Of a stretch of 64,000 nt of DNA, positions 1 to 64,000 are shown piece after piece. Below the pieces are notes generated by a model. It saw only the letters and a program-made list of their open reading frames with translations, made no database searches and had not been told where the DNA came from. The position numbers and the translations under genes are program-made. Position 1 is the first letter of the stretch; each line of letters opens with the position of its first letter. Source of the DNA: Burkholderia lata (GTDB taxonomy: Bacteria; Pseudomonadota; Gammaproteobacteria; Burkholderiales; Burkholderiaceae); the NCBI RefSeq assembly GCF_000012945.1, contig NC_007510.1:1426001-1490000 (forward strand). The letters run 5' to 3'.

Positions 1-317
1 AAGCTGCCATCCGGGCGCTGGCGCGGCAGCAACCACGCGATCCAGGCGAGGGCGGCCTGACGGGCGTCGAGTTGCGCGTCGGACGCGGCGAGCAGCGCCT
101 TCGCCGCGAAATACGGGTCGATGCCGACGCCGTTCAGGCGCACGGTGATCGCGCCATCGGCGCGTTGGTACAGCCCGTTGAGGCGGAGCTCGGCAGCGTT
201 CGCATGCAGCGCGAAACCGCACGCAGCGATACAGCAGGCGACGTGCCACCGGCGACACAGCGCGACGGTGGCCGCTACGCGCGAGCGTACGGTCGGGCAA
301 AGCGCGGGCCGATTCAT
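1..317 (-). CDS. secreted protein, N-terminal part (cut by window edge)
   Basis: The first 105 codons are visible; the rest lies off the left edge. The ATG at 317-315 has an AGGAG ribosome site eight bases upstream, which fixes the start. A long basic N-terminus (RSRVAATVALCRRW) leads into a hydrophobic stretch ending in ANAAEL, read as a signal peptide of about 38 residues. The mature part begins with LRLNGLYQRADG and contains DPYFAAKALLAA followed by ALAWIAWLLPRQRPDG. That layout resembles the start of six-hairpin glycosidase-type proteins, but too little is present to name a family. It is divergent from wecB across a long gap. Function unknown. Confidence 0.7.
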   Translation of the reverse strand, partial: MNRPALCPTVRSRVAATVALCRRWHVACCIAACGFALHANAAELRLNGLYQRADGAITVRLNGVGIDPYFAAKALLAASDAQLDARQAALAWIAWLLPRQRPDGS

Positions 318-1634
318 GGTCTTGGGCTCCTGCGCGGCGGTCCTGTGCAATCGTCGCCGGGCGCGGCGTTGGCCGCGTCGCGCCCGGCGAGCGTGTCGAC
401 GTTGTGGCTCGGTTCACCGTGGCGAGGGTGAACCAGAGGCTGTTGCGTTCACGGACCGGTTCGCTACTTCGGAGCCGGAACCAGGCTCGTAGATCGCGCG
501 TACTTCAACAGGACACGTCGGCACGTTCGGCGCGCTGGATCGCTGGTCTTTCGCTCCAGGCGGACGCGTCGCGTTTCCTTCCTGTTGTGTTGCCTGGGCG
601 CTCCCGTTCGTCCGCTGCCGGGCGAGTGCTTCGGGGCACGCCTGACTGTCATTAAGCAAGGCGTGAGCCATCGGCCGCGATGCCGCGCGCAGCAAGGGGC
701 GGGGGTGAAGGGGGGGCGCGTGGCGCGAACCACGGCGGCGAATTTTGATTCATCGAAGAATCAGCGTGCGCGCAGGCCGAATGCCCGCGCGCGATCGATG
801 TCGCAGCCCGCACGCGTCGTGCGTCGAGCGAATTGTCTGCCGAACCTGTGCCGCCTTGGCAGCACGACGCTGCGCGGAGATGCGCATCGCGTCGTTCGTT
901 GCGTGTGCATCGGCCGAATTGCCGGAGCGTTCCATGAGAGCGCGTGCGCTGCATGGGCCGGACTCCGATGCAACCACCCCGTTCCGGACCCGCGTTACAC
1001 ATTCGCAACATTTCCCGCCGCGTTGATTCGTGCGACGTGAATGACGTTGCGTGTCGGGTGAATCCGTCGTGCACGACCGTGGCCGCGCGTTCGATCGTGC
1101 GGCCGACTGCACTGACAAAAGGAGCGGATCAAGGAAGCGCAACGCGCTTCGACGGATGCGAGCGATCCGATGCGCAATGGACGCTCGACATGAGTGCGAG
1201 ATTCGTCGGACGACGTCGTCGAAGGGGGCGTGCGACTGCCCCGATGTTTGCCTGTATCGCGCCTGATTGGCGCTGAGACACGCGTAGCAGTTGTGAAACA
1301 TTCCGTCGCGCACCGCGTATGCGCGGGGCATGCAGGGTGAACCGGGCACGGTCGCAGGGCGGCTGGTTTGAATATTGCTGTAGAGGAAAGGACGTGACGA
1401 ACAGACGTGACGCCTGGCCAAGCGAGGAACGACTCATGACGTGACGGATCAAGTGCAACGGGACGCCGGTAGTACGACGATTCGCGTGGCGTAGACCGCG
1501 TGAACCGGGCGGCACGCTCGCTCCGCGACACCGCAACGTGTCGACCGCGTGCGAGTACGGGAGGTGCCGCCTGAATACATGCTTCGCGCCACGAGCAGGG
1601 TCATTCAGCGCGAAATGGCTCAACGAGGATAACG
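318..1634. other. 1.3 kb gene-poor region upstream of wecB
   Basis: No reading frame here has a convincing ribosome site together with a protein-like sequence; the longer frames translate to Arg/Ser/His-rich noise. The only clear structure is a perfect inverted repeat at 411-434. The word GTGAACCGGGC also occurs twice on the plus strand, at 1337-1347 and 1500-1510. The stretch probably carries the promoter of the leftward gene and a long wecB leader. I cannot point to a definite promoter. Confidence 0.5.
411..434. promoter_or_regulatory. perfect 8-bp inverted repeat, possible operator
   Basis: GGTTCACC at 411-418 and GGTGAACC at 427-434 are perfect inverted copies with an 8-base spacer. They lie about 95 bp upstream of the leftward secreted-protein start. 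The same half-site GGTGAACC recurs at 1336-1343. A regulator site is a reasonable guess; the regulator is unknown. Confidence 0.35.
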
Positions 1635-2852
1635 ATGAAGAAGATTTTGCTTGTGTTCGGGACTCGGCCTGAGGCCATCAAGATGGCACCGCTGGTGCGT
1701 GCATTGAAGGCGCAAGCGGGTGTCGACGCCAGGGTATGCGTGACCGCGCAGCATCGCGAAATGCTCGATCAGGTGCTGACGCTATTCGACATCAAGCCCG
1801 ACTACGATCTCAACGTGATGCGCCAAAGTCAGACGTTGACCGACGTGACGACCGGCATTCTGCAGGCAATCGGCATCGTCTTCGACGAATTGCGTCCGGA
1901 CGTCGTGCTGGTACACGGCGATACGACGACCACGCTCGCGGTCAGTCTTGCTGCGTTCTATCGCTATTTGCCTGTCGGGCACGTCGAGGCCGGCTTGCGC
2001 AGCGGCGACATCTGGTCGCCGTGGCCGGAGGAGTTGAACCGCCGCGTGACCGACGCGGTGTCGTCGTGGCATTTCGCGCCGACCGGGCAGGCACGCGACA
2101 ACCTGCTCAGCGAGGGCGTACCGGGCGGGGCGGTCGTGTTGACGGGCAACACCGTGATCGATGCGCTGCACGAGGTCAAGCGCATGCTGGACTGCACCGG
2201 TGCGCTGGCGGAAAAGGTCGCCGAACAGTTTCCGTTTCTCGAACCGTCGCGGCGCGTGGTGCTGATCACCGGGCATCGACGAGAAAGTTTCGGCGAACCG
2301 TTCCAGAATTTCTGCGACGCACTGTGCACGCTCGCGAATCGCTATCCCGACGCGCAGTTCGTCTATCCGCTGCACATGAATCCGAACGTGCGGGAGCCGG
2401 CGCGCGCGCGGCTCGGCCACCTGTCGAATATCTACCTGATCGAGCCGCAGGAGTATCTGTCGTTCGTATTCCTGATGTCGCGTGCGCATTTCATCATCAC
2501 CGATTCGGGCGGCATTCAGGAAGAAGGGCCGGCGCTGGGCAAGCCGGTACTGGTCACGCGCGAGACGACGGAGCGGCCGGAGGCGATCCAGGCGGGCACC
2601 GCGCGGCTCGTCGGCACCGATCAGGAGCGGATCGTGTGGGAGGCGTCACGGCTGTTCGACAGCGAGAGCGCGTACGGGGAAATGGCGCGCGCGAGCAATC
2701 CGTATGGCGACGGTCATGCGAGCGAGCGGATCGTTCACGCGCTGATGCGCAATCCGGGGGTACCGTCGAAGGCGACGAGCTTTTCGATGGGGGCGTCGGA
2801 GGTGCCGTTCAACCCGCTCACGCTGGGGTTGCAGGCGTTGCGGTCGCGTTGA
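1635..2852 (+). CDS. wecB: UDP-N-acetylglucosamine 2-epimerase (non-hydrolysing)
   Basis: This enzyme interconverts UDP-GlcNAc and UDP-ManNAc and so supplies ManNAc or ManNAcA units for surface polysaccharide. The 405-residue length is close to the family norm. Family features are present: the N-terminal [13 protein letters not shown] loop, HGDTTTT with Asp96, HVEAGLRS with Glu118, the GHRRES segment (His214, Glu217) expected to contact the substrate, and [15 protein letters not shown] in the C-terminal Rossmann half. The start is supported by GAGG before the ATG. It stands alone, with no sugar-transferase neighbours in view, so the polymer it serves is not shown. The C-terminal tail of about 25 residues is poorly conserved in character. 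Confidence 0.93.
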
Positions 2853-2879
2853 ACGTGCGATTGCATGAAGCACCTGCGC

Positions 2880-2905
2880 TCGGCTTCGACACCCGGTGAA
2901 GCCGA
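2880..2905 (+). terminator. hairpin downstream of wecB
   Basis: TCGGCTTC at 2880-2887 pairs perfectly with GAAGCCGA at 2898-2905 around a 10-base loop, followed by a short T-containing run. It sits between two convergent genes and could end transcription from wecB. The T tract is weak. Confidence 0.4.
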
Positions 2906-2961
2906 CGGTGTTTCATTCATGATTCATCCGGCACGGACGCGCGAGACGGACGACGTCGGAC

Positions 2962-3483
2962 TCAATCGAGACGGTGCGTTTCGATCGCGCCTATCCGGCT
3001 TTCGCATGCCGGCGCGCCGGTGCGCAGATGCGCGACAAGGTCGCGGGTCGTCGATGCGCGCGTCAACATCAGGCAGGTGACTTCGGGCTGCTCCACGCGC
3101 GTCGCATGCCACGTGCGCGGGTGCATCACGAGCCCCTGCCCGGGGTCGATGCGGAACGCACGCATCGTCGACAGGTCGGGCGCGCCATCCGGCATCGAAC
3201 AAGCGACGACATGAACGATCGAACCCGTCAGCGGGACGATCGCCTGCTCGGTCAGGTCGTGCGTTTCGAGCGTGCTGACGCTCAGGTCGCGATTGCGATA
3301 GCGGACCCACAGAATTTCCGCCGTGTCCGGCGTGCCCGGATCGAACAGGTGTTCGCGCCAGAAATCGGACGGCGGACTAACGAACACGGGCGTATCGCCA
3401 TCGGTTCTCGGCGGTTTGCCCAGCATCGTGCCGTACGGAGAGCAGGCGTCCGCGGTAAGCGGTTGAATCGGAATGGTCGGCAT
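2962..3483 (-). CDS. ureidoglycolate lyase (AllA) family protein
   Basis: The 173-residue protein has the AllA cupin-like pattern: TLETHDLTEQAIVPLTG in the middle, then FRIDPGQGLVMHPRTWHA. Characterised AllA enzymes split ureidoglycolate into glyoxylate and urea in purine (allantoin) breakdown. The ATG at 3483 gives the family-like MPTIPIQPLTADA start, 23 bases after the upstream LysR stop; no strong ribosome site is seen, so translation may depend on the regulator gene. No allantoinase or allantoate genes are nearby, so the real substrate could be a related ureido or keto acid. The family call is firm; the exact substrate is inferred. Confidence 0.75.
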   Translation of the reverse strand: MPTIPIQPLTADACSPYGTMLGKPPRTDGDTPVFVSPPSDFWREHLFDPGTPDTAEILWVRYRNRDLSVSTLETHDLTEQAIVPLTGSIVHVVACSMPDGAPDLSTMRAFRIDPGQGLVMHPRTWHATRVEQPEVTCLMLTRASTTRDLVAHLRTGAPACESRIGAIETHRLD

Positions 3484-3506
3484 GGCGCAGAGGGGTGTCG
3501 TCGGGA

Positions 3507-4454
3507 TCAGGTGTTTGAAGGGGGCGCGCTGACGGTTTCCGGAAGCAGCGCGAATTGCGGTCCGTTCACGAGCGCGAAGTCGAGCATGACGGCGAGCGCG
3601 AGCCGGGCGATCGACTCGGGCAGCAGGCTGTCGGGGTTGCGCCGGTAGGCGGCGATCAGCGGCAGGGCCGGCACGCGGTGAGTCACTTTCAGCATCTGCA
3701 GCCTGGCATCGGCCAGCTCCTTCATCACGAAGGCGCTCGGCAATACGGCAATGCCGAAGCCGTCGATCACCATGTGGATGATGGCGGCGACCGACGACAT
3801 GCAGTTGATCTGGGCAGTCGGCTCGCCGACCGATTCGAACAGGTCGACCAGGAACGTATGCGGCAGCGAGTGGCGCGCGAACCCGATGATCGGAAAGGCG
3901 GCGAGCTCCGCTTCCGACAGCGCCTCGTCCGAAATGTTGAGGGACGGGCTGGCGATCCAGCACATCGGCAAGCTGCCGAGCGCAATGCTCGACGTCTCCG
4001 TGCCGGTCGTCACGGTGGTCTGCAGTGCCACGTCGATGTGGCCGCTGGCCAGCTGGGCAACGAGATGCGACGAGGTGTCGCCGGTCAGTTCGATGGTGAG
4101 ATTCGGATATTCGTCGCGTACGCGCTTCAGGAGTTCGGGCAGCCACGTGTGAATGATCGATTCCACGGCGCCGAGCCTCAGCAATCCGGAAATCTTCGAG
4201 CGGTCGCCGACGCTGTCGAGCATCAGCTGGTTCAGCTTGAGTATCTGTTCCGCGAAGGGGAGCGCTTTCGTGCCGACCTGGGTCAGCGTGACTTCACGCG
4301 GCCCGCGGTCGAACAGCCGCACGCCCATTTCCTGTTCGAGTGCGGAAATGCGGCTCGATATCGCCGCCTGGGTCGCGTGCATGCGTTCGGCGGTCAGGCG
4401 GAAGTTGCGCAGACGGGCCAACCAGACGAAGGTCTCGAGAAAACGCACGTTCAT
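3507..4454 (-). CDS. LysR-type transcriptional regulator
   Basis: This is a 315-residue LysR protein. The N-terminal winged helix-turn-helix covers roughly residues 1-65 (FVWLARLRNFRLTAERMHATQ...RISALEQEMGVRLFDR) and is followed by a two-lobed effector domain. It lies upstream of, and probably in one transcript with, the AllA-like gene. It diverges from the binding-protein gene at 4758. By family habit it would control both sides in response to a pathway metabolite. The C-terminus is slightly extended and Pro/Ser-rich. The effector is not deducible. Confidence 0.9.
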   Translation of the reverse strand: MNVRFLETFVWLARLRNFRLTAERMHATQAAISSRISALEQEMGVRLFDRGPREVTLTQVGTKALPFAEQILKLNQLMLDSVGDRSKISGLLRLGAVESIIHTWLPELLKRVRDEYPNLTIELTGDTSSHLVAQLASGHIDVALQTTVTTGTETSSIALGSLPMCWIASPSLNISDEALSEAELAAFPIIGFARHSLPHTFLVDLFESVGEPTAQINCMSSVAAIIHMVIDGFGIAVLPSAFVMKELADARLQMLKVTHRVPALPLIAAYRRNPDSLLPESIARLALAVMLDFALVNGPQFALLPETVSAPPSNT

Positions 4455-4626
4455 GTCGCGTGACCCAAAGTTGCGAGGTTGAGCGGCAGTTTAGCGCGGC
4501 GTGCCGCCCGTCATGGCGGAAAAATCTCGTGGTTGACTCGGGAAAATCCTGACGAGCGGGGGCGATTGCATTGCAGCGCGCGGTTCGACGGCCGGGCCGC
4601 GCGTGCCATGCGCCGCGATAAGTTTT

Positions 4627-4674
4627 ATTTGTCGGCGGCGAACGGAATTTGTCGTTGGACGCGGAATTTCGGCG
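4627..4674. promoter_or_regulatory. three direct repeats in the LysR/binding-protein promoter
   Basis: ATTTGTCG occurs at 4627-4634 and again at 4647-4654, with a variant ATTTCGGCG at 4666-4674. The spacings of 20 and 19 bases are close to two helical turns, so the copies face the same side of the DNA. They lie between the divergent LysR gene and the binding-protein gene and are plausible regulator contacts. Confidence 0.35.
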
Positions 4675-4757
4675 ATTGAACACTGGGTCGCATGCAGTCG
4701 CCCGGTCGGGAATCATGGCGGCTGCAGCGTTCGTTCACTTCGATCACGGAGCCGCCA

Positions 4758-5906
4758 GTGAAGCCTATCTCTCCCCGCATGCCGCTCGTCGGCGCAACCG
4801 TCGTGCTGGTCGCGGCAAGCATGCAGGCCCGCGCGGACACTCCATCCGTCGTGCTCATCGGGCATGCCGCGCCGCTCACCGGGCAACTGGCGAACATGGG
4901 CAAGGACAGCGAGAATGCCGCGCGTCTTGCCATCGAGGAAATCAACAGCCGCCAGCCGGTCGTCGGCGGCAAACCGGTGCGCTTCCAGCTCGATTCGCAG
5001 GACGACGCGGCCGATCCGCGTACCGGCACGCAGGTCGCGCAGAAGCTGGTGGACGATGGCGTCGTCGCGGTGGTCGGCGACATCAATTCGGGCGTGTCCA
5101 TTCCGGCGTCACGGATCTACAACGACGCGCACGTCACGCAGATATCGCAGGGTTCGACGAATCCGGTGTTCACGCAGCAGGGGTATCGGACGACCTATCG
5201 CCTGGTCGCGACGGACGCGATGCAGGGGCCGGCGCTGGCGCGATACGCCATCGCGACGCTCGGGGCAAAGCGCGTGGCCGTCATCGACGATTCGACCGCG
5301 TACGGCCAGGGGCTCGCGAACGAATTCGAGAAGGCGGCAAAGGCGTCGGGGGCCCAGGTCGTCACGCGAGAGGCAACGAACGACAAGGCGATCGACTTTC
5401 GCGCGATCCTCACCAAGATCAAGGGCCTGCAGCCCGACGTGATCATGTACGGCGGCTCGGACGCGACGGCCGGCCCGCTGGTGAAGCAGGCGGCGAATCT
5501 GGGGATTCGGGCGCGCGTGCTGGGCGGGGACGGGGCCTGCACCGACAAGATGATCGGGCTGGCGGGCGACGCGATCGACAACCTGGTCTGTTCGGAGGCC
5601 GGCCTTGCATTGTCGAAGATGCCGAAAGGGCAGGATTTCAACAATCGGTACGTGGCCCGCTACAACGCGCAGATCGATGCGTACGCGCCGTTTGCGTACG
5701 ATGCCGTGTACGTCATCTACGATGCGATCAAGCGTGCCGGGTCGACGGATCGGGCGAAAGTGCTCGCGGCGATGCCCGCCACGCAGTATGACGGCGTGAC
5801 CGGGAGGATCGCGTTCGATTCGCGCGGCGACCTGAAGAATGCCGCGATCACGATCTATCGCTTCAAGGACCACAAGAAGGCCGTCGCGGACGTGGTCCGG
5901 ATGTAA
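4758..5906 (+). CDS. branched-chain amino-acid type ABC transporter periplasmic binding protein
   Basis: A LivJ/LivK-type periplasmic ligand-binding protein of 382 residues. The GTG at 4758 is chosen because GGAG lies six bases upstream and it gives a normal signal peptide (KPISPRMPLVGATVVLVAASMQARA). An ATG at 4692 in the same frame would add 22 residues ahead of it. Family features include the start GHAAPLTGQLANMGKDSENAARLA, the VVGDINSGVSIPAS segment and the mid-domain AVIDDSTAYGQGLA. No permease or ATPase genes follow, so it is an orphan subunit that must borrow a transporter or act as a sensor. It diverges from the LysR/AllA-like pair. The ligand is unknown. Confidence 0.85.
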   Translation: MKPISPRMPLVGATVVLVAASMQARADTPSVVLIGHAAPLTGQLANMGKDSENAARLAIEEINSRQPVVGGKPVRFQLDSQDDAADPRTGTQVAQKLVDDGVVAVVGDINSGVSIPASRIYNDAHVTQISQGSTNPVFTQQGYRTTYRLVATDAMQGPALARYAIATLGAKRVAVIDDSTAYGQGLANEFEKAAKASGAQVVTREATNDKAIDFRAILTKIKGLQPDVIMYGGSDATAGPLVKQAANLGIRARVLGGDGACTDKMIGLAGDAIDNLVCSEAGLALSKMPKGQDFNNRYVARYNAQIDAYAPFAYDAVYVIYDAIKRAGSTDRAKVLAAMPATQYDGVTGRIAFDSRGDLKNAAITIYRFKDHKKAVADVVRM

Positions 5907-6041
5907 CGAAGCATCGCCGCGAACCCGTCGCGCATCGATTCGCGGGACTTCCCGTCCGGGCGCGACGCTCGACCCCCGTGGGCACGCACGCCGTCCCTCG
6001 TGGGTGGAGTGGCTGCCTCGCGTCCCCGTCGCGCCGCTCGC

Positions 6042-6067
6042 CGGGACCGGCTCGTCAGTCGGTCCCG
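6042..6067 (+). terminator. hairpin downstream of the binding-protein gene
   Basis: CGGGACCG at 6042-6049 pairs perfectly with CGGTCCCG at 6060-6067 around a 10-base loop. It lies about 135 bases after the stop codon and lacks a T tract, so a terminator role is only possible. Confidence 0.3.
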
Positions 6068-6069
6068 TC

Positions 6070-6089
6070 CGCATGACGCACGTCATGCG
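6070..6089. repeat. 20-bp perfect palindrome
   Basis: CGCATGACG at 6070-6078 and CGTCATGCG at 6081-6089 are perfect inverted copies around CA. The tiny spacer suits a dimeric regulator site better than an RNA hairpin. It is about 475 bp upstream of the iorA-like gene. Confidence 0.4.
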
Positions 6090-6140
6090 TCACCGAGTCT
6101 CCCTCAACGTTTCCCTCCGGATTGCCACGTCAGCGCCGAT

Positions 6141-6160
6141 ACGTACGGTCACGTACGGTC
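6141..6160. repeat. tandem 10-bp repeat
   Basis: The word ACGTACGGTC occurs twice head to tail at 6141-6150 and 6151-6160. A ten-base period puts both copies on one face of the helix. It could be a regulator contact in the leader of the downstream oxidoreductase genes. Confidence 0.35.
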
Positions 6161-6563
6161 GGCGCAAAACTGCCGCACATCAGTTAGAGTTGGAGCCCGA
6201 GCCATTCCGCATACGATTCTGGCTCCGCTGAGCAATGTCGAAGCCGCCGGGGCGGAACATGGCACGCAGGTGCCGCGATCCGAGTCGCCGTTTCTGGCAG
6301 TCCCGACATGCTCGCGTTGCCTGGGTGACGGTTTGCGTGGGGCAGAATCCGGGGCGGGTGCGTGTCCGCGATCAATCCGGATCGCAGGCCCGACAGCCAT
6401 CGCCAGCCAGCCGCACCGATAACCACGCATTGACCGCTGGTCCTGCCGGCGGAGCAGTCCACAAGACGGTACCGGGCCGGCGCAACAGAACGCACCCGCT
6501 GCCGTTCGAATCCCCACCCGGCACCCGTGGTGCGATGCGGGCGCCTCGACCAGGAGGTGAACG

Positions 6564-7025
6564 ATGATCACGCTGACCGTCAACGGTAGCGAGCAGCACT
6601 TCGACGGCAATCCGGACATGCCGTTGCTCTGGTATCTGCGCGATGTCCTCGGCCACACCGGCACCAAATTCGGCTGCGGCATGGCACTGTGCGGCGCGTG
6701 CACCGTACACCTCGACGGTGTCGCGATCCGGTCGTGCATCACCCCGGTCGCGGCGGCTTCCGGCAAGCGCGTGACGACGATCGAGGGACTGTCGACGGAC
6801 CTCGATCATCCGTTGCAGCAGGCCTGGCAGGAACTGAACGTCGCGCAATGCGGCTACTGCCAGTCCGGACAGATCATGCAGGCCGCGTCGTTGCTGAAGA
6901 CGAATCCCCATCCGACCGACGCCGACATCGACGATGCGATGTCCGGCAACATCTGCCGCTGCGGCACCTATACGCGCATTCGCGCGGCGATTCGCCTAGC
7001 CGTGCGCCGCGGAGGTGCCGCATGA
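6564..7025 (+). CDS. [2Fe-2S] subunit of an IorAB-type molybdenum hydroxylase
   Basis: Small electron-transfer subunit of an aldehyde/isoquinoline oxidoreductase, 153 residues. It carries the plant-type ferredoxin cluster (Cys38, Cys43, Cys46, Cys58 in [11 protein letters not shown]) and the C-terminal cluster (Cys96, Cys99, Cys131, Cys133 in QCGYCQSG and NICRCG). It passes electrons from the molybdenum site of the next gene product to an acceptor, probably a cytochrome or the quinone pool. AGGAGG eight bases before the ATG supports the start. The stop overlaps the start of the large subunit (ATGA), a sign of translational coupling. The substrate cannot be read from the sequence; isoquinoline is only the family name. 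Confidence 0.9.
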
Positions 7026-9346
7026 GCGCGCCCGAACTCTCCGTCCATAACGAAAGCCGCCGCGCGCTGCTGCTCGGCTTCGCATCCGGCGGGCTGCTGC
7101 TCGCGTTCGGCGTGCCGTCGCTCGTGTGCGCAGCCGTGCCGGTGCAGCCGCCCGTCAGCGCGAATCCGCAGTATGGCGGCGCAGGGATGCCGCACGGGTT
7201 GCGCGACGATCCGCACCTGTTCGTCGCGATCGCGCCGGACGGCACGGTCACCGTGACCTGCATCCGCTCCGAGATGGGGCAGGGCGTGCGCACGAGCGTC
7301 GCGCTCGTGGTGGCGGACGAGCTGGGTGCCGACTGGGCACGCGTGAAGGTCGCGCAGGCCGTCGGCGACGAGCCGCGCTACGGCAACCAGAACACCGACG
7401 GATCGCGCAGCCTGCGCCAGAGTTTCGCCGCGCTGCGCCGCGCGGGCGCAGCCGCGCGCACGATGCTCGAACAGGCGGCTGCCGCGGCGTGGGGCGTCGA
7501 TACGCGTCAGGTCAAGGCGACGGTGCATGAGGTCGTCGACACGAAGAGCGGGCGCAAGCTCGGCTTCGGCGAACTGGCGGCGAAAGCGGCCGCGCTGCCG
7601 GCACCGGATCCGGCAACGGTGGCGCTGAAAGCGCCGGCCGAATTCCGCTATATCGGCAAGGGCGAAACCGCGCTGATCGACGGGCGCGATATCGTCGGCG
7701 GCCGCGCGCACTACGGGATCGACACGCGGCTCGACGGGATGCTGTATGCGGTCGTCGCACGCCCGCCGGCGTACGGTGACACGGTGGCGTCGTTCGACGC
7801 ATCGGCGGCGGAGAAGCTGCCGGGTGTCGTCAAGGTCGTGCCGCTCGCGCCGACGCCGCTGCCGTCGGGATTCCAGCCGCTCGGCGGCGTGGCCGTCGTC
7901 GCGCACGATACGTGGACGGCGATCCAGGCGCGTGCGCAGCTGAAGATCGACTGGAAGCGCGGGCCCCATGCGAACTACGATTCGGCCGCCTATCGCAAGA
8001 CGCTCGAAGCGGCTGCCGCGCAACCGGGCGACGTGATCCGCAATGATGGCGACGCGGCCACGGCGCTCGCCGGCGCCGCGAAGCGCGTGCGTGCGACTTA
8101 CTACATCCCGCATCTCGCGCACGCGACGATGGAGCCGCCGGCGGCCGTCGCGCGCGTGGCGGACGGCCGCTGCGAAGTGTGGACCTGCACGCAGGCGCCG
8201 CAGACCACGCGCGACGAGGTCGCGAAAGCGCTCGGGTTGCCGACGGAGCGCGTGACGGTCAACGTGACGCTGCTCGGCGGCGGTTTCGGCCGCAAGTCGA
8301 AACCCGATTACGTGGTGGAGGCGGCGCTGCTGTCGAAGGCGGTCGGCGCGCCCGTCAAGCTGACGTTCACGCGCGAGGACGACATCGCGCACGACTATTT
8401 CCACGCGGTGTCGCTCGAGGCGTTCGAGGGCGGGATCGATGCATCGGGGAAAGTGGTCGCGTGGCAGCATCGCACGGTCGCGCCGTCGATCCAGTCGACG
8501 TTCCGGGCCGGCGTCGTGCATGAGCAGCCGGGCGAGCTCGCGCAGGGGATTGCGGACCTGCCGTTCGCGATTCCGAACGTGCGAATCGAAAATCCGGCTG
8601 CGGAAGCGCATACGCGGATCGGCTGGTTCCGCTCGGTCTACAACATCCCGCATGCGTTCGGGATCCAGAGCTTCGTGTCGGAGCTGGCGCATGCGGCCGG
8701 TCGCGACCCGAAGGATTTCCTGCTCGAACTGATCGGGCCTGCGCGGCGATTCGAGCCGCACATCACGGTGAAGAACGTGAACTACGGCGAGGATCCGGCG
8801 CTGTATCCGGTCGATACCGGCCGGCTGCGGCGCGTGGTCGAGACGGTCGCGCGCGAGGCCGGCTGGGGGCGCAAGCTGCCGAAGGGGTACGGGCTCGGGA
8901 TCGCCGCGCATCGCAGCTTCGTGTCGTACACGGCGGCGGTGTGCGAGGTGCAGGTCGATGCCGACGGCAAGATCACGGTGCCGCGGGTCGACATCGCGAT
9001 CGACTGCGGGCCGCAGGTCAATCCGGAGCGGGTACGCTCGCAGCTCGAGGGCGCGGTGGTGATGGGGCTCGGCATCGCGCTGCACGGCGAGATCACATTC
9101 AAGGACGGCCATCCGGAGCAGAGCAACTTCAACGGCTTCCAGGTGCTGCGCATGAACGAGGCGCCGCGCGAAATCCGTGTGCATCTCGTCGCACCGGACG
9201 ATTTTGCGACCCCGCTCGGCGGCGTGGGCGAGCCGGGCCTGCCGCCCGTTGCGCCGGCGCTGACCAATGCGATCTTCGCGGCGACCGGCACGCGCATCCG
9301 CAGCCTGCCGGTTGCCGACCAGCTCGCGAAGCCCCGCGCGGGGTGA
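7022..9346 (+). CDS. molybdopterin-binding large subunit of an IorAB-type hydroxylase
   Basis: Large catalytic subunit of 774 residues. The ATG at 7022 overlaps the stop of the small subunit. Arg13-Arg14 followed by [16 protein letters not shown] is a twin-arginine export signal, so the folded complex is expected in the periplasm. Molybdenum-cofactor features include [17 protein letters not shown] near residue 90, [31 protein letters not shown] and a C-terminal [19 protein letters not shown], where the Glu is the usual catalytic base position. No FAD subunit or XdhC-type maturation gene is adjacent. The family is clear; the N-heterocycle or aldehyde substrate is unknown. Confidence 0.9.
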
Positions 9347-9359
9347 CACAATCCCCAGG

Positions 9360-9382
9360 CCGGGCCGCATCGTGCGGCCCGG
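9360..9382 (+). terminator. perfect hairpin between the iorB-like and aldolase genes
   Basis: CCGGGCCGCA at 9360-9369 and TGCGGCCCGG at 9373-9382 form a 10-bp stem with a 3-base loop, 14 bases after the stop codon. There is no T tract. It may attenuate read-through or protect the upstream transcript rather than end it outright. Confidence 0.4.
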
Positions 9383-9414
9383 TACGCATCCATCCTTGAA
9401 CAAGGAGTGTCGAC

Positions 9415-10182
9415 GTGGCCTCATCCGATGTCAGCGTGAAGCAGGCAGTTTCCCCCACCGAATGGGATGCGCGAGTCAACCTGGCGGCGGCTTACCGCCT
9501 CACCGCGCTGTTCGGCTGGGACGATCTCGTGTTCACCCATATTTCCGCGCGCGTGCCCGGCCCGGAGCATCACTTCCTGATCAACCCGTACGGCATGATG
9601 TTCGACGAGATCACGGCATCGTCGCTGGTGAAGGTCGATCTCGACGGACGCAAGGTGTCCGAATCACCTTACGAGATCAACCCGGCCGGCTTCACGATCC
9701 ACAGCGCGGTGCATACGGCCCGCGACGACGCGCTGTGCGTGATGCATACGCATTCGATCAACGGCGTCGCCGTGTCGGCGCAGGAAGGGGGCTTGCTTCC
9801 GCTGTCGCAGCAGTCGCTCGGCGTGCTGGCGTCGCTCGGCTATCACGACTACGAGGGCATTGCGCTCAACGAGGGCGAGAAGGCGCGCCTCGTGCACGAC
9901 CTCGGCGCCAACACGAACCTGATGCTGCGCAACCACGGCCTGCTGACCGTCGGCGCGACGCCGGCAGACGCGTTCGTCGCGATGTACTTCTTCGAAGCGG
10001 CCTGCATGATACAGGTCCGTGCACAGGCGGGCGGCTCGGCGCTGTTGCCGATCGCGCAACCGATTCTCGACGGCATCAAGCAGCAGATCGCCGCCGTGAC
10101 GCGCGGGATGGGCGCCGGGGCGCTCGTCTGGCCCGGCCTGCTGCGCCGGCTCGACCGGCGCAATCCCGGTTACGCGGACTAG
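9415..10182 (+). CDS. class II aldolase/adducin family protein
   Basis: This 255-residue protein has the zinc-site histidines of class II aldolases (His111 and His113 in MHTHSINGVAV, His174 in LRNHGLLTVG) and an Asp-Asp-Leu-Val-Phe-Thr-His-Ile-Ser start typical of the family. Relatives include fuculose-phosphate aldolase, ribulose-phosphate epimerase-type enzymes and the eukaryotic adducin head. The start is a GTG with AAGGAG 10 bases upstream; the ATGs further in would remove conserved sequence. It follows the molybdenum hydroxylase after a hairpin and may be a separate unit. Reaction and substrate are not assignable. Confidence 0.85.
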   Translation: MASSDVSVKQAVSPTEWDARVNLAAAYRLTALFGWDDLVFTHISARVPGPEHHFLINPYGMMFDEITASSLVKVDLDGRKVSESPYEINPAGFTIHSAVHTARDDALCVMHTHSINGVAVSAQEGGLLPLSQQSLGVLASLGYHDYEGIALNEGEKARLVHDLGANTNLMLRNHGLLTVGATPADAFVAMYFFEAACMIQVRAQAGGSALLPIAQPILDGIKQQIAAVTRGMGAGALVWPGLLRRLDRRNPGYAD

Positions 10183-10300
10183 GGCATCCGTCGCGCATCT
10201 GTCGTTGTCGTTTTAGAACGACCGTGCTAAATTCCCGCCAGCACTAGCGGTCACGGAACCCTTCATTCGGCTGACGAAGCCGGCCCCGGGAGGCAGCACG

Positions 10301-12130
10301 ATGAGCTTGTTGATGTCGCGACGCGATCTCGCGTTCCTGCTGTATGACTGGCTCGACGCGGAAGCGCTTGCCGCGCTGCCGCGTTACACCGAGCACAGTC
10401 GCGAGACGTTCGACGCGGTGCTCGATACCAGCGAGCGGATTGCCGAAGACCTGTTCGCGCCGCATGCGGCGCGTGGCGATCGCGAAGAGCCGCAGTTCGA
10501 CGGCGAGCGCGTGACGCTGATCCCGGACGTCGAGCCGGCTGTGCGCGCCTTTGCGGACGCCGGGCTGATCGCCGCGGGCCATGACGAAGCGCTCGGCGGC
10601 ATGCGCTTGCCGAAGCTGGTCGAAGCCGCGTCGTTCCTGTTCTTCCAGGCTGCGAACATCGCAACGGCCGCCTATCCGTTCCTGACCGTCGCCAATGCGA
10701 ACCTGCTGGTCGCGCACGGCAGCCCGGCGCAGATTGACGCGTTCGCACGTCCGGAACTGGAGGGGCGCTACCTCGGCACCATGTGCCTGTCCGAGCCGCA
10801 AGCCGGGTCGTCGCTGTCCGACATCGCGACACGTGCGGATTTCGAAGGCGACTCGCCGCTCGGCCCGCGCTACCGGCTGACGGGCAACAAGATGTGGATT
10901 TCGGGCGGTGAGCACGAGCTGACGGAGAACATCATCCACCTCGTGCTCGCGAAGATTCCCGACGAACACGGCCGGCTGCTGCCCGGCACGCGCGGCATTT
11001 CGCTGTTCATCGTGCCCAAGTACCTGCCGGGCGCCGACGGCGCGGCGCAGGGCGAGCACAACGACGTGGTGCTCGCCGGGCTGAACCACAAGATGGGTTA
11101 CCGCGGCACCACCAACTGCCTGCTGAACTTCGGCGAAGGCACGCGCTACCGCCCGGAAGGGCGCGCAGGCGCGATCGGCTATCTCGTCGGCCAGGCGAAC
11201 CACGGCCTCGCATACATGTTCCACATGATGAACGAAGCGCGTATCGGTGTCGGCGCGGGCGCGGTGGCGCTCGGCTACACGGGTTATCTGCACGCGCTCG
11301 ACTACGCGCGCAACCGGCCGCAAGGGCGCCCGCTGGGCCCGGCGGGCAAGGATGCCGCCGCGCCGCAGGCGCCGATCGTCGAACATCCGGACGTGCGGCG
11401 CATGCTGCTCGCGCAGAAGTCGTATGTCGAAGGCGGTCTCGCGCTGATCTTGTACTGCGCGAAGCTGGTCGATGAAGCACGCGCGCACGACGACGCGGAC
11501 GTGCGTGCCCATGCCACGCGACTGCTCGACATCCTGACACCGATCACGAAAAGCTGGCCGTCGCAGTGGTGCCTCGCTGCGAACGACCTCGCGATCCAGG
11601 TGCACGGCGGCTATGGCTACACGCGCGACTACGCGGTCGAGCGGCTCTATCGCGACAATCGTCTCAATCCGATTCACGAAGGCACGCACGGGATTCAGGC
11701 GCTCGACCTGCTGGGCCGCAAGGTCGCCCAGGACGATGGCGCGTTGCTGCACGCGCTCGATGCGCGGATCGGCGCGACCGTCGAACGTGCACGCGCGCTC
11801 GATGCCGGCCTGCGCGAACAGGCCGATGCGCTGGCGCCGCGCTGGGCGCGGCTGGTCGAGGTCACACGGCAACTCGGCACGATCGGCGATCCGCAGGCGC
11901 GGCTCGCGAACGCGAGCGTCTACCTGGAAGCGTTCGGCCATCTCGTCGTCGCGTGGCTGTGGCTCGACGTCACGCTCGCCGCGCACGGGCAAGCCGACGA
12001 TTTCCACGACGGCAAGCGTGCGGCGGCCCGCTATTTCTTCAACTGGGAATTGCCGAAAGTGGATGCGCAGCTCGATCTGCTCGCGCGCGTCGACACGACG
12101 ACGCTCGACATGCGCGACGCGTGGTTCTGA
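10301..12130 (+). CDS. acyl-CoA dehydrogenase, long DmdC-type
   Basis: FAD-dependent enzyme that introduces a double bond in an acyl-CoA. At 609 residues it is longer than the 380-residue classical forms and fits the branch that includes DmdC, the methylmercaptopropionyl-CoA dehydrogenase. Features are the extra N-terminal helix (SRRDLAFLLYDWLDAEALA), the CLSEPQAGSSLSDI FAD segment, KMWISGGEH, the mid-domain HMMNEARIGVGAGAVALGYTG, and EGTHGIQALDLLGRK where this family places its active-site Glu. A GGGAGG ribosome site supports the start. It is followed by an MDR reductase, so the pair may handle one acyl substrate. Real substrate unknown. Confidence 0.88.
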   Translation: MSLLMSRRDLAFLLYDWLDAEALAALPRYTEHSRETFDAVLDTSERIAEDLFAPHAARGDREEPQFDGERVTLIPDVEPAVRAFADAGLIAAGHDEALGGMRLPKLVEAASFLFFQAANIATAAYPFLTVANANLLVAHGSPAQIDAFARPELEGRYLGTMCLSEPQAGSSLSDIATRADFEGDSPLGPRYRLTGNKMWISGGEHELTENIIHLVLAKIPDEHGRLLPGTRGISLFIVPKYLPGADGAAQGEHNDVVLAGLNHKMGYRGTTNCLLNFGEGTRYRPEGRAGAIGYLVGQANHGLAYMFHMMNEARIGVGAGAVALGYTGYLHALDYARNRPQGRPLGPAGKDAAAPQAPIVEHPDVRRMLLAQKSYVEGGLALILYCAKLVDEARAHDDADVRAHATRLLDILTPITKSWPSQWCLAANDLAIQVHGGYGYTRDYAVERLYRDNRLNPIHEGTHGIQALDLLGRKVAQDDGALLHALDARIGATVERARALDAGLREQADALAPRWARLVEVTRQLGTIGDPQARLANASVYLEAFGHLVVAWLWLDVTLAAHGQADDFHDGKRAAARYFFNWELPKVDAQLDLLARVDTTTLDMRDAWF

Positions 12131-12278
12131 TCATTGCTTCACCGACATTCCGGAATGCAGACGATGTCGCGGTTGCCGATTCCGTCGGCTGTTGCGTCAT
12201 CGTCGCGAACCGGCCGTGCGGGCGTGCCCCGCAGGACGACCCGATGCGCGGCGATGCCGCACAAGGAGAGAGACGAAC

Positions 12279-13259
12279 ATGAAAGCCCTGTTGTGTACCG
12301 CATTCGGCCCGATCAACAGCTTGCGCATCGAGGACGTGGCGATTCCCGAACCGGCCGCGGGCCAGGTGCGGGTGCAGGTGAAGGCCGCATCGCTCAATTT
12401 CCCCGACGCGCTGATCGTCCAGGGGTTGTACCAGGTGAAGCCGGCGCTGCCCTTTTCGCCGGGCGCGGAATTTGCCGGCGTGATCGACGCGGTGGGCGAG
12501 GGCGTGACCGCGTGGCGGCCGGGGGATTCGGTGGTCGCGTTCACCGGGCACGGCGGCTTCGCGCAGCAGTGTGTGGCCGACGTGCACCAGATTGCCGCGC
12601 TGCCGCCGGGCATGACGTTCGAGCAGGGCGCGGCGCTCGTGCTCGCGTACGGCACGTCGCTGCACGCATTGCAGCAGCGCGCGCGGCTGCAAGAAGGCGA
12701 GACGTTGCTCGTACTGGGCGCGGCGGGCGGCGTTGGCCTCGCGGCGATCGAAATCGCAAAGGCGCTCGGCGCGCGCGTGATCGCGGCGGCATCGAGTGCG
12801 GACAAGCTGGCGCTGTGTCGTGAAGCGGGTGCCGACGAGACGATCGACTATGCGACCGAAGACCTGCGCCGCCGGGTGGACGAGTTGACCGGCGGGCGCG
12901 GTGCCGACGTCGTCTACGATCCGGTGGGCGGCGCCTACAGCGAGGCGGCGCTGCGCGCGACCGCCTGGCATGGCCGGTTCCTCGTGGTCGGTTTCGCGGC
13001 CGGCGAGATTCCGAAGATCGCGCTGAACCTGGCGCTGCTCAAGGAGCGCGACATTCTGGGCGTGTTCTGGGGCGATGCCGTGCGCCGCGACCCGAAGCAG
13101 CATGTCGCGAACATGCGCCTGCTTGCCGAGTGGTTCGCGGCCGGCAAGGTGCGACCCGCGATCACCGAGCGCGTGTCGCTGGCCGGCGCGGCCGACGCGA
13201 TCGCGCGGATGGCGAACCGGCAGGTGAAGGGCAAGGTGGTGATCCTGCCGGACGCGTGA
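12279..13259 (+). CDS. NADPH:quinone oxidoreductase-like medium-chain dehydrogenase
   Basis: Zinc-free MDR-superfamily reductase of 326 residues. It has a GroES-like N-domain (MKALLCTAFGPINSLRIEDV), the NADPH-binding LLVLGAAGGVGLAAIEIAKALGA fold read in two pieces around residues 145-170, and a C-terminal ANRQVKGKVVILPDA end. No catalytic zinc cysteines are visible, consistent with quinone or enoyl reduction. GGAGAG before the ATG at 12279 sets the start. It lies 148 bp after the acyl-CoA dehydrogenase in the same direction. Substrate not inferred. Confidence 0.85.
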   Translation: MKALLCTAFGPINSLRIEDVAIPEPAAGQVRVQVKAASLNFPDALIVQGLYQVKPALPFSPGAEFAGVIDAVGEGVTAWRPGDSVVAFTGHGGFAQQCVADVHQIAALPPGMTFEQGAALVLAYGTSLHALQQRARLQEGETLLVLGAAGGVGLAAIEIAKALGARVIAAASSADKLALCREAGADETIDYATEDLRRRVDELTGGRGADVVYDPVGGAYSEAALRATAWHGRFLVVGFAAGEIPKIALNLALLKERDILGVFWGDAVRRDPKQHVANMRLLAEWFAAGKVRPAITERVSLAGAADAIARMANRQVKGKVVILPDA

Positions 13260-13270
13260 CCGGCTTTCCG

Positions 13271-13298
13271 CGCGCGGCGTGCCGGTGGACGCCGCGCG
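13271..13298. terminator. hairpin between convergent genes
   Basis: CGCGCGGCGT at 13271-13280 pairs perfectly with ACGCCGCGCG at 13289-13298 around eight bases. It sits between the rightward MDR gene and the leftward SGNH hydrolase gene and could serve both. No T tract is present. Confidence 0.4.
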
Positions 13299-13322
13299 GT
13301 GGTAGCTCAGCGCTCGTGCGCG

Positions 13323-13967
13323 TTACGCAATCTGCTGCAGAAGGGCAGCGACCCGCTGCCCGAGCACACGATGCTGATCGGCCGCGAAGTGAACGCCATC
13401 CACCGGGCTCACCTCGACGATCGCGCCGGCATCGAGAAAGTGCGCACCGGCATCGCTTGCCACCTGTTCGTACCGCTTCGCGAGCTGCCGCGACTTCGCT
13501 GCGCCGCCCGCAAAGATCTCGCCGAGGAATCCGACCTCGACGATCGGCGCAGGCGCCATCAGCACGAGCTTCGGTGACGCACCGGACGGACCGGCGCCGC
13601 ACGCAGCGATCTTGGCAAGCAATACGCCGACCGATGTCGCGATGTCGGCGGGCGTGACCGAGAAGCGTGTCTTCAGATCGTTGGTCCCGAGCATCAGCAC
13701 GACGACATCGACGGGCAAGTGGCTTTCGACGCACGCGCGCAGATACGACAAACCATTCTTGTGCCGGCCTTCGATCGGATCGTCATGCACGGTCGTACGC
13801 GCGGGCAACCCTTCTTCAATGACCCGCCAGCTCGCACCGAGCGTTTGCGCCAGCACGCCGGTCCAGCGTTCTTCGCGTGCAAACCGCCCCAGTCCGCCAG
13901 CATGCGTCATCGGGCGTGTGCCATGCGTGTTCGAATCGCCGTAGCAGAGCACGGTTTTCTGCGTCAT
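13323..13967 (-). CDS. SGNH/GDSL-type esterase (arylesterase-like)
   Basis: Serine hydrolase of 214 residues with the SGNH blocks: GDSNTHG near the N-terminus (Ser12), LMLGTNDLK in the middle (Asn of block III) and DGVHF near the end (Asp and His of the triad). No signal peptide is seen, so it is probably cytoplasmic. Two in-frame ATGs lie side by side; the second, at 13967, has GGAGG eight bases upstream, whereas the first (13973) has it only two bases away, so the second is preferred. It follows the PadR gene by 22 bases and is likely cotranscribed. Similar proteins act on aryl and short acyl esters; the natural substrate is unknown. Confidence 0.85.
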   Translation of the reverse strand: MTQKTVLCYGDSNTHGTRPMTHAGGLGRFAREERWTGVLAQTLGASWRVIEEGLPARTTVHDDPIEGRHKNGLSYLRACVESHLPVDVVVLMLGTNDLKTRFSVTPADIATSVGVLLAKIAACGAGPSGASPKLVLMAPAPIVEVGFLGEIFAGGAAKSRQLAKRYEQVASDAGAHFLDAGAIVEVSPVDGVHFAADQHRVLGQRVAALLQQIA

Positions 13968-13989
13968 CGTCATGTCCTCCGTCAGTCGG

Positions 13990-14526
13990 TCAGTCTTTCG
14001 GTGAGCGCAGCACGTCGAGCGCATGCTGCGAGAATTCGACCCAGAACCGCTCGTTCGCGATGCCGGCTTGCAGGACCAGATGCTGAAGGCGCTTCGTGCG
14101 CGAATCGGCGTCTTCCGAAAAATCGCGCGCCTCGATCTGCAGATACAGGTCGAGCTTTTCCTGGTGCAACGCGATGCGCCGCCTGATTTCGTCCTCGAGG
14201 CCGGCCGGGCCGAGCACCGCTTCCGCGCGCAGGCGCACCATCAGCGCTTCGCGCAGCGGCGTCGGATCTTCCTGTTCGGCGATCCAGCGCCGCAACTCCT
14301 TCTTGCCGGCCGGCAGGATCCGGTATGCGCGCTTGCGGCCGCGCCCCGATTCGGCCGGCAGCGATTCGATCCAGCCCGTTTCCTCGAGACGCCCCAGCTC
14401 GCGATAGATCTGCTGGTGCGTCGCCTGCCAGAAATAGCCGATCGAGCGGTCGAAGCGGTCGGCGAGCTCGGAGCCGGAACCCGGGCGTTCGGCGAGGGCG
14501 GTGAGGAGTGCGTGGGGCAGGGACAT
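13990..14526 (-). CDS. PadR-family transcriptional regulator
   Basis: The 178-residue protein begins MSLPHALLTALAERPGSG, a typical PadR winged-helix start, followed by the wing segment ESGRGRKRAYRI and a C-terminal helical dimerisation domain with LREALMVRLRAEAVLG. PadR proteins are repressors released by phenolic or other small ligands. The start at 14526 is chosen by family length; longer in-frame starts (14568, 14586) exist and no strong ribosome site marks any of them. It is divergent from the FadH-like gene, with two inverted repeats between them that are the likely operators. Confidence 0.85.
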   Translation of the reverse strand: MSLPHALLTALAERPGSGSELADRFDRSIGYFWQATHQQIYRELGRLEETGWIESLPAESGRGRKRAYRILPAGKKELRRWIAEQEDPTPLREALMVRLRAEAVLGPAGLEDEIRRRIALHQEKLDLYLQIEARDFSEDADSRTKRLQHLVLQAGIANERFWVEFSQHALDVLRSPKD

Positions 14527-14598
14527 GTCGGATCGGAGGAGGCCGCGGAATGAACCGCATCTTGCCATATCGGGGCCACAGTACAAGGTGATGGATGT

Positions 14599-14622
14599 GT
14601 TTATGCAACGGGTTGCATAAAC
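14599..14622. promoter_or_regulatory. operator-like perfect inverted repeat, site 1
   Basis: GTTTATGCAAC at 14599-14609 and GTTGCATAAAC at 14612-14622 are perfect inverted copies around GG. The site is in the 150 bp between the divergent padR-like and fadH-like genes. Its centre is 41 bp, about four helical turns, from site 2. It is best read as a binding site for the adjacent PadR protein. Confidence 0.6.
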
Positions 14623-14644
14623 GAGAGTGGTGGACTACCATCTG

Positions 14645-14658
14645 TGCAACTTGTTGCA
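14645..14658. promoter_or_regulatory. operator-like inverted repeat, site 2
   Basis: TGCAAC at 14645-14650 and GTTGCA at 14653-14658 around TT repeat the core of site 1; the right flank (TAAA) is also shared, while the left flank is not. It ends 18 bases before the fadH-like start, close to the ribosome site, so a bound repressor would block transcription there. Confidence 0.55.
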
Positions 14659-14661
14659 TAA

Positions 14662-16701
<2,040 letters not shown>

Positions 16702-16751
16702 GAGTTGAGACCGATTCGTTTCTTTTCCGCCCGACGATACAGGAGTCTTCG

Positions 16752-17192
16752 ATGACGAACGCAGCGCTGCATCTTCAACCCGCTGTCGCGCAATCGCTCG
16801 ACAAGTGGCATGCGATGATCGAACGCAAGGATTTTGGCGCACTGGAATCGATCGTCCATCCGGACGCCGTGTTCCGGTCGCCGATGGCGTTCAAGCCGTA
16901 CGGGCCGGCGCCCGCGCTATTGCTGGCGCTGCGCACGGTGATCACGATCCTCCAGGATTTCACCTATTACCGGCAGTTCGTCACCGACGACGGCAAGAGC
17001 GTGGTGCTGGAATTCAGCGCGGCCGTCGGCGACAAGGCGCTGAAGGGGATCGACATGATCCGCTTCGACGACGAAGGGCGGATCGTCGAATTCGAGGTCA
17101 TGATCCGGCCGTTCAATGCGCTGCAGGCGCTCGGTACGGAAATGGGCGCACGGCTCGCGCAGCAGTTGCCGGCGTTCAAGATCGGCAGCTGA
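16752..17192 (+). CDS. SnoaL-like (NTF2-fold) protein
   Basis: Small 146-residue protein with the NTF2-like pattern: a helical start (LDKWHAMIERKDFGALESIVHPDAVFRSP), central strands (YYRQFVTDDGKSVVLEFSAAV) and a C-terminal IDMIRFDDEGRIVEFEVMIRP. Members act as small isomerases, cyclases or ligand-binding proteins, or have no known activity. AGGAG seven bases before the ATG supports the start. It follows fadH by 50 bases and is probably in the same PadR-controlled transcript. It could shape or isomerise the same substrate; this is inference. Confidence 0.75.
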   Translation: MTNAALHLQPAVAQSLDKWHAMIERKDFGALESIVHPDAVFRSPMAFKPYGPAPALLLALRTVITILQDFTYYRQFVTDDGKSVVLEFSAAVGDKALKGIDMIRFDDEGRIVEFEVMIRPFNALQALGTEMGARLAQQLPAFKIGS

Positions 17193-17224
17193 GCGGGGCG
17201 ATTGCGGGGCGGCCGCCGCCGCGT

Positions 17225-18658
17225 TCAGCGTGCGAGTTGTGCCCGCGCGAGCCGGCCGAGGCACCGGACACCGTCCTCGATACGTTCGTTCCATACATGC
17301 CCGGCGCTCAGGCGCAGGCAATGGCGAAAGCGCCGGCTGGCGGAGAAAATGTCGCCCGGCGCGAAGCACACGCCCTGTTCGAGCGCGGCATCGAACAGCG
17401 CGCGTGAATCGAACCGCTTCGGCAGTTCGAGCCAGAGCACGAAACCGCCGGCTGGCCGGCTCACTTTCGTGTCGGCCGGAAAGCTGGCCTCGATCGTGCG
17501 CGTCATCCGTGCCAGGTTGTCCTCGAACACGCGCCGGATGCGGCGCAAGTGCGCATCGTATGCACCGCTCGCGAGGAAGTCGGCCACCGCGACCTGCAGC
17601 AACACGGGGCCGCACAGGCTGAGCGCAAGCTTGCGTTCCATCACCTGCTGAGTGCGCGCACCCGCCGCGATCCAGCCGATCCGGTATCCCGGGGCGAGGC
17701 TCTTCGAGAACGAACTGCAGTAGATCGTATCGGCCCCGCTGTCGAGCGCGCTGAACGGCCTCGGCCGGTCTCGCCCGAAGTGTATGTCGCCGTAGACGTC
17801 GTCTTCGATCAGCGGCACGCGATGGCGTGCGAGCAGGGCAAGCAGCGCCCGTTTGTCGTCCTCGCTCATCGCGGAGCCGAGCGGATTGCCGAAGCTCGAC
17901 GACAGCACGCAGGCGGCGATCGATTCCGCTTCGAGCCGCTGCGCGAGCATGCCGACGTCGACGCCGCGCAGCGGGTCGGTCGGCAACTCCAGCGCCTTCA
18001 GTCCCAGTGCCTCCAGCGTATGAAGCAGGCCGAAGTAGGTCGGCGATTCCACCGCAATCGTATCGCCGCGTGTTGCCACGGCATTCAGCGCGAGCGTCAA
18101 CGCTTCGGTGCAGCCGTTCGTGACGAGGATGTCGTCGGCGGACAGCGGATGCCCGAAGCGCATGGCCCGCCGCGCGATTTCGCGGCGCAGTGCCGGCTCG
18201 CCGTAGGGCGCGCAATAGACGTTGTAGCGCGTGCCGTGCTGGCGTGCCGCGCGGGCGAGGGCCAGGTCGAGCCGCTTCGATTGCAGCAGCGCCGGATCGG
18301 GCACCGCGCATCCGAGCGGCACGAGCGCCGAGTTGGCTGCATGTTCGAGCATCGCGGCGACTGCGCCGCTGATCGACACCGTCGATGCTTTCGCGCGCGA
18401 GCGCGAGGTGCTCGGCAACGCGAGCGTGCCGCCACGCGCGGCCGCGACGTAGAAGCCCGACTGCGGTCGCGATACGAGCACGCCGAGATCTTCGAGCAGA
18501 CGGTATGCCTGCAGCGCGGTGGACACGCTGATGCGCTGCTGTTCGCTGACGGTACGCACGGACGGCAGCCGGGTGCCCGGCGCCAGCGTGCCGTTCTCGA
18601 TCATGCCGACGATGAGGTCGGCCAGTTGCCTGTAGCGGAATGACGTTTGCGTTTCCAT
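17225..18658 (-). CDS. MocR-type regulator (GntR helix-turn-helix fused to an aminotransferase-like domain)
   Basis: The 477-residue protein has an N-terminal GntR winged helix (residues about 8-75: QLADLIVGMIENGTLAPGTR, SVSTALQAYRLLEDLGVL) and a fold-type I PLP domain with the lysine segment YCSSFSKSLAPGYRIGW. MocR proteins such as GabR and PdxR sense an amine or vitamin through PLP. The start at 18658 matches the family. It is divergent from the aminotransferase gene at 18826, its most likely target, and direct repeats lie between the two genes. Confidence 0.9.
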   Translation of the reverse strand: METQTSFRYRQLADLIVGMIENGTLAPGTRLPSVRTVSEQQRISVSTALQAYRLLEDLGVLVSRPQSGFYVAAARGGTLALPSTSRSRAKASTVSISGAVAAMLEHAANSALVPLGCAVPDPALLQSKRLDLALARAARQHGTRYNVYCAPYGEPALRREIARRAMRFGHPLSADDILVTNGCTEALTLALNAVATRGDTIAVESPTYFGLLHTLEALGLKALELPTDPLRGVDVGMLAQRLEAESIAACVLSSSFGNPLGSAMSEDDKRALLALLARHRVPLIEDDVYGDIHFGRDRPRPFSALDSGADTIYCSSFSKSLAPGYRIGWIAAGARTQQVMERKLALSLCGPVLLQVAVADFLASGAYDAHLRRIRRVFEDNLARMTRTIEASFPADTKVSRPAGGFVLWLELPKRFDSRALFDAALEQGVCFAPGDIFSASRRFRHCLRLSAGHVWNERIEDGVRCLGRLARAQLAR

Positions 18659-18720
18659 GAGACACCAGCGGCAGGGGAGTGCCCGATTATCGACCGTTCG
18701 ACACGATCTCGCCACGCATA

Positions 18721-18769
18721 ATTGTGTCGGTCAAATCGGCGGAAAATTGTGGCTGTTATGGTTTTTGTG
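18721..18769. promoter_or_regulatory. direct repeats between the mocR-like and aminotransferase genes
   Basis: ATTGTG occurs at 18721-18726 and 18746-18751, each within a similar ten-base word (ATTGTGTCGG and ATTGTGGCTG), and TTTGTG follows at 18764-18769. MocR regulators usually bind direct repeats, so these are candidate sites. A short inverted repeat, CCGATC/GATCGG, lies just downstream at 18792-18807. Confidence 0.4.
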
Positions 18770-18825
18770 CGAACGCTACGATGGCGGTGTTCCGATCCAT
18801 CGATCGGCCATTGTGAGGCTTGCCC

Positions 18826-19986
18826 ATGCAGACGACACACGCGCATTCCGGCGAGTGGCGCGGACGGTTTCCGTACAACGAAATCATCTCGCTGCTCGAC
18901 GTGAACCGGACCTTCAACCTGGCGGAGAGCACGTCGCAAGACCTGACGGTCGGCGAACTGCTGGATCTGGCCGGCGTCGACACGATCCGCAACCTGAAGC
19001 TCGGCTACAGCCAGTCGGCGGGCGCTGCGGTGCTGCGCGATGCGATTGCCGATACCTGCAACGTGCCGGCCGAGCAGATCGTGACGACGCAAGGCACCGC
19101 GCTCGGACTGTTTCTGCTGGCCTATGAAGTGTGCCGGCCCGGCGACGAGGCCGTGCTGGCGACACCCTGTTTTCCGCCGAGTGGAGACTGCCTGGTCGGT
19201 GCGGGCGCAACGGTGCGTGAAGTGCGGCTGTCGTTCGAGAACGGCTATCGGCTGGACCTCGCGCAGTTCGACGCGAGCCTGTCGTCGAAGACGCGGCTGG
19301 TCAGCATCGCGTCCCCGCAGAATCCGGGCGGCGTGCAGGCATCGCGCGCCGAGATCGATGCATTGCTGGCGTTGATGGCGCAACGGTGTCCGGACGCGAT
19401 ACTGTTCATCGACGAAACCTATCGCGAAGCAAGCTATGGCGATGCGGCCGCGGCTGCCAGTTTCGCGGGTGTCGATCCGCGTATCGTCACGGGGTCTTCG
19501 GTGTCGAAAGCGCTGGGCGCACCCGGTCTGCGGACCGGATGGCTCACGGTGGCCGATGCAGGGCTTCGGGCGCGTCTGCTCGTCGCGAAGCTGAATACGG
19601 TGATCTCGGGTTCGGTGCTCGACGAAACGCTGGCTGCGACCGTGCTGCGCCACCGCGAACACGTGCTCGCGCCCCGGCGCCGGCTGCTTGCGGGCGCGCT
19701 GGATATCGTGTCGGACTGGTGCGAACGTGAACGTGCGCGGGTGGAGTGGGTGCGGCCCGATGCGGGCGCACTGTGCTGCGTGCGGCTGCGTCAGGACGCT
19801 TTCGACGAGCCGGCCGTGTCGCGTTTCTGGCAGCGGTTGCCGGATCACGACGTGCAGCTTGCTTCAGGCACGTGGTTCGGCGAAAGCAGCCGCGTGTTCA
19901 GGCTCGGGTTCGGCTATCTTCCGCTGGAGCGGCTGCCGCCTGCGTTGATGGCGCTGTCCCGGGCGATGGATGCAGCGGTTGCATGA
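18826..19986 (+). CDS. class I/II PLP-dependent aminotransferase
   Basis: A 386-residue aminotransferase of fold-type I. Visible landmarks are SPQNPGG with Asn166, the FIDETYR segment with Asp196 that pairs with the PLP nitrogen, and the SSVSKALGAPGLRTGW segment with Lys228 as the PLP lysine. The ATG at 18826 has GAGG upstream; a TTG two codons earlier is less likely. The MocR gene is divergent and a binding-protein gene follows 56 bases later, so the three form one small locus for an amino compound. The amino donor and acceptor are unknown. Confidence 0.88.
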   Translation: MQTTHAHSGEWRGRFPYNEIISLLDVNRTFNLAESTSQDLTVGELLDLAGVDTIRNLKLGYSQSAGAAVLRDAIADTCNVPAEQIVTTQGTALGLFLLAYEVCRPGDEAVLATPCFPPSGDCLVGAGATVREVRLSFENGYRLDLAQFDASLSSKTRLVSIASPQNPGGVQASRAEIDALLALMAQRCPDAILFIDETYREASYGDAAAAASFAGVDPRIVTGSSVSKALGAPGLRTGWLTVADAGLRARLLVAKLNTVISGSVLDETLAATVLRHREHVLAPRRRLLAGALDIVSDWCERERARVEWVRPDAGALCCVRLRQDAFDEPAVSRFWQRLPDHDVQLASGTWFGESSRVFRLGFGYLPLERLPPALMALSRAMDAAVA

Positions 19987-20042
19987 ATCGGGCGCCCGGG
20001 GTCCGGGCGCGACGAACATCATTGAACGTCAGGAGTGACACC

Positions 20043-20774
20043 ATGAAGGTAAGGATTGCGTACATCGAGGAACCGCCTTTCTACTGGACGGCAGAAGACG
20101 GTACCGTGACCGGTGCGGATGTCGAGGTGGCCGAGGTGGTGCTGCGCGCGATCGGCGTGACGGAAATCGAATATCACCCGACGTCGTTCGACGCACTGCT
20201 GCCGGGCGTGCAGGCCGGGCGCTGGGACATGAACGTGCCGATCTTCGTGACGGCCGAACGCGCGCGGCACGTGACGTTCAGCGTCCCGGTGTGGGCGATC
20301 GGCGACGGCTTCGTGCTGCAGGCCGGCAATCCGAAGCAGTTGACGAGCTACGCGGCCATCGCGGCGCGCAGCGATGCGCGGCTGGCGTGCGTGACCGACC
20401 AGGTGCAGATCGATTCGGCCAGGGCGGCCGGTGTGCGCGACGGGCAGATCGTCATCTTCAAGGATCAACCCGACGCATTGGCTGCGTTGCTTGCAGGGCA
20501 GGTCGACGCGTTCGCGAGCACCGCGATCGGGGCCCGCGCGGTCGCCGACACGGACACGCGACTGGAGGCCGTCTCGCACGAGCGGGGTGCAGGTGAGGCC
20601 GCGCCCGTTGGCGGATTTTCGTTCAGCCAGAACAGCGATGCGCTCGTGCAGGCCGTGAACGCAAAGCTGCGCGAGTATCTCGGCTCGGCCGATCATCGCG
20701 AGCGGATGGCGAAGTACGGCTTCACGCATGCGGAAATCGACGGCGTGGTGGAGAACGGCGGCGCGACGTCGTAA
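20043..20774 (+). CDS. amino-acid type solute-binding protein without export signal
   Basis: The 243-residue protein has the fold of family 3 periplasmic binding proteins (FDALLPGVQAGRWDMNVPIFVTAER is spread over the first 85 residues; QPDALAALLAGQVDAF comes later). It begins directly with MKVRIAYIEEPPFYW, the normal first strand of the mature domain, and no signal peptide precedes it. AGGAG seven bases before the ATG at 20043 supports this start. An upstream in-frame ATG at 19983 overlaps the aminotransferase stop but adds only a polar tail. It therefore should stay in the cytoplasm, perhaps as a ligand sensor or enzyme-like relative. No transporter genes adjoin it. Confidence 0.8.
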   Translation: MKVRIAYIEEPPFYWTAEDGTVTGADVEVAEVVLRAIGVTEIEYHPTSFDALLPGVQAGRWDMNVPIFVTAERARHVTFSVPVWAIGDGFVLQAGNPKQLTSYAAIAARSDARLACVTDQVQIDSARAAGVRDGQIVIFKDQPDALAALLAGQVDAFASTAIGARAVADTDTRLEAVSHERGAGEAAPVGGFSFSQNSDALVQAVNAKLREYLGSADHRERMAKYGFTHAEIDGVVENGGATS

Positions 20775-20822
20775 TGCCGCGCGCGGTGCCGGCCGTTCGC
20801 ACGGTCGACACCGCATGCGTGA

Positions 20823-21899
20823 TCACGCAGCCGCAGCCTGCGCGAATCGCTCGACGAACCAGTCGCAGACGAACGCGGTTCGCTCGGATGCGTGGTTGTA
20901 GATCGTGTGCTCGCCGTCCGGCCAGACCTTGAGTGTTGCCTCGCCGGGCGTCGCCGCATCGAGGAACGGCTGCTGATCGTCGAGCCGGATCAGCGGATCT
21001 TCGCCGCCGTGCAGCACCAGCAGCGGGCATGCGATGCGGTCGCGTTCGGACGAGAAGCTCATCCGCGCGAAATTCGCCGCGACCGCATCGGGATCGTCGT
21101 TGCCGAGCATGGCCGCAGCCTGTTCGACGAACGTGCGGAACGGCAGCAGCGTCGGCGCCGCGAGTGCGCCGTTCACGCAGCAGGCGGCGATCCGTCGGTC
21201 GCTCGCAGCGGTCGATGCGGCCCACAACCCGCCGATGCTGTTCCCCCAGATGCCGATCGGCCCGGGCACGCGGTCGGCGACCGCATCGACGAAGCGCCGG
21301 TATGCGGCGCTCATGTCGACGTCGACGAAGATCCGCTGTTCGAGCCGCGTCTCGCCCTGGCCCGGCCCCTCGGCGAGCAGCGTGGCGATGCCGCGCGCCG
21401 CAAGCGCGCGTGCGATCGGCCAGTACGCGAAGCCCCAGCCGCTCTGGCCGCCGAAGAGTATGACGGTGCCGCGTACGCGTTCGGTCGGCGGCCGGACCAG
21501 CCAGCCGATCAGGTGGGCATCGCCGAACGGCACTTCGACACGTTCGATGCGCTTGTCGGACCAGCGCGCGAGGCCGTGCGACGCGTCGACGAGCCGCGCA
21601 TAGAGCGCGCGCTTGCGCGGCACATCGTGGTTGAATGCCATCTGCGCGAACAGCAGGTTCGCGATGGCCATCGCCTGCGCGTCGGCGGCCGTGACCAGGT
21701 GGCCGGCTTCCGCCGCCTGCGCGGCGCGCGCGAGCTGCGCGTCGGCCAGCGCTTCGGCCGCGACGTCCCACGGTTCGCCAGTGGACGTGCGCGCGTGCAG
21801 TGCCATTGCGTCCGCATAGTCCATTCCGCAGTCGAGCAAGCGCGTGACGGGCATCGCGCGTTGCAGGGACAGCGCGAACGGTGACAGTTCGGTCGTCAT
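20823..21899 (-). CDS. alpha/beta hydrolase, similar to FrsA/C-C bond hydrolase group
   Basis: The 358-residue protein has an N-terminal helical domain and an alpha/beta hydrolase core with nucleophile GNSIGG, acid HGGEDPL and histidine DGEHTIYNH. This two-domain layout resembles the 2,6-dihydroxypseudooxynicotine hydrolase group, which cuts a carbon-carbon bond next to a dihydroxy ring. It is the last gene of the hydroxyquinol operon, only 13 bases from the FAD hydroxylase. AAGGAAA upstream supports the start at 21899. Context suggests it releases a dihydroxybenzene from a larger aromatic ester or ketone; this is inference. A plain esterase is the main alternative. Confidence 0.8.
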   Translation of the reverse strand: MTTELSPFALSLQRAMPVTRLLDCGMDYADAMALHARTSTGEPWDVAAEALADAQLARAAQAAEAGHLVTAADAQAMAIANLLFAQMAFNHDVPRKRALYARLVDASHGLARWSDKRIERVEVPFGDAHLIGWLVRPPTERVRGTVILFGGQSGWGFAYWPIARALAARGIATLLAEGPGQGETRLEQRIFVDVDMSAAYRRFVDAVADRVPGPIGIWGNSIGGLWAASTAASDRRIAACCVNGALAAPTLLPFRTFVEQAAAMLGNDDPDAVAANFARMSFSSERDRIACPLLVLHGGEDPLIRLDDQQPFLDAATPGEATLKVWPDGEHTIYNHASERTAFVCDWFVERFAQAAAA

Positions 21900-21912
21900 G
21901 CGTAGGTTTCCT

Positions 21913-23580
21913 TTACGATGCGTGAGTGACGGCCGCCGAGGCTGCTGAAGTCGCGGACGGCTCGGTCGACGCGGCGGACCAGTGCAGCTTGTCGCGGAGT
22001 GCATCGATGAGCGCGCCGAGGTCGCGCAGCTCGGCCACCGAACCGAACACGATGAAATCGGGCCGCGCGATATACGCGCCGATCCCGTGCGCCTGCATGA
22101 ACGCTTGCTGCTCGCCGTCGAGATCGACCACGGCATCCGGTGCGCTCACGTCGTCGGACAGCACGGCCACGTGACAGCCGAGCCGCGCGAGGAACGCACG
22201 CTGCGCGTCGTCGAGGTAGCGGGAAGGGTGTTCGCGCGTGACGAGCTGGAATCCCCGGCCGACCACATCGTCGAAACGGCCCTCGGCTGCGCCGCGGCGC
22301 ACGCGTCCCTGCGGCGCGGGTGCGCCGGTCGTCGGATGGCGCGTGCCGTCGGCTTCGTCATGCAGGATGCCGTGGTCGAGCTTCGGGAACGGCGGCATCG
22401 GCGGCATGTTGCCGGAGCGGAACGCCGCGTCGCGCTCGGCGACCTTGCGCGGATCGTCCTCGTTGACGACTTGCCCGAGAAACAGCGACATCTGCGTGAT
22501 CGCGGTCACGTGCGGGCGGCGCTCGGCTTCGAACGTGTCGAGCAGGTCGGCGCAGGCGCGCCCGGTCAGCACCAGGTCGAGCTTCCACGCGAGGTTGATG
22601 CCGTCGCGCATGCCGGAGCACGCGCCTTGTCCCATGTACGGCATCATCGTGTGCGCCGCATCGCCCGCGAGCAGCACGCGGCCGGTGCGCCAGCGTTCGG
22701 CCATGCGCGTCTCGAACGTGTAGACGACGTGGCGCAGCAGCTTCAGGTCGTCCGGGCCGAAGCCGTAGTGGTCGTTGAGCCACTTCCAGCCGGCTTCTTC
22801 CGTTTCCCATTCGGCGGTCGATTCGTTCGGCAGCACGCGCAGCTCGAAGCGCGTGCGCTTCGTGCCAATTGGCATGTGCATGTACGCGCGATCCGGATCG
22901 CAGTAGATCGTCGTGCGTGCGCAGCCTTCGCCGAGATCGCGCTTGTTCTCCGAATCGAGGTTGAGCCAGCGCTCGTTGTAGCCGAAATCGGATCGTTCGA
23001 TGCCGAGCGTGCGGCGCACGAAGCTGTTCGCGCCGTCGGCGCCGATCACGTAGCGGGCGCGAATGGCGCGCGGCTTGCCGGTCCATTGCGCGTCCTGGCT
23101 GCCGCGCGCCGGATGGGCGGTCAGCGTCACGCCGTCGTCGTCCTGCAGCAGCGTGTCGACTTCCCAGCCGCGCAGGATCGTCACATTCCTGAAGGTGCTG
23201 GCGCGCGCATCGATCGCGTCCTCGATGTCGGGCTGGTAGATCGAGATGTGCGCGGGGTAGCCGCACGCGCGGCCGGTCCAGTTCAGTTCGAGCAGCAGGT
23301 CGCCGTTGGCATCGCAGTAATGGTAGGTGTCGACGGCTTTCGCATTGCGCAGCGCGTGATCGACGTCGGCACTCGCCTGCACGATGCGTGCGGTTTCGCC
23401 GTCGATGTGCGTGAGGCGCGGCAGGCCGTAGGGCGTCGGCCAGCGTTCGAGGACGATCACGCGATGGCCGGCGCGGCCCAGCATCGATGCGGCGACGAGG
23501 CCGGTCGGGCCGTAGCCGACGATGGCGACGTCACAGTGTTCGACGGAGCTGTCGCCGTGGGCGCTCGATTCGGTATTCAT
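21913..23580 (-). CDS. FAD-dependent aromatic hydroxylase (MhpA/resorcinol hydroxylase-like)
   Basis: Group A flavin monooxygenase of 555 residues. It has the FAD fingerprint VAIVGYGPTGLVAASML, the DG motif GADGANSFVRRTLG and the GD motif VLLAGDAAHTMMPYMGQGA, with an extended thioredoxin-like C-terminus. It inserts a hydroxyl group into a phenolic ring using NAD(P)H and oxygen. The start at 23580 is chosen because GGAGA lies nine bases upstream; an ATG 15 bases earlier is less well placed. The adjacent ring-cleavage dioxygenase and maleylacetate reductase make conversion of a resorcinol-type compound to hydroxyquinol the likely job. Confidence 0.87.
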   Translation of the reverse strand: MNTESSAHGDSSVEHCDVAIVGYGPTGLVAASMLGRAGHRVIVLERWPTPYGLPRLTHIDGETARIVQASADVDHALRNAKAVDTYHYCDANGDLLLELNWTGRACGYPAHISIYQPDIEDAIDARASTFRNVTILRGWEVDTLLQDDDGVTLTAHPARGSQDAQWTGKPRAIRARYVIGADGANSFVRRTLGIERSDFGYNERWLNLDSENKRDLGEGCARTTIYCDPDRAYMHMPIGTKRTRFELRVLPNESTAEWETEEAGWKWLNDHYGFGPDDLKLLRHVVYTFETRMAERWRTGRVLLAGDAAHTMMPYMGQGACSGMRDGINLAWKLDLVLTGRACADLLDTFEAERRPHVTAITQMSLFLGQVVNEDDPRKVAERDAAFRSGNMPPMPPFPKLDHGILHDEADGTRHPTTGAPAPQGRVRRGAAEGRFDDVVGRGFQLVTREHPSRYLDDAQRAFLARLGCHVAVLSDDVSAPDAVVDLDGEQQAFMQAHGIGAYIARPDFIVFGSVAELRDLGALIDALRDKLHWSAASTEPSATSAASAAVTHAS

Positions 23581-23630
23581 GCGGGGTGTCTCCATGACGG
23601 TTTCGTTTGTTGGTCTGTCGTGTGGCCGGT

Positions 23631-24698
23631 TCAGCGTGCGGTCGAGCCGGGCAGGTTGCCGTCGAAGGCGTCCTGCAGCAGCGCGCGCAGGCCGTCGCGT
23701 TCAATCGGGCGCGGGTTCCAGTACGGATTGGCCGCCGCGAGATCGGCGGCGCGATCGAGGTCGGCTTCCTGCATGCCGATCGCCTTCAACGAGACCGGTG
23801 CGCCGTTGTCGAGCGCCAGTGCGTAGAGGCCGCGTGCCGCGTCGTTCGTGCCGATCGCGCGGGCGATCCGCTGCATCGCGTCCGGCGCATGTGCGGCGTT
23901 GTACGCGAGTGCATGCGGCAGCACGACCGTGTGGGTCGGCGCGTGCGGCAGGTTGAAGCTGCCGCCGAGCGTGTGACAGAGCTTGTGGTGCAGCGCCATG
24001 CCGACGTTGCCGAGCACCATGCCGCACAGCCACGCGCCGTAGAGCGCGTCGCTGCGCGCGTCGAGATCGGCCGGGTCGCGCCGCACGCCGGGCAGGCCGC
24101 GGGCGAGCGCGCGAATGCCTTCTTCGGCCACGAGGCTCATCACCGGATTCGCGTTGTTCGCGTAGAGGCCTTCCGCTGCGTGCGCGATCGCATTGAGGCC
24201 GCTCGTCACGGACAGCTCGACGGGCAGCGTGACGGTGAGGGCGGGATCGTAGATCACCGTTTTCGGCAACACGCGCGCGTCGGAGCCGGTGCGCTTGAGG
24301 CCGCCTTCGGTCAGGCCGTAGATCGGCGTCATCTCGCTGCCGGCGTACGTCGTCGGTATCGCGAGGATCGGCAGGCTGCTTTCGAGCGCGATCGCCTTGC
24401 CGAGGCCGATCGTCGAGCCGCCGCCGATCGCGATCGCGCAGTCGGCATCGCACGACCTGGCGAACGCCTGCGCATCGCGGGCGATCTCGATCGGGACGTG
24501 CATCGTCGCACGATCGTAGAGTCCGGCCGCGCGCGCACCGAGCCGCTCGACGATGCGTTGCGCGAGGTCGCGCTGCTCCGGCGTGCAGAGCACGATCGCG
24601 CGTTGCGCGCCCAGTTCCAGCACTTCGCGTTCGAGATGCTCGAGGCTGCCTGCGCCGAAGATCACGCGGGCGGGGCGGGCCTGGTAAATGAAATTCAT
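23631..24698 (-). CDS. macA: maleylacetate reductase
   Basis: Iron-containing alcohol dehydrogenase family enzyme of 355 residues that reduces maleylacetate to 3-oxoadipate. Signature parts are the start MNFIYQARPARVIFGAGSL, the nucleotide loop IAIGGGSTIGLGKAIAL, PTTYAGSEMTPIYGLTEGG, and the histidine segment MALHHKLCHTLGGSFNLPHA. The neighbouring hydroxyquinol dioxygenase makes exactly its substrate. The gene lies 50 bases upstream of the hydroxylase and 7 bases after the Dabb-protein stop, within one leftward operon. Confidence in family and role is high. Confidence 0.92.
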   Translation of the reverse strand: MNFIYQARPARVIFGAGSLEHLEREVLELGAQRAIVLCTPEQRDLAQRIVERLGARAAGLYDRATMHVPIEIARDAQAFARSCDADCAIAIGGGSTIGLGKAIALESSLPILAIPTTYAGSEMTPIYGLTEGGLKRTGSDARVLPKTVIYDPALTVTLPVELSVTSGLNAIAHAAEGLYANNANPVMSLVAEEGIRALARGLPGVRRDPADLDARSDALYGAWLCGMVLGNVGMALHHKLCHTLGGSFNLPHAPTHTVVLPHALAYNAAHAPDAMQRIARAIGTNDAARGLYALALDNGAPVSLKAIGMQEADLDRAADLAAANPYWNPRPIERDGLRALLQDAFDGNLPGSTAR

Positions 24699-24705
24699 GT
24701 CGTCG

Positions 24706-25008
24706 TTACTCCGTTGCGTAGTCGACCTGATGGCGCGCGATGCGCAGGCCCGTCAGTGCGTCGCGTACGCGTGTGTGTTCGGGATGCGTCGCGTAAGCGT
24801 CGAGTGCTTCGCGCGACTCGAATTCGGCGACGAGAATCAGGTCGCACGCGTAATCGGCCGCGCTGAAATCCGCACCGACTTCGAGGTGCGTCATGCCCGG
24901 AATCCGGCCGCGCAGGCTTTCGAAGGCGGTCTTGACGGTGGTGCGTGCCACCGCGCGCTCGGGCTCGGTTGCACCGGCGACGTTCCACATCACGACGTGG
25001 CGGATCAT
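24706..25008 (-). CDS. Dabb-domain (stress-responsive dimeric barrel) protein
   Basis: A 100-residue protein beginning MIRHVVMWNVAG, with a mid segment LEVGADFSAADYACDLILV and AYATHPEHTRV, typical of the Dabb ferredoxin-like fold. Such proteins are often found in aromatic and polyketide clusters and can be small cyclases, decarboxylases or have no assigned activity. Its ATG overlaps the stop of the dioxygenase gene (ATGA), so the two are translated together. A helper role with the unstable ring-cleavage product is a guess. Confidence 0.82.
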   Translation of the reverse strand: MIRHVVMWNVAGATEPERAVARTTVKTAFESLRGRIPGMTHLEVGADFSAADYACDLILVAEFESREALDAYATHPEHTRVRDALTGLRIARHQVDYATE

Positions 25009-25886
25009 GCGGCGCGCTCCGCGGGATTGAGCACGAAGTCGTAATCGAGCGTGTAGAACGGCGTGTCCATGCGCGATCCGTCCGGCGCGAGGCCGGGCGC
25101 GTGCCGGACCCAGTCGGCAACGAGCGTCGACCGGACGCCGAACACCGCGTCGGAGTCGAGATAGCGGTCGCCGTCGCGGAACACGTGCGTGATCAGCGTT
25201 TCGTAGCCGCGGGCCTCGATCATGAAGTGCAGGTGCGCGGGGCGCCACGGATGACGGCCGAGCGCGTCGAGCATCGCGCCGACGGGGCCGTCGTGCGGAA
25301 TCGGATACGGCTCGGCGAGGATCGAGCGGAATGCGTAGCGGCCGTCGGCGCCGGTGCGCAGCCGGCCACGCGCGCGGTGCGTGACCGAGCCGTCGTCGGC
25401 CGGCAGCTGCACGTCGTAGTGCCCGTCCTCGTCGGCTTGCCAGACTTCCAGCGACGCGTGCGCGATCGGCATGCCGTCGATGCCGCGCACATGGCCCGAC
25501 ACGAAGCAGGGCTCGCCGCAGGCGCCGTTCGCGATGTCGTCGAACATGCAGAAATCGCGGCTGCCTTCGACGTAGAACGGACCGAATACGGTCGCCTCCG
25601 TGCAGCCGGCCGGCTTCGCATGATTCTGCGCGGTGACGAGGGTCGACAGCCCGAGCACGTCGGACAGCAGGATGAACTCCTGACGCTTGTCGTCGGTGAT
25701 GTGGCCCACCGCCGTCAGGAAGCCGATCGCGGTCTGCCATTCGGCTTCGGTGAGTTTCGTCTCGCGAGCAAACGAGTGCAGGTGCTGGACGAGGCTGGTC
25801 ATCACCGTGCGCAACCGCTCGTCGCGACAGCCGCCCAGCGACGCGATCACGGCCTGTGTGATGGTGTCTTCGTTGAGATTGCGCAT
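25005..25886 (-). CDS. hydroxyquinol 1,2-dioxygenase (intradiol)
   Basis: Iron(III) enzyme that opens 1,2,4-trihydroxybenzene between the vicinal hydroxyls to give maleylacetate. Its 293 residues fit the hydroxyquinol branch. Likely iron ligands are Tyr157 (DGHYDVQ), Tyr194 (EPYPIPHDGPVG), His218 and His220 (RPAHLHF), with the N-terminal helical linker domain before residue 100. AGGAGA precedes the ATG. It is the first gene of the leftward operon, and the LysR gene is divergent. Catechol or chlorocatechol cleavage is less likely because no muconate cycloisomerase gene is nearby, while maleylacetate reductase is. Confidence 0.9.
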   Translation of the reverse strand: MRNLNEDTITQAVIASLGGCRDERLRTVMTSLVQHLHSFARETKLTEAEWQTAIGFLTAVGHITDDKRQEFILLSDVLGLSTLVTAQNHAKPAGCTEATVFGPFYVEGSRDFCMFDDIANGACGEPCFVSGHVRGIDGMPIAHASLEVWQADEDGHYDVQLPADDGSVTHRARGRLRTGADGRYAFRSILAEPYPIPHDGPVGAMLDALGRHPWRPAHLHFMIEARGYETLITHVFRDGDRYLDSDAVFGVRSTLVADWVRHAPGLAPDGSRMDTPFYTLDYDFVLNPAERAA

Positions 25887-25932
25887 AGGGGGTGTCTCCT
25901 GATGTCGTTGGGTGGCGCGTTGACGTAACATT

Positions 25933-25973
25933 AATTCCTCCTTGAATCGTAAAAAAGATGGTTTGGAGGAGTT
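25933..25973. promoter_or_regulatory. inverted repeat in the hydroxyquinol operon promoter
   Basis: AATTCCTCC at 25933-25941 and GGAGGAGTT at 25965-25973 are inverted copies with one mismatch, 23 bases apart. The element lies between the divergent dioxygenase and LysR genes. GTTCTCC follows at 25976-25982 and recurs in the palindrome upstream of the channel gene at 26979-26985. It is a candidate LysR contact. Confidence 0.4.
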
Positions 25974-26004
25974 TTGTTCTCCGCCAAGTGGAAGAATCGA
26001 ACGC

Positions 26005-26928
26005 ATGGACAAGTGGACGCAGATTGAATTTTTCGTGCAGGTCGCCGAACTGGGCAGCCTGTCGAAGGCCGCCGAGCGGCTCGGGATGTCGAGCGCGGCG
26101 GCGAGCCGCTGCCTGAACGCGCTGGAGGAGCGGCTGGGTGCGCGGCTCGTCGAGCGCACCACGCGGCGCCTGTGGCTGACCGACGCCGGGCATGAATATC
26201 ACCGGCGCTGCGTCGCGATCCTGATGGAACTGTCGGAAGCCGATGCGGCGGTCAACGAAACGAGCGTCAATCCGGCCGGCACGCTGCGCGTGACCGCGTC
26301 GGTCTCGTTCGCGTCGATCTATATCGCACCGGCGTTGCCCGAGTTCCACCGGCGCTACCCGAACCTGAACGTACAGATCGTCGCGGCGAACCGCTATCCG
26401 GATTTCATCGAGGCCGGCATCGACGTGGCGATCCGCACGCGCGAGCATGAAGCGGATTCGGGCATCACCGTGCGCAAGCTCGCCGAGACGCGGCGCGTGC
26501 TGGCCGCGTCGCCCGGGTATCTGGCGAAGCACGGGGCGCCCGCGACGCCCGATGCGCTGTGCGACCACCGGCTGCTGGTCTACAACCTCGCGAACGATCC
26601 GTACGTGCTGCATTTCCGCCACGGCGCGAAGAAGCAGTCGGTCACGATCAAGAGCGTGCTCGATGCGAACGAAGGGCAGGTGATCCGCGCCGCGGCACTG
26701 GCCGGGCTCGGCATCCTGATCCAGCCGCTCTACATCATTCACGACGATATCGTCGCGGGGAAGCTGGTGCCGGTGCTCACCGACTGGCAACTGCCGGCGC
26801 TCACCGTCAATATCGCGTACCAGAGCCGCCGTCACCAGCCGGCGAAGATCCGCGTGTTCACCGAGTTCCTGATCGAGCGTTTCGAACGCCTCGGGCTCGC
26901 ACGCAAATGGAAGGAAGTCGGCCGCTGA
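26005..26928 (+). CDS. LysR-type regulator of the hydroxyquinol cluster
   Basis: LysR protein of 307 residues. The helix-turn-helix covers FFVQVAELGSLSKAAERLGMSSAAASRCLNALEE, read in two parts, and the effector domain begins near residue 90. GGAAG before the ATG at 26005 supports the start; an ATG at 25942 would run through the promoter. It diverges from the dioxygenase gene and precedes the outer-membrane channel gene, so it probably controls both. The inducer is likely the aromatic substrate or a ring metabolite. Confidence 0.9.
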   Translation: MDKWTQIEFFVQVAELGSLSKAAERLGMSSAAASRCLNALEERLGARLVERTTRRLWLTDAGHEYHRRCVAILMELSEADAAVNETSVNPAGTLRVTASVSFASIYIAPALPEFHRRYPNLNVQIVAANRYPDFIEAGIDVAIRTREHEADSGITVRKLAETRRVLAASPGYLAKHGAPATPDALCDHRLLVYNLANDPYVLHFRHGAKKQSVTIKSVLDANEGQVIRAAALAGLGILIQPLYIIHDDIVAGKLVPVLTDWQLPALTVNIAYQSRRHQPAKIRVFTEFLIERFERLGLARKWKEVGR

Positions 26929-26957
26929 GCGCAGGCCGGCGCTGGGCCGTCGCGCAT

Positions 26958-26985
26958 TTCTCCGTGTGACGGAGAACTGTTCTCC
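26958..26985. promoter_or_regulatory. overlapping palindromes upstream of the channel gene
   Basis: TTCTCCGT at 26958-26965 and ACGGAGAA at 26969-26976 are perfect inverted copies around GTG; GGAGAAC at 26971-26977 and GTTCTCC at 26979-26985 are a second perfect pair around T. The middle arm is shared, so two exclusive hairpins or two overlapping dimer sites are possible. A TCTTTTT run follows at about 26995-27001, so it could also end the LysR transcript. Confidence 0.45.
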
Positions 26986-27090
26986 CGAACGTCGTCTTTT
27001 TCGCCGCTGTCGTGCGCTTTACATTGCGTCTCCCCGGGCCTGCGATGCCCGGCTCGCGATTACACGATAACAATCCGGTCTGGAGACGAC

Positions 27091-27999
27091 ATGAAATTCG
27101 CATTGCGACGGGTGCCGTTGGCACTCCTGATCGCCGGGGCCATTCAGGTTCCGGCGTCGGCCACGGAGAACGGGCAGATCAGCTATCCGTTCGGCGTCAA
27201 CACGGTACTGAACGGGCTGCTTCCGCCGCCCGGCAATACGCAGTACTTCAACTACGCGCTGTACTCCGCATCGAACCGGTTTGCCGGGCCGGACGGCGGC
27301 AGCGCGGTGCCGGGGTTCCACCTGAGCGTGGTCGCGGAGACGCCGCGCGTGGTCCACACGTGGGGCGCGACGTTCGGGCCGTTTTCGTTGTCGAGCAGCG
27401 CGATCGTCCCGATCGTCCACCTGCATCTGTCGACGCCGGGCGGCACGGGCAACCGCACGTCGCTCGGCGACGTGATCCTCGAGCCGTTCATGCTCAACTA
27501 TGCGAACGCATCGAAGACGTTCTTCGCGTTCTTCTCGCCGTCGTTCGCGGTGCCGACCGGCGCGTATGCGGCGAACCGGATCGCGAACACGGGGCTGAAC
27601 ACCTATGCGTTCCTGCCGTACGTCAGCACCACCTGGTTTCCGGGCCGCGACTGGGAGATCTCGACGACCACGCTGCTGGAGCTGAATTCGCCGAACCATG
27701 CGACGCGGTACCACTCGGGGGCGGTCGCCGTGCTCGACTACCTGATCGGCTATTCGATCGACCGGCGCGTGCAGCTCGGCGTGCAGGGCACGTTCCTGAA
27801 GCAGTTCACCGACGATACGCAGGACGGCGTCAAGGTCGCGTCGGACGGCTTTCGCGGGCAATCGGTCGCGATCGGCCCGCAGCTGCGCTACATGTGGGGG
27901 CCGGCGTCGGGCGTGGTCGTGAAATACCAGCACGAGTTCGCGGTGCGCAACCGGCCGCAGGGCGACAAGCTGTGGGTGCAGTTCAGTTTCCCGTTGTAG
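27091..27999 (+). CDS. outer-membrane channel, phenol-degradation MetA/SphA-like family
   Basis: Beta-barrel protein of 302 residues with a signal peptide (MKFALRRVPLALLIAGAIQVPASA). Alternating strand patterns such as FFAFFSPSFAVPTGAYA, WEISTTTLLELN and VVVKYQHEFAVRNRPQG end in the terminal Phe-Pro-Leu of WVQFSFPL. This family accompanies aromatic catabolic operons and is thought to admit hydrophobic substrates. GGAGAC precedes the ATG. Its position next to the LysR gene of the hydroxyquinol cluster supports uptake of that pathway's substrate. The exact ligand is not shown. Confidence 0.85.
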   Translation: MKFALRRVPLALLIAGAIQVPASATENGQISYPFGVNTVLNGLLPPPGNTQYFNYALYSASNRFAGPDGGSAVPGFHLSVVAETPRVVHTWGATFGPFSLSSSAIVPIVHLHLSTPGGTGNRTSLGDVILEPFMLNYANASKTFFAFFSPSFAVPTGAYAANRIANTGLNTYAFLPYVSTTWFPGRDWEISTTTLLELNSPNHATRYHSGAVAVLDYLIGYSIDRRVQLGVQGTFLKQFTDDTQDGVKVASDGFRGQSVAIGPQLRYMWGPASGVVVKYQHEFAVRNRPQGDKLWVQFSFPL

Positions 28000-28064
28000 A
28001 CGCGGGTGCGGTGCCCGTCGGCCGGGCGCCCGGCGCAAGCTGACAAAATCCTGACGAAGTGAAT

Positions 28065-28079
28065 TGATATTTTGTATCA
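28065..28079. promoter_or_regulatory. palindrome upstream of the TonB receptor
   Basis: TGATA at 28065-28069 and TATCA at 28075-28079 form a perfect inverted repeat around TTTTG in an AT-rich pocket. It lies 80 bp before the receptor start. It does not match the Fur consensus well; another metal regulator or a promoter element is possible. No cobalamin riboswitch box was recognised in this leader. Confidence 0.3.
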
Positions 28080-28158
28080 TCTGACGTTTTGCGCCACCGG
28101 CCGCCCGGGCTACCCGGTGCGGCCGCGCGCGGCGACTCCAGACGAAGATCGATACGAC

Positions 28159-30360
28159 GTGACGAAAACCAGGAACACGCCGGCGCGCGGGGAGCGGCAC
28201 GCTGCCGCGCCGCGCCGGCCCACCCGCGCGTGGCGCGCACGCGGCTGCACGACCCTGCTGGGTTGCGCGATGGCGACCTCGGGCGCGATGGCCGCCGAAG
28301 CGGCCGCACCCGCACCGGACGAGCGGCATGCGCTGCCGGCGATCAACGTCAGCGCGCACGCCGCACCGGTCGACCCGCTGATGCAACCGCTCGAAACGGG
28401 CTCGCGGCTCGGGCTTGCGAGCCTCGACACGCCCGCGAGCGTCGAGACGGTCACGGCCGACACAATCGACGCGCGCGGCGATCGCACGGTGCTCGATGCG
28501 GTGACGCGCACCGCGGGGTTCTCGAGCGCGATGGCGCCCGGCACCGGCGGCACCGCCTTGAGCGTGCGCGGCTTCAGCGGGCAGGAATCGGTGATGACGC
28601 TGCTCGACGGCGTGCGGCTGATGCCGGCCGCCGGCACGATCACGTTCCCGTTCGATACGTGGTCGGTCGAGCGCATCGAGGTGTTGCGCGGCCCGGCGTC
28701 GGCGCTGTACGGCGAAGGGGCGATCGGCGGTGTCGTGAACGTGGTGCCGAAGCGGCCCCAGCGCACGCGCGAGACGACGCTGCAGATCGGTGTCGGCCCC
28801 GACGGCGCGAAGCGCGCCGCGTTCGATACGACGGGCGCGCTCGGCCCGCAGCTGTCGTATCGCTTCTACGCGAGCGATGCGCGCGCGAACGGTCTCGCCG
28901 AGCGGGCCGATACGCATACGACGGCCGTCGGTGGCGCGCTGAAATTCGACGTGAGCCCGAAGCTCACGCTGACGCTCGACTTCGACTACGGCCGCCAGAT
29001 GCCGGCGACCTACTATGGCGTGCCGGCGCCGAACGGCGTGCTCGATCCGTCGCTGCGCAAGCTCAACTACAACGTGGGCGATGCGACGATTTCCTACTAC
29101 GACCAGTGGACGCGCCTGTCGGCCAGCTACCGGCCGACGGCCGGCGTGACGATCGACAACCAGCTCTACTACCTGACGTCGAACCGCCACTGGCGCAATG
29201 CCGAATCGTATGCGCTCGATGCCGCGACGGGTCTCGTCACGCGCAGCGACTATCTCGACATCGGCCACCATCAGCGGCAGATCGGCGATCGGCTGAGCGC
29301 CCGCTTCGACGGGACGCTGTTCGGCCGCGCGAACCGCTTTGTCGTCGGCACGGAATTCAGCCAGATCACGTTCAGCGGGACCAACAATTCGCCGTACGGC
29401 GGTGAATCGACGGTGCCCGCGCACGGCTTCGATCCCGGCGTGTTCACGAGCCCCGACCCGACGGTGCCGCAGTTCAGCACGCGGGCGCGGCAGGCCGCGG
29501 TGTTCGCCGAGAACCGGCTCGAAGTGCTGCCGCGGCTCGCGTGGGTGAGCGGCCTGCGCTACGACCACATCGCGTTCAGCCGCGAGCAGGCGGCAACCGG
29601 TGCGGGCTTCGACAAGCGTTTCGCGAATGTCGGCTGGCGCACGGGCTTCGTGTTCGAAGTCGCGCCGACGCTCAGCGCGTATGCGCAGTACACGACGGGC
29701 GCGGAGGGCCTCGGTTCGCTCGTGACGCTGTCCGCGTCGCAGGCGAACTACCGGCTCGCGACCGGCGAACAGTGGGAAGCCGGCGTCAAGCAGACGCTGC
29801 TCGACGGCCGCGCATACTGGACGTTCGCCGTGTACGACATCACGAAGCGTAACCTGCTGAGCACCGATCCGTTCAATCCCGCGCTGCGCCAGCAGGTCGG
29901 CCGGCAATCGTCGCGCGGCATCGAGCTGACGGGCGGCGCGCGGCTGCCGCACGGCTGGACGGTCGATGCGAACGTCGCGCTGCTGCGCGCGCGCTATGAC
30001 GAGTTCAACCAGAAGGTCGGCAGCGCGACGGTGTCGCGCGCCGGCAATGCGCCGGCCAACGTGCCGCAGCAGACGGCGAACCTGTGGCTCGGCTGGGCGT
30101 TTGCCGAGCGCTGGCAGGCGAACGCGGGCGTGCGTTACGTCGGCGCGACGTACGGCGACGACGCGAACCGCGTGCAGGTGCCGTCGTACACGGTGTTCGA
30201 TGCGTCGCTGCGCTGGCAGCCGACGTCACGCACCGAGCTCGCGCTCTACCTGCGCAATCTCGCGAACCGCACGTATGCGGTGACGACGTCGAACGGCGGC
30301 GAGCAGTGGCTGCTCGGCCCGTCGCGTTCGGCGGAGCTCGTCGCGACGATGCGCTTCTGA
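28159..30360 (+). CDS. TonB-dependent outer-membrane receptor
   Basis: Energy-coupled outer-membrane receptor of 733 residues from the GTG at 28159, the first start giving an export signal (TTLLGCAMATSGAMAAEAAA). A longer frame opens at a TTG at 28072. The plug domain shows ASVETVTADTIDARG, LSVRGFSGQESVMTLLDGVR and VERIEVLRGPASALYGEGAIGG (read in pieces); the barrel ends in ELVATMRF with the terminal Phe. Its stop overlaps the ABC ATPase start, so receptor and importer are one operon. There is no N-terminal STN signalling domain. The ligand is probably a ferric siderophore, haem or another metal chelate. Confidence 0.88.
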   Translation: MTKTRNTPARGERHAAAPRRPTRAWRARGCTTLLGCAMATSGAMAAEAAAPAPDERHALPAINVSAHAAPVDPLMQPLETGSRLGLASLDTPASVETVTADTIDARGDRTVLDAVTRTAGFSSAMAPGTGGTALSVRGFSGQESVMTLLDGVRLMPAAGTITFPFDTWSVERIEVLRGPASALYGEGAIGGVVNVVPKRPQRTRETTLQIGVGPDGAKRAAFDTTGALGPQLSYRFYASDARANGLAERADTHTTAVGGALKFDVSPKLTLTLDFDYGRQMPATYYGVPAPNGVLDPSLRKLNYNVGDATISYYDQWTRLSASYRPTAGVTIDNQLYYLTSNRHWRNAESYALDAATGLVTRSDYLDIGHHQRQIGDRLSARFDGTLFGRANRFVVGTEFSQITFSGTNNSPYGGESTVPAHGFDPGVFTSPDPTVPQFSTRARQAAVFAENRLEVLPRLAWVSGLRYDHIAFSREQAATGAGFDKRFANVGWRTGFVFEVAPTLSAYAQYTTGAEGLGSLVTLSASQANYRLATGEQWEAGVKQTLLDGRAYWTFAVYDITKRNLLSTDPFNPALRQQVGRQSSRGIELTGGARLPHGWTVDANVALLRARYDEFNQKVGSATVSRAGNAPANVPQQTANLWLGWAFAERWQANAGVRYVGATYGDDANRVQVPSYTVFDASLRWQPTSRTELALYLRNLANRTYAVTTSNGGEQWLLGPSRSAELVATMRF

Positions 30361-31157
30361 TGCGGCGCGACGAGCCTCCCGTGACGCACATGCTCGACAT
30401 CGAACGCGTGAGCTGGTCGCCCGGCGGCGCGATCACCGTGCTCGATTCGGTGACGTTGAGCGTGGCCGACGGCGAGTTCGTCGGGCTGGTCGGTCCGAAC
30501 GGCAGCGGCAAGACGAGCCTGCTGCGCTGCGTGTTCCGTTACGCGCGGCCCGATGCCGGCCGCGTCGCGCTCGATGCGCAGGACGTGTGGCGCATGCGGC
30601 CGCGCGCGGTCGCGCAGCGCATCGCGGTGCTGCAGCAGGAGACGCCGGACGATTTCGGGCTGACGGTCGACGAACTGGTCGGCATGGGTCGCACGCCGCA
30701 CCAGCTGCCGTTCGATGCGGAGACGGCGGACGATCGCCGGATCGTCGAATCCGCGCTGCACGACGTCGGTCTCGTCGAGCGCCGTGCGCAACGCTTCGCG
30801 TCGCTGTCGGGCGGCGAGAAGCAGCGCGCGCTGCTGGCCCGCGCGCTCGCGCAGCAGCCTGAATTGCTGCTGCTCGACGAACCGACCAACCATCTCGACC
30901 TGCGCCATCAGCTCGAACTGCTCGCGCGCGTGCGGCGCCTCGGCATCGCGACGCTCGCCACGATTCACGACCTCAATCTCGCGGCCGCGTATTGCGACCG
31001 GCTCCATGTGCTCGCGCACGGCAGGGTCGTCGCCTCGGGCGTGCCGGCCGACGTGCTGACCGACGCGCTGCTGCGCGACGTGTTCGGCGTCGCCGCGCTC
31101 GTCGATCGCCATCCCGTCACGGGCCGGCCGCGCATCACGCCGCTTCATCCGGAATGA
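30360..31157 (+). CDS. FecE/BtuD-type ABC transporter ATPase
   Basis: Cytoplasmic ATPase of 265 residues that powers the importer. It has Walker A GPNGSGKTS, the signature LSGGEKQRALLARAL, Walker B LLLLDEPTNHLD and the switch histidine in ATIHDLN. The ATG at 30360 shares bases with the receptor stop, and its own stop overlaps the next start, so the cluster is tightly coupled. A second possible ATG lies ten codons in. Confidence 0.92.
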   Translation: MRRDEPPVTHMLDIERVSWSPGGAITVLDSVTLSVADGEFVGLVGPNGSGKTSLLRCVFRYARPDAGRVALDAQDVWRMRPRAVAQRIAVLQQETPDDFGLTVDELVGMGRTPHQLPFDAETADDRRIVESALHDVGLVERRAQRFASLSGGEKQRALLARALAQQPELLLLDEPTNHLDLRHQLELLARVRRLGIATLATIHDLNLAAAYCDRLHVLAHGRVVASGVPADVLTDALLRDVFGVAALVDRHPVTGRPRITPLHPE

Positions 31158-32170
31158 CCGCCATGCCGTTTCCCTTGTTGTCCTCCGCTTTGTCGTCCGC
31201 TTTATTGCCGGTATCCCGCCGGCTGCTTGCCGCGGCCGTGCTCGGCTGCGCGGCCGCTCAGGCGGCGGCCTATCCCGTCACCGTGCGCAGTTGCGATCGC
31301 GACGTGACGTTCGAGCGCGCGCCGACGCGTGCGGTGAGCAACGACGTGAACCTGACCGAGATGATGCTCGTGCTCGGCCTGAAGGACCGGCTCGTCGGCT
31401 ACACCGGGATCGGCGGCTGGAAGACGGGCACGGCACGCGTGCGCGATGCGCTGCGCGGCGTACCCGAACTGGCAAGCCAGTATCCGTCGCTCGAGGTGCT
31501 CGCGGCCGCGCGCGCCGACTTCTATCTCGCGGGATGGAACTACGGGATGCATGTCGGCGGCGCGGTGACGCCCGCGACGCTCGCGCCGTTCGGTATCCGC
31601 ACGTACGAGCTGACCGAATCGTGTTCGCACGTGATGAAGCAGTCGGCGGCCTCGTTCGACGACGTGTTCCGCGACCTGAACAATCTCGGCCGGATCTTCG
31701 GCGTCGACGCGCGCGCCGCGCAGGTCGTCGGCGCGATGCGTGCGCGTCTCGCGGCGGTGTCGCGTGCGATCGGGCATCCGGCGCCGCTGCGCGTGTTTGT
31801 CTACGACAGCGGCACCGACAAGCCGATGACGGCCGGCGGGCTCGCGATGCCGACCGCGCTGCTGACGGCGGCCGGGGCGCGCAACGTGATGGCCGACCTG
31901 CCGCGCAGCTGGACGCAGGTGAGCTGGGAAAGCGTGGTTGCGCGCGATCCGCAGGTGATCGTGATCGTCGACTATTCGGCCGTGACGGCCGCGCAGAAGC
32001 AGCAGTTCCTGCTGAGCCAGCCGTCGCTCGCGCGCGTGGCCGCGATCCGCGACCGGCGCTTCATCGTGATTCCGTACGATGCGGCGACGCCGGGCCCCGA
32101 GAACGTCGCGGCCGTCGAGACGCTCGCGCGCGCGCTGTATCCGGCCGCGTTCGCGGGGCCGGCGCGATGA
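31154..32170 (+). CDS. type III (BtuF/FhuD-like) periplasmic binding protein
   Basis: Binding protein of 338 residues for a metal chelate. It has a signal peptide (LPVSRRLLAAAVLGCAAAQAAA) and two small lobes joined by a long helix. Recognisable parts are VTFERAPTRAVSNDVNLTEMMLVLGLKDRLVGYTG near the N-terminus, read in pieces, and YPSLEVLAAARADFYLAG. The ATG at 31154 overlaps the ATPase stop; an ATG three codons later is also possible. Extra cysteines (CSH near residue 155) are present. The ligand is not predictable; vitamin B12 is disfavoured only by the lack of a visible riboswitch. Confidence 0.85.
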   Translation: MTAMPFPLLSSALSSALLPVSRRLLAAAVLGCAAAQAAAYPVTVRSCDRDVTFERAPTRAVSNDVNLTEMMLVLGLKDRLVGYTGIGGWKTGTARVRDALRGVPELASQYPSLEVLAAARADFYLAGWNYGMHVGGAVTPATLAPFGIRTYELTESCSHVMKQSAASFDDVFRDLNNLGRIFGVDARAAQVVGAMRARLAAVSRAIGHPAPLRVFVYDSGTDKPMTAGGLAMPTALLTAAGARNVMADLPRSWTQVSWESVVARDPQVIVIVDYSAVTAAQKQQFLLSQPSLARVAAIRDRRFIVIPYDAATPGPENVAAVETLARALYPAAFAGPAR

Positions 32171-33207
32171 GCGTGCACGTGCGTGCATCGCGGCCCGGCA
32201 TGCGCGTGGTGCTGCCGGCGCTGACGCTGCTGTTGATCGTGTCGATCGTCGCGTCGGCCGCGTTCGGCCCGGCGCCGATCGCGATGCCGGCGGCGGTGAG
32301 GATCGTCGCCACGCACATCGTGTCGGCGTTCGGCGACGCGGGCGCATTCGCGGCAGGGGCGGGCGACGACAGCATCGTCTGGCTGATCCGGATGCCGCGC
32401 GCGCTGCTGGCCGCGATCGTCGGCGCGACGCTGGCCGCGGTCGGCGTGGCGCTGCAGGCGGCGACCGCGAACTGCCTGGCCGATCCGCACCTGCTCGGCG
32501 TGAGCGCGGGCGCAATGCTCGGCGCCGTCGCGGTCACGGTGATGGCCGGCGCGGCATTCGGCCCGTTCACGCTGTCGGCTGCCGCGTTCGCGGGCGCGCT
32601 CGCGGCGACTGCCTGCGTCGTCGCGCTTGCTTACCGGCGCGGCCGGCTCGAGTCGGACCGGCTGCTGCTCGCCGGCGTATCGGTGTCGTTCATGATGGCC
32701 GCGTTCGGCAACCTGCTGCTGTATCTCGGCGACCAACGCGCCGCGTCGTCGGTGCTGTTCTGGATGCTCGGCGGCGTCGGGCTCGCGCGCTGGGACCTGC
32801 TGCCGGTGCCGGCCGTATGCGCGGTGCTCGCTGGCGGCGCGTTGTACGCGCGCCGGCGCGAACTGAATGCGCTGATGTCGGGCGATGTTGCCGCGGCTAC
32901 GCTCGGCGTGCCGAGCGCGCGGATGCGGCGCGAGGTCTTCGTCGTCGCGTCGTTCGCGACCGGCGCGATGGTGGCGGTGAGCGGGGCGATCGGCTTCGTC
33001 GGGCTCGTGACGCCGCACCTGTGCCGTCGTGTCGTCGGCGCCGAGCACGGCAGGCTGCTGCCGGTGGCCGCGCTGACCGGTGCGATCCTGCTCGTCTGGG
33101 CCGATGTGGCCGCTCGCACGCTCGCGGCACCGGAGGATCTGCCGATCGGGATCGTGACCGCGATGTTCGGCAGCCTGTTCTTCGTCGCGCTGCTGCGCCG
33201 CCACTGA
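32167..33207 (+). CDS. FecCD/BtuC-type ABC transporter permease
   Basis: Integral inner-membrane permease of 346 residues with about ten hydrophobic segments. Family motifs are RMPRALLAAIVGATLAAVG near residue 75, ADPHLLGVSAGAMLG and the cytoplasmic coupling region near residue 220, then SGAIGFVGLVTPHLCRR. The start overlaps the binding-protein stop. It completes a receptor-ATPase-binding protein-permease importer; a single permease gene implies a homodimer. It ends 50 bp before the convergent kinase gene. Confidence 0.9.
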   Translation: MSVHVRASRPGMRVVLPALTLLLIVSIVASAAFGPAPIAMPAAVRIVATHIVSAFGDAGAFAAGAGDDSIVWLIRMPRALLAAIVGATLAAVGVALQAATANCLADPHLLGVSAGAMLGAVAVTVMAGAAFGPFTLSAAAFAGALAATACVVALAYRRGRLESDRLLLAGVSVSFMMAAFGNLLLYLGDQRAASSVLFWMLGGVGLARWDLLPVPAVCAVLAGGALYARRRELNALMSGDVAAATLGVPSARMRREVFVVASFATGAMVAVSGAIGFVGLVTPHLCRRVVGAEHGRLLPVAALTGAILLVWADVAARTLAAPEDLPIGIVTAMFGSLFFVALLRRH

Positions 33208-33257
33208 GCGGCGCGCAGGTCAGGCGAGGGCGGCCAGGGCGCGTCCTGCCGCGCGCT

Positions 33258-34634
33258 TCATTGCCGCGGGATGGCCATGCCGGCGCTGCCGCCGAACGTG
33301 TCGAGATTCGTGACGGTATCCGGCAAATCGAACAGATTGTCCAGCAGCGCCAGCGCGGGCAGCGTGATCACGAAGCGTGCGCCGCCGAGCGGCGAATCCT
33401 CAAGCCGCACGTCGCCCCCGTGCACCAGCGCGACGCGTCGCACGATCGCAAGCCCGAGCCCGAAGCCGCCGGTCTGCCGGTCGCGGCTGGAGTCGAGCCG
33501 CTGGAACGGCTCGAACACGCGCGCGCGTTCGGCGGCCGGAATGCCGGGGCCATCGTCGTCGACGCTCAGCACGAGCGCGCCGGACGCGGTGCGCTCGGCG
33601 GCGAGCAGCACCGTGCGCGATGCGTAGCGCGCGCCGTTGCGGATCAGGTTCAGCAACGCGCGGGCGACCAGCTTCGGGTCGCACACGTGGGTCGCGGGTG
33701 CTCCGAGCGCCGACACGTCGAGCGTGATGCCGCGATCGGCAATGTCGTTCGCGACGCTGCCGGCGACGCTGTCGATCAGCGCATCGACGACGACTTCCAT
33801 CGGCGCGAGCTGGCTCGCGCCCTGTTCGAGCCGGCCGATCGTCAGCAGCTCGGTGACGAGCTCGTCGAGTTCGCGCACGTCGCGCCGCAGCGCATCGCGG
33901 CGTTCGCGCATCCGTCCCGTTTCGTCAGGCTCCGCGAGCAGCGCGAGCCCGAATTCGAGCCGCGCGAGCGGTGTCTTCAGTTCGTGCGAGATGCCGTGCA
34001 TCATTTCGCGCTGCTGCTTGATCGACGCCTCGATGCGCTCGGCCATGTCGTTGAACTGTTGCGACAGCTCGTAGATGTTCGATTTGCCCGACAGCTTCAC
34101 GCGCGTCGACAGCGTGCCGGCGCCAAATGCGCGTGCGGCTTCCTGCAGCCTGCGCAGGTCGCGCCAGTGATAGTGAACCCACAGCACCACCGCGAGCAGC
34201 GTGCTGAGCGCGAGCAGCATGTATGCATAGATCTTGATGTCGAGACTGAATGCTTCGATCGGCCGCGCATGCAGGACCGAACCATCCGCGAGCGGCATGT
34301 AGTAATCCTTGCCGTCGTAGCTGATCGAGATCCGGCCGGCGTCGAGATCGCGCAGCGGCTCGCCGCTCAACTGCGCGCGGGCGGTGGCCATCGGCATGAA
34401 GTCGAACCTTTCGTTGCCGTGTTTCGCGAGCTCGCGCAGCGCCAGCTTGCGCTGCTCGCCCGGATGGCGTTCGAGGTAGTCGTTGAGCACGAACGCGTAG
34501 GTCGTCAACGAATCGCGCTCGGCCTGCGCGCTGCGATCGTAGAAGATCCGGTCGAACGACAGCTGGATGAAGATGATCGACGCGGCGACGAACAGGATGA
34601 CGACGAGATACAGCCGGATCAACGGGCGGAGCAT
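33258..34634 (-). CDS. RstB-like sensor histidine kinase
   Basis: Membrane kinase of 458 residues. It has TM helix 1 at about 7-27, a periplasmic sensor of roughly 105 residues, TM helix 2 at about 133-155, HAMP to about 205, the phospho-acceptor His217 in HGISHELKTPLARLEFG, then the ATPase with NLIRNGARYA, DDGPGIP and GGFGLGLAI. Its ATG follows the regulator stop with no gap (TAA then ATG). With the adjacent regulator it forms an RstAB-like pair; the divergent MipA-like gene is its likely target. The stimulus is unknown. The tail after the ATPase is about 35 residues longer than needed. Confidence 0.9.
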   Translation of the reverse strand: MLRPLIRLYLVVILFVAASIIFIQLSFDRIFYDRSAQAERDSLTTYAFVLNDYLERHPGEQRKLALRELAKHGNERFDFMPMATARAQLSGEPLRDLDAGRISISYDGKDYYMPLADGSVLHARPIEAFSLDIKIYAYMLLALSTLLAVVLWVHYHWRDLRRLQEAARAFGAGTLSTRVKLSGKSNIYELSQQFNDMAERIEASIKQQREMMHGISHELKTPLARLEFGLALLAEPDETGRMRERRDALRRDVRELDELVTELLTIGRLEQGASQLAPMEVVVDALIDSVAGSVANDIADRGITLDVSALGAPATHVCDPKLVARALLNLIRNGARYASRTVLLAAERTASGALVLSVDDDGPGIPAAERARVFEPFQRLDSSRDRQTGGFGLGLAIVRRVALVHGGDVRLEDSPLGGARFVITLPALALLDNLFDLPDTVTNLDTFGGSAGMAIPRQ

Positions 34635-35360
34635 TTATTCGTCCCACGCAGAAGGGCTGAACAGGTAGCCGCGGCCCCAGATCGTCTTGATCTTGTGCGG
34701 CTCCGACGACGCATCCTCGAAGCGGCGGCGCAGCTTCGAGATGCCGGAATCGACCGAGCGGTCGAGTCCGTCGAACTCGATCCCGCGCAACTGCTTCAGG
34801 ATGTCGTCGCGGCTCAGCACGGTGCCGGCCGCGCGCGCGAGGATCAGCAGCAGGTTGAATTCGGCGGTCTTCAGGTCGACCGGCTCGCCGCGCCACGTGA
34901 CGGTGCGGTTCGGCGGCGAGATCGCCAGTTCGCCGAACACGAGCGCTTCGGGCGTGGCCACGGGCGCTTCCGCGACGGCCGGCTGCGCACGGCGCAGCAG
35001 CGCACGGGCGCGGGCGACCAGCACGCGCGGCTCGATCGGCTTCGTCACGTAGTCGTCGGCGCCCGTCTCGAGGCCCGCGACCTGGTCGTAGACGTCCAGG
35101 CGCGCGGTCAGGATCAGCACGGGGACGTTGGTGAACGCGCGGATGCGCCGGCAGACTTCCATCCCGTCGAGGTTCGGCAGCATCAGGTCGAGTATCACGA
35201 GGGCCGGCTGGTGCTCGCGCACCGCCGCGACGGCGAGGTCGCCGCGGCGCACGACCGTCACCGCGAATTCATAGCCGTCGAGGTATTCGCGGACGAGCTG
35301 CGCCAGGCGGTCGTCGTCCTCGATCAGCAGTACACGGTATTTGAGTGGATCTTCGTTCAT
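34635..35360 (-). CDS. OmpR/RstA-type response regulator
   Basis: Two-domain regulator of 241 residues. The receiver has acidic residues in LLIEDDDRLAQL, phospho-acceptor Asp58 in VILDLMLPNLDG, and the conserved Lys in YVTKPIEPRVL. The C-terminal winged helix covers about 135-238, with DLKTAEFNLLLILARAAG and SVDSGISKLRRRFED. GAGGAG precedes the ATG at 35360. It is the first gene of the leftward kinase operon and is divergent from the MipA-like outer-membrane gene. Confidence 0.92.
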   Translation of the reverse strand: MNEDPLKYRVLLIEDDDRLAQLVREYLDGYEFAVTVVRRGDLAVAAVREHQPALVILDLMLPNLDGMEVCRRIRAFTNVPVLILTARLDVYDQVAGLETGADDYVTKPIEPRVLVARARALLRRAQPAVAEAPVATPEALVFGELAISPPNRTVTWRGEPVDLKTAEFNLLLILARAAGTVLSRDDILKQLRGIEFDGLDRSVDSGISKLRRRFEDASSEPHKIKTIWGRGYLFSPSAWDE

Positions 35361-35573
35361 GGTCTCCTCGGGGCGCACGCGCCAACTCACGCCCCGGCAA
35401 GCCGGTGCGCGGCGCGGCACGCGAATTCTATCCGGCGCGCCGAAGGCCGGGGGAGCGAGACGACAATCTCGAACAATCGAACACAATTGAGCACAGATTC
35501 TCCGAATATTCAGGACAGTCTCGGCGCAGGGCGGCCCCTAGACTGCGGGCTCCGTCACTCCTATCTCAATATT

Positions 35574-36353
35574 GTGCGCCCAATACTCCGCCGCTACCGC
35601 TATTGCATGCCGCTCGCCGGCCTGACCCTTGCCGCCGCCGCCCACGCGGAAAACCAGTATTCGCTGTCGCTGGGTGGCGGTATCGCGCCGCGCTACCCGG
35701 GCAGCAACCAGTCTCGCGGTGTCGTTGCGCCGGGGTTTTCGGCGAAGTTCGGCAATGGCTTCTTCATCGACAGCACCCAGGGCGCCGGTTACCGGCTGGA
35801 CCTGCCGCACGGGGCGTTCGTGTCGGCGGCCGTGAGCTATGACGCGGGTCGAGCCGACGAGAACCGCCTCGACTTGCCGGGCTCCGACTACCTGAAGGGC
35901 ATGGGCCGGATTCCGGGCTCGGTGCTGGTCGGCGTGCGCGCGGGCGTGACGCTGTTCAATGCGGCGGAACTGAGTGTCACGATCGACACACCCGTGACGC
36001 ACACGTCGCACGGCGTGTCGGGGCACATGGATCTCGCGGTGCCGGTGTTCAAGACCGCGCAGCACGAGATCATCGTGACGGGTACCGTGCACGCGGGCTC
36101 GGGGCGCTATACGCAGACGTTCTACGGCGTGACCGATGCGCAGTCGATGACGAGCCGGTTCCGGCCGTATTCGACGAGCGGCGGGATCGACAGCGCGTCG
36201 ATGGCGGTCGCGTGGAACTGGACGCTGTCGCAGCACTGGTCGGTGCTTGCGACCGGCGGCGTGACGCGGCTGCTCGGCCGCTACGGCGACAGCCCGATCG
36301 TCCAGTCGCGCAGCAACTACTACGCGATCGCGGGTGCGACCTACAAGTTCTGA
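35574..36353 (+). CDS. MipA/OmpV-family outer-membrane protein
   Basis: Beta-barrel protein of 259 residues. The GTG at 35574 is chosen because it gives a complete signal peptide (basic RRYRY, hydrophobic PLAGLTLAAAA, cleavage after AHA); the ATG at 35607 would lack the basic part. No clear ribosome site is seen for either. Family features are YSLSLGGGIAPRYPGSNQSR at the mature start, VTIDTPVTHTSHGVSG in the middle and a C-terminal YYAIAGATYKF ending in Phe. MipA proteins scaffold cell-wall enzymes, and several are induced by two-component systems under metal or drug stress. It diverges from the RstA-like gene. Confidence 0.8.
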   Translation: MRPILRRYRYCMPLAGLTLAAAAHAENQYSLSLGGGIAPRYPGSNQSRGVVAPGFSAKFGNGFFIDSTQGAGYRLDLPHGAFVSAAVSYDAGRADENRLDLPGSDYLKGMGRIPGSVLVGVRAGVTLFNAAELSVTIDTPVTHTSHGVSGHMDLAVPVFKTAQHEIIVTGTVHAGSGRYTQTFYGVTDAQSMTSRFRPYSTSGGIDSASMAVAWNWTLSQHWSVLATGGVTRLLGRYGDSPIVQSRSNYYAIAGATYKF

Positions 36354-36404
36354 GCGGATTGTCGCGGCACGCATCGAGCGGCGCAGCCGGCATGCCCGTG
36401 CCGT

Positions 36405-36420
36405 CACGCCGCGCGGCGTG
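36405..36420. repeat. 16-bp perfect palindrome after the MipA-like gene
   Basis: CACGCCGCGCGGCGTG at 36405-36420 is perfectly self-complementary with no spacer. It lies 52 bases after the mipA-like stop and 150 bases before the next lipoprotein. It may be part of a terminator-like structure, but no T tract follows. Confidence 0.3.
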
Positions 36421-36573
36421 CGGTAACATGCAGGCGGCTTCGGCGGCAAGCCGAACCTGCGGCACGGGGCGCGCAACATCGACGTGGCCCGTGCGCGCGG
36501 ACCGACACGCATGCAATGCCCGGTCGGCCGGGAACGCCGCACAGGTTCCGCCGGGCGCAACAGGGAGAATCCG

Positions 36574-36903
36574 ATGAAGAAGACGATCGCGATGATGATG
36601 GCGCTGGTTGCGGGCGCAACGTTTGCGGGATGCACGGACATGAAGACGAAGAATGCGACCGCAGGCGGCATGGTGATGAATGGCGAGCCGGCAGGCACGT
36701 CGCAGGCCTGCAAGGCAGACGCGGGGCCGGACGATGCGCTGGTCGGCAAGGCCGAGGCCGATGCGGCGGCGCAACTGGACGGCTGCCTGTGGCGCGTGCT
36801 CGAGCGCGACGGCAAGGCATTGCCGGGCACGATGGATTACCGGCAGGAACGCCGCAATCTCGGCATTCGCGATGGCAAGGTGATCTGGGTGCGGCGCGGG
36901 TGA
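36574..36903 (+). CDS. small lipoprotein with an I78-type protease-inhibitor domain
   Basis: A 109-residue lipoprotein. The lipobox FAGC gives the lipidated Cys after MKKTIAMMMALVAGAT. The mature part has ACKAD...ALVGKAEADAA and ends TMDYRQERRNLGIRDGKVIW, which follows the I78 inhibitor pattern (Cys-Ala, Leu-Val-Gly-Lys, Asp-x-Arg-x-x-Arg-Leu/Asn, then a Gly near the end). It probably guards the periplasm against proteases; this is a family-based inference. An AGGGAGAA ribosome site supports the ATG at 36574. The next lipoprotein gene follows by 38 bases. Confidence 0.75.
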   Translation: MKKTIAMMMALVAGATFAGCTDMKTKNATAGGMVMNGEPAGTSQACKADAGPDDALVGKAEADAAAQLDGCLWRVLERDGKALPGTMDYRQERRNLGIRDGKVIWVRRG

Positions 36904-36941
36904 GGGGTTCGGCCGGTGGTGGTGTGCCTGTGGGGACGCGA

Positions 36942-37487
36942 GTGAATGTTGTCGGCATGCGTGCGGTGCCCGGCAGTGTCGTGTTCGCGAAGCTGTCGAC
37001 GCAGTCCAGGGCAGGGGCTCGTGCGCTGACACTGGCGGCGCTGGGTGTGCTCGGCGTGCTGGCCGGATGCGAGCAACATGACGACGCGGCATCGGCAGCG
37101 CCTCGCACCGTTTGCATCACCGGCTATAACGAGTACACCCGCAAGCTTCACGAGTTCTGGCTCGACAACGAACACAAGTCGGGATGCTTCGGCAACCCGT
37201 CCGCGCGGGAGGCAGGTGAGGCCTTTGGCGGTGGCGGCGGGTTCGCCTGTGGCTGCACGGTCACGGCGGGGCAAACGGTGAAGCTGGCGTGGGTGTTCGC
37301 GCAACCGCTGGCCGAGATCGAGCGCGGCGTCGCAGCGGAACACCAGACGATCGACGTGACGATTCCGCGGCCGGAATCGTCGACGTCGCGCTATCTGCGC
37401 GTGTATTTCAGGAAGAACGGTGCGGCCGACCTGCAATGGGTGGACGACATGAACGCACCCGAGCTGCCGCCGACCGTCGAGCAATGA
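36942..37487 (+). CDS. DUF3304-type lipoprotein
   Basis: A 181-residue putative lipoprotein. The hydrophobic segment LTLAALGVLGVLAGC ends in a lipobox Cys. The mature domain contains TVCITGYNEYTRKLHEFWLD, GGGGGFACGCTV and RPESSTSRYLRVYFRKNG, the pattern of the DUF3304 family that is common and often multicopy in Burkholderia. The GTG start at 36942 has GGGGA five bases upstream; an ATG at 36957 is an alternative. Function unknown; some family members neighbour type VI effector genes, but no such genes are visible here. Confidence 0.72.
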   Translation: MNVVGMRAVPGSVVFAKLSTQSRAGARALTLAALGVLGVLAGCEQHDDAASAAPRTVCITGYNEYTRKLHEFWLDNEHKSGCFGNPSAREAGEAFGGGGGFACGCTVTAGQTVKLAWVFAQPLAEIERGVAAEHQTIDVTIPRPESSTSRYLRVYFRKNGAADLQWVDDMNAPELPPTVEQ

Positions 37488-37518
37488 TCGCCGCGCGACG
37501 CGTGCGATCGGCGGCGCG

Positions 37519-38733
37519 TTACTTCGAGATGTACCACAGCGCATCCGCGCTGGCGCGCGAAGGCTGAGCGGCTGCAGCCGGCACTTGAGCCGGCGCGGGC
37601 GGCGGCGTGTTCGACGTGATGGCCGTCGGCAGCGTGGCCGGAACGTTCGCGGTCGACGGCGAGGCCGCCGTGGTGCCCGACGTCGAAGGCGTATTCACGT
37701 ACCACAGCGCATCGGCCGACGCCGTGCGTTTTGATGCCGTTGCCGCCGGACTGGCTGCCGCATTCGCCGCCGCATTCGCCGACTTTTTCGAGCCCGCAGC
37801 CGTCGCCGTGCTCCCCGTCCCAGCCTGCGCCGTCATGCCTGCGCCGTTGCCCGCGCTACGCTGCGCGCGCGCCTCGAACGGCCCGAGCTGGAAGATTAAC
37901 GTTTGCGCGGGACGCGTCAGGACGGCATACGGAAACTGCAGCTCCCACGACATCAGCACGCGCCCGGACGACGTCTCGGTGAAGATCGCCGGCAGGTGCT
38001 TCATGTCGCTGAACTGCACGTAGATCCGCGCACCGTCGTCGAAAACCTGGGTCGGCTTCGCCTGGTCCGCACCCGTGACCGTCCAGCCGAAGTTGTACGT
38101 GCCGGCAGGGCCGGCGGGGCCGCCCTGCGGCGGAGGCGGCGGGGCCGACGAAATCGTGCGCGGACGCGTGACCTGCTGCGGGGCGGACACGCTCAGGCTC
38201 GCGAACGGGTTGTACGCCTGGGCCTGTTGCGGCGGCGTAAAGGACGGTGGAAGGATAGGCATGGGAGTATCCGGCGAATCCGGCATGGTCCGGATTGCAT
38301 CATAGACCTTGCGCGCATACGCGAGGCGCTTGTCGGGCGAGGCGGAGTTGTACGCGCCGATCGCGTTCCAGTTGGCGCCGAGCTGGCGAATGTTCTGCGA
38401 CAGGATCCACGCGCCGACATACGCGTTCGTGCACGCATCGAACAGGCTCTCCCGCGTGATGCCTTCGCGCGCGAGCGTCGGCAGCCAGGTGCTGTTGATC
38501 TGCATCAGGCCGATGTCGACCGTGCCGTTCGTATTGGTGTTGACGGCGCTCGGATTCATGCCCGACTCGACCTGCGCGATGCCGCGCATCAGGCTGACGC
38601 TCACGTGCTGGAACGCGGCCGCGTCGTCGAGGCAATCGGCCCGCGCAACGCCGTGCAGCGCGCACGACATTGCAATCGTCGCGGCGATTTTCAGCGTTGC
38701 TCGGCTGATCGAACGGGTTGTCTGACGCGGCAT
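37519..38733 (-). CDS. lytic transglycosylase fused to a VirB9/CagX-like domain
   Basis: A 404-residue exported protein of unusual design. After a signal peptide (to about residue 32) comes a goose-type SLT domain, about 35-150, with catalytic Glu56 in AQVESGMNP, then GLMQIN and AYNSASPDKRLAYA. A Pro-rich linker follows. Residues 213-284 (FGWTVTGADQAKPTQVFDDG, IYVQFSDMKHLPAIF) resemble the C-terminal domain of VirB9/TrbG/CagX, the outer ring of type IV secretion channels. The Ala/Ser-rich tail carries ASADALWY twice, at 338-345 and 394-401. No other type IV genes are in the window. It may be an orphan wall-cutting, envelope-anchored protein. Confidence 0.8.
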   Translation of the reverse strand: MPRQTTRSISRATLKIAATIAMSCALHGVARADCLDDAAAFQHVSVSLMRGIAQVESGMNPSAVNTNTNGTVDIGLMQINSTWLPTLAREGITRESLFDACTNAYVGAWILSQNIRQLGANWNAIGAYNSASPDKRLAYARKVYDAIRTMPDSPDTPMPILPPSFTPPQQAQAYNPFASLSVSAPQQVTRPRTISSAPPPPPQGGPAGPAGTYNFGWTVTGADQAKPTQVFDDGARIYVQFSDMKHLPAIFTETSSGRVLMSWELQFPYAVLTRPAQTLIFQLGPFEARAQRSAGNGAGMTAQAGTGSTATAAGSKKSANAAANAAASPAATASKRTASADALWYVNTPSTSGTTAASPSTANVPATLPTAITSNTPPPAPAQVPAAAAQPSRASADALWYISK

Positions 38734-39143
38734 GGCAGGATGGGGCGGAATCCGGCCGCCCGGTGCAAGGAAATTACGCAGACGCGAAGTGTGCCATAGC
38801 GAGCAGGCAAATGGCTCGCGTCAAACTTTCCTTTGCATTTGCCCATGCGTTCGCCACGCATTTTTATCGCGCCCGATCGCGGGGGGCGGCGAAGCATTTT
38901 CGGTAAAAATGGCCGGATTTTCGTGCGAATGCCGGGGCAGTGGAGGCGTCGGAATACTGACGCGTCGCGTCATTTGCTTCGGGAAATCGGTATTGAATCG
39001 AACCGGATGAAAAATGCGCGGCAATCGATATCCGGGTCGAAAAGGGCGACGGAAAGGCGATTCAAAAACAACGGCGGCCGAAGCCGCCGTACCGGTGAAT
39101 GCGGATTCGACCGGCCGCGTGTCGCGCAGCCGGCCGTTTTGCA
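38734..39143. other. intergenic region between the transglycosylase and porin genes
   Basis: No convincing gene lies in these 410 bases. They hold the upstream region of the leftward transglycosylase gene and, at 39065-39090, the terminator of the porin gene. The stretch around 38900-39060 is richer in A and T than the surrounding genes. Confidence 0.55.
39065..39090 (-). terminator. intrinsic terminator of the porin gene
   Basis: Read leftward, the stem ACGGCGGC at 39090-39083 closes on GCCGCCGT at 39078-39071 with a TTCG loop, followed by TGTTTTTG. A perfect 8-bp GC-rich stem, a UUCG tetraloop and a U tract make a textbook factor-independent terminator 54 bases after the porin stop. Confidence 0.85.
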
Positions 39144-40304
39144 TCAGAAGCGGTGGCGCAGGCCGAGGTTGACCATCGTCTGCGAGCTCGTGCCGGCATA
39201 GCCGTACGAACCGATCGACGCCTGCGCGGCCATCGAGCCGCCCTTGCCGTCGCCGGTCTGGCCGCTTGCGTGCTGGTACGCGGCGGTCAGGTAGACGTCG
39301 GTGCGCTTCGACAGGTTGTAGTCCGCGCCGGCCGATACCTGGTGATAGGTGGCCGACGTGTCGCCGCCCGAGCGCGTATAGCTGTAGCCGACGCCGACCA
39401 GCAGCGCATTGGTCGCCTGGTAGTTCACGAAGCCTTGCCCCGTGTTGTAGTGCTCGTTCGAGCCGAACACCGAGCTTCCATCGCGGCGGTACTGCGCGTT
39501 GCTGTAGCCGAGGCCGAACGTGAACGGGCCGGCGACGTACTGGCCCGCGATGCGCGCGATGCCGATCGAATGCGCGCTCGCATAGCCGCTGTTGACCGGG
39601 CCGTCGAACGTGCCGTCCGACGAGCTGGTCCAGCCGCTGCGCTGGGTGTTCGACGCGGGGCTGTTGGTCGTGTGGAAGTAGCCGCCCGCGACGCTGAACG
39701 GCCCGTTGTTGTACGACACGGCGGCCGAATACGAATTCGCGGCGCCGGTGCTCCCGGCGATGCCGCCGAACGAGTACATCGCCGAGAACTGCAGGCCCGA
39801 ATAGACGGCCGACGTGTACTTCACCGCGTTGTCGACGCGGAAGCTGTTGTCGTAGTTGTCGACGTCGCCCGCCGTCGCGAACACGCTGCCGAGATAGTTG
39901 TCGGCGGTGATGCCTTGCACGAGATCGATGAGCGGATCGTACTGGCGGCCGAACGTGAGCGTGCCGTAGCGGTCGCTCGTCAGGCCGACGAACGCCTGCC
40001 GGCCGAACATGCGGCTGCCCTGGCCCATCCGGCCGTTGCTCGGGTCGAAACCGTTCTCGAGCTGGAACAGCGCCTTCAGCCCGCCGCCGAGATCCTCGGT
40101 GCCTTTCACGCCCCAGCGGCTGCCGGCGAGGTTGCCCGCGCTGCTGTTGCCGAGCATCCACGCGTTGTCCTTGCCCTGCGCATGGTTCACGTAGGTGATC
40201 GACGTGTCGATTACGCCATACAGCGTGACGCTCGACTGCGCATGCGCGACGGGTATCGCCGCGAATGAAGCGATGGAAATCAGAGAGAGGGTCGTGCGTT
40301 TCAT
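39144..40304 (-). CDS. Gram-negative general porin (OmpC-like, Burkholderia type)
   Basis: Trimeric outer-membrane diffusion channel of 386 residues. It has a signal peptide (MKRTTLSLISIASFAAIPVAHA) and the mature start QSSVTLYGVIDTSITYVNHA. The family segment SRWGVKGTEDLGGGLKALFQ is followed by SRMFGRQAFVGL and YGTLTFGRQYD, and the protein ends GLRHRF with the terminal Phe needed for outer-membrane assembly. AAGGAGA precedes the ATG. The gene is monocistronic, with an AT-rich upstream region and a strong terminator. Likely a nutrient porin whose expression depends on osmolarity or carbon source. Confidence 0.93.
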   Translation of the reverse strand: MKRTTLSLISIASFAAIPVAHAQSSVTLYGVIDTSITYVNHAQGKDNAWMLGNSSAGNLAGSRWGVKGTEDLGGGLKALFQLENGFDPSNGRMGQGSRMFGRQAFVGLTSDRYGTLTFGRQYDPLIDLVQGITADNYLGSVFATAGDVDNYDNSFRVDNAVKYTSAVYSGLQFSAMYSFGGIAGSTGAANSYSAAVSYNNGPFSVAGGYFHTTNSPASNTQRSGWTSSSDGTFDGPVNSGYASAHSIGIARIAGQYVAGPFTFGLGYSNAQYRRDGSSVFGSNEHYNTGQGFVNYQATNALLVGVGYSYTRSGGDTSATYHQVSAGADYNLSKRTDVYLTAAYQHASGQTGDGKGGSMAAQASIGSYGYAGTSSQTMVNLGLRHRF

Positions 40305-40880
40305 GTCATCTCCTTGCGCATTGGCTTGTGTTCGTGATCCGGAATGGCAGGAGACTACCGAGCCCGATTAAAACGACAAAAATGAAATTCTCTTTTGTGG
40401 CCTGACGCAGACAGGGATGTCCTCCGATTTTTGCGATCGGGGGATTTGAATTGTTGAAAATTACGTATCAATTGATTGTCATTTCGCGATTTAGCCATTG
40501 CGGCTTGCATATCTCGCGATAATTTCGGCCAATTCGGGGAGGAATCAAGGCGGCCGGGATATTGTTATCGATCCGTCAAATAACTATTTAATGAATCGAT
40601 TTGGTCGCGTTGTAATGAATGTGTTAGCGGCGGGCTGCGCGTGCCTGGCGGTGTCGTGGCGGTGTCGTGGGGCGTGGTCATCCATTTCTGTCTCGTTGTT
40701 GCTCCATGCGTGGAACGTCGTGCTTGTGCCGCGCCAGCGCGTGACCGCCACCGGTGCGCTCACGACGGAGCGCGGCAACGGCCACCGCGCACCGGAACGC
40801 CGGTCGCCGTCCCGGTTTTGTATATAATAATCATTCTCATTTACAAAATCGTTGACGCCTGCGCACCCCGGAACCCGGCC
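40305..40880. other. AT-rich double-promoter region between porin and sigma-factor genes
   Basis: No gene is supported in these 576 bases. The composition is clearly richer in A and T than the flanks, especially 40370-40620. A short palindrome ATCAATTGAT lies at 40467-40476. The left part presumably holds the porin promoter; the right end holds a TATAAT box and a Fur-type site for the sigma-factor operon. Confidence 0.6.
40820..40838 (+). promoter_or_regulatory. Fur box over a -10 element, upstream of the FecI-like gene
   Basis: The 19 bases at 40820-40838 match the classical Fur consensus at 14 positions, with the core AATAATCATTCTCATT continuing to 40841. A TATAAT sequence at 40823-40828 overlaps it. 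This layout lets Fur-Fe(II) block the promoter, so the sigma-factor operon should be switched on by iron shortage. Confidence 0.75.
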
Positions 40881-41390
40881 ATGTCTGCTGACAAGCTGTC
40901 TCTCCATCGAGAAATCGACGCCCTCTACACCGGCCATCACGCGTGGCTGCGCGGCTGGTTGAGCCGGAAGCTCGGTTGCGCGCACCGCGCGGCCGATCTC
41001 GCGCACGACACGTTCATGCGCCTGCTCGCGCGCGACGAGCCGATCGGCGCCGACGAGCCGCGCGCGTTCCTGACGACGGTCGCTCAGCGCGTGCTGAGCA
41101 ACCACTGGCGGCGCGAGCAGATCGAGCGCGCGTATCTCGATGTGCTCGCGCAGCGCCCTGAAGCCTATGCGCCGTCACCGGAGGAGCGGGCCGTCGTGCT
41201 CGAGACGCTGCTCGAAATCGACCGGTTGCTCGACGGCCTGCCGCACGCGGCGAAGCGGGCGTTCCTGCTCGCGCAGCTCGACGGGCTCACGCAGGCCGAG
41301 ATCGCGCGCGAACTCGGCGTGTCGCTGGCGACGGTGAAGCGCTATCTCGTGAAGGCCGGCACGCAGTGCTTCTTCGCGATGGCGGCCTGA
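40881..41390 (+). CDS. FecI-like ECF sigma factor
   Basis: Iron-starvation extracytoplasmic sigma factor of 169 residues. Region 2 covers about 10-75 (HHAWLRGWLSRKLGCAHRAADLAHDTFMRLL) and region 4 about 110-165 (DGLPHAAKRAFLLAQLDGLTQAEIARELG, SLATVKRYL), both read in pieces. It directs RNA polymerase to the downstream receptor gene when released by the FecR protein that follows after three bases. A Fur box sits 43 bp upstream of the ATG. The ATG at 40881 gives the family start; a longer frame is open through the promoter. Confidence 0.92.
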   Translation: MSADKLSLHREIDALYTGHHAWLRGWLSRKLGCAHRAADLAHDTFMRLLARDEPIGADEPRAFLTTVAQRVLSNHWRREQIERAYLDVLAQRPEAYAPSPEERAVVLETLLEIDRLLDGLPHAAKRAFLLAQLDGLTQAEIARELGVSLATVKRYLVKAGTQCFFAMAA

Positions 41391-41393
41391 CCG

Positions 41394-42380
41394 ATGGCCG
41401 CCCCGGGAGCACCGGCGGTGCCGCCGCAGGTGGCGCGGCGCGCGGTGGAATGGTGGGTCGACCGGCAGGCCGGCCGCACCGATGAAGCGTCCGACGCCGC
41501 GCTTGCGCGCTGGCGTGCCGAGGATCCGGCGCACGACGCGGCATGGCGCCATATCGAGACGATGCAGCGCAGGTTCGGCGGGCTGGCGGCCGGGCTTGAC
41601 CCGCAGGTCGCGCATGCGGCGCTGCTGCCGCCGCGGGCGGGCCGCCGCCGCGCGGCCGTGAAGGCGCTGGCCGTGCTGCTGTTCGCGGGCGGGGCCGCAT
41701 GGATGGCCGAACCCGCGCGGCGCGCGGCGATCTGGCCGGCCGACCTGCGCACGGCGGTCGGCGAGCGGCGCACGGTGACGCTCGCGGATCGCACGGTCGT
41801 CGTCCTCGATACCGACACCGCGCTCGACGTGCGCTTCGACGCTACGGCACGCCGCCTGCGCCTGCTGCGCGGCACGATCATGGTGACGAGCGGCCACGAC
41901 GATCGCGTGCCGGCGCGGCCGCTCGTCGTCGCGACCGCACAGGGTGAGCTGCGGCCGCTCGGCACGCGCTTCGCGGTACGGCAGCGCGACGGCGCGACGC
42001 GTGTCGAGGTGTTCGCCGGTGCCGTGCGTGTGCAGCCCGACGATGCGACGGCCGACGCACGCGTGATCGCGGCCGGAGAGGGCGCGGATTTCACGCGCGA
42101 CACGATCGACGCGCCGGCACCGCTCGATGCGTATGCGTCCGCGTGGACGAGCGGCATGCTCGTCGCGTCGCGCATGCGGCTGGCCGACCTCGTCGCCGAG
42201 CTCGACCGCTATCGCCGCGGCAGCCTGCGCTGCGCTGCGGCCGTGGCCGACCTGCGCGTGTCGGGCACCTATCCGCTCGACGATCCCGCGCGCGTGCTCG
42301 ACACGCTGAAGGCGACGCTGCCGATCGACGTTCACTACCTGACGCGCTACTGGGCGACGGTCGTACCGGCCCGTTCGTGA
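41394..42380 (+). CDS. FecR-like anti-sigma/signal transducer
   Basis: Inner-membrane regulator of 328 residues. Its cytoplasmic N-terminus (ARRAVEWWVDRQAGR, RWRAEDPAHDAAW) holds the sigma factor. A TM helix follows near 85-105 (AVKALAVLLFAGGAAWMAEP). The periplasmic FecR domain contains RTAVGERRTVTLADRTVVVLDTDTALDV and ends with a STN-like carboxy region, LRVSGTYPLDDPARVLDTL. It receives the ligand signal from the STN domain of the next gene's receptor. The gap to the sigma-factor gene is three bases. Confidence 0.92.
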   Translation: MAAPGAPAVPPQVARRAVEWWVDRQAGRTDEASDAALARWRAEDPAHDAAWRHIETMQRRFGGLAAGLDPQVAHAALLPPRAGRRRAAVKALAVLLFAGGAAWMAEPARRAAIWPADLRTAVGERRTVTLADRTVVVLDTDTALDVRFDATARRLRLLRGTIMVTSGHDDRVPARPLVVATAQGELRPLGTRFAVRQRDGATRVEVFAGAVRVQPDDATADARVIAAGEGADFTRDTIDAPAPLDAYASAWTSGMLVASRMRLADLVAELDRYRRGSLRCAAAVADLRVSGTYPLDDPARVLDTLKATLPIDVHYLTRYWATVVPARS

Positions 42381-42482
42381 GCGTTTCAAAAAAATTTCTC
42401 AACGACCTGAGCTGTTTCTCGATGTTCGCGTGACATGGGTAGTGAAAGCAGCACTGGCCCATCGTCCACCGACCTCCCGATC

Positions 42483-45011
42483 ATGGTTTCCATCCGTCTC
42501 ACGTATCGGCGCCGTCCGGCGCCCGCCCGACATCTGCCGCGCGCGTCGCGCCCGGCCGCACCTGCCGCGCCGGGTCGCCTCGCGCGCCGGCTGGCCGGCG
42601 CCGTCCTGGTGTCGGCGCTGCTGCCGCTACCCGCGCTGGCCGACACCGACACCGATGCGGCGCCGGCCGCGCAGCGCGCGCCGCGCCGTGCGTTCGACAT
42701 TCCGGCCGGGCCGCTCGAAGCGGCGCTGAACCGGTTCGGCCGCGATGCGGGCATCCTGCTCGCGTTTCCTGCCGAACTGACGGCCGGCCTGACGAGCGGC
42801 GGCGTGCAGGGCCGCTTCGACATCGACGGCGCGTTCGACCGCCTGCTCGCGGGCACGGGGCTCGTCGCGTTGCGCCAGCCGGCTGGCGGTTACACGCTGA
42901 AGCGCGCGGACGGTTCGCTTGCACGGCCCGCAGCGGCCGGCGTGGCCGCGGGCGCCGAGTTGCCCGCGATCAATGTGCGCACCAGCGCGCTGCGCGCCGA
43001 AAGCTATCGCGCGCCGAAGGAAGCGGGCGTGCTGCGTTCCGATATCCCGCTGCTCGACACCGCGCAGGCCGTCAACATCGTGCCGGCGCAGGTGCTGCGC
43101 GACCAGCGTCCGCGCAATCTGGACGACGCGCTCGGCAACGTCAGCGGCATCACGCAGGGCAACACGCTCGCGGGCACGCAGGACACGATCATGAAGCGCG
43201 GCTTCGGCGGCAACCGCGACGGCTCGATCATGCAGAACGGGATGCCGCTCGTGCAGGGGCGCGCGTTCAACGCGGCGGTCGACAGCGTCGAGGTGCTGAA
43301 GGGGCCGACGTCGCTGCTGTACGGGCTGATGGACCCGGGCGGCGTGGTCAACGTCGTCACCAAGCAGCCGCAGCTCAAGCGCTACAACGCGATCTCGCTC
43401 GGCGCGTCGACGTTCGGGCACGGCAAGAACGGCGGCAGCGCGACCTTCGATTCGACCGGGCCGGTCGGCGATTCGCGGCTCGCGTACCGGCTGATCGTCG
43501 ACCAGTCGAACGAGCAGTACTGGCGCAATTTCGGCGAATACCGGCAGACCTTCGTCGCGCCGTCGCTCGCATGGTATGGCCGCGATACGCAGGTCGCGGT
43601 GTCCTACCAGTATCGTAAATTCCATTCGCCGTTCGATCGCGGCACCGCGCTCGACCCGCGCACCAACGCGCCGCTCGACATTCCCGCGCGGCGGCGCATC
43701 GACGAGCCGTTCAACAACATGGACGGCGAATCGCATCTCGCGCAGGTGAGCGTCGATCACCAGTTCAACGCGGACTGGAGCGCGCATTTCGGCTACAGCT
43801 ACAACCGCGAGACCTACGACGCGAACCAGTTGCGCACGACCGGCGTCGATCCGGTGAAGGGCACGATGACGCGCAGCAACGACGCGACGCACGGCTCGCT
43901 CAGCACCGACAGCTACGGGATCGGCTACGTGAACGGCAAGCTGATGCTGGGCGGGATGCAGCACGACGTGCAGGTCGGCTTCGACACCGAATACCGCCGC
44001 ATCTACCGCAAGGACATGCTGCGGCAGGCCGTGAAGACGCCGTTCAACTATCTCAATCCTGTCTACGGGCTGCTGCCGCCGTCGAGCACGGTGTCGGCGA
44101 GCGACAGCGACCAGACCGACACGCTGCACGATGCGTCGGCGTTCGTGCAGGACACGATCCACCTGACCGACAAGTGGATCGTGTCGGGCGGGTTGCGCTA
44201 CATCACGTACAACCAGGTCGCGGGGCGCGGCCGGCCGTTCGTCGCGAACACCGATCTCAGCGGCTCGAAGTGGTTGCCGCGCGCGGGCGTCGTCTACAAG
44301 TGGACCGACACGTTCTCGCTGTACGGCAGCTATTCGCAATCGCTGAAGCCGTCGTCGTCGATCGCGCCGATGACGGGCTACATCATCGACGGCGCGACGC
44401 CGCCCGAGGAAGCGACTGCGTGGGAAGTGGGCGGCAAGCTCGACCTGCCGGGCGGGGTGACGGGCACGCTCGCGCTTTTCAACATCGACAAGAAGAACGT
44501 GCTCGTGTCGCAGTACAACGACGCGACCAAGCTGACCGACTGGCGCACGTCGGGCAAGGCACGCTCGCGCGGGATCGAGCTCGACGTGTCAGGCAAGATC
44601 GGCGAGCGCGTGAACGTGATCGCGAGCTATGCGTACATCGACGCGAAGACCACCGAGGATCCGCTGTACGCGGGCAACCAGCTGTGGAACGTCGCGCGTC
44701 ACACCGCGTCGCTCGCGGCCGTCTACGACTTCGGCACGGTGGTCGGCGGCGACGACCTGCGCATCGGGGCAGACGTGCGCTACGTCGGCGCACGGCCGGG
44801 CGATTCGGCGAACAGCTTCACGCTGCCGTCGTACGTGCTCGCCGATGCGTTCGCCACGTACGACACGCGGATCGGCAAGCAGAAGCTGTCGTTCCAGCTC
44901 AACGTGAAGAACCTCTTCAATCGCACCTACTACCCGTCGAGCGCGAACCGTTACTTCGTCGCGATCGGCGATGCGCGACAGGTGTCGCTGCTCACCACGC
45001 TGCAGTTCTGA
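42483..45011 (+). CDS. TonB-dependent siderophore receptor with STN signalling domain
   Basis: Outer-membrane receptor of 842 residues from the ATG at 42483; an in-frame ATG at 42435 would add 16 residues, and neither has a clear ribosome site. After the signal peptide comes the STN domain (about 58-125: AFDIPAGPLEAALNRFGRDA, GTGLVALRQPAGGYTLK), the plug (DNA-level reading PLLDTAQAVNIVPAQVLRDQ, IMKRGFGGNRDGSIMQNG, VEVLKGPTSLLYG) and a barrel ending LLTTLQF. The STN domain signals to the FecR protein encoded just upstream. It likely imports a ferric siderophore; NVKNLFNRTYYPSSANRYF is typical of hydroxamate and citrate-type receptors. Confidence 0.92.
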   Translation: MVSIRLTYRRRPAPARHLPRASRPAAPAAPGRLARRLAGAVLVSALLPLPALADTDTDAAPAAQRAPRRAFDIPAGPLEAALNRFGRDAGILLAFPAELTAGLTSGGVQGRFDIDGAFDRLLAGTGLVALRQPAGGYTLKRADGSLARPAAAGVAAGAELPAINVRTSALRAESYRAPKEAGVLRSDIPLLDTAQAVNIVPAQVLRDQRPRNLDDALGNVSGITQGNTLAGTQDTIMKRGFGGNRDGSIMQNGMPLVQGRAFNAAVDSVEVLKGPTSLLYGLMDPGGVVNVVTKQPQLKRYNAISLGASTFGHGKNGGSATFDSTGPVGDSRLAYRLIVDQSNEQYWRNFGEYRQTFVAPSLAWYGRDTQVAVSYQYRKFHSPFDRGTALDPRTNAPLDIPARRRIDEPFNNMDGESHLAQVSVDHQFNADWSAHFGYSYNRETYDANQLRTTGVDPVKGTMTRSNDATHGSLSTDSYGIGYVNGKLMLGGMQHDVQVGFDTEYRRIYRKDMLRQAVKTPFNYLNPVYGLLPPSSTVSASDSDQTDTLHDASAFVQDTIHLTDKWIVSGGLRYITYNQVAGRGRPFVANTDLSGSKWLPRAGVVYKWTDTFSLYGSYSQSLKPSSSIAPMTGYIIDGATPPEEATAWEVGGKLDLPGGVTGTLALFNIDKKNVLVSQYNDATKLTDWRTSGKARSRGIELDVSGKIGERVNVIASYAYIDAKTTEDPLYAGNQLWNVARHTASLAAVYDFGTVVGGDDLRIGADVRYVGARPGDSANSFTLPSYVLADAFATYDTRIGKQKLSFQLNVKNLFNRTYYPSSANRYFVAIGDARQVSLLTTLQF

Positions 45012-45066
45012 CCACGCAATCGCCGCGTGGCCGTCATGGCGGCGCGCGGCCTCGGAGAAGATCCAG

Positions 45067-45846
45067 ATGAACCGGAACATGAAAACCGGCGCCGTGCGCG
45101 CCGTTGCCGCCGGCGCGCGGCGTCGCGCATTGCGGGTGATCGCGGGCTCGGTGCTCGCGATCGGCGCGGGCCTGGGCGTCGGCGCAGGGGTGGCCGCCCC
45201 CGCATTGGCGGCCGATGCACCGCAGGCCGTCACGCGCGTCGCGATGCTCGTGCAGCTGCGCGGCCCGAACCTGAAGGTCGACGAACGCATCGTCCAGCAT
45301 CTCGGCGAACGCGGCTACGCGGTGCGCCTGATCGACGAAGCGTCGACACCCGATGCGGCGCGTGACGCCGACCTGGTCGTGATCTCGTCGACGGTGTCGT
45401 CGAAGAACGTGCGGCCCGGCTGGCGCACGCTCGACAAGCCGCTCGTGACGTGGGAAAACGACCTGCTCGACGATCTCGCGATGACGGGCAAGCGTCATGA
45501 CGTCGACTTCGGCGAAACGGGCAAGGAGCGCTACCTGTGGCTCGTCAATGCACCGCACCCGATCGCGGCCGGGCTGCCGGCCGGCGCGACGAACGTGTAC
45601 GGCAAGCAGGCGCCGATGAGCTGGGGCAAGCCGGGGCTCGGCGCGATCACGATCGCGACCGTGTACGGCCAACCCGACAAGGCCGCGATCTTCGCGTACG
45701 AGAAGGGCGCGACGATGGACTACGAAGCGCTCGCGCCGGCGCGCCGCGTGATGTTCTTCCTCGACAACGACACGTTCGTGAACCTGTCGCCGGCCGGTGT
45801 CGCGCTGTTCGACGCGGCCGTCGACTGGGCGGCCGGCCGGCGCTGA
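45067..45846 (+). CDS. secreted protein with a ThuA/amidotransferase-like fold, unknown role
   Basis: A 259-residue protein with an N-terminal signal (RRRALRVIAGSVLAIGAGLG...ALA). The mature part looks like a flavodoxin/GATase-type alpha-beta fold: VAMLVQLRGPNLKVDERIVQ, YAVRLIDEASTPDAARDADL, LVVISSTVSS, then LVNAPHPIAAGLPAG and a C-terminal LSPAGVALFDAAVDWA, as in ThuA-like domains. No catalytic Cys is apparent. It follows the siderophore receptor by 55 bases with a GGAGAAG ribosome site, so it belongs to the iron-regulated operon. It may handle the ligand in the periplasm; that is a guess. Confidence 0.65.
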   Translation: MNRNMKTGAVRAVAAGARRRALRVIAGSVLAIGAGLGVGAGVAAPALAADAPQAVTRVAMLVQLRGPNLKVDERIVQHLGERGYAVRLIDEASTPDAARDADLVVISSTVSSKNVRPGWRTLDKPLVTWENDLLDDLAMTGKRHDVDFGETGKERYLWLVNAPHPIAAGLPAGATNVYGKQAPMSWGKPGLGAITIATVYGQPDKAAIFAYEKGATMDYEALAPARRVMFFLDNDTFVNLSPAGVALFDAAVDWAAGRR

Positions 45847-45869
45847 TTGGCAGCGGCGGCCCTGGGCCA

Positions 45870-46742
45870 CTAGGCCGCCTGCGCCGCCGCTTCGATCAGC
45901 TGCGCGAGCATCTGCGCCGGCTCCGACATCGTGCGCCGCGCGCGATGCACGAGCCCGATGTCGCGGTGGAACGTGTGATGCCCGAGGTCGATCGCGCGCA
46001 CGCTGGCCGGCCAGCGGCGATACACGGCGGTCTGCGGGACGATCGCGACGCCGACGCCGTTCTCGACCAGCTTGACGATCGCGTCGAGCTCGTCGAGTTC
46101 GCAGGTGTCGCGCACCGCGATGTGCATCTTCCTCAGAAAACGATCGACCTGGCGGCCGCCGAACGACGCGCGGTCGTAGCGCACGAACGGCTCGCTCGCG
46201 AGCAGGTCGGCCCAGTCCTTGCCTTTCACGCTGCGCGGCACGATCAGCCGGAACGGTTCCTGCACCAGCGTCGTCCAGTGCAGGTCGCTCTGCAGCGAAA
46301 ACGGCGGCCGGATGATCGCGGCCATGTCGATCTCGCCCGCATCCACCCGGTTGACCAGTTCGATCGACAGCCCCGGAATCACGCGCGTGCGGCACGCGGG
46401 ATGCCGGCGATGGAAATCGGCGAGTGCGGCCGGCAGCAGCGCGCTCTGTACCGATGCGATCGCGCCGATCGTCACACGCGCGGTGGCCGGCGAACCGGGC
46501 GCGGTCGAGCTCAGGTTCTCGTACAGGCCGATCAGCGCCTGCGCTTGGTCGAGCACGTGATGACCCATCTCGTTGAGCCGGGCCGACCGGCCTTGCCGGT
46601 CGAACAGCGCGAAGCCGAGCTCGGCTTCGAGGCGCTGCATCTGCGCGCTCACGGCCGCCTGCGTGAGCCCGATACGGTTGCCGGCCGCGGCGAACGTGCC
46701 TTCCCGGGCGACGGCGACGAGGGTTTTCAGTTCGCGGATCAT
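45870..46742 (-). CDS. LysR-type transcriptional regulator
   Basis: LysR protein of 290 residues with the usual helix-turn-helix (LVAVAREGTFAAAGNRIGLTQ, VSAQMQRLEAELGFALFDR) and an effector domain with IGAIASVQSALLPAALADFH. It diverges from the VOC-protein gene at 46855. An inverted repeat, CATTCA/TGAATG, overlaps its start codon (46740-46764), which suggests autoregulation. Inducer unknown. Confidence 0.9.
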   Translation of the reverse strand: MIRELKTLVAVAREGTFAAAGNRIGLTQAAVSAQMQRLEAELGFALFDRQGRSARLNEMGHHVLDQAQALIGLYENLSSTAPGSPATARVTIGAIASVQSALLPAALADFHRRHPACRTRVIPGLSIELVNRVDAGEIDMAAIIRPPFSLQSDLHWTTLVQEPFRLIVPRSVKGKDWADLLASEPFVRYDRASFGGRQVDRFLRKMHIAVRDTCELDELDAIVKLVENGVGVAIVPQTAVYRRWPASVRAIDLGHHTFHRDIGLVHRARRTMSEPAQMLAQLIEAAAQAA

Positions 46743-46764
46743 TCATCAATTCCGTTTGTGAATG
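46740..46764. promoter_or_regulatory. inverted repeat overlapping the LysR start
   Basis: CATTCA at 46740-46745 and TGAATG at 46759-46764 are perfect inverted copies 13 bases apart. The left arm includes the LysR start codon. An AT-rich tract (CTATATATTG) follows at 46771-46780. It fits LysR autoregulation and control of the divergent VOC gene. Confidence 0.4.
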
Positions 46765-46854
46765 ACGCAACTATATATTGATTTAATTTCTGCTTGACCT
46801 TGACTACCATGGTGCCGTCCTCGCGCCACGCGAGCGTTCCATCACGAGGCCACC

Positions 46855-47280
46855 ATGAGTCTTTCCCCGTTTCACCTGGCGATCCCCGTCTACGACCTGC
46901 CGGCCGCGCGCGATTTCTACGGCCGTGTGTTCGGGCTGGCAGAGGGGCGCTCGAGCGCGCAGTGGGTCGACTTCGACTTCTACGGGCATCAGCTCGTGAT
47001 CCACGAGCATCCGAAGACTGCGTCGCAGGAAGGCGCGCATACGAACGCGGTGGACGGTCACGACGTGCCGGTGCCGCATTTCGGGATCGTGCTCGACTGG
47101 CCGAGCTGGGAAGCGCTGGCCGAGCGGCTGAAGTCGTTCGGCGTGACTTTCGTGATCGAGCCGTATGTGCGGTTCCAGGGGCAGGTCGGCGAACAGGCGA
47201 CGATGTTCCTGTTCGACCCGTGCGGCAATGCGCTCGAATTCAAGGCGTTCCGCGATATCGGCCAGTTGTTCGCGAAGTGA
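46855..47280 (+). CDS. VOC-family (glyoxalase/dioxygenase-like) protein
   Basis: A 141-residue protein with paired beta-alpha-beta-beta-beta units. The first metal His is in [18 protein letters not shown], a second His is in [12 protein letters not shown], and the Glu is in [12 protein letters not shown], the typical VOC metal triad. The family includes glyoxalase I, extradiol dioxygenases and resistance proteins. The gene is divergent from a LysR regulator and precedes a flavin reductase-like gene. The reaction cannot be named. Confidence 0.85.
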
Positions 47281-47284
47281 CCGG

Positions 47285-47301
47285 CGGCGCCGTCAGCGCC
47301 G
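47285..47301 (+). terminator. short hairpin after the VOC gene
   Basis: CGGCGC at 47285-47290 pairs with GCGCCG at 47296-47301 around five bases, five bases after the stop codon, followed by ATTGAAATT. The stem is short and the U tract poor, so this is a weak candidate. Confidence 0.3.
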
Positions 47302-47412
47302 ATTGAAATTGGGTGCGAGAATGCGGCCTTCGGCCCGGCTGCGCGCAGGCGCACCGGCCGGCGCCGCGTCGCACGGCATCCGTCCGTGCGTGCCGTTCTC
47401 CAAGGAACCCGT

Positions 47413-47997
47413 ATGGACAGTCACATCGCTCCGGTGGAGCTGAAGAAAGCCTACCGTCTCCTCAACCACGGCCCGACGGTGCTCGTGTCGGCCCGCCACG
47501 GCGGCGTCGACAACGTGATGGCCGCCGCATGGGCGTGCGCGCTGGACTTCCTGCCGCCGAAGCTGACGGTCGTGCTCGACAAGACCGCGAAGACGCGCGA
47601 GCTCGTCGAGCGCAGCGGCACGTTCGTGATCCAGGTGCCGACGGCCGCGCAACTTCGGCTCACGCATGCGGTCGGCAACCACAGTCTCGCGGAGCGGCCC
47701 GACAAGCTGCGCGAAGCGGGCGTCACGCTGTTCGACGTCGAAGGCCACGACCTGCCGTTCGTCGCCGGTTGTTCGGGCTGGCTCGCGTGCAAGCTGATTC
47801 CGGAACCGCACAACCAGCAGACCTACGACCTGTTCATCGGCGAGGTGGTCGCGGCGTGGTCCGATACGCGCGTGTTCCGTGACGGCCACTGGTATTTCGA
47901 ATCGGCCGATCCGGCACTGCGCAGCCTCCACTACATCGCAGGCGGAAATTTCTATGCGATCGGCGAATCGCTGCACGTCGATCCGGACGCGAAGTAA
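47413..47997 (+). CDS. flavin reductase-like (FMN-binding split barrel) protein
   Basis: A 194-residue flavoprotein of the FlaRed family. Features are YRLLNHGPTVLVSARHGGV at the start, the FMN-contact segment AAWACALDFLPPKLTVVLDK, ELVERSGTFVIQVPTA and LIPEPHNQQTYDLFIGEV. Such proteins reduce free flavin for a partner monooxygenase or act directly as small reductases. AAGGAA before the ATG at 47413 supports the start. No two-component monooxygenase gene is adjacent, so the partner is unknown. Confidence 0.85.
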   Translation: MDSHIAPVELKKAYRLLNHGPTVLVSARHGGVDNVMAAAWACALDFLPPKLTVVLDKTAKTRELVERSGTFVIQVPTAAQLRLTHAVGNHSLAERPDKLREAGVTLFDVEGHDLPFVAGCSGWLACKLIPEPHNQQTYDLFIGEVVAAWSDTRVFRDGHWYFESADPALRSLHYIAGGNFYAIGESLHVDPDAK

Positions 47998-48029
47998 GCG
48001 TCGGGCGGGCTGACGGTTCCGCCGATCCG

Positions 48030-48050
48030 GGCGCGCGGCTCACGCGCGCC
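48030..48050. terminator. hairpin across the LysR stop codon
   Basis: GGCGCGC at 48030-48036 and GCGCGCC at 48044-48050 form a 7-bp stem with a 7-base loop that includes the stop codon of the leftward LysR gene. It lies between convergent genes. Terminator function is uncertain. Confidence 0.3.
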
Positions 48051-48936
48051 TGTTCAATTCCATCAGCATGGTTTCGGCGAACGCCTGCGCGACGCGCGGC
48101 AGCGTGCGGCCGCGCTTCGTGACGAGCGCGATCGGCCGCACGAACGCGGGGTCGTCGATCGGCATTGCGACCAGCTCGGGCTCGGCGCGCACCTCGCGCG
48201 CGGTCGCCGGCAGGATCGTCACGCCGAGGCCGCCGCGCACCATCGCGACCGCCGTCATCATGTAGGTCGGCTCGCACGCGATGTCGGGCGTGCAGCCGGC
48301 CGCGTCCAGCGCGGCATCGACGACGCTGCGCACGCTCGTGCCTCGCGCGGTGAGCACGAGCGGCACGGCCGCGACGTCGGCCGTGGTCACGCGGCGCTTG
48401 CGCGCGAGCGGATGATCCTTCGGGCACACGGCGACGAGCCGGTCGGCGCCCGCATACAGCACCTCCAGCGACGCATCGAACGTGTCGCCGCCGGTCAAGC
48501 CGAGATCGGCTTCCTCGTTGCGCACGAGCGCGGTGACGAGGCTCGCGACGCCGTCGCGGATCTCGAAGCCCGCGCGCGGCACGTCGCGCCGGAACGACTG
48601 GATCAGCTCGGGCAGCACGCTGGACGCGAAGGTCGGCAGGCACGCGAGCCGCACCGTGCCGCTCGTGCCTTCGCCGAGCGCGCGCGCGTCACGCAGCACA
48701 CGCTCCATGTCGTCGAGCGAGCGTTGCAGCAGCGGCAGCAGCTCGCGCCCGGTCTGCGTGAGCGCGACGCTGCGGCTGTTGCGGTCGAACAGGCGCGCGC
48801 CGACGATTTCCTCGAGCCGGCGGATCTGCACGGTCAGCGCCGGCTGCGACAGGTGCAGGCGCGCGGCCGCACGCGTGAAGTTGCCGGCCTGCGCGACGGT
48901 GACGAACGCGCGAATGTCGCGAAGATTCAGATCCAT
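48040..48936 (-). CDS. LysR-type regulator of the CitMHS/AtuA-like operon
   Basis: LysR protein of 298 residues. Its helix-turn-helix is FVTVAQAGNFTRAAARLHLSQ followed by LTVQIRRLEEIVGARLFDR, and the effector domain carries GTVRLACLPTFASSVLPEL. It is divergent from the citrate-type transporter gene with 97 bp between them, where the inverted words GCGAT (48954-48958) and ATCGC (48979-48983) occur. It most likely activates the transporter and the two genes behind it in response to the transported acid. Confidence 0.9.
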   Translation of the reverse strand: MDLNLRDIRAFVTVAQAGNFTRAAARLHLSQPALTVQIRRLEEIVGARLFDRNSRSVALTQTGRELLPLLQRSLDDMERVLRDARALGEGTSGTVRLACLPTFASSVLPELIQSFRRDVPRAGFEIRDGVASLVTALVRNEEADLGLTGGDTFDASLEVLYAGADRLVAVCPKDHPLARKRRVTTADVAAVPLVLTARGTSVRSVVDAALDAAGCTPDIACEPTYMMTAVAMVRGGLGVTILPATAREVRAEPELVAMPIDDPAFVRPIALVTKRGRTLPRVAQAFAETMLMELNRRA

Positions 48937-49033
48937 AACGGTTCGTGATTGCTGCGATCAAATCATTTCAATTGTGCTATCGCTGCGCCGACCTTACGCT
49001 CGTCTCCAACAAAAGACAAGGTAGGAGACACGG

Positions 49034-50332
49034 ATGCTGCCGTTACTCGGGCTTGGCACGATCGTCGTGCTGCTGGCCGCGATTCTGTCGAAGCGGATGT
49101 CGCCGCTCGTCGCGCTGATCATCGTGCCGATCGCCGCGTCGCTGATCGGCGGCTTCGGGCTGCACACGAGCAAGTTCGTCATCGACGGGCTGAAGGGGCT
49201 CGCGCCCGTCGTCGGGATGTTCGTGTTCGCGATCCTGTACTTCGGGACGATCACCGACGCCGGCACGCTCGACCCGATCATCGACCGCATCCTGCGCGCG
49301 GTCGGCACGCGGCCGACGCGCATCGTGATGGGCACGACGCTGCTCGCGCTGCTGATCCACCTCGACGGCTCGGGCGCCGTCTGCTTCCTCGTGACGATTC
49401 CGGCCGTGCTGCCGCTGTACGACCGGCTGAAGATGGACCGGCGCGTGCTGGCTGCCGCCGTGTCGATGGCCGCGGGCATCAACTTCCTGCCGTGGACGGG
49501 GCCGATGATCCGCGCGTCCGCGTCGCTGCACCTGCCGGTGTCGGCGCTGTTCAATCCGCTGATCCCGGTGCAGGCGATCGGGCTCGTGTTCGTGTTCGGC
49601 GTGGCGTACTGGCTCGGGCGGCGCGAGGAGAAGCGGCTCGGCCTGTCGCGCGACGAGGCGCCGATCCCGCTGCCGACGCGCGAGCTGACACCCGACGAGC
49701 AGGCGCTGCGCCGGCCGCACCTGTTCTGGTTCAACCTGGTGCTGACGCTCGTCGTGCTCGGCACGATGGTCGTGATGGGCGAGAAGATCCCGCCCGCGAT
49801 CATGTTCATGGTCGGGCTGTGCATCGCGCTGATGGTGAACTACCCGGACGTCGACATGCAGAGGAAGCGCATCGACGCCCATGCGCGCGCGGCGCTGATG
49901 ATGGCCGGCATCCTGCTCGCGGCCGGCGTGTTCACGGGGATCATGCAGGGCAGCGGCATGCTGAAGGCGATGGCGCAGGCGGCGGTCGGCTTCGTGCCGC
50001 CGTCGATGGCCGGCCACATTCCGGTGGTGCTCGGCTTTGCGTCGATGCCGCTCAGCATGCTGTTCGATCCCGATTCGTTCTACTTCGGCGTCCTGCCCGT
50101 GATCGCGGAAGTGGCCGGCCAGCTCGGCGTGCCGGCCGTGCAGGTCGGGCAGGCCGCGTTGCTCGGCCAGATGACGACCGGGTTCCCGGTCAGCCCGCTG
50201 ACGCCCGCGACCTTCCTCGTCGTCGGCCTGTGCGGCATCGAGCTGGCCGAGCACCAGAAATTCACATTCCCGCTGCTGTTCGGCGCCTCGATCGTGATGA
50301 CGATCGCGTGCGTCGTGCTGGGCATCTTTTGA
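49034..50332 (+). CDS. CitMHS-family citrate-type transporter
   Basis: Inner-membrane carrier of 432 residues with about 11-12 hydrophobic segments. CitMHS members import citrate, often as a metal complex, with protons. Family-like parts are VVGMFVFAILYFGTITDAG, HLDGSGAVCFLVTIPAVLPL, LPWTGPMIRASASLHL and a late MTTGFPVSPLTPATFLVVGL. It is followed 39 bases later by an AtuA-like gene and its small partner, so the substrate may be a branched or hydroxylated carboxylic acid rather than citrate itself. Control by the divergent LysR is likely. Confidence 0.88.
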   Translation: MLPLLGLGTIVVLLAAILSKRMSPLVALIIVPIAASLIGGFGLHTSKFVIDGLKGLAPVVGMFVFAILYFGTITDAGTLDPIIDRILRAVGTRPTRIVMGTTLLALLIHLDGSGAVCFLVTIPAVLPLYDRLKMDRRVLAAAVSMAAGINFLPWTGPMIRASASLHLPVSALFNPLIPVQAIGLVFVFGVAYWLGRREEKRLGLSRDEAPIPLPTRELTPDEQALRRPHLFWFNLVLTLVVLGTMVVMGEKIPPAIMFMVGLCIALMVNYPDVDMQRKRIDAHARAALMMAGILLAAGVFTGIMQGSGMLKAMAQAAVGFVPPSMAGHIPVVLGFASMPLSMLFDPDSFYFGVLPVIAEVAGQLGVPAVQVGQAALLGQMTTGFPVSPLTPATFLVVGLCGIELAEHQKFTFPLLFGASIVMTIACVVLGIF

Positions 50333-50371
50333 TCTTTCCCGGCGGTGCACCCGCCGGACGACGGTACGGAC

Positions 50372-51730
50372 ATGACAGCAAAGCAACCTGAACGGCGCGT
50401 GCGCATCGGCGCGGGCGCCGGCTACTCGGGCGACCGGATCGAGCCGGCGGTCGAACTGGCCGAACACGGGCAGCTCGACTATCTGGTGTTCGAATGCCTG
50501 GCCGAGCGCACGATCGCGATCGCGCAGCAGGCGCGGCGCAAGGACCCGGCACTCGGCTACGACCCGCTGCTCGACGCGCGGATGCACGCGGTGCTGCCGG
50601 TCGCCGCGCCGAAGGGCGTGCGCATCGTGTCGAACATGGGCGCGGCGAATCCGCGCGCGGCCGCACGGCGCACCGCGCAGATCGCGCAATCGCTCGGTTT
50701 CGCACAGCTGAAGGTCGCGGCGGTCGAAGGCGACGACGTGCTCGACGTGGTGCTGCGCGGCGCGTTCCGCTTCGAGGAATCGGGCGACGACGTCGCCGCG
50801 TATCGCGAGCGCATCGTGTCCGCGAATGCGTACCTCGGCGCCGCGCCGATCGTCGATGCGCTCGCGGCCGGCGCCGATGTCGTGCTGACCGGGCGCGTCG
50901 CCGATCCGTCGCTGTTCGCCGCGCCGCTGATCCACGCGTTCGGCTGGCGGATGGATGACTGGGACACGCTTGGCGCCGCGACGGTCGTCGGCCACCTGCT
51001 CGAATGCGCGGGGCAGGTGACGGGCGGCTATTTCGCGGATCCCGGCTACAAGGACGTGCCGAACCTCGCGCGGCTCGGGTTTCCGATCGGCGAAGTCGCG
51101 TCCGACGGTTCGGTCGTGATCACGAAGGTGCCGCACGCGGGCGGCCGCGTGAGCGCGGCGACCTGCAAGGAACAGCTGCTCTACGAGATTCACGACCCGG
51201 CGCGGTACTTGCAGCCCGACGTCGTCGCGGATTTCACCCGCGTGGCGGTCGTGGAGGAGGCGACCGATCGCGTGCGTGTGACGGGCGGGCGTGGCACGGC
51301 GCGGCCCGACACGCTGAAGGTGTCGGTGGCTTACGTCGACGGCTGGATCGGCGAAGGCCAGATCTCGTACGGCGGCCCGGGTGCGCTCGAACGCGCGCGC
51401 TTCGCGCTCGAGATTGTCCGCGAACGGCTGGCACTGACAGGCGTTGCCGCGACCGAGTTGCGCTTCGACCTGATCGGCGTCGATGCGCTGTACGGCGACG
51501 CAACGCCGGCCGTGCACGGCGAGCCGGCCGAGGTGCGCGTGCGGGTGGCAGGCCGTGCGGCGAGCGCCGCCGAAGCGGCGCGCATCGGCAACGAAGTCGA
51601 GACGCTCTATACGAACGGGCCGGCCGGCGGCGGCGGCGCGTTCAAGTCGACGCGCGAGGTGATCGCCGTGCAGTCGGTGCTGCTGCCGCGCGCGGCCGTG
51701 ACGCCGTCGTTTTCATTCGTGGAGGCATGA
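50372..51730 (+). CDS. AtuA/DUF1446-family protein
   Basis: A 452-residue cytoplasmic protein of the family named after AtuA of acyclic terpene utilisation. It starts VRIGAGAGYSGDRIEPAVEL, a conserved glycine-rich opening, and contains DYLVFECLAERTIAI, RIVSNMGAANPRAA, GADVVLTGRVADPSL and PHAGGRVSAATCKEQLLYEI. Members pair with a short partner, here the next gene, whose ATG overlaps this stop. The biochemical activity of the family is not established. The transporter upstream suggests a role in degrading an organic acid. Confidence 0.85.
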   Translation: MTAKQPERRVRIGAGAGYSGDRIEPAVELAEHGQLDYLVFECLAERTIAIAQQARRKDPALGYDPLLDARMHAVLPVAAPKGVRIVSNMGAANPRAAARRTAQIAQSLGFAQLKVAAVEGDDVLDVVLRGAFRFEESGDDVAAYRERIVSANAYLGAAPIVDALAAGADVVLTGRVADPSLFAAPLIHAFGWRMDDWDTLGAATVVGHLLECAGQVTGGYFADPGYKDVPNLARLGFPIGEVASDGSVVITKVPHAGGRVSAATCKEQLLYEIHDPARYLQPDVVADFTRVAVVEEATDRVRVTGGRGTARPDTLKVSVAYVDGWIGEGQISYGGPGALERARFALEIVRERLALTGVAATELRFDLIGVDALYGDATPAVHGEPAEVRVRVAGRAASAAEAARIGNEVETLYTNGPAGGGGAFKSTREVIAVQSVLLPRAAVTPSFSFVEA

Positions 51731-52041
51731 TGCAACTGCGTGAACTGGCGCATGCGCGCACCGGCGACAAGGGCAATACGCTGAACGTATCGGTGATCTG
51801 CCACGATCCGCGCCATTACGATCATCTGCGTACGCATCTCGATGCTGATGCAGTGAAGGCGTGGCTCGCGGGCATCGTGCACGGCGACGTCGTGCGTTAC
51901 GAACTGCCGGCGCTCGGCGCATTCAATTTCGTGCTGCGCGATGCGCTCGGCGGCGGCGTCACGCGCTCGCTCGCGCTCGACGCGCACGGCAAGTCGGTCA
52001 GTTCGGCGCTGCTGGCGATCGAGGTGCCGGACCCGGCATAA
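51727..52041 (+). CDS. small AtuA-partner protein (ferredoxin-like fold)
   Basis: A 104-residue protein with the opening MQLRELAHARTGDKGNTLNV and LGAFNFVLRDALGGGVTRSL. It resembles the C-terminal domain that some AtuA-type proteins carry in one chain; here it is separate. The ATG overlaps the upstream stop (ATGA), and a second ATG follows directly, so coupled translation with the AtuA-like protein is expected. Probably a subunit of the same enzyme. Function unknown. Confidence 0.8.
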   Translation: MMQLRELAHARTGDKGNTLNVSVICHDPRHYDHLRTHLDADAVKAWLAGIVHGDVVRYELPALGAFNFVLRDALGGGVTRSLALDAHGKSVSSALLAIEVPDPA

Positions 52042-52071
52042 CGGATGTCACTGCCGGGGGAGCGCAAGCGC

Positions 52072-52893
52072 TTACGGAATCAGCAGTTCGCGCAGGCCGT
52101 TGGCATGCTCGATGCGTTCGCCGGCGATGTGCAGGCGCTGATCCCGGCGATAGTCGTAGACCGCACGCGACGCGGCGAGCTGGTCGAAATCGAGTTCGAC
52201 CGCATGACGCGATTCGGTATTGCCGGCTTCGAAGATCAGGTTGCCGAACGGATCGGCGGCAAGGCTGCCGCCTGCGAACACGACGTCGTGTGTGCTACCG
52301 CCGACGCGGTTGGCGACCACCGCGAACACCTGGTTCTCCATCGCCCGCGCTGTGGCCGACGTGCGGTGGACAGGGCGGTACGGCTCCATGTTGCCGTCGG
52401 TGATGAGGATCAGCTCGGCGCCGAGCGCGGCGAGCGCGCGGCCGGTTTCGGGGAATTCGTTGTCGTAGCAGATCAGCAGGCCGATCCGCACGCCGCGCCA
52501 TTCGATCGTCGCGTAACGGTCGCCGGGCAGCACGACCCCGTGCTCGCTCACCCACAGATGTGTCTTGCGATAGCGCAGCGCGATGCCGTCCGGCGTGACG
52601 AACACGGTGGTGTTGTAGAAGCGGCCGCCGTCGTTCTCGATCAGCCCGACCACGACCGCCACATCGCGTGCCCGCGCGGCCGTAATGACCGCGCCGACGC
52701 TCGGGCCGTCGAGCGGCTCGGCGCATTCGGCCAGATTCGACGGATCGAGGAAGCCGGTGAGCTGCGCCTCCGGAAACATCACGATGTCGGTGCCCGGTGC
52801 GCAGGTTGCGATCGCTTCGAGCGTGCGTTGCAGGTTGTAGTGCGTGTCGCCGTCGCGACCGGCGAGCTGGACGATATCGAGCTTCAGTTTCAT
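52072..52893 (-). CDS. carbon-nitrogen hydrolase (nitrilase superfamily)
   Basis: Amidohydrolase of 273 residues. The Glu-Lys-Cys triad is visible: Glu in FPEAQLTG near residue 42, Lys in YRKTHLWV near 110, and Cys in GLLICYDNEFPE near 145. Such enzymes hydrolyse amides, carbamoyl compounds or nitriles. The start at 52893 gives the family N-terminus; no strong ribosome site is seen. It lies downstream of the LuxR gene on the same strand, separated by 186 bases. The substrate is not predictable. Confidence 0.87.
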   Translation of the reverse strand: MKLKLDIVQLAGRDGDTHYNLQRTLEAIATCAPGTDIVMFPEAQLTGFLDPSNLAECAEPLDGPSVGAVITAARARDVAVVVGLIENDGGRFYNTTVFVTPDGIALRYRKTHLWVSEHGVVLPGDRYATIEWRGVRIGLLICYDNEFPETGRALAALGAELILITDGNMEPYRPVHRTSATARAMENQVFAVVANRVGGSTHDVVFAGGSLAADPFGNLIFEAGNTESRHAVELDFDQLAASRAVYDYRRDQRLHIAGERIEHANGLRELLIP

Positions 52894-53079
52894 GGCGATT
52901 TCGGTAGCGGGGGCCCGTCGCGCGGTGGCGCCGGAAGGGTGGGTAAGGAGGCCCCAGTATGCGCCGAAGCGGCGGATTTCCCATCCCGCCGGCGCGTTAA
53001 CCCTTCGGGGGTATTGATCTGTGACGCCGCCGGTGATGGCGCGCGCCGACACGCGTGCCCCGCGCTGCATTTCAGGTGT

Positions 53080-53871
53080 TCAGGTGCCGGTCTGCGCGTT
53101 CAGGAACAGCGAGAACAGCTCCGACTGCGAGTTGATGGCGAGCTTTCCGTAGATGTTGCGGCGATGCACCTTGACCGTTTCGGCGGATATCGCCAGCTTG
53201 TTCGCGACTTCCTTGTTCGAGCGCCCGCTCAGGATCAACCGGATCACGTCGAGTTCGCGCGCGGTGAGCGGCGTGCCGAGCCGCGCCATCGCCTGCTCGA
53301 AGCCGTCGTGTGCGCCGGGCCGGCGCGGCGGCGCATGGTCCGCGGAGGCCGGCTCGAATGCGAGCCGCTGCCGCATCAGCCCGGCCACCCACGGCCGGAT
53401 CAGGTCGAGCAGCGCCACCTGCTCGGGGCTGAAGCGCCGCTTGCTGCCGAGCGACAGGCACAGCGTGCGCGCATCGTCGAGCACGACGTTGAACTGCACC
53501 TCGTCCTCGACGACGTTGTGCGTGAAATACAGCGTGTAGTACTCGGTATCGCGGAAGCATTCGGGCGCAACGTCGGACAGCCGGAACAGGCCGCTCTTCG
53601 GTGCGTCGCGGTTCGCGATGTAGAACGGGTCGAGCTGGTACAGGCCCTGCACGTAGTCGCGGAACAGCGGGTCGGGGCCGCCGCCTTCGTACGGGCATTC
53701 GGCGAACACCTGCGGGCGGCCGTCGCCGAACGTCAGCGCGACCCAGCTGTCGACCGCGACGTATTCCTCGATCAGCCGGATCAGCGCCAGCCAGAAGCCC
53801 GGCTGATCGAGCGACTCGATGAGCCGCCCGACCGACCGGTGCCATGCGACATCCTGCAAGGTGAGGTTCAT
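53080..53871 (-). CDS. LuxR-family transcriptional regulator
   Basis: A 263-residue regulator. Residues 1-180 form an uncharacterised sensor region (WHRSVGRLIESLDQPGFW...DSWVALTFGDG), without the typical acyl-homoserine-lactone residues that I could recognise. The C-terminus is a LuxR helix-turn-helix: LTARELDVIRLILSGRSNKE followed by LAISAETVKVHRRNIYGKL. An ATG four codons earlier (53883) is an alternative start. It may control the nitrilase-family gene downstream or the divergent secreted-protein gene. Confidence 0.85.
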   Translation of the reverse strand: MNLTLQDVAWHRSVGRLIESLDQPGFWLALIRLIEEYVAVDSWVALTFGDGRPQVFAECPYEGGGPDPLFRDYVQGLYQLDPFYIANRDAPKSGLFRLSDVAPECFRDTEYYTLYFTHNVVEDEVQFNVVLDDARTLCLSLGSKRRFSPEQVALLDLIRPWVAGLMRQRLAFEPASADHAPPRRPGAHDGFEQAMARLGTPLTARELDVIRLILSGRSNKEVANKLAISAETVKVHRRNIYGKLAINSQSELFSLFLNAQTGT

Positions 53872-53976
53872 GCGTAGGTCCATGTCGGCAGGTGCGATGC
53901 GCGCTTGCGGTGCCGCGCCGTGCGTGTACGCTACGGGCTCGCGGGCCGGTTCCCGCGCGCATCGAACGGAGCCTGG

Positions 53977-54744
53977 GTGAAGAACGAGATCGTAACGCCG
54001 GCCGGCGCGAATGGCGAGGCCGTACGCCGCCGCCGGTTCGCCGCGGCTGTCGCCGTGCGTGCTGCAATGGCATGCCTGGGCGCGACGGCCGGACAGGCGG
54101 CTGCCGCCGCGCCGCCGGCGTCGTGCAACGATCAACTGACGCAGTTGATCGTGCCGGCACTGCGGCAGACCGCGATGAACCGGCGCGACATCCATGCGGA
54201 CGTGGACGAGCGTGACGGCGATGTCTACCGCATCCGGCTGTTCACGATACCGGACCACTCGGGCACGCCGAATCGCGACGCGACGATCGGCTGGGTAACG
54301 CTCGACACGCAGGCGATGCGTGCGCTCGACGTCACGCGCGATCCCGACCGTCCGGACGTACTGAAGATCGACCGGCGCGCGTTGTCGCGTTTCGTGTCGA
54401 CCTGCGTTGCACCGGCGGCACCGGCCGCGCCCGTGCGCAGCGCCGTCGATTGCGATGCGCTGAACCGCCGCGCGCAGGCGCAGGGCGATTACGTGACGGG
54501 CAGCGACGCCGGGCGTGTCGTCACCGGCAAGGGGCGCCTGCCGTTCCATTCCGCGCCGGACGACGCGTGCCGGATCGACGGGTTGTTCATCGTCGAGCAC
54601 GATCACGTCGATGCGCGCACCGACTATGGTCGTTTCACGTCGGTCATCTATCTGAATCCGCGCACGCGCGGTATTGCCGAAGGGTGGGTGCAAACTGCGC
54701 GGCTGAAGCCGGACGGCACCGGCATCGCGCCACGGCAGCCGTGA
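53977..54744 (+). CDS. hypothetical secreted protein
   Basis: A 255-residue protein I do not recognise. The GTG at 53977 with GGAG six bases upstream gives a basic N-terminus (VRRRRFAAAVAVRAAM) and a hydrophobic signal ending in AAAAAP. Two halves follow: one with NRRDIHADVDERDGDVYRI and TIPDHSGTPNRDATIGWV, and one after residue 165 with two Cys, LPFHSAPDDACRIDGLFIVE and YGRFTSVIYLN. The second half looks like a small beta-rich ligand or SH3-like domain. It is followed 56 bases later by another unknown exported protein. Confidence 0.6.
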   Translation: MKNEIVTPAGANGEAVRRRRFAAAVAVRAAMACLGATAGQAAAAAPPASCNDQLTQLIVPALRQTAMNRRDIHADVDERDGDVYRIRLFTIPDHSGTPNRDATIGWVTLDTQAMRALDVTRDPDRPDVLKIDRRALSRFVSTCVAPAAPAAPVRSAVDCDALNRRAQAQGDYVTGSDAGRVVTGKGRLPFHSAPDDACRIDGLFIVEHDHVDARTDYGRFTSVIYLNPRTRGIAEGWVQTARLKPDGTGIAPRQP

Positions 54745-54800
54745 TCGTGCGGGCCCGCCACCATTCGCTACACACCTTTTCGACCTGAACGATCCTCGTC

Positions 54801-55625
54801 ATGACAGTCCCGCACCGGAACAAACGTCTGAAGCCGCTTGCGGCTTCGCTCGCCGCACTTGGCGCACTCGCGGTGCTGACCGCACTTTCCGCGATGTCAC
54901 CTGTCTATGCGGCCGAGCCGGTCCAGCCTGACCATCAACTGAAAACCTTCATCCACGACACTTATGGCAAGTGGCGTGCGGACCGCAAGGGCTGGCAGGC
55001 GGACGGGGACGATCTGATCTATGCGCCATGCGGTTCGGTGCGCGTCGCGACCGCGGATGGCCCGCGCACGCTACTCGCGATGTGCGGCGAGACCGAGGCG
55101 GCGGTGCAGAACGGGATGCCGGGGATGGATTCGGACGCGACGACCGGCACGATCGACCTGTACGTGCTGAAACCAACGGCGGACGGCAGGACGCTCGAAC
55201 CGGTGGTGAAGAAGACGGAGATCGCGTCGGGCAAGCGAGGCGAACCGGGCACCGTGCGCATCGAGCGGTACGGCCCGCACCTGTTCGGCTTCACGATCGG
55301 CGACGGCGTCACGCTGCAGGGCTACACGATGGCGATGCGGTCGATCTGGCTGCCGATTGGCAATGCGATCGTCGAGGCGGCGCCGCGCATCAACGAATCG
55401 CTCGACAACACGGGCTCGCTCGATTGCGGGAACGCGAAATCGCATTGCGAGAGCCGGACGTTCACGATCGTGCCCGACACGACCGGCACCGGCGACGTCT
55501 ATCCGCTGACCGTCACGGAAACGGGCACGCGCGGCGACAAGGACATCCGCGCGCGCTATACGGTGAAGTTCGACGCGGCGCGTGGCCGCTACGTCGTGCC
55601 GAAGGCATTGCGCGAAGGGTACTGA
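54801..55625 (+). CDS. hypothetical exported protein
   Basis: A 274-residue protein with a clear signal peptide (KRLKPLAASLAALGALAVLT...VYAAEP). The mature region is mixed alpha-beta with four cysteines in pairs (APCGSVRV/AMCGETEA and LDCGNAKSHCES) and FTIGDGVTLQGYTMAMRSIW. No known domain is recognised. Adjacency to the previous unknown exported protein suggests a shared periplasmic task. A strong hairpin follows the stop. Confidence 0.6.
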   Translation: MTVPHRNKRLKPLAASLAALGALAVLTALSAMSPVYAAEPVQPDHQLKTFIHDTYGKWRADRKGWQADGDDLIYAPCGSVRVATADGPRTLLAMCGETEAAVQNGMPGMDSDATTGTIDLYVLKPTADGRTLEPVVKKTEIASGKRGEPGTVRIERYGPHLFGFTIGDGVTLQGYTMAMRSIWLPIGNAIVEAAPRINESLDNTGSLDCGNAKSHCESRTFTIVPDTTGTGDVYPLTVTETGTRGDKDIRARYTVKFDAARGRYVVPKALREGY

Positions 55626-55642
55626 TCCTTCGCGCACCGGAA

Positions 55643-55663
55643 CGGGCGGCGTTGCGCCGCCCG
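55643..55663. terminator. perfect hairpin between convergent genes
   Basis: CGGGCGGCG at 55643-55651 and CGCCGCCCG at 55655-55663 make a 9-bp stem with a TTG loop. It separates the rightward exported-protein gene from the leftward cdsA-like gene, so it can stop both. There is no T tract. Confidence 0.5.
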
Positions 55664-55667
55664 CGCA

Positions 55668-56597
55668 TCACACGTACAGATACCGCACGAGGTGGAAGAA
55701 CACCGGCGCGGCGAAGCAGATCGAGTCGACGCGATCGAGCATCCCGCCGTGGCCTGCGATCATCGAGCCCCAGTCCTTGGTGCCGAGCGAGCGCTTGACG
55801 GCCGACAGCACGAGGCCGCCGACGAAGCCCGCGATCACGATCGCGAGCGAGATGCCGAATGCCGATCCGAAGCTGAACGGCGTCACGCGATACAGCGATG
55901 CGCCGCACAGCGTGGCCAGCAAGCCGCCGCCGACGAACCCTTCGATCGTCTTCGACGGCGACAGCTGCGGCGCAATCTTGCGCTTGCCGAACAGCTTGCC
56001 GACCACGTACTGCAGCACGTCGCTGATCTGCACGACGAACAGGAAGAAGAACAGCAGCAGCGCGTTCTGCCCCGCGTAGTGCGGAATGTCGAGGATCAGT
56101 ACGGCCGGCGCGTGGCTCAACCCGTACACGCACACCATCAGCGCCCAGTTGATCTTCGCGTTGCGGCTCAGGAATTCGCGCGTGTCCTGCGTGAGTGCCG
56201 ATACGAGCGACATCGCGAAGAACAGGTGCACGGGCACGAAGATCGAATACATCCCGTACCAGTTGATCCCGAGCAACAGGTATTGCACGGGGATCGCGAC
56301 GAAGAACGCGATGAACAGCGTCGTATGGTCGCTTGCGGTGGTTGGCGTGAGCGTGATGAATTCGCGCAGCGTCAGGTAGGACAGCACCGCGAACACCAGG
56401 TACGTGATGTTGTTGCCGAGGCCGATCGCGATGGCCATGATCGCGATCATCGCCCACCACGCGCGGATGCGCTGGTTCAGGTTGACGATGGTCGCGCTCG
56501 TGCCGCCGCTGCGCGCGCCGAGGATCGCGCCGATCACGGTCGCGACGACGAGCACGCCCGTGACGCCCGCGACCAGTTCCCAGAAAATTGTTCGCAT
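55668..56597 (-). CDS. ynbB: CDP-diglyceride synthase-like (CdsA/YnbB family)
   Basis: Integral membrane cytidylyltransferase of 309 residues with about eight TM segments. It carries the CDS signature KRSLGTKDWGSMIAGHGG followed by MLDRVDS, so it should make CDP-diacylglycerol from phosphatidic acid and CTP. The ATG at 56597 precedes the first TM helix (FWELVAGVTGVLVVATVIG). It is 37 bases downstream of the PlsC-like gene in a leftward pair and faces the ynbA/C/D-like genes. E. coli YnbB has the same size and context. It is probably dedicated to this cluster rather than the housekeeping CdsA. Confidence 0.82.
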   Translation of the reverse strand: MRTIFWELVAGVTGVLVVATVIGAILGARSGGTSATIVNLNQRIRAWWAMIAIMAIAIGLGNNITYLVFAVLSYLTLREFITLTPTTASDHTTLFIAFFVAIPVQYLLLGINWYGMYSIFVPVHLFFAMSLVSALTQDTREFLSRNAKINWALMVCVYGLSHAPAVLILDIPHYAGQNALLLFFFLFVVQISDVLQYVVGKLFGKRKIAPQLSPSKTIEGFVGGGLLATLCGASLYRVTPFSFGSAFGISLAIVIAGFVGGLVLSAVKRSLGTKDWGSMIAGHGGMLDRVDSICFAAPVFFHLVRYLYV

Positions 56598-56634
56598 TGT
56601 TGATATCCGGAAAGGGGAGAAGAGGGCGCCGCGT

Positions 56635-57267
56635 TCAGCCGGCCGGCCGCTGCGGCGGCGCGAGCGCGACGACTGCGTCGCGCATGCGGGCGAGGAATGT
56701 CGGCTTGTCTTCCTGGGCACCGAGCGCGTCGTTCGCGCCGAAGTGCACCTTGCAGATCAGCGGCACCGGCCAGATCGCGCCCTTCGGCATGATCCGTTGC
56801 AGGTTCTCGAGATAGACGGGCGCGAGCGCGACGTCCGGAAACTCGGTCGCGAGGTGGAACAGGCCGCTCTTGAACGGCTGCGGCAGGATCTCGGCGCCGC
56901 GCGTGCCTTCCGGGAAGATGATGATCGAATGGCCCTGCTTGAGCGCATCGCGCACGGGGTCGAGCGGGTCGCCGCCGGATTCGCGGTGGCGGTCGATCAG
57001 CACGACGTTCAGCAGCTTCTGCGCGATGTGGCGCTTCATGTCGCTGCTGTCCCAGTAGTCGCGCGCGGCGACCGGCCGCACGACCGCACGCACGTTGCGC
57101 GGCAGCGCGGCGAGGATCGCGAGCGTGTCGATATGGCTCGTGTGGTTCGAGAAGTAGATCTTCTGCGTCGGGGACGGCGGCGCCTGATGCCAGACCGGAT
57201 ACGCGCCGGCGACGAGCCGCACGATGGACAGCAGGAAATCGCGCTGCCAGACGTTGAGAATGTTCAT
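56635..57267 (-). CDS. PlsC-like 1-acyl-glycerol-phosphate acyltransferase
   Basis: A 210-residue acyltransferase with the catalytic HX4D motif in SNHTSHIDTL and the acceptor-binding FPEGTRG. It lacks long TM segments except a hydrophobic N-terminus. By family it adds an acyl chain to lysophosphatidate, producing phosphatidic acid for the CdsA-like enzyme encoded next. GGAGG lies 11 bases before the ATG. It is divergent from the CDP-alcohol transferase gene. PlsC is not part of the E. coli ynb operon, so this is an added step. Confidence 0.87.
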   Translation of the reverse strand: MNILNVWQRDFLLSIVRLVAGAYPVWHQAPPSPTQKIYFSNHTSHIDTLAILAALPRNVRAVVRPVAARDYWDSSDMKRHIAQKLLNVVLIDRHRESGGDPLDPVRDALKQGHSIIIFPEGTRGAEILPQPFKSGLFHLATEFPDVALAPVYLENLQRIMPKGAIWPVPLICKVHFGANDALGAQEDKPTFLARMRDAVVALAPPQRPAG

Positions 57268-57723
57268 CGGCGCTGCGCCTCCTGCCTGCCTGCATGGCCC
57301 GCTGCGCGTGAGCGGCGGGCGGGACCCCGGAATGCCGGCGCGGCAGGATGCGCGCCGGACGGCCCTTGTTTAAATTTTTTCAAATTCGTGGCTGCCTGTC
57401 GCAGGTCCGCGATAATCGGACGGTTCGCCGTCACACGCTGTTGCGTCGCGGCGAATGCGCCGTTCGGCGGCGTGATAATCGGCTGTTGCACGAGTGCCCG
57501 TTTGCAGTTCGAATGGATCTCGCAGCGATCGGGCCAGCGGATTATCGCGAGTTTCCGTCAAAAACGCCAGATTGGCGCCGCGCGTGCGGGCCGGGCGCAT
57601 GCTTGACGCATCCGGGCCGCTCGGCGACGATTAGGGCCGTCCATGGAAGGCCGTCCAAGGCCGTTTCGCCGCCCGGGGCATGGCGGTGGGAAACGTATCC
57701 GACTGTGCCGCGCAAATAAAACG
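57268..57723. other. divergent promoter region of the lipid cluster
   Basis: These 456 bases separate the leftward plsC/cdsA-like genes from the rightward ynbA-like genes. No gene is supported. An AT-rich patch lies at 57366-57388. Three copies of a GATAATC word occur, at 57411, 57474 and, inverted, at 57540, and look like regulator sites. Confidence 0.55.
57408..57549. promoter_or_regulatory. three GATAATC-type repeats in the lipid-cluster promoter
   Basis: CGCGATAATC at 57408-57417 and its exact inverted copy GATTATCGCG at 57540-57549 flank a third copy; GATAATCGG occurs at 57411-57419 and again at 57474-57482, exactly 63 bases (six turns) apart. Their position between the two divergent halves suggests common control of all the lipid genes. 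Confidence 0.4.
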
Positions 57724-58329
57724 ATGAGCCTCTACGCACTCAAACCCAAATTCCAGAACCGTCTGCGCCCGTTCGCGAACGCGCTTGCCGAGCGCGGCGT
57801 CACGGCCAACCAGGTCACGCTGTTCGCGGCCGGTGGCTCGATCGTCGTCGGCGCGCTCGCCGGGCTCGGCGTGTTTGCCCGCGCGCTGTTCCTGCTGATC
57901 CCGCTGTGGCTGTTCGCGCGGATGGCGCTCAACGCAATCGACGGGATGCTCGCGCGCGAGCACAACCAGAAGAGCACGCTCGGCGCGTACCTGAACGAAC
58001 TCGGCGACGTCGTGTCCGATATCGCACTGGTGTTGCCGTTTCTCGCGATTCCCGTATTCGCTCCGGCAGACGTCTGGCTGTTCGCGCTGACAGCGGTGAT
58101 CGTCGAATGCGCGGGGCTGATCGGCCCGCTGGTCGGCGTGAGCCGCCGCTACGACGGCCCGTTCGGCAAGAGCGACCGCGCGCTCGCCCTCGGCGCGTTC
58201 GCGCTGTGGATCGGGCTCGGGTTTCCGGTCGGCGGCGTCGCAGCATGGTTGTGGCGGCTGCTGATCGTGCTGTCGATCGTGACCGTGGTGCGGCGTGTGC
58301 AGGCCGGCATCGCGGAAAAGGGCGGTTAA
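57724..58329 (+). CDS. ynbA: CDP-alcohol phosphatidyltransferase-like (YnbA family)
   Basis: Membrane enzyme of 201 residues with about six TM segments. It should transfer an alcohol head group to CDP-diacylglycerol. The active-site region reads NAIDGMLARE then LGAYLNELGDVVSDI. The canonical family motif begins Asp-x-x-Asp-Gly; here the first Asp is Asn70, with Asp73-Gly74, Ala77-Arg78, Asp95 and Asp99 kept, and Asn91 stands where Gly is usual. This deviation may mean a different head group or metal site. The length equals that of E. coli YnbA. It leads the rightward operon. The product lipid is unknown. Confidence 0.82.
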   Translation: MSLYALKPKFQNRLRPFANALAERGVTANQVTLFAAGGSIVVGALAGLGVFARALFLLIPLWLFARMALNAIDGMLAREHNQKSTLGAYLNELGDVVSDIALVLPFLAIPVFAPADVWLFALTAVIVECAGLIGPLVGVSRRYDGPFGKSDRALALGAFALWIGLGFPVGGVAAWLWRLLIVLSIVTVVRRVQAGIAEKGG

Positions 58330-58409
58330 AGGGTAGTCAGAGCAGTTGCAGTACCGGGCGCCGGAGGGCGGCGCACCAAGATTCGAATAACGAAACGAGA
58401 GAGAAACGC

Positions 58410-60179
58410 ATGAGCGCACGCATGGCCCGCGAGGCCGACTTCATCACGCACGACGGCGAAACGCTGTTCTATCGTCACTGGCCCGCCACGGGCGCGCGCT
58501 GCCGCGGCGCAATCGTGTTGCTGCATCGCGGCCACGAACACTCGGCGCGCGTCGCGCACCTCGTCGACGAGCTCGACCTGCCCGATTTCGCATTCTTCGC
58601 GTGGGATGCGCGCGGCCACGGCCGCTCGCCCGGCGCGCGCGGCTACAGCCCGAGCGCGGCCGCGTCGGTGCGCGACCTGCAGACCTTCGTTGAACATATC
58701 CGCGACACGCACGGCATCGCGATCGAGGACATGGCCGTGGTCGGCCAGAGCGTCGGCGCGGTGCTCGCGGCCACCTGGGCGCACGATTATGCGCCGCCGA
58801 TCCGCGCGCTCGTCGTCGCGTCGCCGGCGTTCCACATCAAGCTCTACGTACCGTTCGCGCGGCCGGGCCTGCGGCTGATGCACAAGCTGCGCGGGCTGTT
58901 CTACGTGAACAGCTACGTGAAGCCGAAATTCCTCACGCACGATCCCGAGCGGATCGCGAGCTATGCGTCCGACCCGCTGATCACGCGGCCGATCGCGGTC
59001 AACATGCTGCTCGACCTGCACGATACCGCGCAGCGGATCGTCGCCGACGCGGCCGCGATCACCGTGCCGACGCAGCTGCTGATCTCGGGCGCCGACTGGG
59101 TCGTGCATCGCGGCCCGCAGGACCGCTTCTTCGAGCGCCTCGGCGCCGCGCGCAAGGAGCGCATCGTGCTGCCGGGCTTCTATCACGACACGCTCGGCGA
59201 ACGCGACCGCGCGCAGGCGCTCGCACCGCTGCGTGCATTCGTGCTGCGGGAATTCGATGCGCCGAGCCCGCGCGTGTCGCTCGCCGACGCCGACCGGCGC
59301 GGCGCGTTCCACGACGAATACGCGGCGCTCGGCCGCCCGCCCGCGAATGCGTTCGCGCGGGCGTACTGGGCGCTCACGCGCGCCGGCCTGAAGGCCGGCG
59401 GCGCGCTGTCGGACGGCATCGCGCTCGGGCTGCGGCTCGGCTTCGATTCGGGCTCGACGCTCGACTACGTGTACCGCAACCGCGCGCAGGGGCGTCTCGG
59501 CGTCGGCGCGCTGATCGATCGCACCTATCTCGATTCGCCAGGCTGGGTCGGCATCCGCCAGCGCAAGGTGCATCTGCAGGAACTGATCGGCGCGGCGATC
59601 GGCCGCCTGCGCGGCCACGGCGCGCCGGTGCGGATCGTCGACATCGCGGCCGGGCACGGGCGCTACGTGCTCGACGCGATCGCGTCGGCCGCCGAGCGCG
59701 ACGGCGCGGCGCCCGACGACATCACGCTGCGCGACTACAGCCCGCCGAACGTCGAGGCCGGGCGCGTGCTGATTGCGCAGCGCGGCCTCGATCCGATTGC
59801 GCGCTTCGAGCGCGGCGACGCGTTCGACGAGGCGTCGCTCGCGACGCTCGAGCCGCGTCCGACGCTCGCGATCGTGTCGGGCCTCTACGAGCTGTTCGGC
59901 GAGAACGCGCTGATCGAGCGCTCGCTGCGCGGGCTCGCGCAGGCCGTGCCGCCGGGCGGCTATCTCGTCTATACGGGGCAGCCGTGGCATCCGCAGCTCG
60001 AATTCATCGCGCGCGCGCTGAACAATCACCGCGGCGAAGCGACCTGGGTGATGCGCCGGCGCTCGCAGGCCGAGATGGACGAACTCGTCGCGCGCGCGGG
60101 CTTCCGCAAGCTCGACCAGCGGATCGACGAAATGGGCATCTTCACGGTCAGCCTCGCGCAGCGGGTCGACGCGTCATGA
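58410..60179 (+). CDS. ynbC: alpha/beta hydrolase fused to SAM-dependent methyltransferase (YnbC family)
   Basis: A 589-residue two-enzyme protein. Residues about 10-285 are an alpha/beta hydrolase with nucleophile Ser114 in VGQSVGAV, Asp229 in SGADWVV and His259 in GFYHDTL, similar to monoacylglycerol lipases. Residues about 385-585 are a class I methyltransferase with SAM motif DIAAGHGRY (411-419), acidic Asp442 in LRDYSP and YTGQPWHP. E. coli YnbC has the same size. It may deacylate and methylate the lipid made by the neighbouring enzymes; this is inference. Its stop overlaps the next start (ATGA). Confidence 0.83.
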   Translation: MSARMAREADFITHDGETLFYRHWPATGARCRGAIVLLHRGHEHSARVAHLVDELDLPDFAFFAWDARGHGRSPGARGYSPSAAASVRDLQTFVEHIRDTHGIAIEDMAVVGQSVGAVLAATWAHDYAPPIRALVVASPAFHIKLYVPFARPGLRLMHKLRGLFYVNSYVKPKFLTHDPERIASYASDPLITRPIAVNMLLDLHDTAQRIVADAAAITVPTQLLISGADWVVHRGPQDRFFERLGAARKERIVLPGFYHDTLGERDRAQALAPLRAFVLREFDAPSPRVSLADADRRGAFHDEYAALGRPPANAFARAYWALTRAGLKAGGALSDGIALGLRLGFDSGSTLDYVYRNRAQGRLGVGALIDRTYLDSPGWVGIRQRKVHLQELIGAAIGRLRGHGAPVRIVDIAAGHGRYVLDAIASAAERDGAAPDDITLRDYSPPNVEAGRVLIAQRGLDPIARFERGDAFDEASLATLEPRPTLAIVSGLYELFGENALIERSLRGLAQAVPPGGYLVYTGQPWHPQLEFIARALNNHRGEATWVMRRRSQAEMDELVARAGFRKLDQRIDEMGIFTVSLAQRVDAS

Positions 60180-61582
60180 GCGCGCTCGACGGCGGCGCGA
60201 GCGGCCTCGCCGAGCCGGCCTCGGCGGCCGGCGCGCGCGACGCGTCGTTCGCGCTGCGCTTCGGCTGGCTCGCGGTGATGGGCGCCGTGTTCTTCTCGAC
60301 CTACGGTTTCGCGAACTGGCTCGCCGCGCGTCGCGCGGCGGTGCCGACTTTCGCGTTTGGCTGGGAACACGCGATCCCGTTCGTGCCGTGGACGATCGTG
60401 CCGTACTGGTCGATCGACCTGCTGTATGCGCTGTCGTTCTTCTTCTGGACGCGCCGCGCCGACCTGCTCGATCACGTGAAGCGGCTGTTGACCGTGCAGC
60501 TGATCTCGGTCGCATGCTTCATCGCGTGGCCGCTGCGTTTCGGGTTCGAGCGGCCCGACGCGGGTGGCGTGGCCGGTGCGCTGTTCACGCTGCTGATGGG
60601 CTTCGACAAGCCGTTCAACCAGGCGCCGTCGCTGCACATCGGGCTGCTCGTCGTGCTGTGGGCCGTCTATGCGAAGCACCTGCGCGGCACGCTCGCGCGG
60701 GTCGTGCTGCACCTGTGGTTCGCGGCGATCGGCGTGTCGGTGCTGACCACCTACCAGCATCACGCGATCGACGTGCCGACCGGCGCGGCCGTCGGCTGTC
60801 TCGCGCTGTTCCTGTTTCCGCTGCGCGATGCCGCGGGCCGGCTGCCGGGCGCCGATGCGTCGCCGGGCGCGGCCGGCCGTGCGCTCGCGCGCCGCTATGC
60901 GCTTGGCGCGGCGGCGGTTGCGCTGGTGGCGCTCTGGTGCGTGCCGCGCACGCCCGGCTGGGCGCTGGCGGCAGGGTGGGTCGCGCTGGCGCTCGCCTGT
61001 GTCGCGTGGATCTACCGGCGCGGTGCGCCCGGCGCATTCCAGAAGGACGCGCACGGGCGTTTTCCGGTCGTCATTCGCTGGCTGCTCGCGCCGACGATCG
61101 CGGGCGCGTTCGTCAATTCGCGGCTGTGGACGTTCCGGCAGCCGGCGCCGGTGCGGATCGACGAACGCGTATCTATCGGACGCACGCCGACCGCCCGCGA
61201 CGTGCGCCGCCACGGCTTCACCGCGCTGGTCGACCTGACCGCAGAAATGCCACGCTGGACCTCGGTGGATGCATCGCTCGCGTATGCGACCGTGCCGCAG
61301 CTCGATCTCGTGGCGCCGACGGCCGAACAACTCGCGCAGGCCGTCGCGGCGCTCGAACGCCTGCATGGGGAAGGGCGCAATGTGCTGGTCTGCTGCGCGC
61401 TCGGCTATGGCCGCAGCGTGCTGTGCGCGGCCGCATGGCTGGCGGCACGACGCGGGCTCGGCGATGCGCGCGACGCGCTGGCCGCGGTGCGTACGGTGAG
61501 GCCGCATGCGGTGTGGTCGGACGACGGCGTGGCCGTGCTGCAGCACTGGATCGATCGCCGGCGCGGCGCGGGAGGCGTGTGA
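60176..61582 (+). CDS. ynbD: PAP2-like phosphatase fused to dual-specificity phosphatase (YnbD family)
   Basis: A 468-residue membrane protein. The N-terminal PAP2-like domain has multiple TM segments with QAPSLHIG (151-154 PSLH) and the His195-Asp199 pair in YQHHAIDVP. The C-terminal cytosolic domain (about 325-460) is a dual-specificity phosphatase with the CX5R loop Cys407 to Arg413 in VCCALGYGRSV, where Cys replaces the usual His before the nucleophile. PTPMT1-type relatives dephosphorylate phosphatidylglycerophosphate, so it may remove the last phosphate from a phosphatidyl-alcohol phosphate. Start and stop both overlap neighbours. E. coli YnbD is the counterpart. Confidence 0.82.
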   Translation: MSALDGGASGLAEPASAAGARDASFALRFGWLAVMGAVFFSTYGFANWLAARRAAVPTFAFGWEHAIPFVPWTIVPYWSIDLLYALSFFFWTRRADLLDHVKRLLTVQLISVACFIAWPLRFGFERPDAGGVAGALFTLLMGFDKPFNQAPSLHIGLLVVLWAVYAKHLRGTLARVVLHLWFAAIGVSVLTTYQHHAIDVPTGAAVGCLALFLFPLRDAAGRLPGADASPGAAGRALARRYALGAAAVALVALWCVPRTPGWALAAGWVALALACVAWIYRRGAPGAFQKDAHGRFPVVIRWLLAPTIAGAFVNSRLWTFRQPAPVRIDERVSIGRTPTARDVRRHGFTALVDLTAEMPRWTSVDASLAYATVPQLDLVAPTAEQLAQAVAALERLHGEGRNVLVCCALGYGRSVLCAAAWLAARRGLGDARDALAAVRTVRPHAVWSDDGVAVLQHWIDRRRGAGGV

Positions 61583-62034
61583 TGCGCGATCCATCCGCGC
61601 CATTCAGGATTGCCGCCGCGCGCGGCGCGCTCGATGCGGGTGCGTGGGCGATCGCGGCCGCGCTGGCTGCGGCCGGTGCCGGCTGGTGGATCGCGTCGGG
61701 CTGGGCGCCGGCGACGATCGCCCGCGTGCTGCTGGCCGTTATCAGCACCGGGTCGGGGATCGCGGCACTGTGGTACGCGGTGCGGATCGAGATCGACCGC
61801 CGGCTGTTCGCCGCGCTCGCGCGTGCGGCGGCGGGCGACGAATCGGTCGACGGCGGGCTCGCGGCGCTCGACCGCGCGCTCGCCGATCTCGGCTGGATCG
61901 ATGCGTCGAAGGCCGGACGCGCACTCGACGCACGCGTGCGCGGCGCGGTCGGACTGTGCCGGGCCGGTGTGATCGTCGCGATCGTCCAGTGGCTCGCGGT
62001 CGGGCTCGCGATCGCCGTTCCGCAGATCGGCTAG
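61582..62034 (+). CDS. small membrane protein at the end of the lipid operon
   Basis: A 150-residue protein of unknown function. Three hydrophobic segments are visible: AGAWAIAAALAAAGAGWWIA, ATIARVLLAVISTGSGIAAL and GVIVAIVQWLAVGLAIAV, with a charged loop of about 55 residues (RIEIDRRLFAALARAAAGD) between the second and third. Its start codon shares the A of the preceding stop, so it is translationally coupled to the phosphatase fusion. It has no counterpart I know in E. coli ynb. It may be an accessory subunit. Confidence 0.75.
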   Translation: MRDPSAPFRIAAARGALDAGAWAIAAALAAAGAGWWIASGWAPATIARVLLAVISTGSGIAALWYAVRIEIDRRLFAALARAAAGDESVDGGLAALDRALADLGWIDASKAGRALDARVRGAVGLCRAGVIVAIVQWLAVGLAIAVPQIG

Positions 62035-62042
62035 CGCCCGGT

Positions 62043-62089
62043 CGAGCCGGCTGCGGGCGGTCGAGGGTGTCGTTCCACCCGCAGGCTCG
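62043..62089. terminator. hairpin between the lipid operon and the GGDEF gene
   Basis: CGAGC and CTGCGGG (62043-62047 and 62051-62057) pair with CCCGCAG and GCTCG (62078-62084 and 62085-62089), leaving a three-base bulge and a 20-base loop. It lies between convergent genes. A bidirectional terminator is plausible although there is no T tract. Confidence 0.4.
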
Positions 62090-62115
62090 TCAAGGAAGCA
62101 GCCTGAGAGTACGCG

Positions 62116-63138
62116 TTACGCCTGAGCGACCCGCTGCGACCGCGTGCGCTTCACTTCATACATCGCCTGGTCCGCATGCTCGATCAGCGCGTTCATGTCG
62201 GTGCCGTCGTCGGGCAGCAGCGCGATCCCGACGCTGACGCCGAGCCGCATCGGGCGCCCCTCGAATTCGAACGGTTCGCCGACCTGGTGTGCGAGCCGCG
62301 TGCTTTGCGCATGCGCATCGTCGCGGTTGCCGATGTTCGGCAGGATCACCGCGAATTCGTCGCCGCCGATGCGCGCGACCGTGTCCGAGCGCCGCACCGC
62401 TCCCTGCATCCGCGAGGCGATCTCGCGCAGCGCCGCGTCGCCCGCACGGTGGCCGAGGCCATCGTTGATCGGCTTCAGCCCGTCCATGTCGATGTTGAGA
62501 ATGCCGAGGCGGCCGTTCGCGCGCAGCGTCGTGTGCATCGACTGCCGCAGGCGGTCGTAGAACAGCGCGCGGTTCGGCAGGCCGGTGAGCGCGTCGTGCG
62601 TCGCGCGCAGGTACAGCTCGTTCGCTTCGTTGCGCGCCGCGTGGAACATCGCGGCGGCGATCAGGTCGGCCGTCAGCCGCAGCGTGCCGGCGTCGGCTTG
62701 CGAAAAGCCGTCGACTTCCGGCGACATCACCTTCAGCACGCCGACGGTCGTGTCGGCATGGGTGAGCAGCATCACGAGCATCGAGCGCAGGCCGACCCGC
62801 CGGCAGGCGTCGCGATCGACGCGCGGGTCGATTTCCGAATCGATGCAGTGCAGCAACTCGCCTTGCTGCACGCACAGGCCCGACAGGCTGCCCGAGCGCC
62901 GCAGCCGCAGGCCGAGCATCCCGGCCGCGGTGCCCGACGCCGCGCGGTACACCATGTCGTCGCCCTCGGCGAATTCGACCGCGGCGGCGCTCGCGCCGGT
63001 GAGCTGCGGCACCTGCTCGGCCACATAGGCCATCACGCTGCCGAGATCGAGGCCGAGCTTCGCGATCTCGGTCTGCGCGGCGATGATGCGCAGCAGCGTA
63101 TCGGGGGACGGGGTGGCAGTGTCGACGATTTGATTCAA
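62116..63138 (-). CDS. GAF-GGDEF diguanylate cyclase
   Basis: Makes cyclic di-GMP from two GTP. The 340-residue protein has a GAF sensor (about 20-165) and a cyclase domain (about 175-335) with the intact ARIGGDEFAV active site near residue 258 and the inhibitory I-site RRSD five residues ahead. The only start compatible with a GGAAAA ribosome site is a TTG at 63138 (LNQIVDTA); longer frames read into arginine-rich noise. No TM segment is seen, so it is cytosolic. It is divergent from bcsB, whose product binds c-di-GMP-activated cellulose synthase, so it may supply the signal locally. Confidence 0.87.
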   Translation of the reverse strand: MNQIVDTATPSPDTLLRIIAAQTEIAKLGLDLGSVMAYVAEQVPQLTGASAAAVEFAEGDDMVYRAASGTAAGMLGLRLRRSGSLSGLCVQQGELLHCIDSEIDPRVDRDACRRVGLRSMLVMLLTHADTTVGVLKVMSPEVDGFSQADAGTLRLTADLIAAAMFHAARNEANELYLRATHDALTGLPNRALFYDRLRQSMHTTLRANGRLGILNIDMDGLKPINDGLGHRAGDAALREIASRMQGAVRRSDTVARIGGDEFAVILPNIGNRDDAHAQSTRLAHQVGEPFEFEGRPMRLGVSVGIALLPDDGTDMNALIEHADQAMYEVKRTRSQRVAQA

Positions 63139-63457
63139 GTCAGTTTTCCGTGAAAGAAAGCACGTCCGGCGGCTCGGGATTGCGGTAGCATACGCGCCGC
63201 CTCGCGGCCGCGCGTTCAGGCGGGGCGGTCTGCAACGGACCGCCGCCGGCCAGCCGCACCGCGCCGGCAGTATGCCGTCCGGCCTGCCGGGCGACAACGG
63301 CGCAATTCTTACCATTCATCTCGCTCGCGCAGCATTTCCGACCGGATTGAGGTTTTTTTCGCTTCAACATCGCGAATCGGGGTAAGTTTTGTCCTGTTTT
63401 TGAGATAGTGTGACGAATGGGCGTGTGCCAGTGCCAGGTGCGCGTAGCACGATGACA

Positions 63458-63476
63458 GGCGATTAAAGAAATCGCC
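63458..63476. promoter_or_regulatory. inverted repeat upstream of bcsB
   Basis: GGCGATT at 63458-63464 and AATCGCC at 63470-63476 are perfect inverted copies around AAAGA, about 140 bases before the bcsB start. It could be a regulator site or a leader hairpin. Confidence 0.35.
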
Positions 63477-63561
63477 GCATTGTTTCGATAAATGAATCAG
63501 GCCAGTTAGATATGAGGGGAAGCAGTGGGGATGTTCACTCACGGGCATAGCTGCTTTGCGT

Positions 63562-63577
63562 GCATCGATTTCGATGC
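63562..63577. promoter_or_regulatory. inverted repeat close to the bcsB start
   Basis: GCATCGA at 63562-63568 and TCGATGC at 63571-63577 are perfect inverted copies around TT, 39 bases before the ATG. In RNA it would form a short hairpin in the bcsB leader. Confidence 0.35.
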
Positions 63578-63616
63578 GACGGATGACCGGATGATCCTGA
63601 CGAAACGGAGCGGCGC

Positions 63617-64000
63617 ATGAAGCCGGCCGTGTCGCTGCTCGTCCTCTCGGCCGCGATGGTCGGCGCTTTTCACGCCGCCGCGCTGTCGGCCGCACCGATG
63701 CCGGCCGTGCCGGCTGCCGCTGCCGCCGCGTCCGGCGCTGCGCCGGCGCCGGTGCTCGCGGCTGCGCCCGCGGCGGCCAGCACGGCCGCAGCCGGCCTGC
63801 CGGCGACGACGGTGCGCCTGCCGTTCGCGTCGCTCGGCGCGTTCGATCCGCTGCGCCTGCGCGGCGCCGACGACGCACGCACGATCAACGCGGGCGTGCG
63901 GCTCGACCGCGTGGTCACCGGCGCGCGGCTGCGCCTGACTTACGCGTATTCGCCGTCGCTGGTGTTCCCGATGTCGCACCTGAAGGTGTCGGTGAACGGC
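63617..64000 (+). CDS. bcsB: cellulose synthase regulatory subunit BcsB, N-terminal part (cut by window edge)
   Basis: The first 128 codons are visible. A signal peptide (MKPAVSLLVLSAAMVGAFHAAA) is followed by a long Ala/Pro-rich stretch and then the first BcsB carbohydrate-binding region, LPFASLGAFDPLRLRGADDA and VVTGARLRLTYAYSP, ending near VFPMSHLKVSVNG. BcsB is the periplasmic, membrane-anchored partner of the BcsA cellulose synthase. A CGGAG ribosome site supports the ATG at 63617. As bcsA usually precedes bcsB, its absence upstream means either a rearranged operon or a related polysaccharide system. The divergent cyclase fits c-di-GMP control. Confidence 0.8.
   Translation, partial: MKPAVSLLVLSAAMVGAFHAAALSAAPMPAVPAAAAAASGAAPAPVLAAAPAAASTAAAGLPATTVRLPFASLGAFDPLRLRGADDARTINAGVRLDRVVTGARLRLTYAYSPSLVFPMSHLKVSVNG

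Follow-up and report, generated by a model that had tools for sequence, protein, structure and literature searches.

The locus studied here belongs to Burkholderia lata (GCF_000012945.1, contig NC_007510.1), and all positions given below are those of the window, i.e. the whole 64,000-nt stretch of DNA that was analysed. The initial annotation had placed six genes there, in two divergent operons, and all six reading frames were found where it had put them:

55668..56597, minus strand: YnbB-type CDP-diacylglycerol synthase, 309 aa (PF01148, CTP_transf_1, E 5.9e-62)
56635..57267, minus strand: PlsC-like acyltransferase, 210 aa (PF01553, Acyltransferase, E 1.5e-15; NHxSHxD and FPEGTR motifs)
57268..57723, no strand: intergenic region from which the operons diverge, as given by the reading-frame positions
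57724..58329, plus strand: YnbA, CDP-alcohol phosphotransferase, 201 aa (PF01066, CDP-OH_P_transf, E 1.1e-4)
58410..60179, plus strand: YnbC, fusion of a monoglyceride-lipase-like hydrolase and Methyltransf_20, 589 aa (PF12146, Hydrolase_4, 7.6e-71; PF12147, 3e-135)
60176..61582, plus strand: YnbD, PAP2-like membrane part and dual-specificity phosphatase (DSP) domain, 468 aa (DSPc, 9.7e-12)
61582..62034, plus strand: small membrane protein, 150 aa (matches no family)

The overlapping codons claimed for this set exist between YnbC and YnbD, which have an ATGA in common (60176-60179), and between YnbD and the small protein, which have 1 base in common (61582), but not between YnbA and YnbC or between PlsC and the CdsA-type gene, where there are gaps of 80 and 37 bases, respectively.

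Related YnbA, YnbB, YnbC and YnbD proteins are encoded in one cluster, ynbABCD (b1408-b1411), in E. coli K-12. The likeness in size that had been pointed out is real: the E. coli proteins have 201, 298, 585 and 430 aa, compared with 201, 309, 589 and 468 in the window, and the identities are 44%, 36%, 57% and 37%, in the same order. The K-12 cluster differs from the window in that ynbB lies between ynbA and ynbC in one row, and in having neither a PlsC-like gene nor the small membrane protein. All six families are together, as in the window, on a plasmid of Citrobacter sp. TSA-1 and on a Shinella plasmid, but in another gene order and on other strands, the PlsC-YnbB pair of the window forming a divergent operon; the small protein of these plasmids has 19% (Citrobacter) and 38% (Shinella) identity to that of the window. 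The set can hardly be called undescribed as a whole, since YnbB (PMC6362211, PMC7018664) and YnbD (PMC7413402) are already the subject of studies.

Co-occurrence of the families in other genomes, proposed beforehand as a test of the gene set, was found across genera, classes and phyla; the hypergeometric values calculated for it take no account of common descent. Our first sample consisted of 299 Pseudomonadota genomes analysed by profile search, which gives a fair count for YnbA, although no more than 10 candidates per genome were scored: 25 genomes contain a strong YnbA, the YnbA, YnbB, YnbC and YnbD families are all present at 13 of these 25 loci, and all six genes are together in 12. A contig scan with the pattern NA[ILV]DGMLA led to 582 confirmed relatives, of which the 80 best make up the second sample; the two sets, which may overlap, give 105 loci. 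YnbA also has a sister family, which likewise adjoins PlsC and YnbB. As a control, 20 of the 55 places with a weaker YnbA match (E 1e-18 to 1e-5) were examined, and the count of the sister family is thus a lower bound; 13 sister genes were counted near YnbB, one of which (in G253) is an 87-residue frame only, with its motif unread.

The gene set is layered: PlsC, YnbB and YnbA constitute a core, commonly found alone, and YnbC and YnbD are add-ons. The methyltransferase family of YnbC is present in 17 of the 299 genomes, in all 17 with YnbA adjoining, and YnbD without YnbC was seen at none of the 105 loci (the 25-genome sample plus the best 80 of 582 relatives). No YnbD is found in the minimal sets or in the cyanobacterial set. 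Consequently, the proposal of a single linear route fits for the part going from PlsC through the CDP-diacylglycerol synthase to YnbA but is not supported where it makes YnbC and YnbD obligatory. There are also nine PlsC-YnbB pairs with neither YnbA nor a sister transferase nearby, which means that the pair has some use without the transferase. At two of the 25 loci (G043 and G253), the set formed by YnbA, YnbC, YnbD and the small protein is separate from PlsC-YnbB. YnbA is missing at E 1e-30 from 13 out of 65 Burkholderia genomes, and the module is therefore dispensable in the genus of the window.

By its PF01148 score (210 bits for a cut-off of 24) YnbB is a member of the CDP-diacylglycerol synthases, and the C-terminal signature KD..G...GHGG..DR.DS is found in 74 of 75 YnbB matches; the catalytic motifs of YnbB, PlsC, YnbC and YnbD are intact. 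The second CDP-diacylglycerol synthase of the genome, the housekeeping CdsA (G000:C2:2377167-2377976), has the CTP_transf_1 family in common with YnbB but, unlike CdsA, YnbB-type genes form a score class of their own and adjoin PlsC. Against the YnbB model, the protein of the window gives an E of 5.1e-141; the class comprises 43 of the 299 genomes at 2e-73 or better and one truncated copy at 6e-51, while matches outside it are at 1.2e-42 or weaker and cover mostly the C-terminal part. A PlsC gene is located at most 400 bp away from 42 of the 44 YnbB-type genes, and YnbA or a sister transferase at most 7.5 kb away from 34. Thus, the acyltransferase, presented at first as an extension of the set, is instead the tightest partner of YnbB, and it is the K-12 cluster that misses it. 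As to PF07429, which we take to be WecF, the Fuc4NAc transferase of ECA, E. coli was the only one of 14 control genomes to have a match.

In the literature, E. coli YnbB is assigned specifically to the glycolipid MPIase: the excerpts of PMC6362211 and PMC7018664 state that it makes CDP-diacylglycerol in vitro, that its overproduction raises MPIase and that it is no substitute for CdsA in making bulk lipids (a study of YnbB by Sato et al. 2019 is cited in PMC7018664 and PMC10881803). YnbB and its neighbours could accordingly be a backup for MPIase (GlcNAc-pyrophosphate-diacylglycerol plus a glycan), with YnbA, YnbC and YnbD as unrelated passengers. We regard this as quite improbable. The accessible part of PMC6362211 reports no significant change of MPIase on deletion of ynbB, and PF07429, the ECA-type glycan family used as an indicator of MPIase, occurs in only one of the 44 genomes with a YnbB-type gene, to be compared with the 42 and 34 cases of association with PlsC and with YnbA or its sister. 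On the basis of these 44 genomes we reject MPIase as a general role of YnbB and, because of these associations, E. coli YnbB is more likely to be the supplier of YnbA than to serve MPIase.

YnbA matches PF01066 with 23 bits for a cut-off of 22 and, by profile, solved CDP-alcohol phosphotransferases. The signature D-x2-DG-x2-AR-x8-G-x3-D-x3-D is called absolutely conserved in this superfamily (excerpt of PMC4634129), but YnbA reads N-x2-DG-x2-AR-x8-G-x3-N-x3-D, with N70, D73, N91 and D95, so that two of the four Asp, D1 and D3, are Asn. Judged by its sequence, YnbA is a relative of the superfamily that departs from the signature. The change, which the initial annotation had missed, is regular: among the 25 strong YnbA of the 299 genomes, Asn is at D1 in 24 and at D3 in all 25. 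For the best 80 of the 582 relatives, Asn at D1 results in part from selection by the pattern, while D3 lies outside the patterns. The sister family also has Asn at D1 and D3, and the Arg of AR is lost in 12 out of 12, whereas the three other CDP-alcohol phosphotransferases of the window's genome all have Asp at both positions. In the remaining strong YnbA, that of G287, D1 is Ala and the Arg is replaced by Val; this genome has no YnbB-type gene, which is present in 35 of the 36 genomes where YnbA or its sister was identified.

The counterparts of D1 and D3 touch both metals in a solved relative, and in MjPSS replacement of a motif Asp by Asn or Ser strongly reduced or abolished activity (excerpt of PMC8633023). 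By analogy, YnbA might be inactive or chemically different. It could even be a pseudo-enzyme or a binding subunit, in a cluster that would remodel lipids by means of PlsC, the YnbC hydrolase and YnbD, and the loss of the Arg in the sister family goes in the same direction. This is improbable in our view, because nearly invariant residues are kept at D2, D4, the two Gly and the acceptor pocket, as would suit a working active site, and because the minimal sets keep YnbB beside YnbA. Among the CC-licensed PMC papers listed by our searches, none was seen that gives YnbA a tested function, and none that deals with the core of three genes or with the Asn variant. A phosphatidylcholine-synthesis reaction of YnbA was withdrawn from EcoCyc (excerpt of PMC3781023), and the Brucella regulon paper, in its accessible part (PMC9491525), names pssA and separate genes, not a ynb-type cluster.

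The closest named families of YnbA are archaetidylinositol-phosphate and phosphatidylinositol-phosphate (PIP) synthases, all below cut-off (42.2 bits for a cut-off of 170 with NF045883, PIP synthase). The PIP synthase RsPIPS (6h53) shares a family with YnbA by profile (E 7.2e-11) and its basic acceptor-pocket residues align with those of YnbA, the difference being the Asn of YnbA at D1 and D3. In a 35-row alignment of low identity, the acceptor-pocket positions are basic in YnbA and its sister: K149 and R152 align with Arg of two PIP synthases and R191 with Arg of one, the stretch of the other ending earlier, while the counterpart of R153 is ambiguous within the ERPER stretch. Two such phosphate-binding pocket Arg are called conserved in PIP synthases in the excerpt of PMC4634129. 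Inositol-1-phosphate synthase (MIPS, PF01658) gave no match in the window's genome and is found in 4 of the 36 genomes with YnbA or its sister; for most carriers we therefore reject an inositol lipid as product, and home-made inositol phosphate is unlikely to be the acceptor.

The predicted structure of YnbC (pLDDT 89.7) has a monoglyceride lipase as its top Foldseek match (3.0e-18), with 3ocj at rank 49. For the methyltransferase part, the sequence search gave one match, at E 0.78, and the relatives found by sequence search and by Foldseek gave no hint of the substrate. The phosphatidylglycerophosphate (PGP) methyl ester of haloarchaea could at most suggest a model for methylation of a terminal phosphate; there was no PF12147 match in Haloferax, one of the 14 control genomes, and the papers listed by our literature search include nothing on it. 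YnbD matches PAP2/PAP2_3 at 19-21.5 bits, below the cut-off of 27, with invariant PSLH and QHHxxD residues; its PSLH and HHxxD motifs presumably resemble those of an AUR1-like head-group transferase, a role considered for the PAP2 part but not retained. C407 of the DSP domain is invariant in 35 aligned rows, including L042, L086, L033, L036 and L050. In a fold search with this domain, PTPMT1 came out on top, but other DSPs scored equally well, to within 1 Z; PTPMT1 is a PGP phosphatase and has no counterpart of the PAP2-like membrane part. The matches listed by the structure searches with YnbD were taken up by the DSP domain, and the 60 listed of 93 matches to solved structures in a profile search cover positions 307-441 only, at the DSP end. 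According to the excerpt of PMC7413402, where the E. coli YnbD sequence is included in a PAP2 alignment, this protein rescues neither a mutant without PGP phosphatase nor one without C55-PP phosphatase. The small membrane protein has no Pfam or NCBIfam match; weakly similar proteins occupy the equivalent place in other loci, with 19-38% identity outside Burkholderia. Its likely role is that of a partner of YnbD in the membrane.

The cluster could have an ordinary product, YnbA being a second PGP or PI-phosphate synthase and the cluster doing no more than boosting PG or PI in special circumstances. The distant similarity of YnbA to PIP synthase and PgsA models would agree with this, as would the PTPMT1-like domain of YnbD. 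Nonetheless, it seems unlikely: PGP phosphatase was not complemented by YnbD in the excerpt cited above, MIPS is rare among the carriers, PG would not obviously need a dedicated PlsC and CDP-diacylglycerol synthase, and the signature of YnbA is unlike that of the three other phosphotransferases of the genome.

We somewhat favour the view that the six genes serve a pathway of their own, leading to a minor phospholipid whose head group is phosphorylated and which YnbC and YnbD tailor. In its favour are the association of YnbB with PlsC and with YnbA or its sister, the basic positions of the acceptor pocket, the PIP-type synthases as nearest named families, the intact motifs of the other four enzymes and the PTPMT1-like DSP domain. 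We infer all its reactions, the substrates and which of YnbC and YnbD acts first. PlsC would make phosphatidic acid, which YnbB would convert to CDP-diacylglycerol, and YnbA would move the phosphatidyl group to a phosphorylated alcohol, giving phosphatidyl-X-phosphate. Where present, YnbC may carry out SAM-dependent methylation and acyl-ester chemistry on this product and YnbD, where present, may take the phosphate off the tailored lipid by its phosphatase domain. An action of YnbD directly on the product of YnbA, before YnbC, as initially proposed, fits poorly with the absence of YnbD without YnbC from the 105 loci. The complementation result with YnbD argues against glycerol as X, and the sets without YnbD indicate that the phosphate need not always be removed, or that another enzyme removes it. 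Points against the pathway are the effect of Asp replacement in MjPSS, the nine PlsC-YnbB pairs without a transferase, G287 with its missing YnbB, the split loci G043 and G253, the lack of YnbA in 13 of the 65 Burkholderia genomes, and the rise of MPIase by YnbB (excerpt of PMC6362211).

A bolder version, possible but rather doubtful, is that YnbA and its sister are a new catalytic class in which the two carboxylates touching both metals have become amides, with their own PlsC and YnbB and a phosphorylated acceptor, making an undescribed class of phospholipids in proteobacteria and other phyla, and that E. coli YnbB has its place in such a pathway and not in that of MPIase. In its boldest form, very doubtful in our opinion, the less negative site would let the acceptor phosphate attack, giving a pyrophosphate-linked lipid, e.g. 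the GlcNAc-PP-diacylglycerol whose synthesis was ascribed to CdsA and YnbB.

The N/D/N/D motif is at odds with the stated absolute conservation of the eight signature residues in the superfamily and raises the question of how a metal site can operate when two of its four Asp are missing. The ynbABCD genes are orphans of the best-studied bacterium; their neighbourhoods give each of them a partner and a predicted step, and point to a reassignment of YnbB.

The six-gene cluster (55668-62034) is laid out in the window as two divergent operons:

minus strand, a PlsC-like acyltransferase and the CdsA-like CDP-diacylglycerol synthase YnbB
plus strand, YnbA (CDP-alcohol phosphotransferase), YnbC (hydrolase-methyltransferase), YnbD (PAP2-DSP phosphatase) and a small membrane protein

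The six-gene observation of the initial annotation stands: the reading frames are in place, and Pfam bears out the families, apart from the PAP2 part of YnbD, whose match in the window protein is under the Pfam cut-off, and the small membrane protein, for which the Pfam search of the window gave no family match. The same genome has a second, housekeeping CdsA elsewhere and three CDP-alcohol phosphotransferases besides YnbA; within the genus Burkholderia, which also supplies the nearest named relatives, YnbA is present in 52 of 65 genomes and absent in 13 (E 1e-30). Genes for a GAF-GGDEF diguanylate cyclase and, further off, a LuxR-type regulator flank the cluster (62116-63315 and 53080-54693, respectively, both minus strand).

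A profile search (E < 1e-40) found strong YnbA matches in 25 of 299 Pseudomonadota genomes. PF12147, the methyltransferase family of YnbC, occurs in 17 of the 299, all 17 belonging to these 25, and in each the match coordinates place it on the same contig as YnbA, less than 2 kb away. The complete six-gene set was found at 12 of the 25 loci and YnbA, YnbB and PlsC alone at 6; at the other 7, one to five of the remaining genes are absent or located elsewhere. Among the best 80 of 582 relatives from a genome scan, 7 of which have less than 5.5 kb of sequence on one flank of YnbA, 49 have six genes and 12 the three-gene core. When both sets are taken together (105 loci, with possible overlap), 77 have YnbC together with YnbD and 24 have neither gene; YnbC occurs without YnbD in 4, YnbD without YnbC in none. 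YnbD thus accompanies YnbC, and both are additions to a YnbA/PlsC/YnbB core. The gene set was initially read as a complete phospholipid pathway: that reading is right about its nature, a pathway for a lipid whose genes are conserved together, and wrong about its shape, which is a three-gene core with optional tailoring. Nor is the acyltransferase an extension of the known set, as had been proposed; it is central, and the E. coli set is the reduced one: unlike the window, E. coli K-12 has YnbA-B-C-D without PlsC and without the small protein.

Two genomes (G043, G253) have YnbA-C-D-small separate from PlsC-YnbB, as do several loci from named Rhizobium (L071, L079, L083, L085). The gene set is also carried by Shinella and Citrobacter plasmids; a cyanobacterial plasmid has YnbA, YnbB, PlsC and a stand-alone methyltransferase, without hydrolase or phosphatase, and a Fusobacterium record shows the row YnbC, YnbA, YnbB. 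On a Citrobacter IncF plasmid (L008) the six genes lie close to transposase and recombinase genes, and in the copy on an E. coli IncF plasmid (L009) YnbD is a short frame only. In Moraxella pNP7-2 (L010), a single open frame runs from YnbA into the first part of the YnbC hydrolase and terminates at a stop, the remainder coming after it, with patatin, SDR and CDS genes close by. On a Kosakonia plasmid (L011), a YnbC relative lines up with genes for acyl-carrier protein, ketosynthase, MaoC and FabG, a neighbourhood of another lipid type. In Burkholderia ambifaria (L013, NZ_CP066768.1), the entire cluster is next to bcsB and bcsZ on a 19-kb circular 'plasmid', which may be a chromosome fragment closed by assembly. 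A small membrane protein adjoins four three-gene modules (L135:861-1397, L136, L138, L191), the one in L135 weakly resembling a VTT domain (29 bits versus a cut-off of 33.9); these proteins are possible lipid movers.

The CDP-alcohol phosphotransferase signature is D-x2-DG-x2-AR-x8-G-x3-D-x3-D, eight residues of which are termed absolutely conserved (PMC4634129). In YnbA, the third Asp (D3) is Asn in all 25 profile-found genomes and the first (D1) in 24, the exception being Ala in G287. Both are Asn in 10 of 10 annotated YnbA records and in all of the best 80 of 582 scan relatives, the D1 count of the latter being biased by the search pattern; the Arg of AR is substituted in few (1 of 25, 2 of 10 and 1 of 80, respectively). 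The three other transferases of the window's genome all have Asp at D1 and D3. In MjPSS, the residues in contact with both metal ions are D1 and D3, and replacing motif Asp by Ser or Asn left activity strongly reduced or absent (PMC8633023). YnbA retains Asp at D4, the presumed base; a PIP synthase with Asn at this position was almost inactive (PMC4634129).

As a control, 20 of the 55 weaker YnbA-profile places in the 299 genomes were inspected. Eight have Asp at D1 and D3; the other 12 (L160-L170, L174) form a sister family with Asn at both and Val, Ile or Met replacing the Arg of AR. All 12 sister loci fetched (L180-L191) carry a YnbB-type gene with adjoining PlsC. In a 45-protein tree, whose deep part is unsure because of several long branches, YnbA forms one group (99/99), the sister family another (100/100), and the two join at 91/92. 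Since the join still has 87/84 after the three motif columns were blanked and one long row omitted, a single origin of the Asn/Asn motif is favoured.

The YnbB profile splits the 299 genomes cleanly: 43 match at E 2e-73 or better and a truncated copy in G110 at 6e-51, all other matches being at 1.2e-42 or weaker and chiefly over the C-terminal part. PlsC lies within 400 bp of 42 of the 44 YnbB-type genes, the other two being in G296 and G110. The G110 cluster (L140), with YnbA and YnbB shortened and PlsC absent, is a decayed copy, a natural loss. Within 7.5 kb of the YnbB-type gene, YnbA is found in 21 of 44 and the sister in 13, one of them (G253) a short frame; 9 (L192-L200) have PlsC and neither transferase in that range.

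The named families nearest YnbA are archaetidylinositol-phosphate and phosphatidylinositol-phosphate synthases, both under their cut-offs, and the best solved-structure match of its profile is an inositol 3-phosphatidyltransferase (6h53, 7.2e-11). When 35 rows are aligned, K149 and R152 of YnbA, and the corresponding sister residues, coincide with basic positions in two PIP synthases, and R191 with such a position in one; two such Arg are thought to serve for the inositol phosphate in PIP synthases (PMC4634129). The first two columns are non-basic in all three other transferases of the window's genome (one being a gap there). Together, these observations suggest a phosphorylated acceptor. Inositol phosphate itself is unlikely as a general acceptor, because inositol-1-phosphate synthase (PF01658) occurs in 4 of 36 genomes with YnbA or sister and no such gene was found in the window's own genome.

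The reactions and the product of the pathway are inferred. Published data touch several of the genes. In the assays described, E. coli YnbD complemented neither a PGP-phosphatase nor a C55-PP-phosphatase mutant (PMC7413402); polyphosphate built up in a ynbC transposon mutant of one background and not in a deletion in another (PMC2435150). YnbA was termed uncharacterised upon withdrawal of a phosphatidylcholine reaction (PMC3781023), and ynbA insertions are tabulated in a c-di-GMP screen (PMC13031359). E. coli YnbB is reported to synthesize CDP-diacylglycerol in vitro and, when overproduced, to raise the glycolipid MPIase; it could not replace CdsA, and its deletion left growth unchanged and MPIase not significantly changed (PMC6362211, PMC7018664). 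The title of a work cited there terms it dedicated to MPIase. Tn-seq flagged ynbB in a strain with phosphoglyceride-linked ECA as the only form, for which its authors state that ynbB is unnecessary (PMC8609368). Among the 44 genomes that carry a YnbB-type gene, only G296 has PF07429, which we take to be WecF of ECA; E. coli being the sole match among 14 control genomes, G296 is probably an enterobacterium. The strongest new facts are the two Asp-to-Asn changes common to YnbA and its sister and the linkage of PlsC, YnbB and YnbA; this linkage suggests a new assignment for YnbB.
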